Below, piece by piece: positions 1 to 64,000 of a stretch of 64,000 bases of DNA. Position 1 is the first letter of the stretch, and the number at the start of each line of letters is the position of its first letter. A program made the translations under genes and the position numbers. Under the pieces are notes generated by a model. The model was not told the DNA's origin. It worked only from the letters and a program-made list of their open reading frames with translations, and made no database searches. This stretch comes from Arabidopsis thaliana. Taxonomy: Eukaryota > Streptophyta > Magnoliopsida > Brassicales > Brassicaceae. The stretch spans positions 10,719,151-10,783,150 of the forward strand of contig NC_003071.7 of assembly GCF_000001735.4 (NCBI RefSeq), read 5' to 3'.

Positions 1-3000
1 GAATCCTCATGCTGATCTTCAAGCAATGGCTAGAGCTCATCGACTTGGCCAAACAAATAAGGTTTTAAATTTTATCTCTTAGTGCTGTCAACTTGCAATT
101 TTGTGTTCTTTTTTGTAGTTTCCCTAATTTTCCTTATATTTTCCTTTAGGTGATGATTTATAGGCTCATAAACCGAGGCACCATTGAAGAAAGGATGATG
201 CAATTGACTAAAAAGAAAATGGTTCTAGAGCATCTTGTTGTTGGGAAACTCAAAACACAAAACATTAATCAGGTAAACTTTTATTGCTTGAAGCCTTTTT
301 ACTTGATTACAAATTTCTCAACGGATTGGAGCTGGAAGGTAGAAATTCCAAGAAGAACACCTTCGGTTATAACTTATAAGTGTGAAATTAAAAGATAAAA
401 ACTTTAGAGAGAAGGGGTCCATATTTGTTAATTGTTTGTCACTAAGTATGTGTTTGTTTTGTTTTCCTGACTGCAATTTAGGAAGAGTTAGATGACATCA
501 TCAGGTATGGATCAAAGGAGCTTTTTGCTAGTGAAGATGATGAAGCAGGAAAGTCTGGAAAAATTCATTATGATGATGCGGCTATAGACAAGTAATAGAC
601 TCCTTACTCTTTTCCTCTTGTTTTGTTTTTGATTAACAAGGATATCTGATCTTTCCGATTGCTCCTTTCTTATGAAAGCTTTTGCAGTCAATTGCATGGG
701 CGTATTTCATTATTTGTCTCTATCTTCTGTTCTGCAGATTGCTTGATCGTGATCTCGTGGAGGCAGAGGAAGTCTCAGTGGATGATGAAGAGGAGAATGG
801 ATTCTTAAAGGCTTTCAAGGTTTTCTTGCCTCTTACTATTCTTCCTCTTCTATTAGTTTTCTCTGAATCAGTGTTTACTGATTTCAATGCTCCATTGGAG
901 TCTATGCTTAATTGTATTCTTATATTCCATGATATTCAGACTGTGGTTGGCTATCGAAATCCCTTCTGCTGTGCACAATCTTGTCAAATCATTACGTGCT
1001 AAGTTTGTAGGATCAATACACTTTATGCCAGTTCGCTTTGATGCTTATAGACAGTCTTTAGAAAGTGTCTATTGATTGTTCGTTCCGGCTCAATGTGAAA
1101 GCCAACTTAATGAAAATTAGTGATGATGACTTAAGTTAGAAATTTATGCTTGTGGTGATGTTGATTGAGCCAATTTATTGATTTGGTTATATTTCTTTTG
1201 AACCCTGATCATATTGAATGCGTTATATGAGTGGTCTTTAGACTTAGCTGGAACATAAGGCTGTGTCCTGCATTGCTGCTTGTCACCTCTTAATATTCGA
1301 ACTCCCTAAAACATTGTTTGTCTTTGTGTGCATATAGAACTGTTCTGAAGCAAATAGGGTGTCTGGTACTGTTTAGTGTCATTAACTCTGAAAATGATTT
1401 CCCTTGTAAGATTCTGTGATCTTCCTGTATTGTAGGTGGCTAATTTTGAATATATAGATGAAAATGAGGCAGCAGCATTAGAGGCACAGAGAGTCGCTGC
1501 TGAAAGCAAATCTTCAGCAGGCAATTCTGATAGAGCAAGTTATTGGGAAGAGTTGTTAAAAGATAAATTTGAGCTGCACCAGGCTGAGGAGCTTAATGCT
1601 CTTGGAAAAAGGAAGAGAAGTCGCAAGCAGGTTTGGTCTCTTCTTGATCCCCCTTATCCAATTGTGGCATCATATTGATAACTGGATTTTTCACCATTTA
1701 TGTTCTTTCTGATTCTGTCCTGTTTCATATATTTATTCATGTTGTCTAACTTTTCCTTTTGAATTCCTTAGGTAGCTAAATTCAGAAAGTAATAATTTAG
1801 TTGACTGTATCCTTCTAAATTGAGAAAGTATAATTTAGTTGACTGTATCCAGTATAAAACTAAACGCCCTTGTCCTCCTATCAACTGGTTTGACAGATCT
1901 TATGGGTTTACATGTTGGATCAAGTAATTGGGGTTGGTAGAGGCTCAATTAACTATAGTCTTCTGTTTTCCTCTGCAAGAAATACGTTTTGTTTCACTCT
2001 CTAACTTGATATAGCTCAATTACTGACAATATACATTGGTTTGGTCTGCCATCATCGTTTCATGTCTTTCAATAAAGGCTGTTCTAATTCTTCTATGGGA
2101 TTTTTTTCATAGTTGGTATCCATTGAAGAAGATGATCTTGCTGGTTTGGAAGATGTGAGCTCTGATGGAGATGAAAGTTATGAAGCTGAGTCAACAGATG
2201 GTGAAGCAGCAGGACAAGGAGTTCAGACGGGTCGACGGCCGTACAGAAGAAAGGGTCGCGGTATTACCACGTTTCGGATTTAATTTAATTTGTAATGGAG
2301 CTGAAAATGACTGATATTAGAAGTGTGCGCAGTTTATTAGATGAGTTTTTTTTCTATAGATAATTTGGAACCAACTCCGTTGATGGAAGGTGAGGGGAGA
2401 TCTTTCAGAGTACTGGGTTTCAACCAGAGTCAAAGGGCCATTTTTGTACAGACTTTGATGAGGTATCTACTTTCCATTAAGGCCTTTAGACGCCAGAAGC
2501 TATTCTGTCTAAATTTTACAGTTTCATCCCCCGATGCATCTAAATTATCATCAGTCTTGTGGTGCTCAATATTTACAAGTTTTTCCGGTTGGACAAAATA
2601 ATTGCAGGTATGGAGCTGGCAATTTTGATTGGAAGGAGTTTGTTCCTCGCTTAAAGCAGAAGACCTTTGAAGAAATAAATGAGTACGGGCTCAACCCTTT
2701 AATGCTCTTCTCTTCTGCTTCTTTACAAAAAACGCATCATTATAAAAAGGCTTTCTGGTTTATTCTTTAACTAATTTTTTAATGACTGTTTCTCAGATAT
2801 GGAATACTCTTCTTGAAGCACATTGCTGAAGAAATAGACGAGAATTCTCCAACCTTTTCAGGTGATCGATAATTGATATTTTCACTGTTTGCTGCTTTTC
2901 CCTAAATGAGATCATTGCTTCTCCTGTTAACCGGTTAAATGTATTAATATAATGGTCGTTGTCTATAGATGGTGTGCCCAAGGAAGGACTTAGAATAGAA

Positions 3001-4613
3001 GATGTTCTAGTCAGAATTGCTCTTCTGATACTAGTTCAGGAGAAGGTGAGTCTATTGACTTTAATTCTTCATTAAGTTCTCTCTTTTATATCTGAGTTTT
3101 TTTTTGGTATATGTTACTTCTAGTCTATAGTTTAGCTCTGTACATAAGTTTTTAATACAGTAATGTATGTTCAAACCTCACTAAGATTTGGATCCCGGGT
3201 TACTTATGTTTTTTTGGTGCTCTGGCCCGACAGGTGAAATTTGTAGAAGATCATCCAGGGAAACCTGTTTTCCCCTCTCGCATTCTTGAAAGATTCCCCG
3301 GACTGAGAAGTGGAAAAATTTGGAAGGAGGAACATGACAAGATAATGATACGTGCTGTTTTAAAGTATGAACCCTGCACCACTGTTCTTACCGAATGGTT
3401 TTATTTTCTCATCATTCTCCATTACTTGCTCACATTTTCTTTTCCTTCTCTGGAAATTTGAATCTTTAGGCATGGGTACGGACGGTGGCAAGCTATTGTT
3501 GATGACAAAGAGTTGGGGATCCAAGAGCTTATCTGCAAAGAATTGAATTTCCCTCACATAAGTTTGTCTGCTGCTGAACAAGCTGGTTTGCAGGGGCAGA
3601 ATGGTAGTGGGGGCTCTAATCCGGGAGCACAGACTAACCAGAATCCTGGAAGCGTTATTACTGGGAACAATAATGCTTCTGCTGATGGGGCTCAAGTAAA
3701 CTCGATGTTCTATTATCGGGACATGCAGAGACGACTTGTTGAGTTTGTGAAAAAGCGAGTTCTGCTTTTGGAGAAGGCGATGAATTATGAATACGCAGAG
3801 GAATATTATGTATGTTGTACCATCTGCAGTGTTGGTACTTACTCACATGTTTTGCGCTGAATTGTTTAACTTTGATTGAATCTCTGGTTGCAGGGACTTG
3901 GTGGCTCATCATCTATCCCTACTGAAGAACCAGAAGCTGAACCAAAGATCGCTGACACAGTGGGAGTGAGCTTTATTGAGGTTGATGATGAAATGCTTGA
4001 TGGACTTCCTAAGACTGATCCTATCAGTAAGTTCCATCACAAGTTTCTTTATTTAACGAGTTGTTGATTCTAATGTGAGCTCTCTGAATCTCGCTGCAGC
4101 TTCAGAAGAAATTATGGGGGCTGCTGTTGACAACAACCAAGCGCGGGTCGAAATAGCTCAACATTATAACCAGGTAAGCTATGCTTTTTTCCTTTGGTGG
4201 TAGGCTAATGTCTAGAACTAGTATATCACACTAATATCTCTCCGGTTATTCAGATGTGCAAACTTCTTGATGAGAACGCTCGGGAATCAGTCCAAGCATA
4301 TGTAAACAACCAACCACCGAGTACCAAGGTGAATGAGAGCTTCCGTGCACTCAAATCTATCAATGGTAACATTAACACAATCCTTTCGATTACATCTGAT
4401 CAATCCAAGTCACATGAAGACGACACCAAGCCAGACCTAAACAATGTTGAGATGAAGGACACGGCCGAAGAAACAAAACCGTTAAGAGGTGGCGTCGTCG
4501 ATCTGAATGTGGTGGAGGGAGAGGAGAACATTGCTGAAGCTAGTGGAAGTGTTGATGTAAAAATGGAAGAAGCCAAAGAAGAAGAGAAGCCAAAGAACAT
4601 GGTCGTTGATTGA
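1..4613 (+). CDS. PKL: PICKLE, CHD3 chromatin remodeller (C-terminal half, 5' end outside window)
   Basis: ATP-dependent Mi-2/CHD3-type nucleosome remodeller of the nucleus, known to support H3K27me3 and repress embryonic traits. The window opens inside helicase motif VI (QAMARAHRLGQTNK), so the PHD finger, chromodomains and most of the SNF2 ATPase lie upstream. Visible parts are the end of the helicase C domain, the acidic DUF1087-type region (FEYIDENEAAALEAQ), a basic linker, the DUF1086/SANT-SLIDE-like region (from NLEPTPLMEGEGRSFR) and an acidic tail ending KNMVVD. Coding exons: 1-61, 150-272, 482-591, 738-819, 1436-1630, 2113-2260, 2360-2462, 2608-2682, 2797-2861, 2969-3045, 3234-3364, 3470-3809, 3894-4026, 4100-4173, 4254-4613; all phases agree. 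It ends convergent with ARR12. The family is certain and PKL is recognised by sequence (AT2G25170 from memory). Confidence 0.97.
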
Positions 4614-5339
4614 CTCAACTGGTAAATCAAGATTCAAGACCCAAGGGGTCATGAAGTAGGAACTGTTGTATTATCTTTGGTTACATGTATGAGACTTATT
4701 CTTCCTTTTGTAAGACCTATCTTCTGCTTATGCAAACATTGGTAACATTTTAGGCTAACTTTGATATTCTTCATGTTTTCCTATTTTTGGAAAATCATGA
4801 AATTATAGTTTCTCAATCAAAGCTGTTTGGTTATGCACCTCAAGCTTTTTAACAGTGTGTGAATAGGTTCGATGAAGTCCGGTTATGTTTCCGGTTAGAC
4901 GTCGTCTGTTTCAATCTAACTACTATTCTCAATCAAACTCAAAAACTGAACTAAATAATGTAAGATACAAACACAAGAATGTTATAATACAAATTTGGGT
5001 TGACTTTAACATAATGGTTTCGAGTGTACGAAGGAATCTTTGTTGCTTTAAAATTCGTCATCATCACTTTTTCTTCATAGACTTTTTCTATAGGGTTGTT
5101 TCTTCATAGGCCCGTGAATTTTGGTTTCATACACAAAAGGGACAACTATACATTAAAATAAAAAAGTAAGAAAGTTTATTTATGAATCCTTTTTTCTTTG
5201 TTGTTTTCTTTAATGGAGTCCTAAATTGCTAGAACCAGTGGGAAAACAAATAGTTTACAATTTTAATACACAAAAGATTAGCGAGAAAAAGAGACAAACA
5301 AGATGATGATATTTGATTTATGTCTAAATGTTTGTTCTC
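4614..5339. other. Convergent intergenic: 3' UTRs of PKL and ARR12
   Basis: Holds the 3' UTR of the upstream gene and, toward the right, the 3' UTR of the response regulator on the other strand. AT-rich, with no credible coding frame and no repeat seen. Confidence 0.6.
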
Positions 5340-7641
5340 TCATATGCATGTTCTGAGTGAACTAAACCCTCCATATCCCAAATCTCCTCCAGACAAATCT
5401 CCCTGGCTCTGTTCCTGTCACATTCACAAAATCTTCATGTCAGAAATCACAATAATCTCCAAATCAGAATGGTTAATATTGGCAAAAGCTTTAATGTCAC
5501 ACCTGCTTCATCGTGGAGTTGACTATATCATCTAAGGAACCAGCATCTGCAACCATGAATCCACCACTCTGTAACTTCTGTTGGCCTACGACGAACCCTT
5601 CTTTCGGGTTACTACTACTCAACAGAGCCATAGCATCCGTGGATGGACCATAAAAGACTCCAGGTTGCACATTTGTGTTTGAATCGAAGTCCGTGTTTCT
5701 ACAGAAAGCTCGGGGATTTGTTGTATCCAAGGCTGGAGAACTCAATGTATTGGCAGAGTCACAGAATGGTATAGAGTAGCTTGATGACACATTGTTCCAT
5801 TCCAAGGGGTCGGGTCTAGAATGCGGTAATGGAGAGACATCGAACTGATGATTGATACTATTACTGTTATGTGCCGGGGGAGGAGGGTGAGTCGAAGAGG
5901 ATACAGCATTTGACCAATGCTCCAAACGTTTATTGATCTGGTGTCCTGGGAAGCCTGGAGGAGTTGCTTGTGGGTGACCTTCTAGAACCACGACATTGTT
6001 ATTAGGAGCACTGATGAGCGAGTTTTGTTGCGTAGAGAAGCTAGGAAAAGCCATGGAGGTCCCAGCAATGCTCTTGTTACTGTTCATGTTTCTACTTTTG
6101 TTGTTGTTTGTCTGAAGCTGGTCGAACTCTAAAGGCATTGGCAACCCTTGAAGTATGTTTCCTCCATCACTGTGGTTAAGAGGAAGTGATGAGACATGGT
6201 GAAACTTTCCGATATCGGTCTGGTTTTGCAAGAACATTCCTGCAGGAGGAGAAGAAAGGCTGCGGACACCGATCCCCGAAGGAGTATTGAGTCTGCCAAG
6301 AATCCCGTTTGGAGGGAAAGATCTCATTGCAGGAGCCCCACCATGGTACTGACCAGATCCAACAGGGATTGGGCGGTGATGGAAACCATCAAGTCCATTC
6401 ATTTGCATAAAATGTAACTCAGAGTTTGCCATAATAGCTTGCTGATTAGCCACACCACTGATCCTCTTCAAGTAAAGGCGGAATTTCTGCAAACCACAGC
6501 GAACAAAGTCATAAGCTTCCGAGGTGTTAAAAAACAAATCTTCGGGTTACGCAAGTTAAAAACATGAAAGATTCTTTGTAACCTGAAGATGACTGGCCAC
6601 ATTTTCTCTAGTGAGCTTCTCAACATTCATCAGATCCAAAATCTTTTTAGGCATAGCCTCTGCAATCAAAACAACACACACAAAACAGAACTTAAGTGAC
6701 ATACTGATAAGCTTACTCTCATATCAAGTGACATATTGATAAGCTTACTCTCATATCCCAATTGGTTAACAGCTGCAACAAATTTCTTATGCAGCTCAAC
6801 AGTCCAAACAACACGTTGCTTCTTTTGAGCACACGAATCATCATTATCATCTCTATCCTCATCCTCATCTTCATTATACTGATCTTTACGTTTTCTATTA
6901 CCTTTCCCATTGTTCTGATCAGAATTCCCAACACCTTCATTACCTGATCCATCTCTCTTATCACCATTATTATTACTCCCACGGTTCTTATCAAATCTAC
7001 TTCTCACGACATGTTGCCATATGTTCTTCAACTCCTCAATACGAACCGGCTTCAGTAGATAATCACAAGCACCATGAGTAACTCCCTTCATCACATACTT
7101 TGGATCACTATGCGCAGACAACACTGCAACAACAAGAAAATCATCATCACAAAACCAAGTCTAGAGATCAAAACTTTATTCCTGTAGTGAGTCATTAAGG
7201 AAATAAATGACAAAAGTTTAATTAGAAAATAATAATAATAATAAGACTTACTTATGACAGGTAGGTCCATTTCAAGACCAACAAGCTCAAGGAGTTTGAA
7301 ACCATCCATGTCAGGCATGTCAACATCACTAATAACCAGATCAAACTTGTTCTTGTTCTCTCTCAATAACTCTAAAGCCTTTTGTGCTTGGTTCGTCGTT
7401 GTTACTGCAACAGATTCCATAAAGTCTTAAACTTTTAATTCAATTCAACAATGAAACTTTCTCTCTGACAAATGTCAAATCTTACAAAATCTAACAATGG
7501 AATAAAAAAAGCTAAGTTTTTTTTAGATTTGTGTATACAAGAAGTTAGGTAGATAGATATCAAAAGATTCCACCATATGTGGATCAAATCACAGATCAAA
7601 GAGACATAAAATCTAAAAACTTGATGAAAAACAGATCCAAG

Positions 7642-7683
<42 letters not shown>

Positions 7684-7811
7684 CCATGGTATTGGCAGTG
7701 ACGAAGGAGAGATTCAAGGATTTTGAGACAAGTTTGGTCATCATCAACAGCAAGAACTCTCATTCCTACAGGAAACTGATCCAAAGCTTCTAAATTTTGT
7801 TCAACAGTCAT
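5340..7811 (-). CDS. ARR12: ARR12, type-B cytokinin response regulator
   Basis: Nuclear transcription factor at the end of the cytokinin His-Asp phosphorelay. Coding exons on the minus strand: 7685-7811, 7252-7404, 6749-7123, 6583-6659, 5503-6486, 5340-5414 (596 residues). The receiver domain (about 18-133) has the acidic cluster VDDD (23-25), phospho-acceptor D69 in [10 protein letters not shown] and K118 in YLLKPV. An acidic linker with the basic stretch GNRKRK precedes the GARP/Myb-like DNA-binding B motif (about 194-253: [11 protein letters not shown], then [19 protein letters not shown]). The rest is a long N/Q/S/P-rich activation region. Intron 1 carries a GA microsatellite beside its donor. 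The donor after exon 3 is doubled by a 32-bp tandem duplication (separate entry). Recognised by sequence; ARR10 is the nearest relative to exclude, and the C-terminal end argues for ARR12. Confidence 0.97.
6694..6757 (-). repeat. 32-bp tandem duplication doubling the ARR12 exon 3 splice donor
   Basis: Two adjacent 32-bp copies (6694-6725 and 6726-6757) differ at one base. Each carries TATGAGA followed by GTAAGC on the minus strand, so exon 3 faces two equally good donors 32 bp apart. Only the donor at 6748/6747 keeps the frame into exon 4. The other adds 32 nt and shifts the frame within the GARP DNA-binding domain. Confidence 0.9.
7647..7681. repeat. (GA)n microsatellite in ARR12 intron 1
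   Basis: About 17 GA dinucleotides lie in the first intron, four bases from the exon 1 donor (CT repeat in transcript sense). A likely length-polymorphic marker. Confidence 0.9.
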
Positions 7812-10062
7812 CGTTTTTCAACAGACCCAGAAACGAAAGATTGGATTTTTAATCTTTTTTGCAAGTTGAAGAAAGAGAGAAAGTGGGATGTGCAAGAACG
7901 TCGATGGAGAAATGAGTTAAAGATTAAATATGTGAATGGGGTCTAGAGAGAGAGAGTAGTAGTATATAATATTTAGATTTAGAGAGAGAGACAAAAAGAT
8001 TTTTCCAGCAGAGTTAAAAAAAGGAATCTTCTTTAGCTCTTCTAGCTATCTATAAATGGCTATGGAAATTGTGTGTGATCATCTTCTTAACACTATCCAC
8101 TCTTTTTCTGCAATTCTTTTTTTTTTCTTTACATTACAAAACAAATAACATTTTATTGAGAGACTTAGAAAGAATCTTTGAAACATAACCAATTTGGTTT
8201 AGTTTGGTTTGTTTTGTTTTGTATGGTTTCTTTTAAACCAAACGGAATAATAAACTCAATTATACGAAAATTCGTAATTTTTAAACGAAACTGAACCGAA
8301 ATGACTAATATTTGTCTAGTGGTTTTTGTTAAAGTGGTGTTTTAATGTCATTATACCGAATCAAAATCCGCATATTGTACCGAGTTTAAACCGTTACAAA
8401 TTGAAGTGAGTTGTTTGATTTTGGTGAGTAGTCCCTACACTTATATATAAGGATTTCCACCCTAAAAGAAACTTGTATCCCTATCCTCAGGTGATATATA
8501 ATACACCATTTTTTTTAGGTTTATCAAAAATTATCATTTGTAGGACCAACCATATATTGTACACTGGTTTAGTGACTGAACCGGATTAGTATTATTGCCA
8601 CTTCCTCTCTCTAGTCTAAAGACTTTAAAGTTTAAACTAATAAAACACACTACTTGTTTGCAATTAAATTGTGTTAAAAAGTAAAAACCAGGTAAAATAA
8701 TACTTAGGTGTTATTTGAATGGGGGAAATTAAAAAGTAATTATGTTAGAGATAGGAAAGTGTTTAAGTAAAAAGATTTTGGTTTATACTATCATTTATAT
8801 CGCATCATTATTGTGGAGATACATTTTGATTCTTGTTAATCTAGTATTGTCCAACTGTTAAACGGACAAAAAAAATTAAATTATTTCCATAATGTCAATC
8901 ACTGTTAAATACTTTCCTTAGCATTTGTTTCAGATTTAAACCGATTTACTAAAACGATTTTTGTAAAATTTTGGGTTTTAAATATATTGTAGTCACAGAA
9001 AAAAAAATCAAAACACCTAATTCGATTATTTCTATCATTAATTTAAATTTCATTTCTTATTTTTTAACAGTGTTTATATTAATTTGTTTGGTTGGATATA
9101 AGATGATAAATGGTTTTATTCCAGGATTTTGTATTAATTTACGAACCCCAAGTAGTAGTGTTAAAACGGTCTTTCTTGTTGGAGAAGACCCTTCATTTTT
9201 TTTAGCACTTGTTTACCTTCGTGACTAATTTTTATGTAAGTGTGTTTCTTGAGAAAAGTGTTTTAACTTCACTTTATAACATATGTATCAGAGAATCTCG
9301 TAGCATTACATGTAACTTAACTTCGGCAAGTCTTGGTGTTAAACTTATTATTATCTTATATATAGATTAAGCCATTCTAGCTGGTTTCTAAGGAGATTTG
9401 TCCCAAACTCGAAAACGGACTAAACAATTTTGATAGATAAGACCACATCTATCTGATATCCAGTATTGCTTTGATCGCGTAATCGAGGTCTAGATGAGGT
9501 AGTAAGTAGTAACCCTCTTTCTCCTATAAGTTTTTAAGGTACTTCACGAGGTCTAAGATATGTCCATTCATGTAGATAATACATATCTGTTTACTGTTTT
9601 TCCCTTTTCTCCTTTCATGCACTGATGTACAAGCAAATGATAAAATTGACTTAGCAAATCAATTGTAGAAACCATAAAGTAGCCTATGTTTTTTGTACAT
9701 ACTCTTAAAATCGACTATATCATTATTCTTAGAAAAACGCTATCGAAATATATGATAACGTTAAGAAAAACGCTCTAAAATATATGGTACAAAAGATAGT
9801 AAACTGACAATTGCACTCGGACTCCACTGATATCCAAATCGTAACGGTATCTGGTATTCAAATTTTAGCATCCTTTTGATCTTTTTCCAAAAATATAAAC
9901 ACTATGTCTCTTAATTACATCTTGACTTTATTTTTCACTATAATTTGGCATAGAAATGATAGACTGTCGTGGATCATTTTTCCAGCTCGGCGTATAAGAA
10001 AACAATTTTTTTCTCATAATCGTCTTAGCTTTCGGCATGGTTGAAATTATTGAATTGATCGA
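7812..10062. other. Intergenic: ARR12 promoter and AT-rich spacer
   Basis: The ARR12 leader and proximal promoter (7812 to about 8110) are rich in GAGAGA tracts. The region 8190-8410 has GGTTT/AAACC-rich low-complexity sequence of the kind common in Arabidopsis transposon remnants. Beyond that lies AT-rich spacer. The open frame at 8971-9228 lacks an ATG at its listed start and any domain, so I do not call it a gene. Confidence 0.5.
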
Positions 10063-10400
10063 TATTAGAGATATCGTCCCACGTTGAAAGTTTAGTAGGA
10101 ACTTAAGCAGTTATATATAAGATATAAGTCTCTTTACTCATTCCCGATTGATTTTGAGTTGGAAGCCCATAATCTAATATGGTATCAGTGTCCGATCTGC
10201 ATATAGTCAACCCAATCCACATCGGTCCACTAATCTATGCCCAAACATATCAAGACTAATGGATAGAAAAGCCATCATTTAGAAGGATCGTATTAGAGAT
10301 ATTGTCACATATTAGAAGTTAGTATAATCTTAAGTAATATTTATAAGATATAACGTTCTTCACTCATTACCAATTAGTTTTGAGTTGGAAGCTTATATTT
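10063..10400 (+). mobile_element. TRIM element (Katydid-like miniature LTR retrotransposon), old and non-coding
   Basis: Two diverged direct repeats of about 110 bp (about 10063-10178 and 10291-10400) both begin TATTAGAGATAT and both contain TTTTGAGTTGGAAGC. Directly after the left one comes TGGTATCAG (10180-10188), matching the initiator-Met-tRNA primer-binding site used by copia-like elements. The internal part is only about 110 bp and encodes nothing. Short LTRs, a PBS and no genes define a TRIM; the LTR start resembles the Arabidopsis Katydid family. The LTRs differ at many positions, so the insertion is old. The outer ends are approximate. Confidence 0.75.
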
Positions 10401-11742
10401 TGATAGAAGAATCCTTTGAATTTACTATTTTTGTGTTCTAATACTTCCGTGTCAACTGTTGTTGCGTAGGAAAACTTGCCTCTCAATGGATAAAGTAAGC
10501 TCAAAAGTTTTGTTATCGCCTTAAATTTGAATTTTATAAAATCACACCTTTGGAAATTAATATTACAAGACCATACTTTAATTACAAGTAATCAGATTGA
10601 TTGGAGTATGGTTTCAAAAACTACTATGAATATTCGAAAAGTGTATCTTGTGAAACAGTTTTAAATAGCTTTCTAAAAAAAAAACTGTTTTAAATTAGTT
10701 GACAAAACAATATTTTGGATTTTAAAAATGAGACAGGCTTTAGAGAGAGCAAGCATGCTTGAGATTGGGAAGTGCGTTACACGCTTGAGCGTGCATCAAA
10801 ACTCTTTCTTTCGTACAGTTGCAGATTAAAATCGGTTCTTAAAATTATTTAATATATGTGATAATTAAATTAAAATTCGTATGGTAAAATTAAAATCAAC
10901 GACGATATTCGTTTCTTTGACCTTTTTTTTCTTTTGCCATCGATTTCTTTTCACTTAAAAGTTTTTCTAAAAGAAAGAAAAAAAAAAAAGAAATCTTGAA
11001 CTTTAAGTTTTCTCTTGCAAATCAAAGTTAAGAAAACTCCACATGTGCAAGTGCAAGAACAGAAAATGGAGAATTTCGAACAACGTTCTCTTGCAACAGG
11101 TGTTTCAATATGCGGTTAAGTATAGTTTTTCAAGGCAAAGTATTGTTTTTCAAAATCACAATATCTGTTAATAGTGACATTTTAAAAAATTCCCGAATGA
11201 TTCGCAAAAGGTGTAATCAATACACCATAATCTCGCTTGTGGCATGTTGCTAGATAGCTTATACAGATCTATCCTCAAATCTTTTTGCTTTGCTATCTTT
11301 CTTATCAATGTTGTAAACCTTAGCTCAAAAACTTATCTTCTTTCCCCTTTGGAGGTTGAATAAATGAAAAAAAAATATGTTTTGCACACAAAAAAAAACG
11401 TCCTAACTATTATCAATCATGACAATATACTTTATATATGTATGAATGTATATATCCATGTATGTATGTATGTGACATGTATGAATGTAAGCATGTTATT
11501 ATTTTTCTTTTAAACATGTCTGCTATTATATTCCTGGATTAGTTAGATTGGACCTAATTAGATTGTACATGTATAAAACTGTTTGGTGCTAATCATAGAG
11601 TTCGATAAAGTTAATTAGACTAAAATAAATGTATATAACATCTTGTTTATCAATCATATAGTCCACAAACATAAGCTTAATTTAATTACTGTAATAATTA
11701 TATACTATTTAATGATACATTAAAATAAACGGATGTAGAAAC
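10401..11742. other. AT-rich intergenic spacer
   Basis: No coding frame or RNA gene recognised. A patch at 11440-11500 repeats TATGTATG/ATGTATGA-like units. Confidence 0.5.
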
Positions 11743-11868
11743 TTTGAGAAAAATCAAGTGTTTTTATCTCAACTGGTAAAAATTCTAAGCAAAATTTAGA
11801 AGTCGCCGGTTCAAACTAAGTTTAGGATGAAACTAATAAAGAAAAGAAAGGAAAAAACGTTTGAGAAA
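11743..11868 (+). mobile_element. tRNA-derived SINE with 9-bp target-site duplication
   Basis: A body of about 108 bp (11752-11859) is flanked by the 9-bp direct repeat TTTGAGAAA (11743-11751 and 11860-11868). It has a pol III A-box-like ATCTCAACTGGTAAA, a B-box-like GGTTCAAAC, and an A-rich tail. Its head (TCAAGTGT...CTGGTAAAA) matches the SINE at 19156-19317, so both belong to one family. It is shorter than that copy. Confidence 0.75.
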
Positions 11869-11869
11869 C

Positions 11870-11909
<40 letters not shown>
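11868..11909. repeat. (AT)n microsatellite
   Basis: An almost pure AT dinucleotide run directly downstream of the SINE tail. Confidence 0.9.
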
Positions 11910-11913
<4 letters not shown>

Positions 11914-12471
11914 CAAAAGTTTATTAGAAATTGCAAACGATGATAGCCAAGCCACCGTTTGTTTCTTAGAAGGCCATAGAAAAAATGAGATCAGACAACC
12001 AAAATTGAAAAAAAATAAAACAGTAATTAAAAGTTATATGGTTATCTTAATTTGTTTACAAAATATGGTTATTCAGTTAAATCACCCTATACTATATTGT
12101 CCCTCTACAAAAATTAGGTATTTTCTTAAATCTTGACTTTGGGGGAGTTGGATATTTTCGACGAAGAATATCAAAAATCTAAAAAGACATGTTTTGGATA
12201 TGTAAAACAAAATTTAGAAAAGTATCTTATATATAAGGTATGTTATCTCCAAAAAAATGTAATAGTAGATTTGCATTTCTAGTCAATATGTTGATATTAA
12301 ACACCAATAAAATAGTCAATGCACTAATTAAGTTGCCATTTTCATGCATCAAAACACACTATTTAAATATTGCCATCCACCATAAGATTTTAAAATAAAG
12401 AAAACATTCAAAACATCACGTTCTTAGAACTTAAAACTAAATTGACAAACACAAAATTTCAAGCTAGGGAT

Positions 12472-12874
12472 ATGTCGGCATCAAAAGCAACAATGCTCAT
12501 TTTGTTCGCTCTCTTTCTTTCCGGTAAGTCTTGATTCCTCTCATCTTCTTTTATATAAATGAAACTGATTAGAAACATAGCTTGATTCCAGTCAAATTTT
12601 ATTTTAAAAATGAACAGACATATTGTTGGTGAGCATTCCTAGAGCTGAAGCTCAGTTGATAGTTCCATGCAAGACATCAGAACAATGTAAATCGATTCGA
12701 TGTTCTAATGGAAGCGCACAATGTGTGAACAAACAATGCCAATGTCCAAGCCTCAAACAGATTTACTCGGTGACGGATGTGTCGTGCAAGACGGTCTCTG
12801 ATTGTGTTGCTTCTCATCAATGCCCGACTGGTTTATCTGCTTGTATTGAAGGAAAATGTATTTGTTTGCCTTAG
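12472..12874 (+). CDS. Secreted defensin-like protein with two tandem six-cysteine modules
   Basis: Two exons, 12472-12523 and 12618-12874 (102 residues), with the intron in the signal peptide as is usual for plant DEFL genes. The signal peptide is about 1-30, hydrophobic core MLILFALFL. The mature part holds two similar modules: C-x5-C-x4-C-x6-C-x4-C-x-C (from CKTSEQC) and C-x5-C-x5-C-x6-C-x4-C-x-C (from CKTVSDC). Each lacks the outermost pair of a classic eight-cysteine plant defensin. The second copy suggests an internal duplication. Role unknown; DEFLs act in defence or pollen-pistil signalling. It probably corresponds to AT2G25185 (memory). It stands alone, with kilobases of spacer on both sides. 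Confidence 0.88.
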
Positions 12875-13240
12875 TATGTTCAAATTATATTATTTAATAT
12901 ATACCTACAAGTTAATTTTTAAAAAGTTTAGTTTTATAGATATTAATTTGAATTCGTTTACTATGGGGAACTCTATCGACATAAAAAAGAAATCTAATCG
13001 TAGTCAACAAGGCCAGAGTATATGTTGGTAACGTACTCTATTTACTTTCTAATATTACACAATCGACTACTACGTGATATAAAAGAGACATCTCTACAAT
13101 GATAATGTGAAATATTCATTGTTGATACTTTACGAAAAAACCATAGTTTCGACATTTATATTAATTATGTATATATTCATCAAAGTTATGTTAACCAACA
13201 TAAATTTCAGTTACAATCAAATTTTTTGTTGTAATATCTA
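12875..13240. other. Intergenic, 3' of the two-module defensin-like gene
   Basis: AT-rich, no coding frame recognised. Confidence 0.5.
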
Positions 13241-14170
13241 AGGCTGGGTAAAATACCCGGACCCGAAGATCCGAACTAGCTCAAAATATCTAGATGAAAA
13301 ATACTAGGCTTTTTCTTTTGAAAAACTAAATCAGCGAATGAGATTAACCAATGCTACCGACGGCTAACTTATCGATAACATTTTTCTTCTCTTATCTCGA
13401 TGAAAGATGATCTCTCGAAACCAAATACACAAGACTTCATAATCTAGTCCGTATACGCCAAAAAATGAACCTCATAAAACACTTCTTGATGCGGCGAAAA
13501 CAATTGATGCATAATGGAGCGCCTATAAAATCCTTATAAAAGAATCTAATCTCAATCAGTTTCGGAAATTTGGAGACAAGAAGCGAAAGCTAACCATCTT
13601 GATAAACATCAGGAACAAGAATGACACTTGATCGACCAGGTTAGCATCCACAAATGGGGCTTTGTTAGCTTAGGTAAGACAACAAAGAGTGAGTGCGAAG
13701 ACAAAGGTTGGATGAAGGCTAACGAGAAACCACTTTCAAGCTAAGCCTGTGGCATCGAAACTATAGGGAGCACCTAAGCGATAACTAGATTTGGGTTGGG
13801 AGAAGGCAAATATCAATGGCTTTATTATTGACTAAGCACACTGTCGATCTAGCAAATCCGGCAAATCCTCATTGCATGAGCCACAAAACGAATAGATATG
13901 AAACGCTTGACCGCTTTCGCATAGAACACAACTTCACAACCCAAAATAACAAGAGAAAATCTCCAGACGAATACAAAAAAAACAAAAAAAACTCTGCATC
14001 TCCTATGATTTAAAACCAAGAAACTAAAGCAGATAAGAAAAGGAGAAGCCACTCACGACATTGACGAGAATCGCTGATCACAGCACCAGAGTGACTTCCC
14101 AGCCACAAAACTGGAAATGAGCTAGGATTCTACTGTTGTTTGAGTGAAAGAGCACACACTTTGGTTAAAA
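13241..14170 (-). mobile_element. Decayed transposon-derived stretch, family unresolved
   Basis: Base composition changes sharply here: less AT-rich than both flanks and strongly strand-asymmetric. It begins near GGGTAAAATACCCGGACCCG, of a kind seen at hAT-like element ends. The minus strand reads T/G-rich, like a non-LTR element leader. Open frames on both strands are short and have no domain. I call it element-derived by composition only. Confidence 0.35.
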
Positions 14171-14210
14171 TGACATTAGATCATCGTTCTAACCACCTGC
14201 CATTGCTCTT

Positions 14211-14724
14211 TTAATTATATAATTAAATTTGATTTTTATAAAACTACAAAATCTCTTGTAATTTTCAAATTTATTACCTTTTTAATCCAAAGCGATCCAA
14301 AAATAAATGTAAATTGAAGAATAGCACCAAAAATTGATAAAATTATAATAATTTCGTAATTTAACCAAATTATCACCATAATCACTTTGGTAATTTCTAA
14401 AAATTACTTTAACTTCGATAACATAATTACTAACATACAAATTAAAATCAAATTTTGTAAAGAGTATCAATCTTCCATTACAACTTTAGACTTCAACCAT
14501 TACCATACAACCAAATGAAACTGAACTATTTGTATATAAAAATTATTCTATTTTGGTTCCAATATAAATAAAATATCTAGTTTACATTTTTTCTGTGTTT
14601 CTTCTAATTATATAGATTTAGTTCTATAAAAATACAAAACCTCTAAGTAATTTTCAAATTTATTATATTTTTACCCAAAACAACCCTAAAATAAATGCAA
14701 ATTGAAGCGTGGCACTGAAAATAA
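14211..14724 (+). repeat. Pair of diverged ~120-bp direct repeats
   Basis: Copy 1 (about 14211-14330) and copy 2 (about 14604-14724) share a start TTAATTATATA-like, the core TAATTTTCAAATTTATTA, and an end AAATAAATG(T/C)AAATTGAAG. They are some 390 bp apart. This could be a small terminal-repeat element or a local duplication; no primer-binding site was seen. Confidence 0.6.
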
Positions 14725-15036
14725 AATAAAAATATCTTACCATATTTAAAACAAATAACCAGATTCAGTGAATTAACAGAAACGGATGGTCAAGTCGACA
14801 AGACAAACAAGTGCTAAAAGAACACAACATAACTCTTTTGCTTAAGCCTCAAAAAATTGTCATTAACCCAATTTCCCAGAAACTTCAAAAACAGTTGGGG
14901 GAAGAAGAAGAAGATGAAACGACGAAGAACCCTTTTATAAAGTCTCAATCTTCTAATCCAAGATCTGCCCTTTTTCAGATTCTATCTCAAAGCTTTCCTC
15001 GATCTTGTGATGTATTGAAGCCGGAGACTGAGAGAG
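14725..15036. other. Promoter and 5' UTR of the PPPDE gene
   Basis: Holds the leader of the downstream protease gene. A frame from 14811 to 15062 lies in the leader and overlaps the true start in another frame. It could be an upstream ORF but has no other support. Confidence 0.5.
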
Positions 15037-16276
15037 ATGTTGTGCTTCAAAGGCTCGGTTAAGCGGAAGAAGCAATCCGGTTCTGTTCCGGTTTATCTGA
15101 ATGTCTACGATCTAACTCCTATGAATGCTTATGGTTATTGGCTTGGACTTGGTGTTTTTCATTCTGGTGTTGAAGGTGAATTTGATGATTCTCTCTTTTT
15201 TGATTCTTAATTTTGTTTTCTGGGTTTTGGTTATTTGTTTGTTTGGTTGCTAAAGGAAGTGGCTTTTGGGTTTTTTGAAACTTGATTTGTTGAGAATTAT
15301 TGGGTTAATAGAGAATTGACTTGAGAATTGACCAGAGAATACCAAAATCTCAAATTTTGATTTTGATGATGAAAGAATATGATTATATTGTTCATGGGTT
15401 CTTTGTTCTGTTTAGCAAAATCCAATTTTTATTGAGCCTTATGAATTGTGATACTGAGTTTTATGTTTATCTGTTTAGAATGCCTTTGTGTAATGTGTTA
15501 ATAGAGAAACTGATTTTAGATGGTATATTGCTTAGGTGATCAATAGAGTAACCATAGATTGTGATGGACTTGATGGTTGTTGGTACTTATCTAATGTTTT
15601 GTAGTTCATGGAGTTGAATATGCATTTGGAGCACATGAATCATCAAGCACAGGTATTTTTGAAGTGGAACCAAAGAAGTGTCCTGGTTTCACGTTTAGGA
15701 AATCGATTCTTGTGGGGAAAACCGACTTGGTTGCGAAAGAAGTTCGTGTTTTTATGGAGAAATTAGCTGAAGAGTATCAAGGAAACAAGTACCATCTCAT
15801 CACAAGGAACTGCAACCATTTTTGCAATGAAGTTTGTCTTAAACTTGCTCAGAAATCAATCCCTAGATGGGTGAATCGACTTGCTCGCTTAGGTAAACCA
15901 ATCACAAGTGACTATTGTTATGTTTTTGTTTGGCATAAGAGAGATCACATCAAGTAATGCAGGTAACTGTTTTTGTATAGGGGTTCTCTGCAACTGTGTG
16001 TTACCACCTCGTTTGAACGAGGCAAAAGTGAGACGAGTAGGAAAAGGAGAGCTTTCGGAAAGTGAGAAGAAGAAACTAAGAAACCGATCACGATCAGATC
16101 CTTTACTGTCTTCTTCTCCGTCTTCATCGACACCTGATAATCATCGTTCACACATTCGAGCAAAATCAAGTGGTAATCATCCTTCTTCTTCTTCTTCTTC
16201 GTCTTCGGGTTCTAAGAAAAATCGAAGACCTAAAGCTCAAGACCAGAAGTCGCCAAGCGTAAGCATCAAGACTTGA
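15037..16276 (+). CDS. PPPDE/DeSI-type cysteine isopeptidase-like protein
   Basis: Member of the PPPDE superfamily, whose DeSI members remove SUMO or ubiquitin. Exons 15037-15175, 15605-15892, 15981-16276 (240 residues). The PPPDE fold spans about 17-145. The likely catalytic pair is H42 in GVFHSGVEVHG and C116 in LITRNCNHFCNE, both intact, with the family's typical GVEYAFG between. The C-terminal 90 residues are basic and serine-rich (poly-Ser near 215) and look disordered, with no membrane segment. The start is the ATG at 15037, giving MLCFKGSVKRKK; the longer frame upstream is out of phase. Probably AT2G25190 (memory). Substrate unknown. Confidence 0.93.
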
Positions 16277-16729
16277 TTGTTATCATCATTATTTGAACAT
16301 TTAATTATTGTTTATGAAAAGGACAAAAAGTAAAAAGACAAGAACAGAGGAACATGCCAAGCAAAGTATCAATCATATATGGGGCATGCTCGTGCTTTGT
16401 TCTAAGGTTATTGAAAACCTTTTTGGGTGTGTAGATCATTTTTCTTTGTACAATTGCTTATAGGAGAGAGAGAGGTCATGAGTATGTACAAAAAGAATAT
16501 GATTCATATATTTTTCTATGTTTTATCTCTCATTTAAACTTCTTCATTTCAAAGTTTTAAACACATTGACCCTCTGTGTGGTCATATTTTTTTGTATCCC
16601 AATGATTCACTAAAAAGATAATGAAATGTTATAGTTGCATGATTATATAATTCCTTTGATGTATATTTTATGTAGCTGGTGCTTCTTTGGTAATCAAGGA
16701 CGATGTGTATATGAGAACAAACAAATATA
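16277..16729. other. 3' UTR of the PPPDE gene and spacer
   Basis: No coding frame supported. Confidence 0.5.
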
Positions 16730-16912
16730 ATTTGCATCATTTAAGTCTCGCTGCTCCCGGCGTACAGCTCCTTCTTGTGCTCCACATGATTGCTTTGTAC
16801 TCAAACATCCATGTGTTCACAATTTTTAATTCCTTCGCCGTTGCAAAGACTCGAATTTGGGACCTCTCCCATATTCAGTCGCAAGGTTAACCAACGGAGC
16901 TATCATCTACTT
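16730..16912 (-). mobile_element. Probable tRNA-derived SINE (minus strand)
   Basis: On the minus strand, from about 16912 downward, the sequence reads like a tRNA 5' half: an A-box-like TAGCTCCGTTGGTTAA, then GGTCCCAAATTCGAGTC as a B-box-like element about 45 bp later, then unrelated body sequence. This is the layout of a pol III SINE. The head differs from the two SINEs with target-site duplications, so it is another family. The 3' end is uncertain and no clear target-site duplication was found. Confidence 0.55.
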
Positions 16913-17429
16913 TTTCAAACCGGTAAAGGAATATCATCTATTTTTTTGTTATGATAACGTATGCACCAAGTCAAATTCTAAGTAAGTTACTACACAATTG
17001 TGTAAATTGTGAGTCATACTCTTGTTGCATACGCGTTTTTTCCTTCGTCTTTTGTTTTTTCCTCTGTATAATACTTGTATCAAGCATCTACTAAATCATC
17101 TTATAATTATCTCATTGGTTGTTTAAGCACAATCATATAGGGCTTATTTTGCACCCTTGTTCTAATTCTGGTGGCTTTTGCCTTTTTTCTAAACTGATTA
17201 AATCTCCAATGAGGCATTGTTTGTTAAGAAATTTTCACAAAACACACTTTTTTACCCTTTGCTTGTTCTTACTACTCTACTGGTTCCTTTGCAACGACGA
17301 GTTTCTGGTCTGTTTTGAACAAAACAAAACCAAAACTCTGATTCTTACACACTTTCATATATCCTCAAAGCCAATTGGTTGCTTTATATACAAATAAAAT
17401 TTTTTGATAAAGATAAGTTGAGTGTGTTT
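16913..17429. other. Spacer and 3' UTR of the DUF868 gene
   Basis: AT-rich. A short repeat, ATCATCTA followed by a T run, occurs near 16905 and 16935 beside the SINE head. The 3' UTR of the minus-strand gene probably enters from the right. Confidence 0.4.
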
Positions 17430-18494
17430 TTACTTCCTCCAAGCATAGATAATCAAAGAGAACCAACTCTTAGACCCGAAGCTCCTCTCATCTTCTTCCC
17501 TACAACTAGACCACTCCATCACAGAAGACATCCTAGAAGAAGACCAATGACTATACGTACTCGCCCAAAACGACGGTGTTCGACAATTCTCCTTCCGTAA
17601 AATGACATCGTCTCTTACACGCTTGTTCATCATCAAAACGTCGTTTCCTTCAACCTCTTGGTTCTCAAACCGGAGTAAGAACACGGCGGGAATCTTATCC
17701 GGTTTAACCTTATCCTTGCCACCAAACAGCCAGTTGAAAACATCCCATGATATCTGTATTGTCACACCATCGATCACGATCTTTGTGTTTCCTCTGAATT
17801 TCCATTGAAGCTGACTAATCTTTAGGACACTCTTATCGTCTACGCTAAACCGGAGACTAGCATCGTCGTTAACAACCTTAACGTCGATACTAATCTCTCT
17901 AAGTTTTCCTTGAATCATGATTTTCGTAGAGTAAACTCTGTTTCCAAACAGATTCTCTTTCTTGGACACCAAGATTTGTCTCCTCGGTCTCTGTTTCAAG
18001 TTTCCTCCACCGACAAGAAGACCTACTTCGCCGGATACAAAGACTGCCACGTAAAACCCGGATTCCGGATCGGGTCCTGATCCAAATTTTGCGTGAGTCA
18101 GGTCCCATACCACCCGAATATCCGGCTTTCGAGATAACTTCTTTGATCCATTTTTTCTCCAGAATGTCAAGGGTTTGATTTCGAGCCGGAAGGCGAAGGG
18201 AATGGAGTGACGGTAACAATCTAGAGAGTGTAGATAGCAATTTGTGGAGTTGCATGAGTAGAAATGAAGGTGGAGAGAGCGTCGGAGGAAGGATCGAGAC
18301 CATGAAAGAAAGAAAACACCAACGTTAGTGTGGTACTGACAAGTTGTGGTAGCGTCGCCGGAGGTGGAGATATACGATGGATTTGATGGGGATGGAAGAG
18401 CCGACGGTAGATCGTCGTTGATGGCGGTGGCGGAAGGATGGAAACAGGCGGACAAAGGGGAGGAGCCACCGCGACCAAGAGCAGAGATTTTCAT
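17430..18494 (-). CDS. DUF868 family protein, intronless
   Basis: A single uninterrupted frame of 354 residues starting MKISALGRGG. The DUF868 core is recognisable from about residue 48: TCQYHTNVG, then LSWSRSFLRRSLHLHF, DLTHAKFGSGPDPESGFYVA and, further on, VVWDLTHAKFGSGPDPESG-type beta-rich motifs with WKFRGN, TIQISWDVFNWLF and PAVFLLRFE. No signal peptide or membrane segment. DUF868 proteins are plant-specific and functionally obscure. The composition of this gene is GC-richer than its flanks, as is usual for intronless Arabidopsis genes. Probably AT2G25200 (memory). Confidence 0.93.
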   Translation of the reverse strand: MKISALGRGGSSPLSACFHPSATAINDDLPSALPSPSNPSYISTSGDATTTCQYHTNVGVFFLSWSRSFLRRSLHLHFYSCNSTNCYLHSLDCYRHSIPFAFRLEIKPLTFWRKNGSKKLSRKPDIRVVWDLTHAKFGSGPDPESGFYVAVFVSGEVGLLVGGGNLKQRPRRQILVSKKENLFGNRVYSTKIMIQGKLREISIDVKVVNDDASLRFSVDDKSVLKISQLQWKFRGNTKIVIDGVTIQISWDVFNWLFGGKDKVKPDKIPAVFLLRFENQEVEGNDVLMMNKRVRDDVILRKENCRTPSFWASTYSHWSSSRMSSVMEWSSCREEDERSFGSKSWFSLIIYAWRK

Positions 18495-19146
18495 TTTTAG
18501 GTATAGTCAATTAATATGACTGGTTGATCTTATATACGCACATGCATACAAAAAGACACTAATTATATGTAAGGATATGACTATTTGAGTATTTATCTAT
18601 ACTTGAGTTGGCTTATGTGTCTGAAAATGAGTTGTCATGTTGTGAAAATTCAAAAGAGTGGGTCAATGTCGAGAAATTGAAAGCAACTTTGTGGATAAAT
18701 TTTATAGACCGAAACTGACGTTCATTGATATTTTGTGCTGGTTTTCACATTATTTATATGTAGATTATGTTCTAGTTCAATTCTTTTGAAGTCGCTTGAC
18801 TTTTTGTCTCTTTCCTAGTTTCCTTAATCTTTTCCACTTATATTAGTTTTTAACGTTTGTAGTCACAGTGAAAGCTACCAAAATTCTAAAAATGGTAAAG
18901 AGAAATAGAACTGTATCTTGTTAAAGCTCGGTTTTCATGTTACTTAACATTACATATGTTGTGTTTGATAGTATAAAATAATAAATTTGTTATGGATAAT
19001 TAGATGAAAAAATTAAAGAGTTTTGCGATAAGTAAGATATTTGTTTCTTGTTGGTTTAAGAGTCGGTTTGGGTCCATGATATAACACTAATTAACCAATA
19101 GTTGTGGCCTTGTGGGAGGTAAATGATCCAACAAACTTTGCTTTAC
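18495..19146. other. Promoter of the DUF868 gene and spacer
   Basis: AT-rich; no coding frame supported. Confidence 0.5.
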
Positions 19147-19326
19147 TAACTCACATCTTTTTTCTTTTGAATAACTAAGAGGTTTTGGCCTAGGCCAATA
19201 CATCCTCTCGGGATGGGACTAAAGCATTTTATAGAATTTTCTTTCAAATGTTATTGGAACCAGCAACCTCTAGGCTTAGCTAAAATATTTTACCAGTTTT
19301 GAGCTATTGACACTTGATAACTCACA
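19147..19326 (-). mobile_element. tRNA-derived SINE with 9-bp target-site duplication (minus strand)
   Basis: A body of 162 bp (19156-19317) is flanked by the direct repeat TAACTCACA (19147-19155 and 19318-19326). Reading the minus strand, it starts TCAAGTGTCAATAGCTC, has the A-box-like TAGCTCAAAACTGGTAAA, the B-box-like GGTTCCAAT about 35 bp on, and an A-rich tail (AAAAGAAAAAAGA) against the second repeat. The same family as the plus-strand copy at 11752-11859. Perfect target-site duplications suggest a fairly recent insertion. Confidence 0.85.
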
Positions 19327-20600
19327 GTTTTTAGATGTAGTTTCTCTAAATCATGCATATAAAATAAACATCATAGAGATCACTAGTAGATGATTTCATC
19401 AACTAGTTCTATATTCGATACGATTTTACACGAAACTCGTATTTTCGAAATGTTGTACATTGTATGATATAAACTTTAGAAAGGGAAGATACAAAATTAA
19501 GTTGCTGACTATATGCTAAACCTATAGACACGTGAACAATGAGATGACGGCAAACATGTGGATTTAAGTTTGCTTCGGTTTGTTTCAGTTTGTTCTAGTT
19601 TGCTACAACAAAACTCCAAAATATTGTTGATTTGGTGGCTACAAAAAAATTATAATATAAAAATAGAAGATATGTGTTTGATTAAATATACTAACATAGT
19701 TTTGATCGTATTAGGTAGAGCCATATTTAGATAAGTTTGTGGACTGCGATGAAGTTATGAAGCCACACAATATGTATTTTTTTTTCCCTCATGCTTGATT
19801 CGTTATTTTCTCTGTGATTTGATATGTATGCAAATTTATTTATTAATGGTTCCTTTTTGGATTCCAGCTAACAAAAGAAAAGGTTTGAAAATGTCCAACT
19901 ACAAATTTAATATGGAAACGTACACCAATTCATTGCGAGATTGGTGCATTACTCGCTTGCTTTTTGTTTCATACCAGACAATTCAAAACATGTGATTGAT
20001 TTCTCAACTTTCATTCTCTAATCATTTAGAGGATACCTACCAAAAATTAATATCCTCCAAAATTATTTGGCCATTGACATTACAAATAAAGAAATGTCTT
20101 TGGATGAAATATTTCAAAATTATTTTTATTCATTAAAACAATAATGATTTAAATACTAAGCACACATATAGTGTGACAAAAATATGTGATTTAAGGATCT
20201 CAGGATACAAACATCTCTAAACTAGTTTTACAAGCATTCGAAAACACAGCTCTAACAAACCAAATCACTATGATATTCTCGAATTACTTACTTTCTAACA
20301 AGAAAAGATTGTTGGAGATTTTTATTTGCGTTAAACGATTAAGTTCTTAATCGATGTAATCGGTGTACTAGACGACTTAAAGAATAGGTTAGCTATGATG
20401 TTGAGTCAATCAACCACATCCCCTCCACAAATCCAGGAGAGTTAAAATTTAATCTTTTACCATTCATTTTTTCCTTCTACAGGTTCGAAATCGAAGTCCG
20501 GTCCAATCTTGAAAACATCAATTATCCAACATTTTTGTGCTGGACCGAAGCCAATGGCAGGCCAGATATTATAACCGAAGGCCTGAAAGTAAGTTACAAC
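19327..20600. other. AT-rich spacer
   Basis: No coding frame, RNA gene or repeat that I can support. The frame at 19795-19995 has no recognisable domain. Confidence 0.5.
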
Positions 20601-20628
20601 GAGATAGTAAGAAGATGCTTAAGTAAAT

Positions 20629-20665
20629 GGGCCTTTGTGGCCCAATCTATAAAACCTAACCCTAG
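20629..20665 (+). promoter_or_regulatory. Site II and telo-box-like elements of the eL39 promoter
   Basis: TGGGCC (20629-20634) and GGCCCA (20639-20644) are site II motifs in opposed orientation. AAACCTAACCCTAG (20652-20665) resembles the telo-box. This combination is typical of plant ribosomal protein promoters. It lies 110-150 bp upstream of the start codon. Confidence 0.7.
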
Positions 20666-20777
20666 CATCGTGTCCCCATATAAAACTCACCTCCATCGCT
20701 TTCTACAAGTTTCTTCTCCAGATTTAGGGTTTCTCAGTGTTTCGGCTCGGCCCAGAACAAGATCGCAAGACTTCAAG

Positions 20778-21229
<452 letters not shown>

Positions 21230-22470
21230 GAGGTTTACTTTTGCTTATTGTGAGAGCTTTGTTCTTTTGAAAAAGACTTTGTTTTCTTTATCAGTTTTGA
21301 TTGTTCACATTTGTGTAAGACGATCTTTAATCATTTATGTTTCCAAAGTTTCCTGTAGTAACATTGAGTTTTTCATTAGTTTAAAGATTTGGAAATGACT
21401 TTTGGTTAACTTGTTTAATTGGTTCATTGCTCTTCATTCAGTAGAACCAAGTGTTTGTTTTGTTTGGGTGAAATCTACTTGAATACCTTCCCATTTTGGT
21501 TTGTAATTGGTATGATGTGTAGTTAGGGTAGCTCGAGGTTTATAGAAGTGTTGATGAAGTGGTGAATGTTTAGCTTGTAATTACATTGTGTAGCCCAACC
21601 TCATCAGTTTTGCTAATTAGGTAATGGGTTTAGTTATCTTGAGGTTTAAGAAGTTATTAAGTATGAACCTAGCAACATCAAAAAAGATTCATTTTCGTAC
21701 AATCAGATTATTCTATAAAAGTTTTCTTATTCTGTTGATGTATTTTATATCAATGAAAGTGTAAGAGTTTGGCAACACAATTTCTATTGATTAAGGTAGA
21801 CTTATGCAATTTGCTTTTTTGAGTTCGGCAAAAATCTATTAGCTATCTAAATATATTTATATAGTTTTGTATTCTTTGAAATTTATCCAATAATTTTTTA
21901 AAAACAATTATGTGTCTAAAATTATACTCAAATTCGACCTTTTCCCTTGTGAGCAGCAGTTTGTTTAAGGTAAACATCTCAATTGATAAATGGATTTTGT
22001 TGAAAAAACATACAAAACGTAATGGTCAACACAAAAAGCAATGATGTATTAGAGAGGTAATTTTTTTAGGTGTCACCTATATTTGTTAATTGAAGTGTGG
22101 CCATTTGTTTTTTTTTGTCGGCTGTGTTTTTTGCTTCCATTTCGATTATGTTCCAACCGTCGTTATTGACTGTTGGCTCTGCGATTTTGATGCTTAAATC
22201 TTACAAGTTACAACATTCTCTTAAGACTGATTAAAAAAAGAGATGACATATCCTAGTTTCTTGTAATGTTTGGTTGCTTACATAATAATAGTTGAAAATA
22301 TGATCAACCCACCCAAAAACCATAACAACGTTGAATAAACGCATCTTGAAATCTACACGCGAAAGTTGAACATTTTAATGAATGTTATAACAAAGAACAA
22401 GTCAATTTTCTAAAAGTTATCATTAGAAGTTGACAAAAATACCAATTTAGCATTCAAATCAACCCACTCT
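21230..22470. other. Spacer: 3' UTR of eL39, then AT-rich DNA
   Basis: No coding frame supported. The last 150 bp are the likely promoter of the small peptide gene downstream, with a TATA-like CTCTATATATG near 22478. Confidence 0.5.
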
Positions 22471-22626
22471 CTATTCCTCTATATATGTTACACACATATA
22501 GAGAGTTCCATCAACGTTTTCTTCTTTCATTTTCATATTTTCACTTCTTACTCAAAATATTCTTTTGTTATCTAGCCTTTGTGTTATAGTTCAACATATA
22601 ACCACTAAACCTTTTTCAACTAAAGA

Positions 22627-22851
22627 ATGTGGAGATTCATTTTGGTGATGTGTCTTCTAGCTCTGGTCGAAAGGGGAACCTCGGGGAAATTGCCGATATG
22701 GGAAAAGGAGTTAGGAAGATTGCAGGGTTTACATAACCAGCTTCAGCGAGGTCCGGTTCCTCCATCAGAACCGTCACTATGCCACAATAGACTAAACCAT
22801 CTTTCTCATCCAGAGGTTTACTCTTCCCAAACTTACGTTCTTTGCCCATGA
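22627..22851 (+). CDS. IDA-like (EPIP-motif) secreted peptide precursor, candidate
   Basis: An intronless frame of 74 residues. The N-terminus (MWRFILVMCLLALVERGTSG) reads as a short signal peptide. After a charged spacer comes GPVPPSEPSLCHN, matching the EPIP core of the IDA/IDL abscission peptides (P-I/V-P-P-S-x-P-S-x-x-H-N; IDA itself has PIPPSAPSKRHN). A basic residue pair expected before a mature peptide is represented by QR at the boundary. The motif is followed by about 20 further residues, unlike IDA, where it is near the C-terminus. A TATA-like CTCTATATATG lies about 140 bp upstream. IDA peptides are apoplastic ligands of HAESA-type receptor kinases. I do not recall an annotated gene here; a degenerate IDL copy is the alternative. 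Confidence 0.65.
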   Translation: MWRFILVMCLLALVERGTSGKLPIWEKELGRLQGLHNQLQRGPVPPSEPSLCHNRLNHLSHPEVYSSQTYVLCP

Positions 22852-23767
22852 TCATGCTTATTCCGTCGTTGACAATGATCAAATCTCATTTGTTATTTTC
22901 TTTATCTCTGCTCAAACATAATTCATAGTTGTATCTGTGACATTTTGATCCGACTACTCCACCATCTTGAGTCATACTATACGAGATATCTAATCAATTT
23001 TGACTTTTGATCCGACTACTCAAACCTTGTCTATAATAACGTCAACATTTTATATACTAGAGTTCTTAAAAGATCGTTTAAACTTTATCATTCCGAAAAA
23101 GGAGTTCAATAGAGACGCAGTTTACGTGTGGGATCAAACAATATTTTGGTTTCGCACGATTAACATGCGACACAGTTAGAGCATGGAGACGAAAACACTT
23201 GAAAGAAAGTATTATAAGCGAACAAAATGATAGAACTCACAACGAAAACAAAAAGTCACATCACAGCCAAACTAGCTAGACTATTTTACAAAGTTGAGAT
23301 CCTCTACATGGTCTACAAAGACCGTTTCTACAATTCTCAAATGCATCATGGTTAGCTTCAAAACCTTGGATCTAACAATTATATATGGTTATATATATGA
23401 GACAAGTTAATTGAATACTATATTAAACTATTTTCAGGCTATAATGACTCGCTTTGGAGTGGAGCAATGCGTTTGAATTATGATACCATGTTGAATTTCA
23501 AGTTTTTGCCTTTTCCATAGCCGCAAACTGTGATGTGGGAATATATATAAGCAATTTACAAATACAAAAATATAATTATATTTGACAATAAAAAGAAACA
23601 AATATAATTATATAGAACTCAACAACCCTGAAAACTTATATTCTCACATTCTTACCCCCAAACTTTCAGATGAGTGGATCATAACCCTATACAAAAAAAT
23701 ATAAAGGCAAAGGATAAAAGAAAATCATCTAAATGGCTTTGGATTTCTTTTGGCGTGTTTCTGTGAA
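22852..23767. other. Spacer and 3' UTR of the receptor-like kinase
   Basis: AT-rich. A TGATACCAT at 23480-23488 resembles a reversed retroelement primer-binding site, but no paired repeats accompany it. No coding frame supported. Confidence 0.45.
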
Positions 23768-26444
23768 TCATCTTGTTAACCGGAGAGTCCCTCCTAGCTC
23801 TACCGGAACCAGTGGAACAAGTGAGTGAAGAACATCGGTTATCAACGGCCGGTAACTTGGTTCTGGCTGCACGCACAACACAGCCATGGCTGCTACCTAC
23901 CAAAAGAATTAACAGTCTTGATTCAACAATGTACAAAGTATTTGCAATCTAATCAAGCCTAATGAAGCATCAATTAAGTTTAGTGACAAACAAGATGGAC
24001 TTAAGCCGGTTCTATCTCGAAACCAAACCTGGTATAAGTGTTTGAGATCCATTGTATCTTTTATAACGGCATCCACAATGTTTGGAAGCTTGGATCTATC
24101 GGTAAGTTGTGGCATTGCCTACACCATCAACACATCTATATATCACTAACCGTTTCATTTTGTACGTAGAAAGTTGTTAAAACGTACCCAAGTTACAAGA
24201 GATTGGCATTGAGCTGGAGTTAATTTTTCAACTGGTCGTCTACCCAACAAGAGTTCAAGCAGAACTACCCCAAATGCATAAACATCACTCTTATCCGTCA
24301 GTTTTCCTACATACATATCCAAAAATAAACAGTTATATTCATCGCAAAACGATTATTTAAGTGGAAATGTAATCGTATAATGAATCCATGAGAGAGTGAG
24401 ACAAGTACTCAATATATCAAAATAATATCACATGATATATGACTATTATGTGCTACACGACCTAAGATATGAGAACGAGTCAAGAGTGAACATAAGTACC
24501 GTCAAGGAGGTATTCCGGGGCAACATAACCAAGTGTCCCAGAGAGTTTAATGTTGTTCTTGCCATGTTCATCCAGCGATACAGCAAGACCGAAATCTGAA
24601 ATCTGCATTGTTGTAATCAAACAGTAACCAAACAATGCGATTATTCGGTACTCAAAAGCAAATATAGGCAATGATAATGATTGTGAAATTCTCATTTTAC
24701 ATTGAAACAAGAACTAAGATCTAAATCATCTAATCAACAACATTTTGAGGGAAAAAAAGACGCGGTATGAACCTTGGCGTTGAAGGAAGAATCAAGAAGA
24801 ATATTCGAAGATTTCAAATCTCTGTGGATAACTGGTGGACGACAATGCTCATGGAGATACTCTAGTCCTCTGGAGTCAAACAGAGCAAAACGGTTGACAG
24901 AATCAAAACCGATATTAACCGATGAGAAAACCGGTCTAGGAGTTGAAAAAGTGTCGGCTATTTCTTTAAATACCTAGCTGTATCAAGAGCAATCTTCATA
25001 CGCATGTGCCATGTTAGAGCTGATCCACGAGAAGGCCCTAACACATTAATTATAAAGATAACACAATCAATTATAATTATTTAATTCATGTCCTAACTAT
25101 CATTTATAATTTAAGAATACTTCATATGCAAGATACTTCATTGGGTTAAACAAGAGCAAATAAGAACATGTTTTTACCATGTAACTGTTCATCTAATGAT
25201 CCTTTCTCCATAAGCTCATAAACGATGAAACTCGAGTTGATTTCGCTTGCAGAGCCCAACAATGATATAACGTTCGAGTGATGGATCTTGCTCAACAAGT
25301 CAACTTCATTCTGAGATCTCCAAGAATCAATATAGATTCAAGAATCTGAACATGAAAAACAGAACTTGGTTTATGTTATTTATACCTGAAATTCTCGTTT
25401 TGCTTCTTGGCTAACGTTCTCGATCTTCTTGACCGCTGCTTTAACGTTATTGTCCAAACAACCCTTGTAAACGCATCCGAAACCGCCTTGTCCGATTACA
25501 CTACTTTCTTTAAAACCGCCTGTCGCTTTCTCGAGGGTCTTGATATCGAAAAATTGCACGTAACCCTTTTGGATAGAAGTTCTTCTCTGAGTTTTAATCG
25601 AGCCAAGTCGTCTCATTAACAAGGAAAATGAATTCCCACTCTCAGAATCTTCATATAAAACATTGCACCAAGATCAACACATAATCTCACACAAACTTGA
25701 AAGTGATAAGAATCAATGAACTACTAAATCTCAAAGAACAATCAAGAAACTTGAACTTCCATTGAAAACATAGAGTGATTGAAACTTATTGCATATTCTC
25801 TCATTACTGATGAAAGTACCTGAGTTGTTGATGGATTTTGGAGATTGGTTCTTGCGATAAACCCAAAAGCCAAAACAGAACAAGATTATAAGGCCAAGAG
25901 AAGAGAAACTGATTATGAGACCAATCAGAAGTTTCTTATGAGCATCAAATCTATCTTCTTCACCACTTCCCATTTGGATTCCTGACACAGAAAAAAATCC
26001 TTTTAATGATTTTCAACTGTCAAATTTGTCAAGTATGGTTCTTAGAAATTCTGAATCAAACCCATATTTCGAAATTCAAGAAAGAATTCTGATAAGAAAA
26101 ATATAATATTTTCAATTTTTTTTTTTAAAAACAAAAACAAAAAGACAAGAAGTGAGTAGCTCATAAATAGCATTTAATTTATCAAGTTTTAAAAACTATT
26201 TTTTCTTTATATTTTTCGAAGTTCGAGAACGCATAGGCATAGATCAAATCAAGAAACACAGAAACTAAAAAAATAAAATGAAATGAAGTCAACGAGGAAT
26301 AATACGAGGAGAGAATGTAGCCATGGAAGAGTAAACAGGAGCTAAAGAAGGATTTGAAGCAGAAGAAGCAGAGACAGTGATGAAGATCATCAAAAGAATT
26401 AGAGACTGAAAATGAAGAAGAAGAAGAAGAAGAAGCTCTCTCAT
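23768..26444 (-). CDS. Receptor-like protein kinase with short ectodomain
   Basis: Plasma-membrane RD-type Ser/Thr kinase. Ten exons on the minus strand: 26306-26444, 25820-25981, 25386-25648, 25178-25310, 24974-25037, 24773-24869, 24500-24602, 24188-24306, 24029-24118, 23768-23896 (432 residues). Signal peptide from [13 protein letters not shown]; ectodomain of only about 35 residues, without LRRs; one membrane segment near 64-86 ([18 protein letters not shown]). Kinase hallmarks are intact: [11 protein letters not shown], lysine in [29 protein letters not shown]. The start is the ATG at 26444; upstream in-frame codons are non-ATG. The short ectodomain makes peptide or sugar binding hard to predict. 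Probably AT2G25220 (memory), related to AT4G32000. Confidence 0.94.
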
Positions 26445-26863
26445 TTTTTTGTTTTTTTTGCTAAGAAAAGAAAAGTTTTTGATGAAATTCAATCTAAAGA
26501 CTTTTTTGGTGTTTTGAAATTCTTGAGAAAGCGAAGAGTGAACGAACTATCACTTTCTCTCTCGCTGTCTTCTTGAAATCACTTTTATGGCAAATAAAGG
26601 AGGGAAAGAGAAAGGGAGCTTTTGAATAAAAAGTTGAATTTTTAGTTCTCTACCATTAATATAACCAAAAAGAAAGAAAGTGATGAACTAACGAACGAAG
26701 AAAGATTTGGGATAGATCAAATACTTTCTTTACTATTGTCTATTGACATATTAAACCCCATTGTTGATTACCCTATGTTAAGCAATTAAAAATGGAAAAC
26801 CATGGTTCTATTCATAATTCACACAATGACCATCTATTTACTTTACACATTATCTCTTAAAAA
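26445..26863. other. Promoter of the kinase gene and spacer
   Basis: Purine-rich leader near 26500-26700, then AT-rich spacer. No coding frame supported. Confidence 0.5.
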
Positions 26864-27121
26864 TACTTGGGTTCACTCTTATAGGTGAATCCTATTATTC
26901 ACTTCCTCTTTTTCTAACCAATTAGAATCTTCCATCTAAATAAATAAATAAATTCATTTTAGAGCATCTCCAATGGTGTATTATATATTTCTCTAAACTC
27001 TATATTTGGAGCAAAACCACTCCAATGGTGCTCTATATCTTTCTCTAAAAATAGAAATATGGCACCTTTTTTATTTTAGGGGGTGATTAAAAGGATTCAC
27101 CCATAGATGTGAACCCAAATA
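26864..27121. mobile_element. MITE, 254 bp, with ~30-bp terminal inverted repeats and TA flanks
   Basis: Element 26866-27119. The left end CTTGGGTTCACTCTTATAGG and the right end read on the other strand (TTTGGGTTCACATCTATGGG) form an imperfect inverted repeat of about 30 bp, continuing into GTGAATCCT on both. It is bracketed by TA (26864-26865 and 27120-27121), as for Tc1/mariner-type insertion, though two bases are weak evidence. Inside, CTCCAATGGTG recurs about 50 bp apart, suggesting an internal duplication. No coding capacity. Confidence 0.7.
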
Positions 27122-28060
27122 TTGTTCTTTTCACTTCATCTACAATAAGAAATATGTGTATATTTTTAGTTAAAGAAATATGTGTTCATGAAAATATAAT
27201 GCAATAATGTTAAATTAAGTGAATAAAACATTATGACCAATTATATACTCTGTTTTTGTAATAAAACCCTCGAATGGCTTCTTCCACATCTTCCTATTTT
27301 GTCCTTACATAATCATGGCCCAATACTACTTTCTTCTCTTTTGTAATGAACAAGCTTATTACTTAAAAATTAGATCATTATCCGTGCTACAACACATATC
27401 ATATCAAAATATTGAAAATCACTTTTAGATATGTCATTTTATATGATATGGTTACAGTTTAAACACGCTTAAATATGTAGTATTTAAAATCGTAACTGCA
27501 TATGTAGTATGTAGTCTATTATCATAATAAAGTTAGATCAAATATTTCTAGTGATGATGTAACAAATGACAAAAAATGAATCATGGTGTTTCCTTAGCAA
27601 GTCAAAGTTATGAATTTAAATCAAAATGTAATGTTGTTTTTGTCTGCCAATTCACAATTTTAAAAGAAAATTATATCAAATCATGGATTTTACAAATTAT
27701 AGGGTTGGCTTTACATATTATATCTAGAGAAATTATTGATCCGAAGACCATAATTCTCTTGTACAAAAAAATAATTTTGTAGTTCTCTTTCAATATAAGT
27801 TTAAAGTACGCAAATAGTTGTAAGTTGGGAAATTGTTGTTGATTAATTAGCTATATGAAGAAAATACTATGTCGCTCACTTAAAATAGTACACCACCATA
27901 ACATAACATATATAGGTCTTGTAAAAGGATAGATAGAAATATACACCAAAACGGTGTAAATTATAAATCGCTTTTAACAAAATAGATAGATAGATAGATA
28001 TATTATCTTACACGATAGTAAGAAAATATCATATATCAAAGAAATTTCCTTCACTGGAAA
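27122..28060. other. AT-rich spacer and 3' UTR of MYB100
   Basis: A short GATA repeat occurs at 27984-28000. The frame at 27576-27782 has no domain and unsuitable composition. Confidence 0.5.
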
Positions 28061-29935
28061 TTATTCCCACCAACGCAGCAGCTCTAGAATGTCCTCCAGT
28101 GATTCACAATCCTCCATAGTATAATTATCTTCTGGCATCTGAACATAAGGTGATGTTGTAGAAGCATTGGTCAATGGTTTGGTGGTCTGCGTCGTTATAG
28201 TCTCTAGACTCAAATTCATCTCCCCGTATAACATATCTTTAGAGTCATCATCACTCTCAATGTTTGTCGGTTCACCATAAGATCCATCGGTCTTAAGAAA
28301 ATCTTCGTTGTTGATTGTGATACACCTTATGTAGTTTTCAAGGATGTTATTGCCGACAGGGTTGACAGTTCCACCTCTTTTATTTTGCACCCGACGCTTT
28401 GTGGTGTTCCAATGGTTCTTAATATTGTTATCGCTCCTCCCCGGAAGTTGCTGTGCGATCTCGACCCATTTGGTACCAAGTACTTTGTGTGCTTCAATCA
28501 AAATTTGATCTTCTTCTTCACTCCAAGCAGTTTTCTGAAATCACATATTAATTATTTATATGTAATTATGTCATTTACATATACATAAATAATTAATCAT
28601 GCTCTTATTATTGTATGTCTATGACTATTTTTATTGATAGAAGCAAGATACAAACTAAAAAGATGCACGTTTTAATAACCCTTTGAAACTGTTGTGATTA
28701 AAATGTTAGCCACACCACTATTAAACTATATGAATTGCAATCTATACATTATACATATGCATGTGCACATTGTAAGTACCTAGTTGCTTTCACACAAAAA
28801 TATACATGATTAATAATAAACAAAAAATCATGATAATGCAATTGTTGTTTATAACATTTATATATACACACATATAAGTTGTGATGATCATCTATATTAA
28901 ATTATGAAAATAAGAATGTAGGGAGATGAAAGAAAAGAACACCTTAATGTTAGGACGAGCATGGTTATACCACCTCTCTCTGCATTGTTTTCCTGTTCTT
29001 CCTTCGAATTTTTTTGCGACCTTTGTCCATTTGTTTTTGGGTCCAAGCGCCATTATCTCTTTCAATTTTCTATATATATTACAAAATATTTTCACATCCT
29101 CAAAAAATAAATAAAAGGTTTACAATAAAAAATAATTATATAAGAATTCCCAAGGATGAAATATAATAATAGTTTTAAGTTTTAATGAGAATGAAAAAAA
29201 TATGAAGACTTACATGTCCTCAGATTCTGTCCAGTTTACTTTGTCGATGTCACTTTTCTTCAAATATTTGCTTGTGCTCACCACCTTTATATTCTTCTTT
29301 TGATAATTTTTTTTCATCTTATCATCTTCACTTTGATTCATGATTTCGTTGGTTGTGTTTTTGATATATTCTGGCACTGGCACATTAAATGATTGAGGTT
29401 CACCCATTACCTGATCAAGAGTTGGCTCATATCCCTTATTAGACAGCTCTTCATTGTATACAATCTCATCTCTTAAAGTATTTCCCCGCAAATCATAAAT
29501 TTTTTTGAATATACCTTTAGGGTATGCAAAAGTTGGGGGGTTATCAATCATATGGATTTTTCCGTTGTTGGCTATGCTATTCATAGATTGCTCAGAGATA
29601 TCAACATTTGAGTAGGATTTGATACTCATTAATGGGTAGTTTGATGGAATTTTATATGAGGAAGAGTTGTAAACCAAATGGTTTTGATTAGTATCCAAAT
29701 TCTGATTTTGAGAATCGTAATTTGGGATCAAAGGTATAAGATTTTGGTGGTAGTGCTGATTAGAGATATCAGTCAGATCTGGTGAAAAGGACCATCTAGT
29801 ACAAGAAGATTGACCTAGATTGTCATTGAAAAAGGTAAGATTATTTTTTGGTATATGAGATGTATCATCATTAACAGAACATAGATAAGCGTTGTTAAAG
29901 ATGAAATTTTCATCGGAGATCAATGAGAATTCCAT
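28061..29935 (-). CDS. MYB100: MYB100, R2R3-MYB transcription factor with C-terminal MYB domain
   Basis: Nuclear DNA-binding protein of the MYB98/MYB115/MYB118 group, in which the two MYB repeats lie late in the protein. Exons 29214-29935, 28943-29069, 28061-28534 (440 residues). The first 230 residues are N/S/Y-rich and lack a known domain. R2 (about 232-283) has NWTESED, NKWTKVAKKFEGRTGKQCRE and RWYNHARP. R3 (about 284-335) has AWSEEEDQILIEAH, KWVEIAQQLPGRSDNNIKN and HWNTTKRR. The spaced tryptophans are present, with normal introns within the MYB region. The acidic tail (MEDCESLEDILELL) could activate transcription. Relatives act in female gametophyte or embryo development. Probably AT2G25230 (memory). 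Confidence 0.94.
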
Positions 29936-31289
29936 TTAAACACGAACTTGAATTGAAATGAAGATTCTAAAATGGAAAACGGATGAAATCTCGGTATGAA
30001 TCTAAGATGTATAAAGATCAAGTGCAGAAATTTGCAAAACAAATATTAAAAACTAAAGATGGGCGGAAAGTTATACAAAACCGTAGAAAGAAAAATACTC
30101 AGATAAGATGATAAGAAGTGAGTCGTTATAAAACTTGTACTTAAAAGTTAAAATAATTAAATAAAACAAAAAGGTAAAAATCAATTAAAAAGGTAAAAAA
30201 TGTATTAATGAATTTTATAGAAATTGAGTGGCAAAGACTTTGACTTATCAAATATTTTTACAGGTCATTAATTTTAACAAATCATTATTTATGTTTTATA
30301 AATATTATAAGCGAGTTAAATATAAAACCATGGCCCATAACCAAAAAAAAGTACACATTGTAATTGTTTAGATAATTGGATGTAATTAAACATACTACAC
30401 TTTAGACATTGTTGTAATTTTAAGATTCTGAGATGAGGAGCTATACAATATCAACTTAAAGATAAAATAGTCATTTATATTCTTAGATTGTAATAAACAA
30501 TTATGGAATATTAATGATTTATAAGAGCCTTTGTGTTTAAAAGATAAAGTTTGACATATTACAACACGCGTCATAAATGTCATGAATTTATTTCTGTTAG
30601 ATAAGTTTTTTTTAAAATTTTCTTTAGCACTAAAGATAGTTTTTTAATAATAAATTTAGATTTGAGTGCATGAATACTTGAATTCAATTACTCAATTGTT
30701 AAACTCAGCTAGTTCTCAATTCACCATCCATAGGAAAATCATATAAGTTAACATTAATCTATGAGAAAATGCCAACCATATTAAAAATTTTAATTATACA
30801 AATATTCTAATTTCTCGTTAAACATTTTGATCAAGTAATGTTCTTATTTTCAGAAAATAGCATTTTTGTATTCTTTTATAAGAAAAAAATTCTAGTGAAG
30901 AACATTACATTAACTAATAACTACTATACTTTTCTATAGAATACTAAATTCATACGTTTCTATTAATCTTAATTATTTTTACCACTAAAGATACCATTAT
31001 ATCACTTTGTCAAAAAAGCTTAATCTTCCATACATACAAAAAATTTTATGTTTAGAAGTCATCAAATCCATAATTTGGTTCACTTAAAACAAGTTGGTGA
31101 TTATTTGATTTTTGTTTGATTTAATGTCATTTTGGTTTCATTTTGTTTCTATAATCATTTCAGTGTTGGTTAAAATAATGTAAAATACTTCTAAACAATA
31201 ATTCAACCATAATTATATAAAAGCAAGAAAAAATATTCTGAATTTAAATTTCAAATTATCTGGGGCACTTTTTTAAATGTGGTTGCATA
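29936..31289. other. Promoter of MYB100 and very AT-rich spacer
   Basis: No coding frame or repeat supported. Confidence 0.5.
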
Positions 31290-32100
31290 TCCGTCTTGTT
31301 TGTTCAAGATGAATGCTCTTCTATTAGGTCCTCCTTCTAAACATCTCCAGCTCCTTTTCGTTGGTCATCCAATCATTTCCCAGTAGATACTGTCTAGTTT
31401 TTGCATGGTTTGTGTAGCTATTGGGATGTCAACTCTCCTGCTTTTAACCTCCTCTTCTCCGTCTCTGTTTGAGCTGCTCATGTCTCCAGACCTCCTGTGA
31501 AGTCCGATCTCTACAACTTTGGTGAGAACTACCAAGCCAGCAGAACCTCTAGATCCGTTTATCCCCCAGATTCGCCCCCTCAGGCTCCAAGTTGACCATT
31601 TCTTGCAATCTGTTTTAGCTTTTTGTATGACCTATAGTCTTTCCTTTTCTACCACCTCCTTTTCACCTAGAAGCTTCTCCTCCATTCACCCTTGTTTGGA
31701 TGATGAGATTTGTGTATCTTCCACTCGCCTCCTTGCGATTTATTACAGTGTGCAGTTCATGGTACTAAGTATTCCTCTAGCGCATATGTGCAATTAACCG
31801 GATATTTCTCCGGTTTCTCTTTGTTTGCGTTTCAGAGTAGTCTAGTTTGTTTCTAATCTAGAATCACCTTTGTTAGTTTGTTTTCCAATGTCCGTTTCTA
31901 ATCTAGTCTACAAGGATGTTGTCCTCACCAGGTATCATCTTGGAGTTGCATTACGTTCAATTCTTCAAATGGACATTCATGGTGGTAGAACTTTCAACTC
32001 TCAAAGTTGTCAAGGGTCGGATAACACCGTTTTTACTCTAACATTGTGTTACTCTCTAGTTCTCTGTTTTGTAAACGAAAACCACGTATTTTTATGAGAT
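31290..32100. mobile_element. Decayed element-like stretch, family unresolved
   Basis: An island of C/T-rich, less AT-rich sequence between AT-rich flanks, with abrupt edges near 31290 and 32100. Broken short frames only. Composition and strand bias resemble the 5' parts of Arabidopsis LINEs, but I recognise no reverse transcriptase motif. A pseudogene fragment is the alternative. Confidence 0.3.
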
Positions 32101-32721
32101 ATATTAACTGTATTTATAGGTTTACATGACACACTTTGACTAAGGGACATGTCTCTAGAAGACAACACAATGTAGAGACACATATATATAACGTGTAACT
32201 ATTTTCCAGTTAACAATTCTATTCGTATATCTTTCTGCGTGTGATACGAATATACATAAAACAGTTGCTTAACTATACAATATATGACTCTTCTAAAATA
32301 AGAAAACAAGATGAAAACTTGATCACATCCAACAATGGTGTGCCAAGTTGTGTAGCTTTACAAGTTTTCTTTAGTATAAGTAAAAGCAACAAATAGAAGT
32401 TCACGACGGCGAGTGAAAGCATATGAGATTTGAGACTGAAAAACTCGTAAGACGTTTTACGCAATTGAAAAACGAGGAGACAAGATACGAGTTAGTGGGA
32501 AAGGGAGCATTATTACAAGTAACTGTTGCAGCAAGATCCAATAAGTATAGATGATTATGTCCACACCAAATATAACCACAAATCCTTGACAATAATCACT
32601 TTTATTATTCACACACAAAGCAGTAGAAAGAGGAACCCACTTCCATCAAACCATGAATATAAACAAAATACAACAACATAACATATGGTGGCTTAATGTT
32701 TTCTTCCACATCCCAGTTCAA
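32101..32721. other. Spacer and 3' UTR of the serpin gene
   Basis: Frames at 32273-32592 on the minus strand have no domain support. Confidence 0.45.
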
Positions 32722-33984
32722 TCAATGTTTTGAAGGATCAAGAACTTGACCCATGAACAAAATCACTCCACTCTTGTCTTCTCTGACAGTGAACAGAAAT
32801 GGACGGTCAGCTACGAAATCGGGATTCCGCCTAAAAGAAGTGCAACTTACGACGCCAACAGAGACGGCTGCAGCTTCGGTTCCCTCTTCATCCACTTCAA
32901 TACAAGCTTTATGAAGAATGCTTGAGACGTATAGATCGTCACCATTGGAAGGTGAATCAACCATCTCAGTTAAACCACCTCCATTATTAAATGGTGAAGT
33001 CAGCCCCATATCTTTCAGAACTTCTGAAGCATTAAACTCGAAAGAGAATTTAAACTTTGGGATTCTAAAAGCACCAACTGATATACAGTGGAGCGGAATA
33101 TGGTTATCGAAGAAACTTGGTTCGGAGCCTATCTTCTCAAGCAGAGGAGCTAATCCTTCTTTATCATTAGGCAGATAAATGTACATGGAGAATTGACGTT
33201 GATCCTCTATATAAGGGAGGCGCAAAACTTTGAAACCATCATAGCTTCTTAGGTACTGGTCCTCGTAATTGGTCATAAAGGGGACTTTCACCGAGGTACC
33301 ATCAAGAAGATGAAAATCGTTTTTTTTTGTCATGTTTGCATCAAATTTACTGCTCCACGCTCCTTTGAAATATACAGCATTTGCAAGAACGAGTGTGCTG
33401 CTACGGATAGTATCGATAGAATCGCGTGAAAGAATCTGCTTGATGAGTCCATTGGTGTGGACTTCAGCCCATGTATTCACCTCATCAATCACTTCAGAAG
33501 GCTTCATGATAAGCAATCATAAAATTTGACAAATCATTCCACAAATTGGATGTTATATAAATTCAAGAAATTCAAAATTTGTCCATCAAGAAAGAAAAAA
33601 CGTTACCTTGCTTGCGAAGTCAACTTGACTACAAGTTGCCTTGTAAGAATTCTCCAAAAGGTCTTTAAAGGAAAGCTTCAAGGAGAAAAACTTGTCTATC
33701 CAAACACCATTGGCTATAGACAAGCGCAAATCACTTTTCTCGGTGCCGCCGTCGATGATCTGAGCCAAGACTAGGTTGAGGTGATCCGTTGACGGTAACA
33801 TGAGGAATGAGAGGATTTGTTCTTTGGTGACTGAACATGAACCTGCCGCGATGAGGCTGAGCAAAACGTTGATTGATATCGGTGAGAAGACAAGATTGGA
33901 GCCATTGGCGACGGTAGCGATGACATGCTTCGTTAGTCTTACCACAACGTCGTTATGGTTCTCAATCGATTTTCCCAACTCCAT
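32722..33984 (-). CDS. CCP3: Serpin (serine/cysteine protease inhibitor)
   Basis: Intracellular-type plant serpin that traps a protease by insertion of its reactive loop. Two exons, 33607-33984 and 32722-33501 (385 residues, the usual length). No signal peptide; the start is ATG at 33984 (MELGKSIENHNDVV), since the in-frame codons upstream are non-ATG. Family landmarks: NLVFSPISINVLLSLIAAG near the N-terminus, LVLANAVYFKGAWSSKF, and the hinge DEEGTEAAAVS (330-340), followed by the reactive loop VGVVSCTSFRRNP and DFVADRPFLFTVRE. The small-residue hinge implies an inhibitory serpin. Arginines in the loop suggest a trypsin-like or metacaspase-like target. The symbol is from memory for AT2G25240. 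Confidence 0.95.
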
Positions 33985-34789
33985 GTTTTTCGAGACCAAA
34001 GAAAGAAGTCTGGACGAATGTTTCTAAATAGGTAGAGATGATGAATGTGGTTTTAAATAAACTAATTAGAAATTTCGTTTTAAGATTCTGAAAATTACTA
34101 GTCAATAATAAAGTAATGCTCGCCACTTAGCTAGGTGTCAAAGTAAAAATTGTATCGTGGGAACCAATACAAAATGAATTAGTCAACAAAACCACAACCC
34201 TAATTAAAGGCGACTACTTTTTGGTAATAGTGGGGAATTTGTTTTCCCTTTACTCGTCGTTTGTTGTAACTAGTAATCGTTGACCAGCACCGTTTTCTTA
34301 AGCAAGTTCAAGTTATAGGAGCTCTGGCAACACAGGCAGCTCTGGCAACACAGAGGAACCAAGAAATTTTCTGTTTAGGTCAATGTACCATTCGTCCAAA
34401 TTATTATACTTCGTGTTATATTTAGCGTTAAATTTTCCGTTTGTATAGAGTATAGAACTATATATAAATCGTTCAAATATAAATTTATCGAAATACGTTT
34501 CGTTTAACGAGAGACAACATTTTCTTTATCGAAATAAGAGAAAACAAATAAAGCGCGTGAGATACTACAGCTGGTACGAGTGAGAGTGGCTAAAAAAATC
34601 AAACCACATTTTGCCATCGAAGCAGACACGTTAACCAACTAACAAACAATCCTGTATAAAAATCTCTCCTCTTCAGTCTTCATCATCTTCCACCATCTCA
34701 AAGGACCCTTTTTTTACAATTATACCCTTCTCCTTCCCAGTTCTCTCATTATCCTCCTAACATTTCTTCTCTAGATCTGAGAAATCACC
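33985..34789. other. Divergent promoter region between serpin and PNRC-motif genes
   Basis: The two genes are transcribed away from each other. A 14-bp unit, AGCTCTGGCAACAC, is directly repeated near 34319-34350. The CT-rich leader of the right-hand gene begins near 34660. Confidence 0.55.
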
Positions 34790-35257
34790 ATGGGAGTCGC
34801 TGTTCTTCATCCTCATGATTCTATAATCAATCATTTCTCCACAAACACGTCCCCTCCTCTCCGTCATAAAAAACCGATCACCAATCGCCGTCGCCGGAGT
34901 CCGTCAAGTCACCAATCCCAGATCTCTCATCCTCCTCCGTCTCCTCATAACCACACCAATCATGTACGAATTCTGAAGCGTGGCGAAGATATCAACGTTA
35001 AGATACCGATTGAAAAACCAGATCTGAAATCTAATCGTCAGATCGGATCAGATCCGATGAAAATTTCGACTCCGATCAGAATTTCAAATCGGAAATCCAT
35101 GCCGGCTTTGTTTTACGCTGGTCCAGTCACATCAACATCTCCGCCGCCGAGTGAAGTCCCTTTACCGGCTTTCTTCGCTAATAAAACCGTCGCCGGATTC
35201 AAACCGACCGATGCAACCAACGATCTGATCAAAATCCTGCGATTAGATATCGCATGA
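34790..35257 (+). CDS. Small basic, proline-rich protein with PNRC-like motif
   Basis: A single exon of 155 residues. The N-terminal two-thirds is disordered, rich in H, S, P and R (RRRRSPSSHQ), with no signal peptide. Near residue 105 comes LFYAGPVTSTSPPPSEVPLP followed by AFFANKT and a C-terminal amphipathic TNDLIKILRLDIA. The order YAGP-x-SPPPS-x-LP-x-P-x-F then a leucine-rich end matches the PNRC-type short motif, which in animals binds EVH1 domains of decapping factors. A link to mRNA decapping in this plant protein is inference. Resembles AT4G32020 from memory; probably AT2G25250. Confidence 0.88.
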   Translation: MGVAVLHPHDSIINHFSTNTSPPLRHKKPITNRRRRSPSSHQSQISHPPPSPHNHTNHVRILKRGEDINVKIPIEKPDLKSNRQIGSDPMKISTPIRISNRKSMPALFYAGPVTSTSPPPSEVPLPAFFANKTVAGFKPTDATNDLIKILRLDIA

Positions 35258-35916
35258 TTCATTTCTTTCTCCGATCATCCAAATCCGTCTTAAACCGGTC
35301 CGATCTCGCATTCTCTCCGATCATGGGGATTGAAAAGAGTGTCTTCGTTATGAAACGTTTTCGAATTCTTCTCTTATTTTTTCAAGGGGAAGATCGAAGA
35401 AGTAATCTTCTTAAACAAGTCTTAGTTTTGCTTGTAGCTAGGATCAATGTGTAGTATATGTGAATAAGCTTTTCGCAGTTCTTTGTCTATTTCTAGGTTC
35501 TTTTTGAATAAATCTAAATGGCTTGTAAGTTGTAACGTAAGTGGTATCGATGCAATTTGATTAGTTGGGAACAAAGCACGGCTAAATCGTAGACCATTGG
35601 GAAAATAAAAATCTCAAAGCGTAGACAAGAACTAGAAAAAAATAACATTCATTTAATTCATATCAAACAACATATGAACGTTTATAATAACATTAATGTA
35701 TATGGAGTTTAAACTTATAAATTTAAACCTATATGTACTTAGAAATTGAAAAATACACTTTGAGAAAATAAAATTGATAACGTCGGGATTTCAAAAAAAA
35801 AAGATCGGAATATTTACGGGCCGGGCTCAGATACATACGGGTTTTGTGGGCTTCAGACCGGACCAGGCTCGATTGACAATACCCTTACTTCGAACATTTG
35901 ATGTTGCAATCATACT
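35258..35916. other. 3' UTR of the PNRC-motif gene and spacer
   Basis: A frame starting at 35254 overlaps the stop codon of the gene before it (ATGA) and runs through the 3' UTR to 35454; no domain, not called. Beyond about 35540 the DNA is AT-rich. Confidence 0.5.
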
Positions 35917-36141
35917 TTAACCATATAACACACAATCGCATTGTTGGTTGCAGTAACCTCCCCCTGGAAACTGCACTTTACAATCACTATCCTTCTTACA
36001 ACATTGGAGGTGGTGAACCACGGTAACCACACTACCTTCGCAGCCATCTTGGTTCATTATGCATACAATAGTTCGTATATAATCAAAGTTTAGCACATAT
36101 CGACATCTCATCAATGTTGTCGCGATCACGTGAGTTAGCAA
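35917..36141 (-). pseudogene. Defensin-like cysteine-rich exon without a visible signal-peptide exon
   Basis: Minus-strand frame whose last 47 residues are cysteine-rich (CCKKDSDCKVQFPGGGYC, then NQQCDCVLYG), the mature-peptide pattern of plant DEFL proteins. No hydrophobic signal-peptide exon is found on the same strand upstream. A typical one lies nearby on the opposite strand (36246-36294). It may be a remnant or may use an exon I failed to see; an annotated DEFL (AT2G25255, memory) may cover it. Confidence 0.5.
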
Positions 36142-36245
36142 CTTTGTAAACCCTACTTTATATAATAAGATAATAATCTATGCTATTTCTATGGTGTAAC
36201 ACTTATAAGAATCTTCTTCTCTTAGATACTTCTTGTTACGTGTGG

Positions 36246-36294
36246 ATGACCATGGTTAAATTAACATCTATTTTCATCAGCTTTTTCTGTTTTG
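36246..36294 (+). other. Orphan signal-peptide-like exon
   Basis: On the plus strand an ATG opens MTMVKLTSIFISFFCF, followed at once by a GTAAAT donor in the phase usual for DEFL genes. No cysteine-rich exon follows on this strand. It faces the cysteine-rich minus-strand exon 100 bp away. Confidence 0.4.
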
Positions 36295-36466
36295 GTAAAT
36301 CAAGAAAGACGATTTTAAGGTTTGTTTTCTTTCTCTAAATTTGTTGTATGATTGATTATGAAACAGAAAACCGTAACGTTTCTTCGTATGTTTTCTACGA
36401 CTACAGTCTTCGGACAGAGTTAAATTAAAGGAATAGAGTCTTGCTTAGGAAAAAAAGAATTTCTTT

Positions 36467-38616
36467 TCAAGATTCCCAGTTGGGAATATTAGCAGTAGCT
36501 TCGTTTATCATTGTCACCAATGTCACCTGCATTGTGTTATACCCACTTAGTGATTAGGACTGTGCAAGAAAACCAAAAGGAAACAAATGAGAGAAGTTTT
36601 GTTTGAAGCTATATATATATACCACGCTCTCGGGAACACCTCGGGGAGGCAGTGTGAGATTTCTTGGGGGTGGTTTATCCCCGTAAGACCGTTTATCGAA
36701 TCTCCATTCTCCAATCTTCCCTACCATCATCTTCCCCTGTGAATTATATAACCAATATAGACAATATAAAACCATGCTTATCTAATAGTATCTTTTATTA
36801 ACTTTCTTATATTGCTTGTTGTTTCATGATTGACATACCTTCATGTCGAAATCACAGCCGTAAGTGTAATGTATTATGAACGTCTTCTTTGTTTCAGTGT
36901 CCCAAGGAGGCTACACCAATAGATAAAACATGAGTTGTTATGATCCGAAATTGGTGAAACTTGTTGGTATACTAAATAAAGTTTTATTAATCAAAACCTG
37001 AATCATGAAGTCCTTGTGTAGAATGTTGCTCACGCCGTGTAACGCAGAAGAAACAGCATATGCATACCTTATAGTGTAAATCAAACATAGATCAATTAAT
37101 TAAACACTATATATCTGGAACTAGAGGGCCGGGGTCACATTAGAGTAGGAGAGAAGTTTACATTTCAAGGACCCAACCAAAAGCTTTATCTGTTTGTGGG
37201 TCATTCTTCATAGCCAAAGAAACATTCATCCATGTTGGAGCAATTTTCATTAATGCATTCTACAAAACCAAGAAAAGTATTAGTCATATTACCATATATG
37301 TTGTCCGGGCAAGGACTTAAACTAGTGCTGCGATTACTATACCTTAGTGACGATCACTGGAGAATTCCCGATGGGATCGATTCTTGATATTGGTCCATTC
37401 TCTTTGGGGAAGAATTTGCGGAGAACCGATTCATATTTCTTTGGTTCAATGTAGAAAAAGGGAAACGCAGCCGCGAGATTGCCTCTAGCTAGGTTTGGTA
37501 TCGGTTTAACTATGATATGATCAGGTTCCGCCATGAGAATGTAACTGACATGATGATCAAGAAACATAGGAAACTATATGAAAATCAAAAATGGCATTCC
37601 CCAACCCAAATATGGGGATTGGAAATCAAACAAACTATAACTATACGATAGGGTATTAATAAAACAAAGTAAGAGTTCTAGATATCAAAATAGTATTATG
37701 AAAATAAGGACTGAGAATGTAAACGATACGTACTCTTCCTCTATATGTGCTTGTTGAAGCCATTGAACAAAGGCCCAAGGCCTATTTAGAACAACATATC
37801 CCTGCACATTATATACAATTCATCATCACATGTTTTTTTTGTGTAAATATTTCTTTAAGAAAATTTCATCATCCTTGGAATAAAATTTACACATATTATC
37901 ATTTGTTTTACGAGGTTTTTTCATGTTTGTTTTAAATCTTATAATTTCATAAAAGATGCTTATGTTTATTAAAAATAATGTTTTAATTTTTTTTTGATAA
38001 AGAAGAAGTTTTATCCTCAACATGATTTCGTGAACATGCATTACTTATTTTGACAAGTCAATCAATAATATAATACAAGATTTGAGATTGTTTTTTTTTA
38101 CGTTACTATTTTCAATTATAAAATAAACCTCTAAATCGAAAAATAACATCATGATGATTCTAAAATCTAGCTATAACCAATACACCTTTCACCAATAACA
38201 AAGAATTAAGTAAGATAAAGAACCTTGTCAACACCGGAGGGAAGAGGGTCAGCAACGAAAGTAGGGATCTCATCCATGAGTCCATCGGGTCGACCCGAAT
38301 GCAAGATCCGGGTATACCCGCCCATATCCGACCCGGGTTCGTCCCTGAACCTGTTGTACCAATAATACATGACCCGACACTGCCACGTGCTGTACACGGA
38401 ATCCGTGGCTGTCACCGCCGTGTGAAACAGTCTCTTTGTCTTCTTTGACGGAGTCTTGACGGTATATGTGATGTCATCTCCGGAAGAAGCTGATCGGCGA
38501 CCGGGGAGTTCTTGCCGGAGAGGAGGATCATCGGAGACTATGTAGTTGTATCTGATTATTAGAAATAACGATAGAGTCATGAGAATTGGGAAGAAGTACT
38601 TCCCACGGAATCCCAT
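36467..38616 (-). CDS. HPAT2: Hydroxyproline O-arabinosyltransferase HPAT2
   Basis: Golgi type II membrane enzyme that adds the first L-arabinofuranose to hydroxyproline in extensins and secreted peptide hormones such as CLEs (known for HPAT1-3). Eight exons on the minus strand: 38224-38616, 37734-37801, 37343-37544, 37162-37259, 36998-37067, 36839-36910, 36623-36736, 36467-36526 (358 residues). One signal anchor near residues 8-25 (FFPILMTLSLFLIIRY), then a stem rich in S/T/K, then the GT95-type catalytic region: WQCRVMYYWYNRFR, GGYTRILHSG, MAEPDHIIVKPIPN and WGWVLEMYAY-like FGWVLEMYAYAVS. Complete, with no broken motif. Probably AT2G25260 (memory). The final coding exon is 60 bp. Confidence 0.95.
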
Positions 38617-40628
38617 TTTCTCTCTTTTTCTGTATCAAAAATTCATTCATGTGCATATGCATTTGCTAATGTGTATATATTATATATTTTTGATGTTTGT
38701 GACAAGGAAGAAGGCATAAGACAGTTTCAAGTTGTATGAAAAGTCGTCGCTTATTGTGTTATTTTGAAATGAGGAGTAGTTGTCAGAAAGTGGCTGGTCC
38801 CACAACGTTCTGGTCTTCGTTTCATTTTCTATACATGTATGAGTTATCAATTCAGTTTTCCTATGATTTGATGTTATAATAGTATTGCTTTTGTTGTTCA
38901 ATATGATTCTACTTGTTTTTATTTGTTTTCTCACTTTGTTCTTGTCGGGGAATATTTCATAAGCACGAAAGGGGTTTGGGTTCTGGACAAAAGATGGCTA
39001 ATTCGGCTACTACGAACCAAATGTTTGGTGTTGGATCCGACCATCGGATTTTGGGTAATAAAAGCCCAAGGAAAAGAAAGCTCATCTTAACAATGAAGAT
39101 AAATCAAGGATTATAAAAAAAATAATCATTTCATACTTCTTAAAGAGGTAATTGATCGTTTGTAAGGAAAATTACAAGAGTCAAAATGTATGGTTAAATC
39201 TCTAGGAAGCTGTTGTGAATAGATGTTCTCCATTAATGTTTTCTGCTTAGTGTAACTCGTATTGATTTAATTGTTAGTTACTTTCATGGCTTATGTGATA
39301 CAAGCCACTTGTAAGATTAATCAAAAGTTGTGAATTTAGTAGATAACTCATATCAATCGAGTATTTAAGACTAGTACAACAATTGTCTCACGCATCAAAA
39401 TAAGGTGGCATGCTTAGTTAAACGCAATGCACATGTCTTTTCAGTTTAATATTTCTTTAGTTTCTATACCAAGTTAATAGTATCGACTTACATTGTACTC
39501 GGTTTCCACTTGTGATCTTCAAATTGATCTTCATTGTTTTGGTTTAACCAGGAAGTTGCTGCTACCTCAATGAACATGAAAATGATTGAGCATATGATTT
39601 GCTAAACCATAAATAAACCAAACAATTTATTTCGGTTTGGTTTGGTTCGGTTTTCGGTTATTTTACTCACCCACTACAGAACAAAACTGACATATAGAAC
39701 TTACACAAAATTTCTAATAAAAATTTTTGGTTTCATAATCTTAAAATACAAAATAAATAAATAACTAAAACAGTTTTTATATAACCAAACTGAACTGAAT
39801 CTAACAAACTAAAATTCATTAAAATTTATTTTAGTTGTATGAGAGATATAACCATATTATATAAATATAATATTGAGTGAATTATTATTTGTTTCTATTT
39901 TTAGACATTTTTTTGAAACAAAAAATGTAACCCTTATTTACCACTACATATACTTTAATCTAGTTAGATAATATATACACATTTAAGACAACAAATCTAA
40001 ATTTCTAATACACATAATCTAATAATTTTCTTATACATTTATGTTATAAAATACATCTATTCTAATATCACACATAAAAGGATTACGTGTCCTAAACCTG
40101 AAAAAAAACACATAAATGTCTATATAGGAGAATCTGCTGTACATTAATATTTTTATTTTATCCTTGTTTTTCTTTTCAATTTTGTTTGTCTTCTTTCTTG
40201 TATCTGTTCCATTGCATAACTATAATTACCTAAAAAGTTAATAATAACATATGTTAATACCGTAAAACATTAAAAGTTCAATTATTTTCTTTGTGTGATT
40301 AAAACAAACATGTAAATTTCCTAAATCATAACTGTACTAATATTTAAAGTTTAGAACAATAACAATTAATTAACTCACGCGGTAAAAGTGAAATCTACAA
40401 AGATTCCATTGTCCAATAATTCACTTCAGAAATTGTAAGAGAAAACCTGGTTTTGTGTGTATCATCAAAGTCTAAACTCATTACAGAAAAACTGCAAAAA
40501 GTCTTTTGTGGGTCATAGATTTTCTAAAAAGACACATTTAAGTTTATTGTCCTCCTTCTCTCTCTCTCTCTCCACTGCAACTCTTTCTCACTTTCACTCA
40601 AGATTGCGTCACTGTAGTAGTAGTAGTA
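38617..40628. other. Divergent promoters of HPAT2 and the membrane-protein gene, with spacer
   Basis: A GGTTT/GGTTCGG-rich patch at 39630-39662, typical of Arabidopsis transposon debris, then very AT-rich DNA. The right end (40550-40625) is a CT-rich leader. The frame at 40457-40876 overlaps the start of the next gene in another frame and is not coding. Confidence 0.5.
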
Positions 40629-43208
40629 ATGTCTCTTCTTCTTCTCTTCTGTTGCTTCTTTACCTCTCTTTCTATTTCTCATTCTCATGGAGCTTCCACT
40701 ATTCACATTTCTCCTACTCAGCCTCCCGCAGGTTTGTGTTTCCTCTCTTAGGTTCTTTCTTGATAAAACTTTCTCTCTTTTTTACCAAAAAAGAAAAAAA
40801 AATCTTTCTCTCTTCTTCTACATTCTCTGTTTCTTGTTTCCATGAAAATGCTCAAAAAGTTCAAAACTTTGCTTAATTCTTTACAGATTTTCGACTAATT
40901 TCACAATGGGGGTTGTCTATAATCTGAATTTTCTCAGTAGCTTCTAGAACTTGATGACTCTTGAACATCATCTATATGCAATTTCTAGGGTTTGAGATAA
41001 CAGAAAAAAAGTTTCAGTCTTTACTACAATTTTTTTGTTTCTTGAATTTCAATCTGATTCGTCTCTTTTCAGCTTCTTCGGAGAAAACCGGTTCTGTAAT
41101 GAAATTTATAGTAGCAGAGGCACCATTATTAGGACCTGCAGGTTTCAACAACCCTCAAGTAATTGAAGTTGCTTCAGTAGCTTTAGCTGCTCAAAGAACA
41201 TATAGAAAAGATCCTCTCAATGGTTTTGAGAAATATACTGGAGGATGGAATATCAGCAACCAACATTACTGGGCTGTAAGATTCTCTCCACTTCAATTAG
41301 ATTGTTGTTTTTTCTTTGTGTGTTGCTGTGATTTGTTGATTATGTGTTTTGATATTGCAGTCAGTGAGCTATACAGCTGTTCCTCTCTTTGTTCTTGCTG
41401 CTGTTTGGTTTCTTGGGTTTGGCATCTGTTTATTAGTCATCTGTATGTGTCACATTTGCCATAGAACCAATTCTGTTGGATACTCTAAAGTTGCTTATGT
41501 TGTCTCCCTCATCTTCCTCCTCATCTTCACTGTTATTGCAATGTGAGTTAAGAGAAAATATTACAAGTTATGATTTGGCTTTGTTGTTTTCACTGCTTAG
41601 CATTTTGAGTTCTTATTATGTAGAATCGGATGTGTTCTGCTATACTCGGGTCAGATAAGGTATAATAAAAGCACGACAGAGACATTAGAGTATGTCATGA
41701 GTCAAGCAGATAGCACGATTTCGCAGCTTAGAGCTATCTCAGATTATCTTGCTTCAGCCAAGCAGGCTGCAGTTCTTCAGGTTCTTTTACCTGCAAATGT
41801 ACAAACTGAAATCGATCAGATCGGAGTGAAACTGGATTCTTCTGTAGCTACTATCACTGAGAAATCGACTAATAGCTCCAATCACATAAGACATTTTCTT
41901 GATTCTGTGTAACAAACTCCTCCTAACAGTCTATCTGTTACAGAATCTTTGGATTTTGGAAAATAAATGTATAATAGTCATTTCTGTACTTGCAGGAGAG
42001 TAGCGCTTATTGTAGTTTCAATCGTCATGCTTGTGGTGACTTTTCTTGGTCTCGGTAATGTTTTCATCTTTGACTACATGTTTCTCAACTATCTACTAAT
42101 GTATTGACTCTAGTGATCTTGTTATCATTTCTTCTCGTGCAGTTTCTTCGATTTTCGGGATGCAGGTCATCGTTTACACGTGAGTCAAACTCTAAAATGT
42201 TCACTGCGCGACTTTCATTCGTAAAACCTATCTGAATCCTTTTCCTCTTGTGCAGCCTTGTGATCTTGGGATGGATTCTGGTGACTGGTACATTCATCTT
42301 GAGTGGAACATTCCTTGTGCTACACAAGTATGTCTCATGACTCTTGAACAACTTGTTCTTTGTTAGTTAAAGCTAAAACATAACTGAATTTGTTTCTTTC
42401 ACCGTCAGTGCAACTGCAGACACATGTGTGGCAATGAGCGAATGGGTTGAGAGACCATCAAGCAATACGGCTCTGGACGAGATATTGCCTTGTACAGACA
42501 ATGCCACAGCTCAGGAAACCTTGATGCGTAGCAGAGAAGTGACGGGTCAGCTTGTGGAGCTAATCAACACAGTCATCACTAATGTCTCCAACATCAACTT
42601 CTCTCCAGTCTTTGTCCCAATGTATTATAACCAATCTGGACCGTTGCTTCCATTGCTCTGCAATCCTTTTAACCATGACCTTACCGATCGCTCTTGCTCG
42701 CCTGGTGATCTCGATTTGAACAATGCTACTGAAGTAAGTCCCCCTCTGACCAATTTCTTTACTGTTGAAACTGTCTCTAGTAGGCATAAAATTGCACTTG
42801 TACAAAGAAATCTTAGTGATGTCAAAACACTCTCAGGCATGGACCAGTTTCGTGTGCCAAGTGAGCCAGAACGGGACTTGCACCACAACAGGAAGGCTTA
42901 CACCTGCGCTGTACAGTCAGATGGCATCAGGTGTTAATATCAGCACGGGATTGATCAGAGACGCGCCATTCCTGGTCCAGCTTCAGGACTGTTCATACGC
43001 AAAACAGACCTTTAGAGACATAACGAATGACCATTGTCCTGGACTACAGCGTTATGGCTATTGGGTCTATGTGGGTCTGGCCATTTTAGCAACGGCTGTG
43101 ATGCTCTCACTTATGTTCTGGATCATTTACAGTAGAGAGCGAAGGCATCGGAAGGAAGCTCTGCCTGAATTTTCTGAAAGTAAGGAGATTGTAAGAGTTA
43201 ACTTTTGA
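40629..43208 (+). CDS. Multi-pass membrane protein with signal peptide, function unknown
   Basis: Nine exons: 40629-40731, 41073-41275, 41361-41542, 41624-41908, 41996-42054, 42143-42179, 42256-42327, 42409-42733, 42837-43208 (545 residues). A signal peptide (MSLLLLFCCFFTSLSISHS) precedes five probable membrane segments: VPLFVLAAVWFLGFGICLL; VVSLIFLLIFTVIAIIGCVL; VALIVVSIVMLVVTFLGLV; VILGWILVTGTFILSGTF; VGLAILATAVMLSLMFWII. Two large extracellular loops carry N-glycosylation sequons (NTSI-like NATA, NQSG, NISTG) and paired cysteines. The arrangement recalls Tweety-type proteins but the relation is not shown. The short basic tail follows the last segment. Probably AT2G25270 (memory). Confidence 0.92.
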
Positions 43209-43488
43209 TGTATGTCTCTGTAGATCTTAAGCAAAATGTTTCAAGTCTCAAGATACTTGATTTGTGCTTTCATGTCTGAACATAGTCCACTGAGAAAAAT
43301 GAAAATTTAGATACCAGTCAATGAAGGAGAGTCTTGTACTTGTTATTACAGTGAAATGTAAACACGAAACCTTTGGTTTTCTAAGGTTCTTCGCATAGAT
43401 ATATGCATTAAGATTATACTTTTCGACCCTGAAAGACCTTGAAACCAAATGGGAAATTTTGCACACCAAGTTTTTGACTATCTTTAGT

Positions 43489-45481
43489 TCATGTTTCCAA
43501 CTTGGCTGCAGCAGATGCATAGCTGACACTGCTGTCTCGCATTGTCTGGCATTGGCTTGACTGCTCGTACCGCAGGAAATTGATCTTAATCTTGCTTGAT
43601 GAATGTTTTAGCATCTGAAAGCAATCACAAACATAAAACAGAAGTAGTAAGTTGTGAGGAATATCTACAAACCAGATACATGCAAAGTAGCCTCGGTGAG
43701 TACCAGATTCACCATTATATTGGTTGCATCTAAAAGAAAAGTATCTAGATACTAAATAAGAAGGCAGCAAGCTTAAGGCTATTTTTTCATGAAGTTATTG
43801 ACCAATGCAAAGAAACAGTCTAGCACTACTTACATGGAGAAAAATACTGATCGGGTGGCGCCCACAAATCGTGTTTTCAAATTCCAGAAGATACTTCTTA
43901 AAGGCATCAGGATCTCCTGTCTCTATTATATCCATTCCCTTCTTGTCTAGAGCCTCAATCGATTTGTGTATAGCACCATGAGTGTTGTCATAATGCATGT
44001 AATTAAACCTATAACCAAAAACATATGAATATAAACATAACAGAGCGCAATTAGCTCACTGGAAGGGCCTCAGAAAATCTGGTTATGCAGTTAAGGCGAA
44101 TTTTAGAAAGAGATAAAGAGAAAAAGATATCATTTCTCAAGCAATGTCCATCAAAAGTAACGTTACATCAGAATGTGGTACTTCAATGAGAGAAAGGAGA
44201 TGAAGAGCTAAGACAAACCTTGAGCCCCAGTGGCAAAAGTCAGAGGACACTGAGAAAAAGTTCTTGGGATCGTCCACATATTTAGCAAGCAATTCACCGT
44301 ACATGGCTTCATTCTCTGGACTTACTGCTCCAACCAAGATGGGTACAACTTTCACATTGTTCCTGATCAAAATATTAAAATGGAGCCAGTCTCAGCAAAT
44401 TCCGCCATGTCATTCATAGTTATTCAGAACCTTAACATCACTACTACCCCTGTGATTACCCTTCAAATACTTTGGCCAAATACGGTAAGTGCATTTCCAT
44501 GCTGTGCTCAGCCTCATCGACCCGTAGATCCATCATTCCAAATTTTCCCATAGCTCGTATCTCCTTAATCACTGGTGAATTCATATGAAAACCAGAAGAG
44601 AACATCTTTCCTCACCAACTGAAAGAAAATCTTTCTTTGATAAGTTAAGCTAAGCTAGACAAACTTACTCTCCACATCAACAGGTAGATTTCCAATGGGG
44701 GTTTTATAAACTGTTGCAGTCGAAAGGGCACATTTTGGAGTATAAAAGTGGTGAGATGGACCAAGAAGAAATATCCGTGAACTGAAATGAGACTAGTCAG
44801 AAATAGTAATGGTCTACTCATGACACTCTTCCAAAATATAGGCGAGCTTACTTACATGTTAGTAGGATCTATGTTTGCAAAAGCATAAGCAGCTGCACGA
44901 CCGGAGTACGAATAACCTGCGTGTCTGGATTCCTTCAAAAAGTTAGTGCAAGTGTAATCACTTCTCCGAGGAAATGAGATAAGCAAGAACAGCTTACGGT
45001 GCAATGACGCCTCGTACATCAGGAGATTTGGTCAAACCAGTTGCATTAAGCCATTCTTCAAGATCAGATGACAATTTTGTAGCTGACAAAGAAACATAAA
45101 ACAGGCTTGAGATTCTAAAAACCAAAAAAAAGTCAAACCTCACTGCTAAATGTATTTGTTTCTAAAAACAAAGTCACTGAAATTTTCTAGAGTTATCAAA
45201 CCCTAAATCCAGATACTAAACATCAGATCAAATTAAACCCAATTTAGCAAAACGAATTTAAGTAATCACAATATCAAAACTTTAACCTTTAAGCAGTTAA
45301 ACTAAAATCAATGATCAACAAATGAAGAACAAAAGGAATAAGAATATGAAATCAGTATTATGAAACCTAAAACCTAATCTTCAGCCCAAATTAAGATGAT
45401 TGAGCATGCAAGTAAAAATCAGAACTCACGATTATCGGTATACCAAGAGCCTGCATGTGTTGGTTGTCTTATCTTCTCCAT
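43489..45481 (-). CDS. MEMO-family protein
   Basis: Homologue of human MEMO1 (mediator of ErbB2 cell motility), a fold related to class III extradiol dioxygenases; plant role poorly known. Eight exons on the minus strand: 45430-45481, 44998-45082, 44856-44924, 44669-44781, 44460-44571, 44219-44362, 43834-44008, 43489-43614 (291 residues, the normal length). The residues that bind metal in human MEMO1 are matched: H47 in APHAGYSYSG, H79/H80 in LLGPSHHFY and C240 in NTICGRHPI. VSSDFCHWGSRF is also conserved. The N-terminal RQPTHAGSWYT is the family signature. No signal peptide, so cytosolic. Probably AT2G25280 (memory). Confidence 0.94.
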
Positions 45482-45725
45482 TATCGCAAAGTAATTGAAG
45501 GATCGTGATCGCAGACGAAAAACCCTAATTTCAGAGCTTTCCTAAACTTGCGGGAGATGACTAAAGAAGATTCTACTTCTGTGTTGTGTTACTTCTCTGG
45601 GTTTCTTCGCCAACTCGGGGAAGAAACTCAGTGCAAAACTGTGTGCCGTGTTTATTTTTTCCTATAAACATTCGTGCTGTTTTTCCTTACTACACTCTTT
45701 ACAGATACGCATGACAACAAGTACC
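45482..45725. other. Promoter and 5' UTR of the MEMO-family gene
   Basis: Short leader region; no other feature seen. Confidence 0.4.
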
Positions 45726-46130
45726 TGGGCTTCGGTTTTTCGTTTGGATCGGTTCTTTCGGTTTTCAGGTAATTCTGGTATGTAAATTTGGTAAATCTAT
45801 TTGGAACCGATTAATATTCGGTTCCATATGGATTATTCAAATTTGAAGCAAATAAGACTCGAAAAGGTTTCGGTTTCGATTGGTTGTTGTGTAACCAAGA
45901 GTAACCAAACTACCCGATTTAACCAAAATACCCATACAAAACCATAATAATATGATCAAACCACTAGAATCTGAACCGAACTAAAGAACTGTGGGTTTTA
46001 CACGAACCAAATCAAAAACCATTAGGTTCTACAAATTGGAACCATTCAGTTCTTATGAAATAAATACCCGAAACCGAACCAAATCCCAAATTTTGGTTCT
46101 GTTCGGTTCTATGCTGGTTAAATATGCCCA
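45726..46130. mobile_element. GGTTCGG-rich non-autonomous element, hAT-like (tentative)
   Basis: About 405 bp bounded by TGGGC on the left and GCCCA on the right, with GGTTCGG-type tracts near the left end and CCGAACC plus GGTTCGG near the right. This compositional style marks a widespread Brassicaceae repeat. No flanking 8-bp duplication was found, so the ends and family are uncertain. Confidence 0.4.
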
Positions 46131-46132
46131 TG

Positions 46133-46469
46133 TGGTGTAGTGTAGATCCTTGGTTACTTTATTATGGTTTTGGGCTTTATTTTCATGTTGATTTTCTATT
46201 GTTTATTGAGCTTTGGCACTGACGTTAGGCTAGGATTTTATGTTTTGTGTCTTCTATTTAAGTTAGCCGCTATGCTCTATTGTAGGACAGCTTTTGATTA
46301 TTGAATTAATATAGAGCTTTGAGTTCTTCTTTTGAGCATCGTTTTCTATCCTCGTATCTTCCTTGTTATCGGTTATTCTTCGTGAATCAACGATTTTCAA
46401 GAACGAACGGCTATTCTTTGGAATCAACGTCATCGAGTCTATCGTAGCTCACCCTACACTACCAATCTA
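46133..46469. mobile_element. Probable solo LTR of an LTR retrotransposon
   Basis: About 337 bp, starting TGGTGTAGTG and ending near CCCTACACTACCA, flanked by CCATG on both sides (46128-46132 and 46470-46474) as a 5-bp target-site duplication. Internally a TATA-like TTCTATTTAAG (about 46252) and an ATTGAATTAATA-type stretch fit promoter and poly(A) parts of an LTR. No internal retroelement domain accompanies it. The terminal bases are not perfectly TG...CA at the duplication edge, so the call is tentative. An old, solitary copy. Confidence 0.4.
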
Positions 46470-46474
46470 CCATG

Positions 46475-47041
46475 CCTGTTAACAACTTGCCATTCTACTT
46501 CAAGAATAGAAACAGCACGTCGTTTCTAATTGTAGGATGGTTAACAGTTCTGAGTGCCACAAGCCAAAAACATTCACCATCTTATTAATTAATAACCAAT
46601 CCAATCCATAGATACAAAGACTAATCCAAAAAATCGATGAATAAAAAAGTTAAAAAACTTTTGTCCAAAAAAAAAAAAAAAAATACAAAACTATGATATA
46701 ATTACAAACCCACCAAAAATGAAATAATGAATTAACAAATATGTTGAACCCATCTGCACAAAAAAAATAACATCACGCTCATCTTCTTCACAGCAATACC
46801 CGCCAAGAGATTAAAAAAAATATTGCTTCAATGCTTCCATAAGCTGAGAACCAAACCAAAAATCGAAGAAAACTTGCGTATAACTCCCAATGAATAGTGA
46901 ATACTATACCTGTAATAACAATTGCTGGAACAGATCAAGAGATTAGTTTTTCATCAAACACCAACCTGAAAAACTCCGAATTTTCAGACAAACCTTTATA
47001 AAAACTGAAAACTGATGCCGGCTGATATGATGACTGTTTCG
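46475..47041. other. Spacer and 3' UTR of the Phox1 gene
   Basis: AT-rich with a poly(A) run near 46670; no coding frame. Confidence 0.5.
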
Positions 47042-49367
47042 TCACTGAGGCCCTGAAAACACATTCTCCAAAATATCATGAAGTTTCGGTGACCGTCTTC
47101 GGAACAAAGGTTCTAGCCGGAAAGATGGGACACCAATCTGCCATCTTTTGGCATCATACATCTCATTCCATGCCTGTACTATCTCATCGATCTTGAATCC
47201 CATACCTACAGTTATTGTTTGATTGTTATATTCACTGCCAATATTTGCAGGTAATTTCGCTAGATTATAGTTTTTATAGATAAACGTAATTACCTTCAAG
47301 TGCATTGTCACTTGAGCAGTGGTTCTTTACCATTACAGCAATATCGGTTGCAGAAGCTCCAGCTAGTTCAAATTTCTCCACTGCAACCTCCAAACATTCA
47401 TCCCATGTCGGTAGGCCAAGTTTATACTCCACGATGGACCGTTCATACAGTAAGGAACCCCACAGAAGATTAATCTGGGAACTCATATTAGCTGTTTGCT
47501 CTGCGCTTTCTTCATCAGACGCTTCACTAAAGATTCCATCCAAGCCTAACTTCTGTAGCAGTTCCTTATGTTTATCGAAATTGGAGATTCCATTTAGACG
47601 GCGTTCTTCCATCTCTTCCCATATTTGCATACCCTTTTCCATGCTCTCCTCAGCTTTGTTATAGAGCTTTAGAACATCCTGAGAAGCATCGCTTTCTATA
47701 TCTACCTCGCCACTCAATGCATGATACCAGCAAAGCTTAGCCTGCTCAAACTGTTGTTGGCCTAGTGCTAGAAGAGCTTCATAGAAATCAGATTTAATTT
47801 TAACCGCGCCTTCGTACTTTTCTGCAGCTTTGTTGTACTCGTTCTTCGCCCACTCAAATCCGGCCTCAACTTTCTCTAGTATAGTTTCCCTTGAACCATC
47901 CTCGGGAAAATAGATCTGCCTTCTTGCCTTGGACATATGAACATTCCCCCAGTTAAACATTGCAAGTGCAGCCATTTCTTGAAACTTATCAGCAGCAATA
48001 TCAAAGAGTTCTTGCGCATCTTCGCCAGTGACAATATCTTCCATTGCTTCTGTATACAGTTTCATCCCAAGGTTATGAAGTTCCAAGTAAGAATCAGAAT
48101 CAAACCCAACATGGTTCTTAAACAGTTGCGCAAACTGGAAAATCCAGTGCTCAAGGCTGGTAGATGCTTTCTCAGATTCCACAAAGTCTCCGACGCTTCC
48201 ATTATCAGCAACACTACTCGATCCCTTGGCAAACTTATCAGTTGATTCATCATTATCAATGACATCATAAGTTGGTTCTTGATTGGGACTAACTTCAGCT
48301 ATATACAATCTAAAAGAGCCAAGTTTCTCCCTCGTAGACGCAGCCAGCCTCAGCTCATCCGTCGTAGTAATGGTAACCAAATCACCCTCTGAGTCTCTAT
48401 ATTTGATCAGAAAACCCTTCAGAGCAGGAAACCGATCCTTAATCACATCTCTAACAAGTACAACACTAGAATCCAACGGCAATTGTGCCCACCGTATATC
48501 ATCTCCATGAACCAACTTCACTGTCCTAGTCACTGTTGCGTCTTCCTTAATCTCTGAAGCAATGACCTCTTTGTCCATAACAGCAACCTTATCCTCTAGC
48601 TTCTTCTCTTCAATTGCCTTACCTTTCCTCCCGCTATCAACTTCCTCTCCATTATCAACCTTGGCATCCTCAACAACCGCTTCAACACTCTTCCTCTCAC
48701 CATCATTTCCACCATTCGTCATCGTCATCGACTTCTTCTTCTTCTTCCTTAACCTCTCCTTAACAATCTTCCTCAACCTCGCAGCACCAACAGGCTGAAC
48801 ATTAACCAGATTCTTCTCCATCTCATCAACATCAATCCCTTTACCAACCAAAACCTTCTTCACCCTCTCAAAAATCTCATTAGCAGAAACATTCTCAGGC
48901 TCCATATTCAAAACAACGCGAGAATCACGAAACGCGAAATCCAGTTTATTCAAAGCCTCGTAACAACGAGCTCGTTTCAACAAAGCTTTACTAAACCTAG
49001 GAGAAGCTTCTAAAGCCAAATTACATTCGTTAATCGCATTAGGATATTCTCCTAATCCCATTTGCATGTAACAAGAAGCCATACTTGTTCTCAAATAAGC
49101 TACATCTCCATGATCTCTAGGTAATAGCTTAACGGCTTTATCATACCTAAACATTGCTCCTTCGTAATCGCGTTTCTGGAATAATTTGTTGCCTTCTTCT
49201 TTTAGCTCCAATGCTCGATTTATGAAGATCGTCATGTCGTCGTCGAATGATTTGGTTGCTGATCGATCGAAGCTTTTGCCGGTCTTACCTCCGCCGGTGG
49301 TGGAAGATTCCGTCGGTGGCATCTCGGTATAATTATTATTCTTCTTCTTCCCCGTTGGTTTCCCCAT
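47042..49367 (-). CDS. PHOX1: Phox1, TPR and PB1 domain co-chaperone
   Basis: Cytosolic Phox/UNC45/Cdc48-like protein (745 residues). Plant members bind HSP90/HSP70 through a carboxylate-clamp TPR. Exons 47294-49367 and 47042-47205. The start is ATG at 49367 ([12 protein letters not shown]). Three TPRs at about 48-160 ([20 protein letters not shown] is repeat 1; [18 protein letters not shown] repeat 2). A basic, low-complexity linker has KKKKK near 209. PB1 domain near 280-358 ([17 protein letters not shown]; then the acidic [19 protein letters not shown]). A long helical C-terminal half ends in a small second exon. The leader is GA-rich. Probably AT2G25290 (memory). Confidence 0.95.
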
Positions 49368-50782
49368 TGTCAGTTTTTGAAATTTGAATCGCAATTGAAA
49401 CAGAGAGAATTTGAATTTCTTCTAAGAGATTGTTTAACAATTTTGATCGCGAGAGAGAGAGAGAGAAATGTGTGTTTTTTGTTTTTGGGATTGAGTGATC
49501 TCTAATCCACGAATATAATTAGAAGGAAGAAAGAAGTGTGTATAACAATATTACCGACAATTTTTATTCAGAAAAGTCAAAAACTTATTTTCCTTTTAGT
49601 AACTCTCAACATTTTTGCGTTTTAGTGAAGAAAATAGCGAGACTTCTCAATGTCTCATTCTCACATATCATTCTAAAAGTTTTGAGAGCGAACCAATCTC
49701 ATTCATCTGTTCTCTTCTCTAAAGTAAATTTTGAGACAGTTCATAAATTTGTGTTTTGGAATTCTTAATCGTATCATAACATGTACACTATGAGTGATTT
49801 TAAGATTAACGAAGAGATCATAGCCTTTGCGAACCTGTTTTAACTTTCCAATTTTATCCACCTTTTGTGTTTCATAACGTTTAGTCACAATTTTCATATT
49901 TTAACTTTTTGGTCAAGTAAAATATTTTTTTACATTTGATCAAGTTAATATTTAATATTTTAACTCATAAATCCAGTTATATTCTTGTAACTTTTGATTA
50001 AGTTAAACTGTTTTTAGTATCAAATTATTTTTATCATGTTTTTTTATTGAAGTTAAAATATTTCTTTTATTTGATATAAATATAAAGTTGAATTAAAAAC
50101 CCGAATTAAACCGAAGTTTTTAAGAAAAACATTTGGACGTCTATTATGTCATGTTTCCTATTTTTACGGTTTGTTATTTTTTTTATTACGTTTCTAGAGC
50201 ACCATTCATCTTTGTAACACCTATATGAGACTTTTAGAGGTTAAATAATATATTTTGTTCTTAAGATTTTGAGTCATAACATATGCGTTTACATGAATAG
50301 TGTGATGATTCATTCATAAACATTGGATCAAACACAAATGAAATTAGAAATATAATAATTAAAATAATTAATATGATCTACAATTGGATATCAAATTATT
50401 CTTTATCAATTTGGGTGGTTGTACATATTTTCAAATATATACAGTCAAAGATTATTCAAGTAATATTTCATCTTTTATAGTTATTTTATTATTCAATGAT
50501 TCTCAAATATATATCACCTTTGAAGCATTTTCTTTAGTGTATTCAAAGATTTATATAGTATACTCATTCAATTTGTTGCCAAAATACAATCACATTCTAA
50601 TATATTTTCCAACAAATTTGGTAGATTTGAATATGAATTTTTGTAAATATACATGACTTTTATATTTTAGTATTTGCTTATATAAGGAGTTTAAATCTCT
50701 TGAACTACTCCAAAAACATTCAAACTAAAAAGATTCACAAGATATTAGTAATACCACTCAAATAATATTTTTGAAACAAGAA
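49368..50782. other. Promoter of Phox1 and AT-rich spacer
   Basis: GA microsatellite-like leader at 49448-49468. Frames at 49538-49768 and 50384-50656 have no domain and the composition of non-coding DNA. The right edge is the promoter of the defensin-like gene. Confidence 0.5.
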
Positions 50783-51271
50783 ATGGATGTTCAAAGATCT
50801 TCATACATTTTCATTGCACTTTCTATCATTGCAATGTTCTTGATCACAGGTGAGTCAATGATACAAAATATTATTAAATGCATATAGTTATCAGGATATG
50901 ATATACAATTATTCAAAGTTAAAAGTTTGGAAGAACATAATGAATGTTCTTTGATTCTTTTTCTTCCCACAAAAAAAAAATTATTCTTTCTTGCTCACTT
51001 TTACGGATAACTATTTATTACACATGTTAATCACTTCACACTTATGATAACTATATATGCTTGGTTTTTGGTTTATGATAAACATAAAATATTTACAGGA
51101 GTAAAACCAGAGGTAAGAGATATTTGTCCAGGAGTGTGCCATGCTGGAATTGAACCAGACTGTGACACACTCTGCATTAGCATGGGGTTTACTGGGGGTT
51201 ATTGTCAAGGATTAACATGTTGTTGCAACCCAAAATCCTCCAAATCCTCAATAATTAATCGTCCAATTTAA
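50783..51271 (+). CDS. LCR81: Defensin-like/LCR cysteine-rich secreted peptide
   Basis: Exons 50783-50849 and 51099-51271 (79 residues), intron after the signal peptide. Signal peptide MDVQRSSYIFIALSIIAMFLI. The mature part has eight cysteines in the order C-x3-C-x7-C-x3-C-x8-C-x4-CCC (starts ICPGVCHAG, ends LTCCCNPKS). The same cysteine framework, with a longer last loop, occurs in the minus-strand gene at 55471-55826, so the two are likely paralogues placed either side of HPGT3. The name LCR81 (AT2G25295) is from memory. Function unknown. Confidence 0.85.
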
Positions 51272-51821
51272 TTATTATTTTTTGTTTTGTATTACTCTTT
51301 TAACTTTTCATACTTATAAAACTTTGCTATGGAAAACAAATATTCAATTAAAAGTTTTATCTCTTATATTTTGTTGGTACTTTTGGTAATAATATTGGCG
51401 TCTTCTCTTACAGAAACGGCCATTTTAAAAAATTGGAATTGCTTATATAAAATTAGAAGTTTCAATTTTTTTTTTTATATGTTCGTTGCAAGATTTTAGA
51501 AACTAATACACACAAATTTTAGAAGATATACGTGCATCTTTCTTTCCCATAACTGAAATTATTTCAAAAATCATGATCCCATGCATATATGAATCTAATT
51601 ATCTTTGTAACGTAAAAATCTATAACTTCTAATAGTTTTATTCGTGGCTCATTTATGTAGGAATCTATTAATTAAAATACATTTTTTTGTTCATTATTCC
51701 CTGGTTTATGTTTCTTCCATAAACTATAAAATAATTAACATCATGTACAAATCGGTGCATTCAACCACCACGACCCATATACATAGACGACGGAAACTCT
51801 AAAGCTCCTCTTTGCCGCTAG
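51272..51821. other. Spacer between the defensin-like gene and the small peptide gene
   Basis: AT-rich 3' UTR and spacer; nothing further supported. Confidence 0.45.
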
Positions 51822-51914
51822 CTAATGAAATTGGGGTGCTGGTCTTGAACCACTTGGCGGTGTTCTTATTTCCACTGTTGGATAAATCGACGTTAATTAG
51901 TCCTACAAAAAGAA

Positions 51915-51962
<48 letters not shown>

Positions 51963-52071
51963 TCTACTTACAAAGTTTGCGGATTTGGTATGGCCAAGTT
52001 GAAGATGCACAAGATGAAATCGCGAAAGAGAGAACCAAAAACAAAGCAATCAACCACAAGCTTCCCTTCAT
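51822..52071 (-). CDS. 50-residue secreted peptide precursor, candidate
   Basis: Two exons on the minus strand, 51972-52071 and 51822-51874, together 153 nt and in phase. The donor GTAAGT follows CGCAAACTTT. The acceptor CCAACAG is preceded by CTAATTAAC, a good branch site, and by a T-rich tract. The predicted protein starts MKGSLWLIALFLVLSFAISS, a clear signal peptide, and ends in a short proline-rich tail (IRTPPSGSRPAPQFH). The tail shares R-x-x-P-S-G-x-x-P spacing with CLE peptides, but H11/N12 are absent, so I do not claim CLE membership. The intron holds an AT microsatellite. It may equal an annotated small gene (AT2G25297 by memory), product unknown. Confidence 0.55.
51930..51959. repeat. 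(AT)n microsatellite in the peptide-gene intron
   Basis: About 14 AT dinucleotides between the two exons of the small peptide gene; the A-run beside it forms the T-rich acceptor tract on the minus strand. Confidence 0.9.
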
Positions 52072-52771
52072 TTTATTTCGATCTTAATTTGTGTTGTTGG
52101 AGTAGGTTACAAAGTTTCTACGCATGCATATGTGTATTTATATCAATTCATATTTTATACGTGATGTTTAGAGAGAAGCAGCGTAGGAAAATTATAAAGT
52201 CTGACCGAGTATAACTAAGAAGAGGTCTTCGACGTAGACATACATGAGAAACTTTCTTTGTTGCCATTGTTGACCATTGTTATCAAGATTTTTTATAATA
52301 TACTTTTGGCCTACTCAGAGAGAAAAGCTCAGGCACTGAGGCACTTAGCTTAGAGTTGGCAGTGGTTTGAGGTGCGAACCGCTATCTCCGGCCAAAGACC
52401 TCAATCATTATATATTTATATGTAATCACAAGACTGCCGTGAGTTTGGCAATAATCAGAAGCGACGAAACCAGAGAGTAAGAAAAAGTATTGAGTATTTA
52501 TCATTAAAAGTTCCAAGTAAATTACTCCATCACTCAAAACTTATAGTTCGAAGCCGGGACTGAATTTGGTCAGTAATAACTTACTATATTTGGTCAATAA
52601 TAACTTGGAAGTTTTGTTTTTTCACAGCTAGGCTGACTAAACTTCATGAGTATGCCCTATATTATACGTAATTGGCTACTGATAAACTGATTCTAAAATC
52701 TTAACAGTCCAAGAACCTGCCTCAGAAGCGCTATGAATATACGAGTGTTTTGTTGGAAGAGACTGCTTTGC
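52072..52771. other. Spacer and 3' UTR of HPGT3
   Basis: Contains a small inverted patch around 52345-52400 (GTGGTTTGAGGTGCGAACCGC) which looks tRNA-like but folds poorly; not called. No coding frame. Confidence 0.4.
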
Positions 52772-55006
52772 TCAAGCCACAGAACACACCTTGTCTGTAA
52801 AAGTAAACAATAATACTCAGATTCAAATAGATACATATATTTAGTCAATTCGTATTGAAGATTATAAACCTTGTCTGATGCTGCTGCAGCAAAGGCGATT
52901 GTCGTCTATATAAGTTGCCTGAACACCAATCATCCAAGATCCTATAGAGGTATCATCAAATGCATATGTCTTCAATGATCCACTGCAATTATATATACCA
53001 GACAAGAGAATATGTGATGAGTGTTAACCAGACATGGAAATGCCGATGACATACTTTTCTATATTAACTTCTGCCAAATTAGTAAGAACGTGAGCCTAAC
53101 CTGTTTATGTTTACATACTGAGCCAAAGTTTTGGATAGTATTAACAGCGAACCAGCTGCATGACGGAAGTACCTAAATATAATGAAGAAATACTATGAGT
53201 TACAGCATAACTGTTTAAAGGTTCCAATCATGTGAAGTAAACATAAGTTTCAACCACTGAGCTTAATATCGAAGAAGATTTTTATTTCACCGAAGTTCCT
53301 TTTAAGTATATAACATTTGCTATCACTTACGATTTTTCGTCCCCAAATTTCCACCATTCTGGCTCATACCATTTCCCTCCCCTGAAACACAAAGACCCAT
53401 GTAGATGGAAATATATTAGTTTGCTATACTGTCAAAGACACAAATTTATGAAAGTTGAGTATGATACGAACTCTTCAGCAACCACTTCACCAGACTTCAT
53501 ACACCCAATGTAAGCAGCATCTTGACCACGCCGACTTTCAAGAAGGCCAATCAACCCCTCTATCAGTTTGAATCACACAAATAGAATTGGTGATGTGAGA
53601 TTGAACCCAAGATAATTTAACATAAATTGCTGATGCAGGGTAGGACCAAACATAACTTTACAGATAGGAAATAAAAGAGGAAGTCTTTACCAAGATCTAA
53701 GTCAATATTGTCATCAACTTTGATGTAAAACTCTGCATCCCAGTTTTGAACAGCAGCACTAAAGAAGAACTTCACTTTCTTGGCTAGCTCTTCTTGGGCC
53801 TCCTCATGATTCTCCTGAAAAAGCAGTAGTGCCAGAAGATATTAGAAGGTACATCAATGAGGAAAACTGTGTGTGCAAAACTAAGTAGAAGAAGCAAATA
53901 TCAAGCAGGCTACTAAAGGATGCTAAAGCTTTTGATATTGTTTACTTACAAGAATCAAAAAATCTTTTCTTGCTTGATTTTCCTCGTCGATTTTTCGATC
54001 TAAGCTATCACCTCGATTTGGACTGGAATTCTTGAAACAAGAACATAAGTACTATAGTCCATAGGGTGATAACGAGCACGAAAAGATGAAAAGCTTGATA
54101 CGTATAAACAAACAAAGATAAAATTAGTGGACAAACCTTCGACCAATCACAAAACGTATGACAATTCCTCTTTCCTCAAGTTTCCTCAAAGCATCACCTT
54201 TAGAACAAAAAGTTAGTAACCATACCAAATGCTAACATTGAAAAAAAAACGGTTTCAATGGTCAATCACAGCATGATCTACCTTGTGGCATATAAGACCC
54301 TCGAAATGTATTACGCCTCAGATGACTACCAAAGCCTGAATACACTCCAATCACAGCAAGTAATTTCTTCCCTGAAGACGAACCACTTTTTAAGTTCTTA
54401 AGATAGCCTTGACTCTTAGCCAGAGTCAACTCCATTTCAGTTTCAACAATTCTCCTCTCAAGATCTCTAATAAACAACGAGTACATAATCTATTATTACA
54501 AGCACACAACATAAACCACAATGCATCTTACACAATCAACCAAAACCAACTTACTTGCATCCTAGGACCATAAGCTTGTCATCCACCGTAAGAACCTTAG
54601 GCTTCTACACCCTCCAAGAACATTATCAATTGATAAGGAATTAAGAAACAAACAACATTTCAGTAGAGCAAAAGAAATGGCCCAAACCTGATCATAACTC
54701 TTCTTAAGTATATTATTGAGTACCACTCTATTCTCTGCATCTTGCCATAACCTAATCACAAGAAAAATGTTCAATTACGACACCAGAATATTTGAAAATC
54801 GAATTCTAAGAACTAATCTAGAGTCATTGGAGATTCGATTATCAATGGGGAAAAACGAAGCAAAGGTACCTGCCAGCGACGTAGAGCCAAGCGACGCAAG
54901 AGAAGAAAGCCATTATAACCGAAGGCTTAGAGGAACTCTGAGAAAACTTGGAGGAACGAGCTCGTCGTTCTGATTTGGAGGGAACCGTCGTGGGTAAGCT
55001 CTCCAT
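52772..55006 (-). CDS. HPGT3: Hydroxyproline O-galactosyltransferase HPGT3 (GT31)
   Basis: Golgi enzyme adding the first galactose to hydroxyproline of arabinogalactan proteins (known for HPGT1-3). Twelve exons on the minus strand: 54870-55006, 54688-54751, 54555-54604, 54282-54466, 54137-54197, 53950-54022, 53691-53814, 53472-53559, 53331-53381, 53101-53172, 52870-52982, 52772-52794 (346 residues); every junction keeps phase. Signal anchor near residues 29-45 ([17 protein letters not shown]). GT31 motifs: [24 protein letters not shown], the DxD-type [28 protein letters not shown] and [16 protein letters not shown]. The last coding exon adds only six residues and the stop. Probably AT2G25300 (memory). 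The start is ATG at 55006; an extension upstream uses no ATG. Confidence 0.95.
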
Positions 55007-55470
55007 CTCAATCCACGAGATAGAAGAGTGAGAGAAGAGAAGATTCAAAATCTGAGGGCAAAAACTGGAAGAGAATCGAAATGAAGAAGGAGCATTTGAC
55101 TCTGTATTTGTACTTCTTCTTCTTCGGTTTCTCTGTGTTGGATTTGCTTCCGAGATCGGTTACTATGGCCAAGTTCATAAACTGATCATAGACATAGGGG
55201 GAATTTAATTTCTGCCAATTTGTTTTTTTTAATATCTCTATCTATAAAGAGACTCGCTGGTTAGACCAGAGGGTTAGGTTTTGGTCTGGTTGTAATACTG
55301 TATAGCCCAAGCTAGGTTGGCCAAACGAAACCTTTAAGTTGACTAAGCCATTTTAATAAGTATGGATTTTATGTATGGTCTTCCCATTGAAAAATAAAAT
55401 CTGTATTATAGTTAAAGGAAAAAAAAACTTAACCGTACATTATGAAGAGCATGAATAATTATTATTTCAT
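55007..55470. other. HPGT3 promoter and spacer
   Basis: Contains the 5' UTR and proximal promoter of the galactosyltransferase, and probably the 3' UTR of the defensin-like gene to its right. No other feature. Confidence 0.45.
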
Positions 55471-55826
55471 TTACCCACAACAACAACGTAATGTAGAAGT
55501 TCTTGGAGGAAGTCCTCGGAATAGAATGCAAACACCATGTTTATAAGATAAAGCTGCACAATATTTAGAGCAGTCTTGATTCATGAATCTTCCAGTACAA
55601 TCTGGTCCACAAGTCGGAGGTAAAGCTTGTACGCTAATTCCCATTTCAACTATCAATCATGAAAGAAAAAAAATATGAATCTTCTTTTCAAGAAGGATAA
55701 AAAATTCGTTATCTTATAGTAAAATATGTATATATATCAATAATAACCTATACCAGAGAGAATGTCACACGAAATGGTCAGCATAGCAACGACAATGCAT
55801 GTAACCATCAATTTGGAGGAACCCAT
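55471..55826 (-). CDS. Defensin-like/LCR cysteine-rich secreted peptide
   Basis: Exons 55754-55826 and 55471-55649 (83 residues). The signal peptide begins MGSSKLMVTCIVVAMLTIS; the intron lies at its end as in other DEFL genes. Mature cysteines: C-x3-C-x8-C-x3-C-x8-C-x14-CCC (from TCGPDCTGR to LRCCCG). The framework matches the gene at 50783-51271 except for a longer fifth loop, so they are probably paralogues. Function unknown. Probably AT2G25305 (memory). Confidence 0.85.
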
Positions 55827-57029
55827 TTTTACAAACCAATATTGTATGTTTTCTAAGATATAATTTGATGTCCATTAATCGAGTATGAAATGATCTATAT
55901 ATATAATTTTAAATTTTTCATAGCCATAAATACTTTCATAAATATTTGACTGAAAAGTTAAATCTTTGACTCAAAAAATATAAATTTTAAAAGGAAATCA
56001 TTTGTTTGGTCAAAAACTTCAATCCTTTTAAGAAAATCTATAGTTAAGAATACCCGGCAGTCATTAAAAGAGTTTTCTACAAAGAAAAAAAAAATCAAAA
56101 TAATATTTTTTTGTAAGTTTACCCTTAACTTGTAGAAAAATATAGATCAAACATATGAAGTCGAATTTTATATGCTATATAACTCTTATGTGTATCTTTG
56201 AATTTTGTCCAAAAAAAGAATATGCATCTTCGAATAGTTTGTATGATCACATTCATGAATGTTTTTAAATTCTAAGAATAGATCTAGGCTTTTCATGTGA
56301 CGGGTTAAAGCTTCCCTTCCATTAGATCTATAGAAATTAAAGCTTTGTGCCTGCAAGTAAGATGTTTTGCCTCTCTTATGTCTTGAACGACCTGCAAACT
56401 TTTCTATAAGTTTTTTTTAAAGCTTTTTATAGAGATCTGATCTTGTGAATAATCAGTTGCTATATTATATTAAATGCATCACATTTATATCACATGTATT
56501 GAACTTACAGAAAAGTTTGAGATAATGGGATACCCTAACCCCACGTAGATTTAACTTCATCCTCGTACTCCAACAAGTAGATTAGAAAAGTTTGAGATAA
56601 TTGAGATAATGGCCAAACGTTATTGACGTTTTTACAAATAAGCCTCTTGAACTCCGAAGATTCATGCCTTGATGGAGTTTTAGGCTCATGTGAAATCTTA
56701 AAACAGATTGAATAATCATGAGTTCTAAAATTGTTAATGATTTTTCAAATTACATGAACTATTAACAGATTATCTCTGAAACCAACCTCTATTTATGTAA
56801 TTTTTAACGAAATCAATTCTAGCAATATATATGTACGTATCCTAAATAAGACTTTGACCTTACCTTAAAGTCTTCCCGTATCTTCCCTCATGTGAGTCTA
56901 TCACTACAACACCTTTCCATTTTCTTTTCATGCTCATTTGAATTAGGACTTTATCTTATTGATCCTGCTCGATCATTTCTTTTTTTCTCATCATATAATA
57001 AAGTTGCATATGTTTGTGAATAAACCTAG
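55827..57029. other. Promoter of the defensin-like gene and AT-rich spacer
   Basis: A frame at 56959-57165 runs into the repeat cluster that follows and has no domain; not called. Confidence 0.45.
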
Positions 57030-57435
57030 TGTTGCAATGGTTCAACTAAAAATTTCAGCCGTTTATGAAAAGTTACGATTAAAAGACGAAACCATAGAGG
57101 ACATTTATTGTTACTGCAACTTAAAAAAAAATACTACCGTAAAATACTGTTTTTGTTTAAAATAATATACTTTTATAACATTATATAAAACAAACCAAAA
57201 ATTACAATTGTTCGTAAAATAAAAAAATTGTTGCAATGATTTAACTAAATACTTTCAATCATTTATGAAGAGCTAAGATAAAAAGATGCAACTGTAGAAG
57301 ACATTTATTCGGATTGCAACGTTCTAAAAAAATAACAAGAAAAATAATATTTTTAGTTTAAAAAAAAAATTAATGTAAAGTTGCGATAACAAGACACAAA
57401 TGTTCAGAACTGCAAAACACATTTATTCGGATTTT
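57030..57435. repeat. Diverged tandem repeat cluster (~200-bp period, 2.5 copies)
   Basis: Copy 1 (about 57033-57130) and copy 2 (about 57230-57330) each run GTTGCAATG, TTTATGAA, AAAAGA(C/T)G, GACATTTATT and TGCAAC. A partial third copy (about 57374-57435) keeps ACAAATGTTC and ACATTTATTCGGAT. Period about 195 bp. It looks like the interior of a non-autonomous DNA transposon. Confidence 0.6.
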
Positions 57436-57534
57436 TATTTTTATAAGAAAGAATGTATTAAATTGTCTATTCCTCAAACATTTTTACATATTTAAGAATA
57501 CAATAAATGCATTAAATTCGTCAATCGTAATCTT

Positions 57535-57622
57535 AGCGGGCCAGCCCGTTGCAATCTTACAAAAACAGATGCCTATTGCAGGCCGATCCAGATTAAAGCG
57601 GGCCGGCCGTTCGACACATCTA
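57535..57622. mobile_element. hAT-like terminal sequence with palindromic GC-rich patch
   Basis: A GC-rich island in AT-rich DNA: GCGGGCCAGCCCGTTGCA and GCGGGCCGGCCGTTCG. Its minus-strand right end reads TAGATGTGTCGAACGGCC, close to the TAGAGGTGTCAAACGGGCC ends of many plant hAT elements. It may be the right end of an element that includes the repeat cluster at 57030-57435. The left end was not found. Confidence 0.45.
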
Positions 57623-58285
57623 CCTATGAGGATTTATCCACGAGCAACTGATATTAAAATTTGCATAGAGGTGAAAAAATGTACAAGACATGATTTTTTA
57701 TAAAATAAGAGGTTCTATTGTTATTATATGTATCATGAAGAATTATGATAAATGGACAAAACTCAAGTAATGCAACCCATTTGTAATGAAAGATTATGCG
57801 AATACAATACAAAAAGTAATGATTAAGAGACACAATCCTCCAATTAATAAATAGAAGGATGCAAAATAGTTATAAGTAAAACGAATGAAGAGTTATGATG
57901 AAAAAATGAAATCATCCAAAATATTTATAATAGTATCAAAATGTTAAAAGTGAGAATGTATAAAACTTTTTCTATATAGATGAAACATGATGTTACACCC
58001 GATTAGAAAGATACCAAACGAGCTCTCCTTGTTCCCAAGTTTAATATTTCAAAGCCAAAATAAAAAAATAAAATAATGTTACATATCATAAGCACAAGTT
58101 GACGTCGAGGACAAACAATAAGATGACCATTTCTGGTTTTAGAAACAAGTTGACTATACATATCAGATACTCAAAAGGAGAACTTTAATAAATCATCACT
58201 TGCAGATGAACAACCAAACTCACTCAGATCACTGAGAAATCTCTCTTCATTCCTTTTGTGATACATTGAGTTAACCGAGGAACTC
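57623..58285. other. Spacer and 3' UTR of the EMC7-like gene
   Basis: AT-rich; nothing further supported. Confidence 0.45.
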
Positions 58286-59973
58286 TTAGCGGCTAGCCCC
58301 AGCGCCTGGTAACAAGCTTGTGAGCGAAGGCACGCCTTGTCTCCTCATTTCCTCTTGTGCTTGCTTCATCTCCTCTGGATCTGTTTACGAAAACATTTTA
58401 GGTGTGTTCATCAGCAAACGATGACTAACTCTTCTTAACTTGCAATCCACCAACCAGTTCAAGAGCTCTAAAAGCTCCTAGATTGGTGAAATGTGATAAG
58501 GAACATCAAATGTCCATCAAATCCATAGTCGAATTGTTTACAAGTAAAACACGGAAGATGAATCTGTTGGCTCATAGTGAACTCCTACATTTCGAGGGTA
58601 ATAGAAGCGTACCTATGTTTTCCATTAATTTGGGCATTAGGAACACAACAACGACCATGAATCCCACCATGAGACCCATTGGACTTTTCACGATCGACAT
58701 AATGTTGAAAGGCTCTCGAATCTGTAGTATTTTACATGACCAAATCAGATTAAAGAAAGAAAAAAACAGATGTGTAGAAGCACATGCAAAACAAATAATG
58801 AAAAGAGTCATGTGAAGTCTCACCTCATAATATTGCTCTTCCTTCAATGGCTCCAAAACCAGCTCAGTAAGACTCCTCCTGGTTTCTGTTAGTGTTGCTT
58901 GAACCTTGCCACGATGCCGAGCACTAACATCTACTCGTACCTAAGAATTTGGTTATCCATCATTGCATGAGCAACACATTCTTACAAAACTGCAGTTTTG
59001 GAAACCATTAATAGCAACACATAAAAACTTACCGGAGAAAAGAAGTAACCCATTGCTGATACTTCAATCAAATGAGTCCCAGCAGGCACTTCATGACTTT
59101 ACAAACCAATTAGTCAAGGACCGCAAAAAGTAAGAATCATCTCCACTACTCTTCTTTTCATGAAACCATAAAGGTATTTAGTTCTCCTGATCTATTTCTA
59201 GCAACATTTATAACAAGCCAATACTGAACATGATTTCTTTTGGCATATATCAAAGGCAAGTAAGAAACCAATCATCAGCTACTGTGAGTAATAATATACT
59301 CAAAAGAAACTTTAATAACAGAAGGATCAAAAGGATACAAAGTAAAGTATCCATCAGGCCTGAGAAACGTAATCTTCTGTCCACCATTGAGTATAACTTT
59401 GACATTTGAGAACTTTGCTATGTGACCAATCACGTTGCCTACGAAATAACTTGTAGATCAGTTCAACAGAGTTTAACATTCAGAATAAACATGAAGCAGT
59501 CAAATTTCATCATTCAAAACATCAAAACAGACTACACATCACTTTTTAGATTAGGAACTGATTGTTGGAACCGTAAAGGTAAAGTAATCTTTGGGAAGAT
59601 CCCAAAGAGAGAAGAAGGGAAAAGTTAAAACCTACTTGGTGGAATCTTGACTCTACCAGTAATGGTGTAACTATCCTCAGACCTGCACAATAAACCACAC
59701 AAAGAGAAATAAATTCTCGGATCTCCAAAAAATCAAAGTACTGAACTCGGCAAGCAACTAAATCATCAAATTGAGACAAATTATCAACAGAAGAAATTCG
59801 CAGGAAATTGCATCGACTAGATAATTGAGATGATTTAGCAGAGAAATCAAAGACAGAGAACGATTTACTTACCCAGAAGAGCAAGGGAAAGTGGAAGCAA
59901 AGAAGATGAAGCAAATCTGTAAGACGATGAAAGCGAGAGTAGGACTGGATCTGATGATCGACGTCATCGTCAT
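58286..59973 (-). CDS. EMC7-like ER membrane protein complex subunit
   Basis: Subunit of the ER membrane protein complex, which inserts membrane proteins. Seven exons on the minus strand: 59873-59973, 59636-59682, 59339-59438, 59033-59096, 58824-58940, 58613-58721, 58286-58380 (210 residues). Signal peptide (AFIVLQICFIFFASTFPCSS); a lumenal beta-sandwich domain (YTITGRVKIPP; GGQKITFLRPDGYFTFHEVP; GTHLIEVSAMGYFFSPVRVD); one membrane segment near 150-170 (GLMVGFMVVVVFLMPKLME); and a short cytosolic tail rich in E and Q. The order and length match EMC7/carbohydrate-binding-like-fold proteins. Probably AT2G25310 (memory), with a paralogue on chromosome 4. Confidence 0.94.
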
Positions 59974-60923
59974 AGCCGTCGTACGTAGATCGACGTAAGC
60001 TGATGAAGTCTGATATTAGTCGTCAAATTCCGGCGACGAAGGATGTTAAGGAAAACCAAATCAAAACCTTCTGGATAACTGAGAAGGTACTGGTTTAATT
60101 TTATTTTATTTTACTTTTTTTACCCTGAAAAGTTCAGTTAACTTAACCCTATTTGGTCGATGTTCTAAACCGGATTTTTTTTTTTTCGTCTCTAAACCGG
60201 AATCTACAATTCTATATACTTAGTTTCGTTTGCTAAAATGCGATCCAATTTGCACTTAGACAGTCTACATTTTCACCCCAAAATTGTTGTTGTTCTATAT
60301 TAAGTGTATAATTTTCATACCTGTGTAATTTGTAAAGTGTATTTTCTTACATGTATAATTTGTAAAATGTGTTTTTTTTTTATATGTACAAACACTTAAG
60401 ATAATTCATATCGAAATTACACAAATATTTGAATTTTATACCCAAACTCACATTTAGAACATAATTTAGAATCATAATTAATGAATGTTAGTCAACCAAA
60501 TACAGTTTATAAAATTTCAGCTCTAACAAACAAAACGATGTCGTTTTAAGCAACATCATGAGATACATGTTAGCAGACTGAGCAACCGTAATGGTTGACT
60601 AATAAATTAGAATGATATATAACTTGAATTTTGTGTAGTTTGGGTATGAATTGATCATATGTGTTTGTAAAAGTAGGAAAACACGCTTTGTAAATTGTAT
60701 ATGCATGAAAATATCATTTTCTCGTTAATCTACTCACTAAGGGCCTCACAATCACTAGTCCAATTTTTAGTTAGTATAGCCAACACATATTATTTCTTAC
60801 TTATAGTATAATCATTTAGGTAATAATTAATAAATCACTAAAAGAACGATGATTTTATTATAAATCTTAATAATAAATTACCGTTACATGAAAAGAAATA
60901 TCTAATGATTGAAAAAATTGTGA
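59974..60923. other. EMC7-like promoter and spacer
   Basis: Leader of the EMC7-like gene to about 60060, then AT-rich spacer and the 3' UTR of the ECA1-like gene. No coding frame supported. Confidence 0.45.
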
Positions 60924-61259
60924 TTAAAAAATGCCTAATAATTTGCATGTAACCTTAAGTACGATACGATAGTATAAACGCATAGGAAATAGAATCCCAA
61001 AACAATCTTCGGGAAGACTAAGTAGAATAAAGCAACACTCTTTTGTTATATCTTTTAAATAACCTTGTTTCATTGCCTCTACACAATCTGGAATTTTTCC
61101 TGCATCTTTCACACAAGCCATTGGATTTGGTAGCAACCCATTCTCTGAAATTGGAGCCATTGCAAAATCATTATTACCTTTAGTATCTTCAAGAAGTGAT
61201 AACATCACAACCATCACCGTTAAGATAGACGCACACACTCTTTGTATGCTCTCACCCAT
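60924..61259 (-). CDS. ECA1/prolamin-like secreted cysteine-rich protein
   Basis: Intronless, 111 residues. Signal peptide ending near residue 28 (VCASILTVMVVMLSLLED). The body has six cysteines in the order C-x11-C-x14-CC-x10-C-x18-C (start ACVKDAGKIPDC, then KDITKECCFILLSLPEDC), the pattern of the prolamin-like/DUF1278 family that includes EC1 and other ECA1 gametogenesis-related proteins. Members are often expressed in egg cell, endosperm or pollen tube. Role here unknown. Ends KLLGIF. It stands alone between long AT-rich spacers. Confidence 0.85.
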   Translation of the reverse strand: MGESIQRVCASILTVMVVMLSLLEDTKGNNDFAMAPISENGLLPNPMACVKDAGKIPDCVEAMKQGYLKDITKECCFILLSLPEDCFGILFPMRLYYRIVLKVTCKLLGIF

Positions 61260-62800
61260 TATTAAATGTTTGTAAAACTTGTATTTTATATTGTGATCGG
61301 TACTGCTACATTGTTTATAGTATTTATATACATTTATGGTTATAAAACTTCTTGCTAAACGATATATATTGCTTTTTAAAAAAGATTGTGTACATGCATG
61401 TGATAGTTGCCTTCAAAAATTGTATGTTCCTGAGAAAAAGAATACAATGTATTTACTAAATAAAAATAGAAATACAATGTAATGAATCAATTTCTTTTTT
61501 TGGTCAGAAGTATTGCGTTAACCATTTTTGACAATTTTATGTATACTAAGGGTAACTATATATTCCATTTACATACTTTTACAAAAAAAAAAAAAATCCT
61601 TTTCTTTTTAAAAAAATTTATTACAATTTTATCGAAGATTATATTTTGAAAATATATGTTTTTAATAATAAGAAAATATATCTTATATATTATTTTCAAT
61701 AAAACCGAAAAATATTCTAACAAAATGATAAACAAATAAATAACTAATATGTAACATTCCACTCCAATGTTATTAGGCAATTTTGTTTTAACATTATGAT
61801 TAAGCCCCATTTAAACCCAAGTGAAACAAATCACAAAATTGTGAGGTGGTGAATAGACGAAAAAAAAGCTAATGATTGTGATCATGATGATCATGTATAG
61901 CTAGTGTATGTGAATCTATATTAACGTTAACTAATAACTTTGTATTAGTCCAACGATCAATAAAATCCACTCAACTCTTACTCAATCTCTTGCCCCTTAT
62001 TAAGCAAACCTTCTCTACGGTTTACAGTTTTGGGGTACTCTTACGACCATGAGGAGAATTATTCTTATATTTCTTTGTATTTATTTTAAACATAATTTGA
62101 ATGGATGCATCAAATGCAATTCTTCCACCATCATCACTTTTGTCTAGCTAATCTAACTTAAACATGTATATTTGCTGATGGTAAAATAGTCACAAAACTA
62201 CCACAATTCCACTAAATGTGGTACTTTCAAAAAGCAATTATTGAATGTGGTACAAAGTAAACCTTTTTCCAAGGATATGGTAGAAGTGACTAAAATCCCT
62301 TCTATATATCTACCTATTGATAAATAAGTGATTTCTTATATAAAAATGTGTTAGTTCTTTTTGCAATTTTCAAGAAATGCTAGTCTGCGAATTAAGAAGA
62401 TATTAGTCTGCACCTAATTTCTTGAGAATCAACCCTACCAAGCTTGTAGCTTATACCCGAATTATGAGAGACATGAGCCAAAAATAGAAGATGCATTAAG
62501 GTACTCTTTGCAACTGTTAGTTCCATTCGACATAACAGCTTTTTAGCCTTTTACAACATTTCTTTTTTTCTTTCACAATGAAATTTGTGCATCTGTATCC
62601 CCTCTATTTTTATTAATCTTCTACTTTGACCCCCCAATGGTTCTAGCAGCCAAAAACCCCTCGGAAAATCTCAGAGAAAAATAAATATATATGGAAAATT
62701 AAACATTGATGATGTTGATCGATTGATTGATTTACCTCACAAACTCAAGAGACCATCATTCTTTTGTGTAGTCTTCCTATGAAAAAAAAGATGTATTTTT
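61260..62800. other. AT-rich spacer and 3' UTR of the TRAF/MATH gene
   Basis: The left part is the promoter of the ECA1-like gene; the right part the 3' UTR of the large gene at the window edge. The frame at 61556-61810 is a low-complexity run. Confidence 0.5.
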
Positions 62801-64000
62801 TTAGGTGTGGTGACTAAACCAAGGCCTGACCGAACCGTTGATATGACCGTTTGAGTGAACCCCTGAACCATTAGGTATAAGCTGAGGTGGCAAACCGATT
62901 GCCATTGGTGGAAGCTGAGGCGGTGTAGTCGGGTAAAGTGTGTGACCCTGAGGGAGACCGTGTGATAATGTATGGCCCTTACGTTGTTGAAGGGCATGGA
63001 TCTGTCTTAGCCCTTCCTCATGGATACGAGCTATTGTATCCAGTTCCTTCATCGATAGAGACTCTAAATTGGCACCGTACAGAGGCGCATGTCTTGAAAT
63101 CTCCTCTCGGAGCGAGGATTCTAGTGTGTGGATGTATTGCTGTTGAAAAAAATCACAGCATACGAGTTTAAGTGAGTTCTAAACTTCTAAAAGAAAAGCA
63201 GAATAAGAAAAGAAAAAATTATATTATCAAACCTGGCAAGCTTGGAGTTTGGATTCCATTCCATCAATGTAAGCTTCACACCGAGCAATCTGATCTTCTT
63301 TCTCTCGTTTCTCTTCTTTTGTCTGTCCTACTGTCTGTGTCAATTGCCTGATTTGATCCTCAAGTGACTTGCGTAATTCCTCCCGAGTTACATTCTCAGT
63401 GGCATACCGTTTCAACTCTTCTTCAAATCTTTTCCGAGCTGCCTCTGTTACCTTTAGCTTCTCGGTTAGAGCATTTTTCTCTTTTCCTACCTTCTGTATC
63501 ATTCACAAAGAAAACGGCATCACTTGTTAAGTGAGCAATACAATTTGGACAAATGGAATAGAGTAAACGATACAAGGCACAATAACTGTAATATAAAGAT
63601 CTGATCGTTATTCATTTTCTGCAAACATTTACTCCATATTTTATTTCAAGTCTGTACCTTGAGTTCATCACGCTTTCGGGTTTTTTGCAAAGCAAGTTGC
63701 GTCTCTGCTTCGTGAAGGCGATCCAAAAGAGTTTTCTTTTCAGACGAGAGCTTATCTATCTCATCTTGACGTTCTGATCGGATCCATTCCAGCTGACTCT
63801 CCACATCCCTAAACTGTTCTACCAGATCCTTCTTTTCTCGAGAAAACCGGTCCGCCTCAGCTTTCATTTCAGACTGCCATTTGATACACAGTATTAGCAA
63901 GCAATATGATCACAGAACACCAATAACCTTCAGCATCATCACTCTTGGAGCAGATTATATGAAGGTAAGCACATACCTTAAGACGGGTATTTGCAGCCTC
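62801..64000 (-). CDS. TRAF-like/MATH-domain protein, C-terminal coiled coil (partial)
   Basis: The 3' end of a large gene whose N-terminal part lies beyond the window. Exons on the minus strand: 63977-64000 (cut by the edge), 63658-63873, 63233-63493, 62801-63139, all in phase. The visible part is a long coiled coil (SREKKDLVEQFRDVESQLEW; KNALTEKLKVTEAARKRFEE; GQTKEEKREKEDQIARCEAY) and a H/P/G-rich tail ending RPWFSHHT. It matches what I recall of the end of AT2G25320, which carries several MATH (TRAF-like) domains upstream; none is visible here, so the family name rests on recognition. Confidence 0.85.

Follow-up and report, generated by a model that had tools for sequence, protein, structure and literature searches.

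A candidate gene for a secreted IDA-like peptide related to the PVPP type in Arabidopsis thaliana

A short GC-rich frame on chromosome 2

The window, by which we mean the whole 64-kb stretch of Arabidopsis thaliana DNA that was analyzed, carries a series of recognizable protein-coding genes. Its Pfam domains run in the order response regulator, PPPDE peptidase, DUF868, ribosomal L39, kinase, Myb, and serpin, then HPAT (hydroxyproline O-arabinosyltransferase) and PB1/TPR. We take this order to place the window on chromosome 2, around At2g25170-At2g25300. Between the L39 gene (+ strand, first frame 20980-21135) and a receptor-kinase gene (- strand, with frames spanning 25973 to about 23909) lies an ATG frame at 22627-22851 (+ strand, stop included), which encodes a 74-amino-acid precursor, MWRFILVMCLLALVERGTSGKLPIWEKELGRLQGLHNQLQRGPVPPSEPSLCHNRLNHLSHPEVYSSQTYVLCP. 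An in-frame stop codon at 22621 lies 6 bases 5' of the ATG. The length of the frame is unremarkable, since the 64-kb window has 127 ATG frames with 50 or more amino acids, and 46 of them are at least 74 amino acids long.

The coding frame stands out from its flanks by base composition. Its GC content is 46.4%, versus 28.7% over the preceding 300 bp and 32.7% over the following 300 bp, and only 3 of 277 intergenic 225-bp segments are as GC rich. Codon usage does not favor the peptide frame. A score trained on the coding exons of the window itself, with exons and noncoding stretches picked by eye, gives the frame 0.159. This value is matched or undercut by 26% of 57 coding pieces and reached or exceeded by 2.5% of 120 noncoding stop-free pieces. 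The other five frames of the same DNA score 0.249, 0.235, 0.217, 0.283, and 0.081. Four of the five thus lie above the peptide frame, so the score mirrors base composition rather than this particular reading frame. A 72-amino-acid frame on the other strand (22637-22855) was rejected as a real gene: despite its higher codon score, it has no Pfam match, no signal, and no motif to argue for it.

A TATA-like element, TATATAT, is present at 22480-22486 (+ strand) and is a candidate core promoter. A preliminary description of this DNA had placed such a box about 140 bp upstream; the element begins 147 bp before the ATG, and it is weak evidence because a TATAWAW 7-mer turns up on average 0.70 times in every 300 bp of the window's + strand. 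W-boxes (TTGACY) are not notable either, with three in 21500-22626 against 1.6 expected. The presumed 5' leader (22511-22626, + strand) is taken to start, at a pyrimidine-rich site, about 30 bp 3' of the TATA-like element. It contains no ATG, and the start codon that follows has an A at -3 (context AACTAAAGAATGTGG). We found no repeat around the frame that would make it part of a repeat. A 17-bp exact direct repeat (TTTTGATCCGACTACTC) lies just downstream, at 22943-22959 and 23005-23021; its starts are 62 bp apart, and it has no further copy anywhere in the window.

Database searches did not assign the locus to a catalogued family. A Pfam search with the 74-amino-acid protein gave no family at E values up to 10, and a search of PDB sequences gave only a meaningless match to a leucine-rich-repeat (LRR) receptor kinase (E 0.64). 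An Rfam search over 21000-24500 and a tRNA search across the window both returned nothing. Among viral contigs, ten pattern matches to the protein were found and none was confirmed; a degenerate DNA pattern for the core, restricted to TCN serine codons, had no match in viral contigs or in prokaryote genome contigs. These collections contain no plants, so the results are uninformative about conservation.

The precursor can be divided into four parts, all on the + strand. Residues 1-20 (22627-22686), MWRFILVMCLLALVERGTSG, resemble a signal peptide by a hydropathy rule and have a small-residue cleavage site after residue 19. They are followed by a variable propeptide (residues 21-41, 22687-22749), which ends in L-Q-R before a glycine. 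Next comes a 12-residue core, PVPPSEPSLCHN (residues 43-54, 22753-22788), which is taken to be the mature ligand, either alone or preceded by Gly42. The C-terminal tail, RLNHLSHPEVYSSQTYVLCP (residues 55-74, 22789-22848), has a second cysteine, at residue 73. By the simple hydropathy rule, the N terminus is the second most hydrophobic in the set of 127 ATG frames with 50 or more amino acids. The preliminary description is borne out here: translation reproduces its coordinates, its length of 74 amino acids, and the letters GPVPPSEPSLCHN, and the start that it called signal-peptide-like ranks accordingly.

Relationship of the core to IDA-like peptides

IDA and the IDA-like (IDL) peptides govern the shedding of organs, the emergence of lateral roots, and responses to stress. 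We built a position-specific profile from 12 distinct published IDA/IDL cores, leaving out the PVPP type described below, and scanned all stop-free 12-mers in the six frames of the 64-kb window. The candidate core has the top score, 23.7 bits, and the runner-up has 12.2. None of 60 random 64-kb sequences attained 23.7 bits (best, 19.0). Leave-one-out scores of the 12 true cores range from 17.2 to 42.8, and the candidate lies above IDL7 only, at the low end of the true members. The exact score tail gives a chance expectation of 0.0003 per 64 kb. The A. thaliana genome is about 120 Mb, over which 0.64 chance occurrences would be expected, so the motif alone is insufficient genome-wide.

The architecture and a published relative add to the motif. 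In random sequence, a fraction of 0.00028 of 12-mers lies within an ATG frame that has 50 to 110 amino acids and a signal-peptide-like start, and does so in its C-terminal half. The product of the two probabilities, with independence assumed, is about 0.0004 expected occurrences of motif and architecture together per 120 Mb. The core also matches the published IDA-like type PVPPSGPSPCHN at 10 of 12 positions, for which 1.7e-4 chance occurrences are expected per 120 Mb; PVPPSGPSPCHN was one of several comparison strings tried, so a factor of 10 to 100 should be allowed on this figure. The likeness of the core to IDA-like peptides, which the preliminary description had proposed, is very probably not due to chance.

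The closest published relatives are the PVPP type. A 2020 survey (PMC7552357), which sought CLE (CLV3/ESR) peptides in annotated coding sequences from 69 plant species, describes three sets of IDA-like candidates. One of them, the PVPP type, comprises seven annotated genes, all said to be predicted to encode PVPPSGPSPCHN, and the clustering reported there places it with IDA/IDL and apart from CLV3. The candidate shares ten of the 12 core residues with this type, including Val2 and the unusual Cys10, in a comparison of cores rather than full-length sequences. The two differences are E6 and L9, where the PVPP type has G6 and P9. The candidate begins with PVPP and, like that type, is nearer to IDA (8/12) than to CLV3 (4/12). 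Two members of the type are drawn with a signal peptide and a core near the C terminus (PMC7552357, Fig. 7 legend), the layout of the candidate. It is not one of the seven PVPP genes, because those are stated to have one identical core. The survey, as described, took annotated proteins and top CLE scorers, so it could have missed an Arabidopsis gene that is unannotated or diverged. The codons at positions 6 and 9 are GAA and CTA, each one transition away from GGA and CCA if these are supposed as starting codons. We propose that the candidate is a descendant or sister of the PVPP type, with Gly replaced by Glu at position 6 and Pro by Leu at position 9.

In the literature searched, the exact strings PPSEPSLCHN and PVPPSEPS occurred in no paper, and the related PPSGPSPCHN occurred in one; the shorter SPCHN, among the literature matches listed, also turned up in an unrelated cancer paper. 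Five guessed locus names from At2g25205 to At2g25225 gave no match. A query requiring IDL9 and IDL10 jointly, which papers on a single name could escape, returned no paper on a plant IDL9.

Within the IDA/IDL family proper, the candidate is closest to IDA (PIPPSAPSKRHN) and IDL1 (LVPPSGPSMRHN), each with 8/12 core identity. Common to all three are S5, P7, S8, H11, and N12, a short intronless precursor, and a basic-Gly site before the core; E6, L9, and C10 set the candidate apart. IDA has 77 amino acids and the candidate 74, with the core in the C-terminal part of both. IDL6 (SVPASGPSKRIN) and IDL7 (SRPGSGPSKKTN) are alike in general layout but reach only 6/12 and 5/12. Unlike them, the candidate retains P3-P4 and the HN end, and it lacks their basic pair. 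IDL6 and IDL7, which the preliminary description had named for comparison, are therefore not its nearest relatives. That description had also singled out an LC in place of KR at positions 10-11. The LC is present, at core positions 9-10 unless the leading glycine is counted, but its cysteine is not peculiar to the candidate: the PVPP type also has Cys10, and what truly separates the candidate from that type is E6 and L9. Nor is the tail the anomaly it was taken for. In print, IDA too continues beyond HN, with SFVNSLPH, and IDLs have up to 13 residues there; the candidate's 20 residues, against the eight of IDA, make a longer tail of the same kind.

Membership was assessed with the criteria that Vie et al. 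2015 (PMC4526919) set for IDA/IDL. The uninterrupted 74-amino-acid frame fits an intronless precursor of fewer than 110 amino acids, as read from the DNA. A secretory signal is predicted from hydropathy and the small-residue rule. Where the definition has a conserved arginine after the signal peptide, the candidate has Arg16 before the likely cleavage point (residue 19-20) and Lys21 just after it. Pro7 and Asn12, the positions of hydroxylation and trimming in IDA/IDL, are both present. SEPS stands where S(G,A,V)PS is expected, LCHN stands in place of (R/K)(R/K)HN with only the HN kept, and 20 residues follow HN instead of at most 13. Accepted members also stray from these rules: tomato members have SSPS, and IDL1, IDL6, and IDL7 have MRHN, KRIN, and KKTN, respectively. 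The candidate's Cys10 also lies outside the R10, K10, and Q10 prototypes (PIPR, PIPK, and PIPQ) into which a review (PMC6681299) is reported to split angiosperm PIP motifs. Because two canonical IDL rules are broken, we label the candidate IDA-like rather than IDL: from its sequence, it is best described as a diverged relative of the PVPP type and not an IDL proper. Membership of PIP/PIPL was rejected, as the candidate lacks the GxGH that by definition forms the C-terminal end with no tail, and it has a 20-residue tail instead. The candidate is outside the 2015 Arabidopsis inventory of nine IDA/IDL and eleven PIP/PIPL loci, 20 in all, none of which is placed on At2g25 (PMC4526919).

Predicted maturation, receptor binding, and alternative readings

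The residues before the core suggest how the peptide might be released. An L-x-(K/R)-G setting, here LQRG, directly adjoins the core, so we infer that Arg41|Gly42 is the natural cut site. IDA is reported to be cleaved at the Lys|Gly of LPKG by the subtilases SBT4.12, SBT4.13, and SBT5.2, yielding GVPIPPSAPSKRHN; its Lys|Gly step lies one residue farther from the core than the candidate's Arg-Gly.

The receptor-contacting residues of IDA are partly kept. Ser62, Hyp64, and Ser65 are described as anchoring the core of IDA (PMC8847575). The candidate keeps these positions as S47, P49, and S50, together with His-Asn. It has no equivalents of Lys66-Arg67, and a cysteine replaces the arginine that normally touches the co-receptor. 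With SERK1 present, the IDA double mutant K66A/R67A is reported to bind HAESA about tenfold more weakly, and overexpression of this mutant to delay abscission, with a possible weak dominant-negative effect. Position 9 alone is tolerant, with Met in IDL1. Because the loss of both basic residues in IDA cuts binding about tenfold, the candidate is predicted to be a weak or competing ligand.

We propose that 22627-22851 is probably a real small gene for the precursor of a secreted, functional IDA-like peptide. Its N terminus would direct the precursor into the secretory pathway. By analogy with IDA, a subtilase would cut at Arg41|Gly42 and the tail would be trimmed after Asn54, while Pro49, the counterpart of Hyp64, may be hydroxylated. 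The resulting product of 12 to 13 residues could then lie extended in the groove of a HAESA/HSL-type LRR receptor kinase. With Leu-Cys at the site of IDA's Lys-Arg, it would recruit SERK co-receptors poorly and might act as a weak, specialized, or competing ligand.

The main rival to a functional gene is a drifting pseudogene. On this account, the frame descends from the PVPP type and has recently lost its function in this species, and the core changes and long tail reflect drift. Two substitutions, one of them to a charged Glu, in a 12-mer described as identical across all seven PVPP-type genes are consistent with such decay, as are the single transitions that would explain both and the absence of a frame signal in codon usage. 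Against decay, the frame is intact and keeps its start context, hydrophobic signal, and processing-like site. The five residues that hold IDA in the receptor core and at its C terminus are kept, and the changes fall at positions that are more variable among IDLs; in the cores compared, position 9 is K, R, Q, C, or M. We consider decay unlikely, though it deserves to be taken seriously.

A CLE-type peptide is very improbable. CLE peptides such as CLE9, CLV3, and TDIF likewise consist of a secreted precursor with a proline-rich 12-mer; the precursor layout is the same, an arginine precedes the core, and the PVPP type itself came from a CLE-motif search. P4, S5, P7, H11, and N12 are common to CLE9 and the candidate. 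Core identity is nevertheless only 5/12 to CLE9 and 4/12 to CLV3 and TDIF, versus 8/12 to IDA and IDL1, and the published clustering, as reported, joins PVPP motifs with IDA/IDL. The CLE cores compared have V3 and a Gly6-Pro7 pair, both absent from the candidate, and a Val-to-Pro change at position 3 is reported to have weakened CLE9-BAM1 binding from about 100 to 3000 nM. CLE membership was rejected, since the candidate has P1, P3, E6, and L9 in place of R/H1, V3, G6, and P9.

A chance origin, in which a noncoding stretch happens to combine a hydrophobic-start ATG frame with an IDA-like string, would fit the commonness of such frame lengths, the near-expected TATA-like and W-box counts, the codon usage, and the genome-wide expectation for the profile score alone, but the 10/12 match and the combination of score and architecture leave it scarcely credible. 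Whatever likelihood remains beyond these readings belongs to something else.

If the frame is a functional gene, it would matter in several ways. An IDA-like gene beyond the 2015 list could complicate mutant studies that assume a complete family. A core with the receptor anchors but without the SERK-contacting pair would offer a direct test of whether weak or competing ligands occur naturally in plants, since the engineered K66A/R67A IDA is already described as possibly weakly dominant negative. The PVPP type, on which there is hardly any work, would gain a representative in the model plant. Most of this interest would be lost if the gene were unexpressed or already annotated. A more speculative and rather improbable extension is that Cys10 defines an IDA-like class that has purposely given up the SERK-contacting basic residues. 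Its Arabidopsis member could, on that view, naturally antagonize HAE/HSL signaling or activate it in part, or it could be a redox-gated ligand in which Cys52 bonds to Cys73 of the tail or to another peptide, and it could tune abscission, root emergence, or stress responses.

Other secreted-protein features of the window

Several further features of the window concern secreted proteins. A first exon for a hydroxyproline O-arabinosyltransferase lies at 38209-38616 (- strand; Pfam HPAT, E 6e-27), about 16 kb from the peptide frame. Hydroxyproline O-arabinosyltransferases decorate the hydroxyprolines of secreted peptides; the closeness of the exon to the peptide frame is probably a coincidence. 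Cysteine-rich stop-free stretches (at least 6 Cys per 50 residues) occur at 12614-12763 and 51071-51220 (+ strand), and downwards around 55632 (- strand). These resemble exons of small defensin-like secreted peptides, e.g., LIVPCKTSEQCKSIRCSNGSAQCVNKQCQCPSLKQI.

Two other frames have signal-like starts. The 56-amino-acid frame at 51329-51499 (+ strand), MENKYSIKSFISYILLVLLVIILASSLTET, has the most hydrophobic N terminus of the 127 frames and no Pfam match; it may be an exon that codes for the signal peptide of a further small secreted protein. The 111-amino-acid frame at 60927-61259 (- strand) has a signal-like start and matches Prolamin_like weakly (E 7e-4, short of the curated cut-off), and it possibly encodes an ECA1-type reproductive secreted protein.
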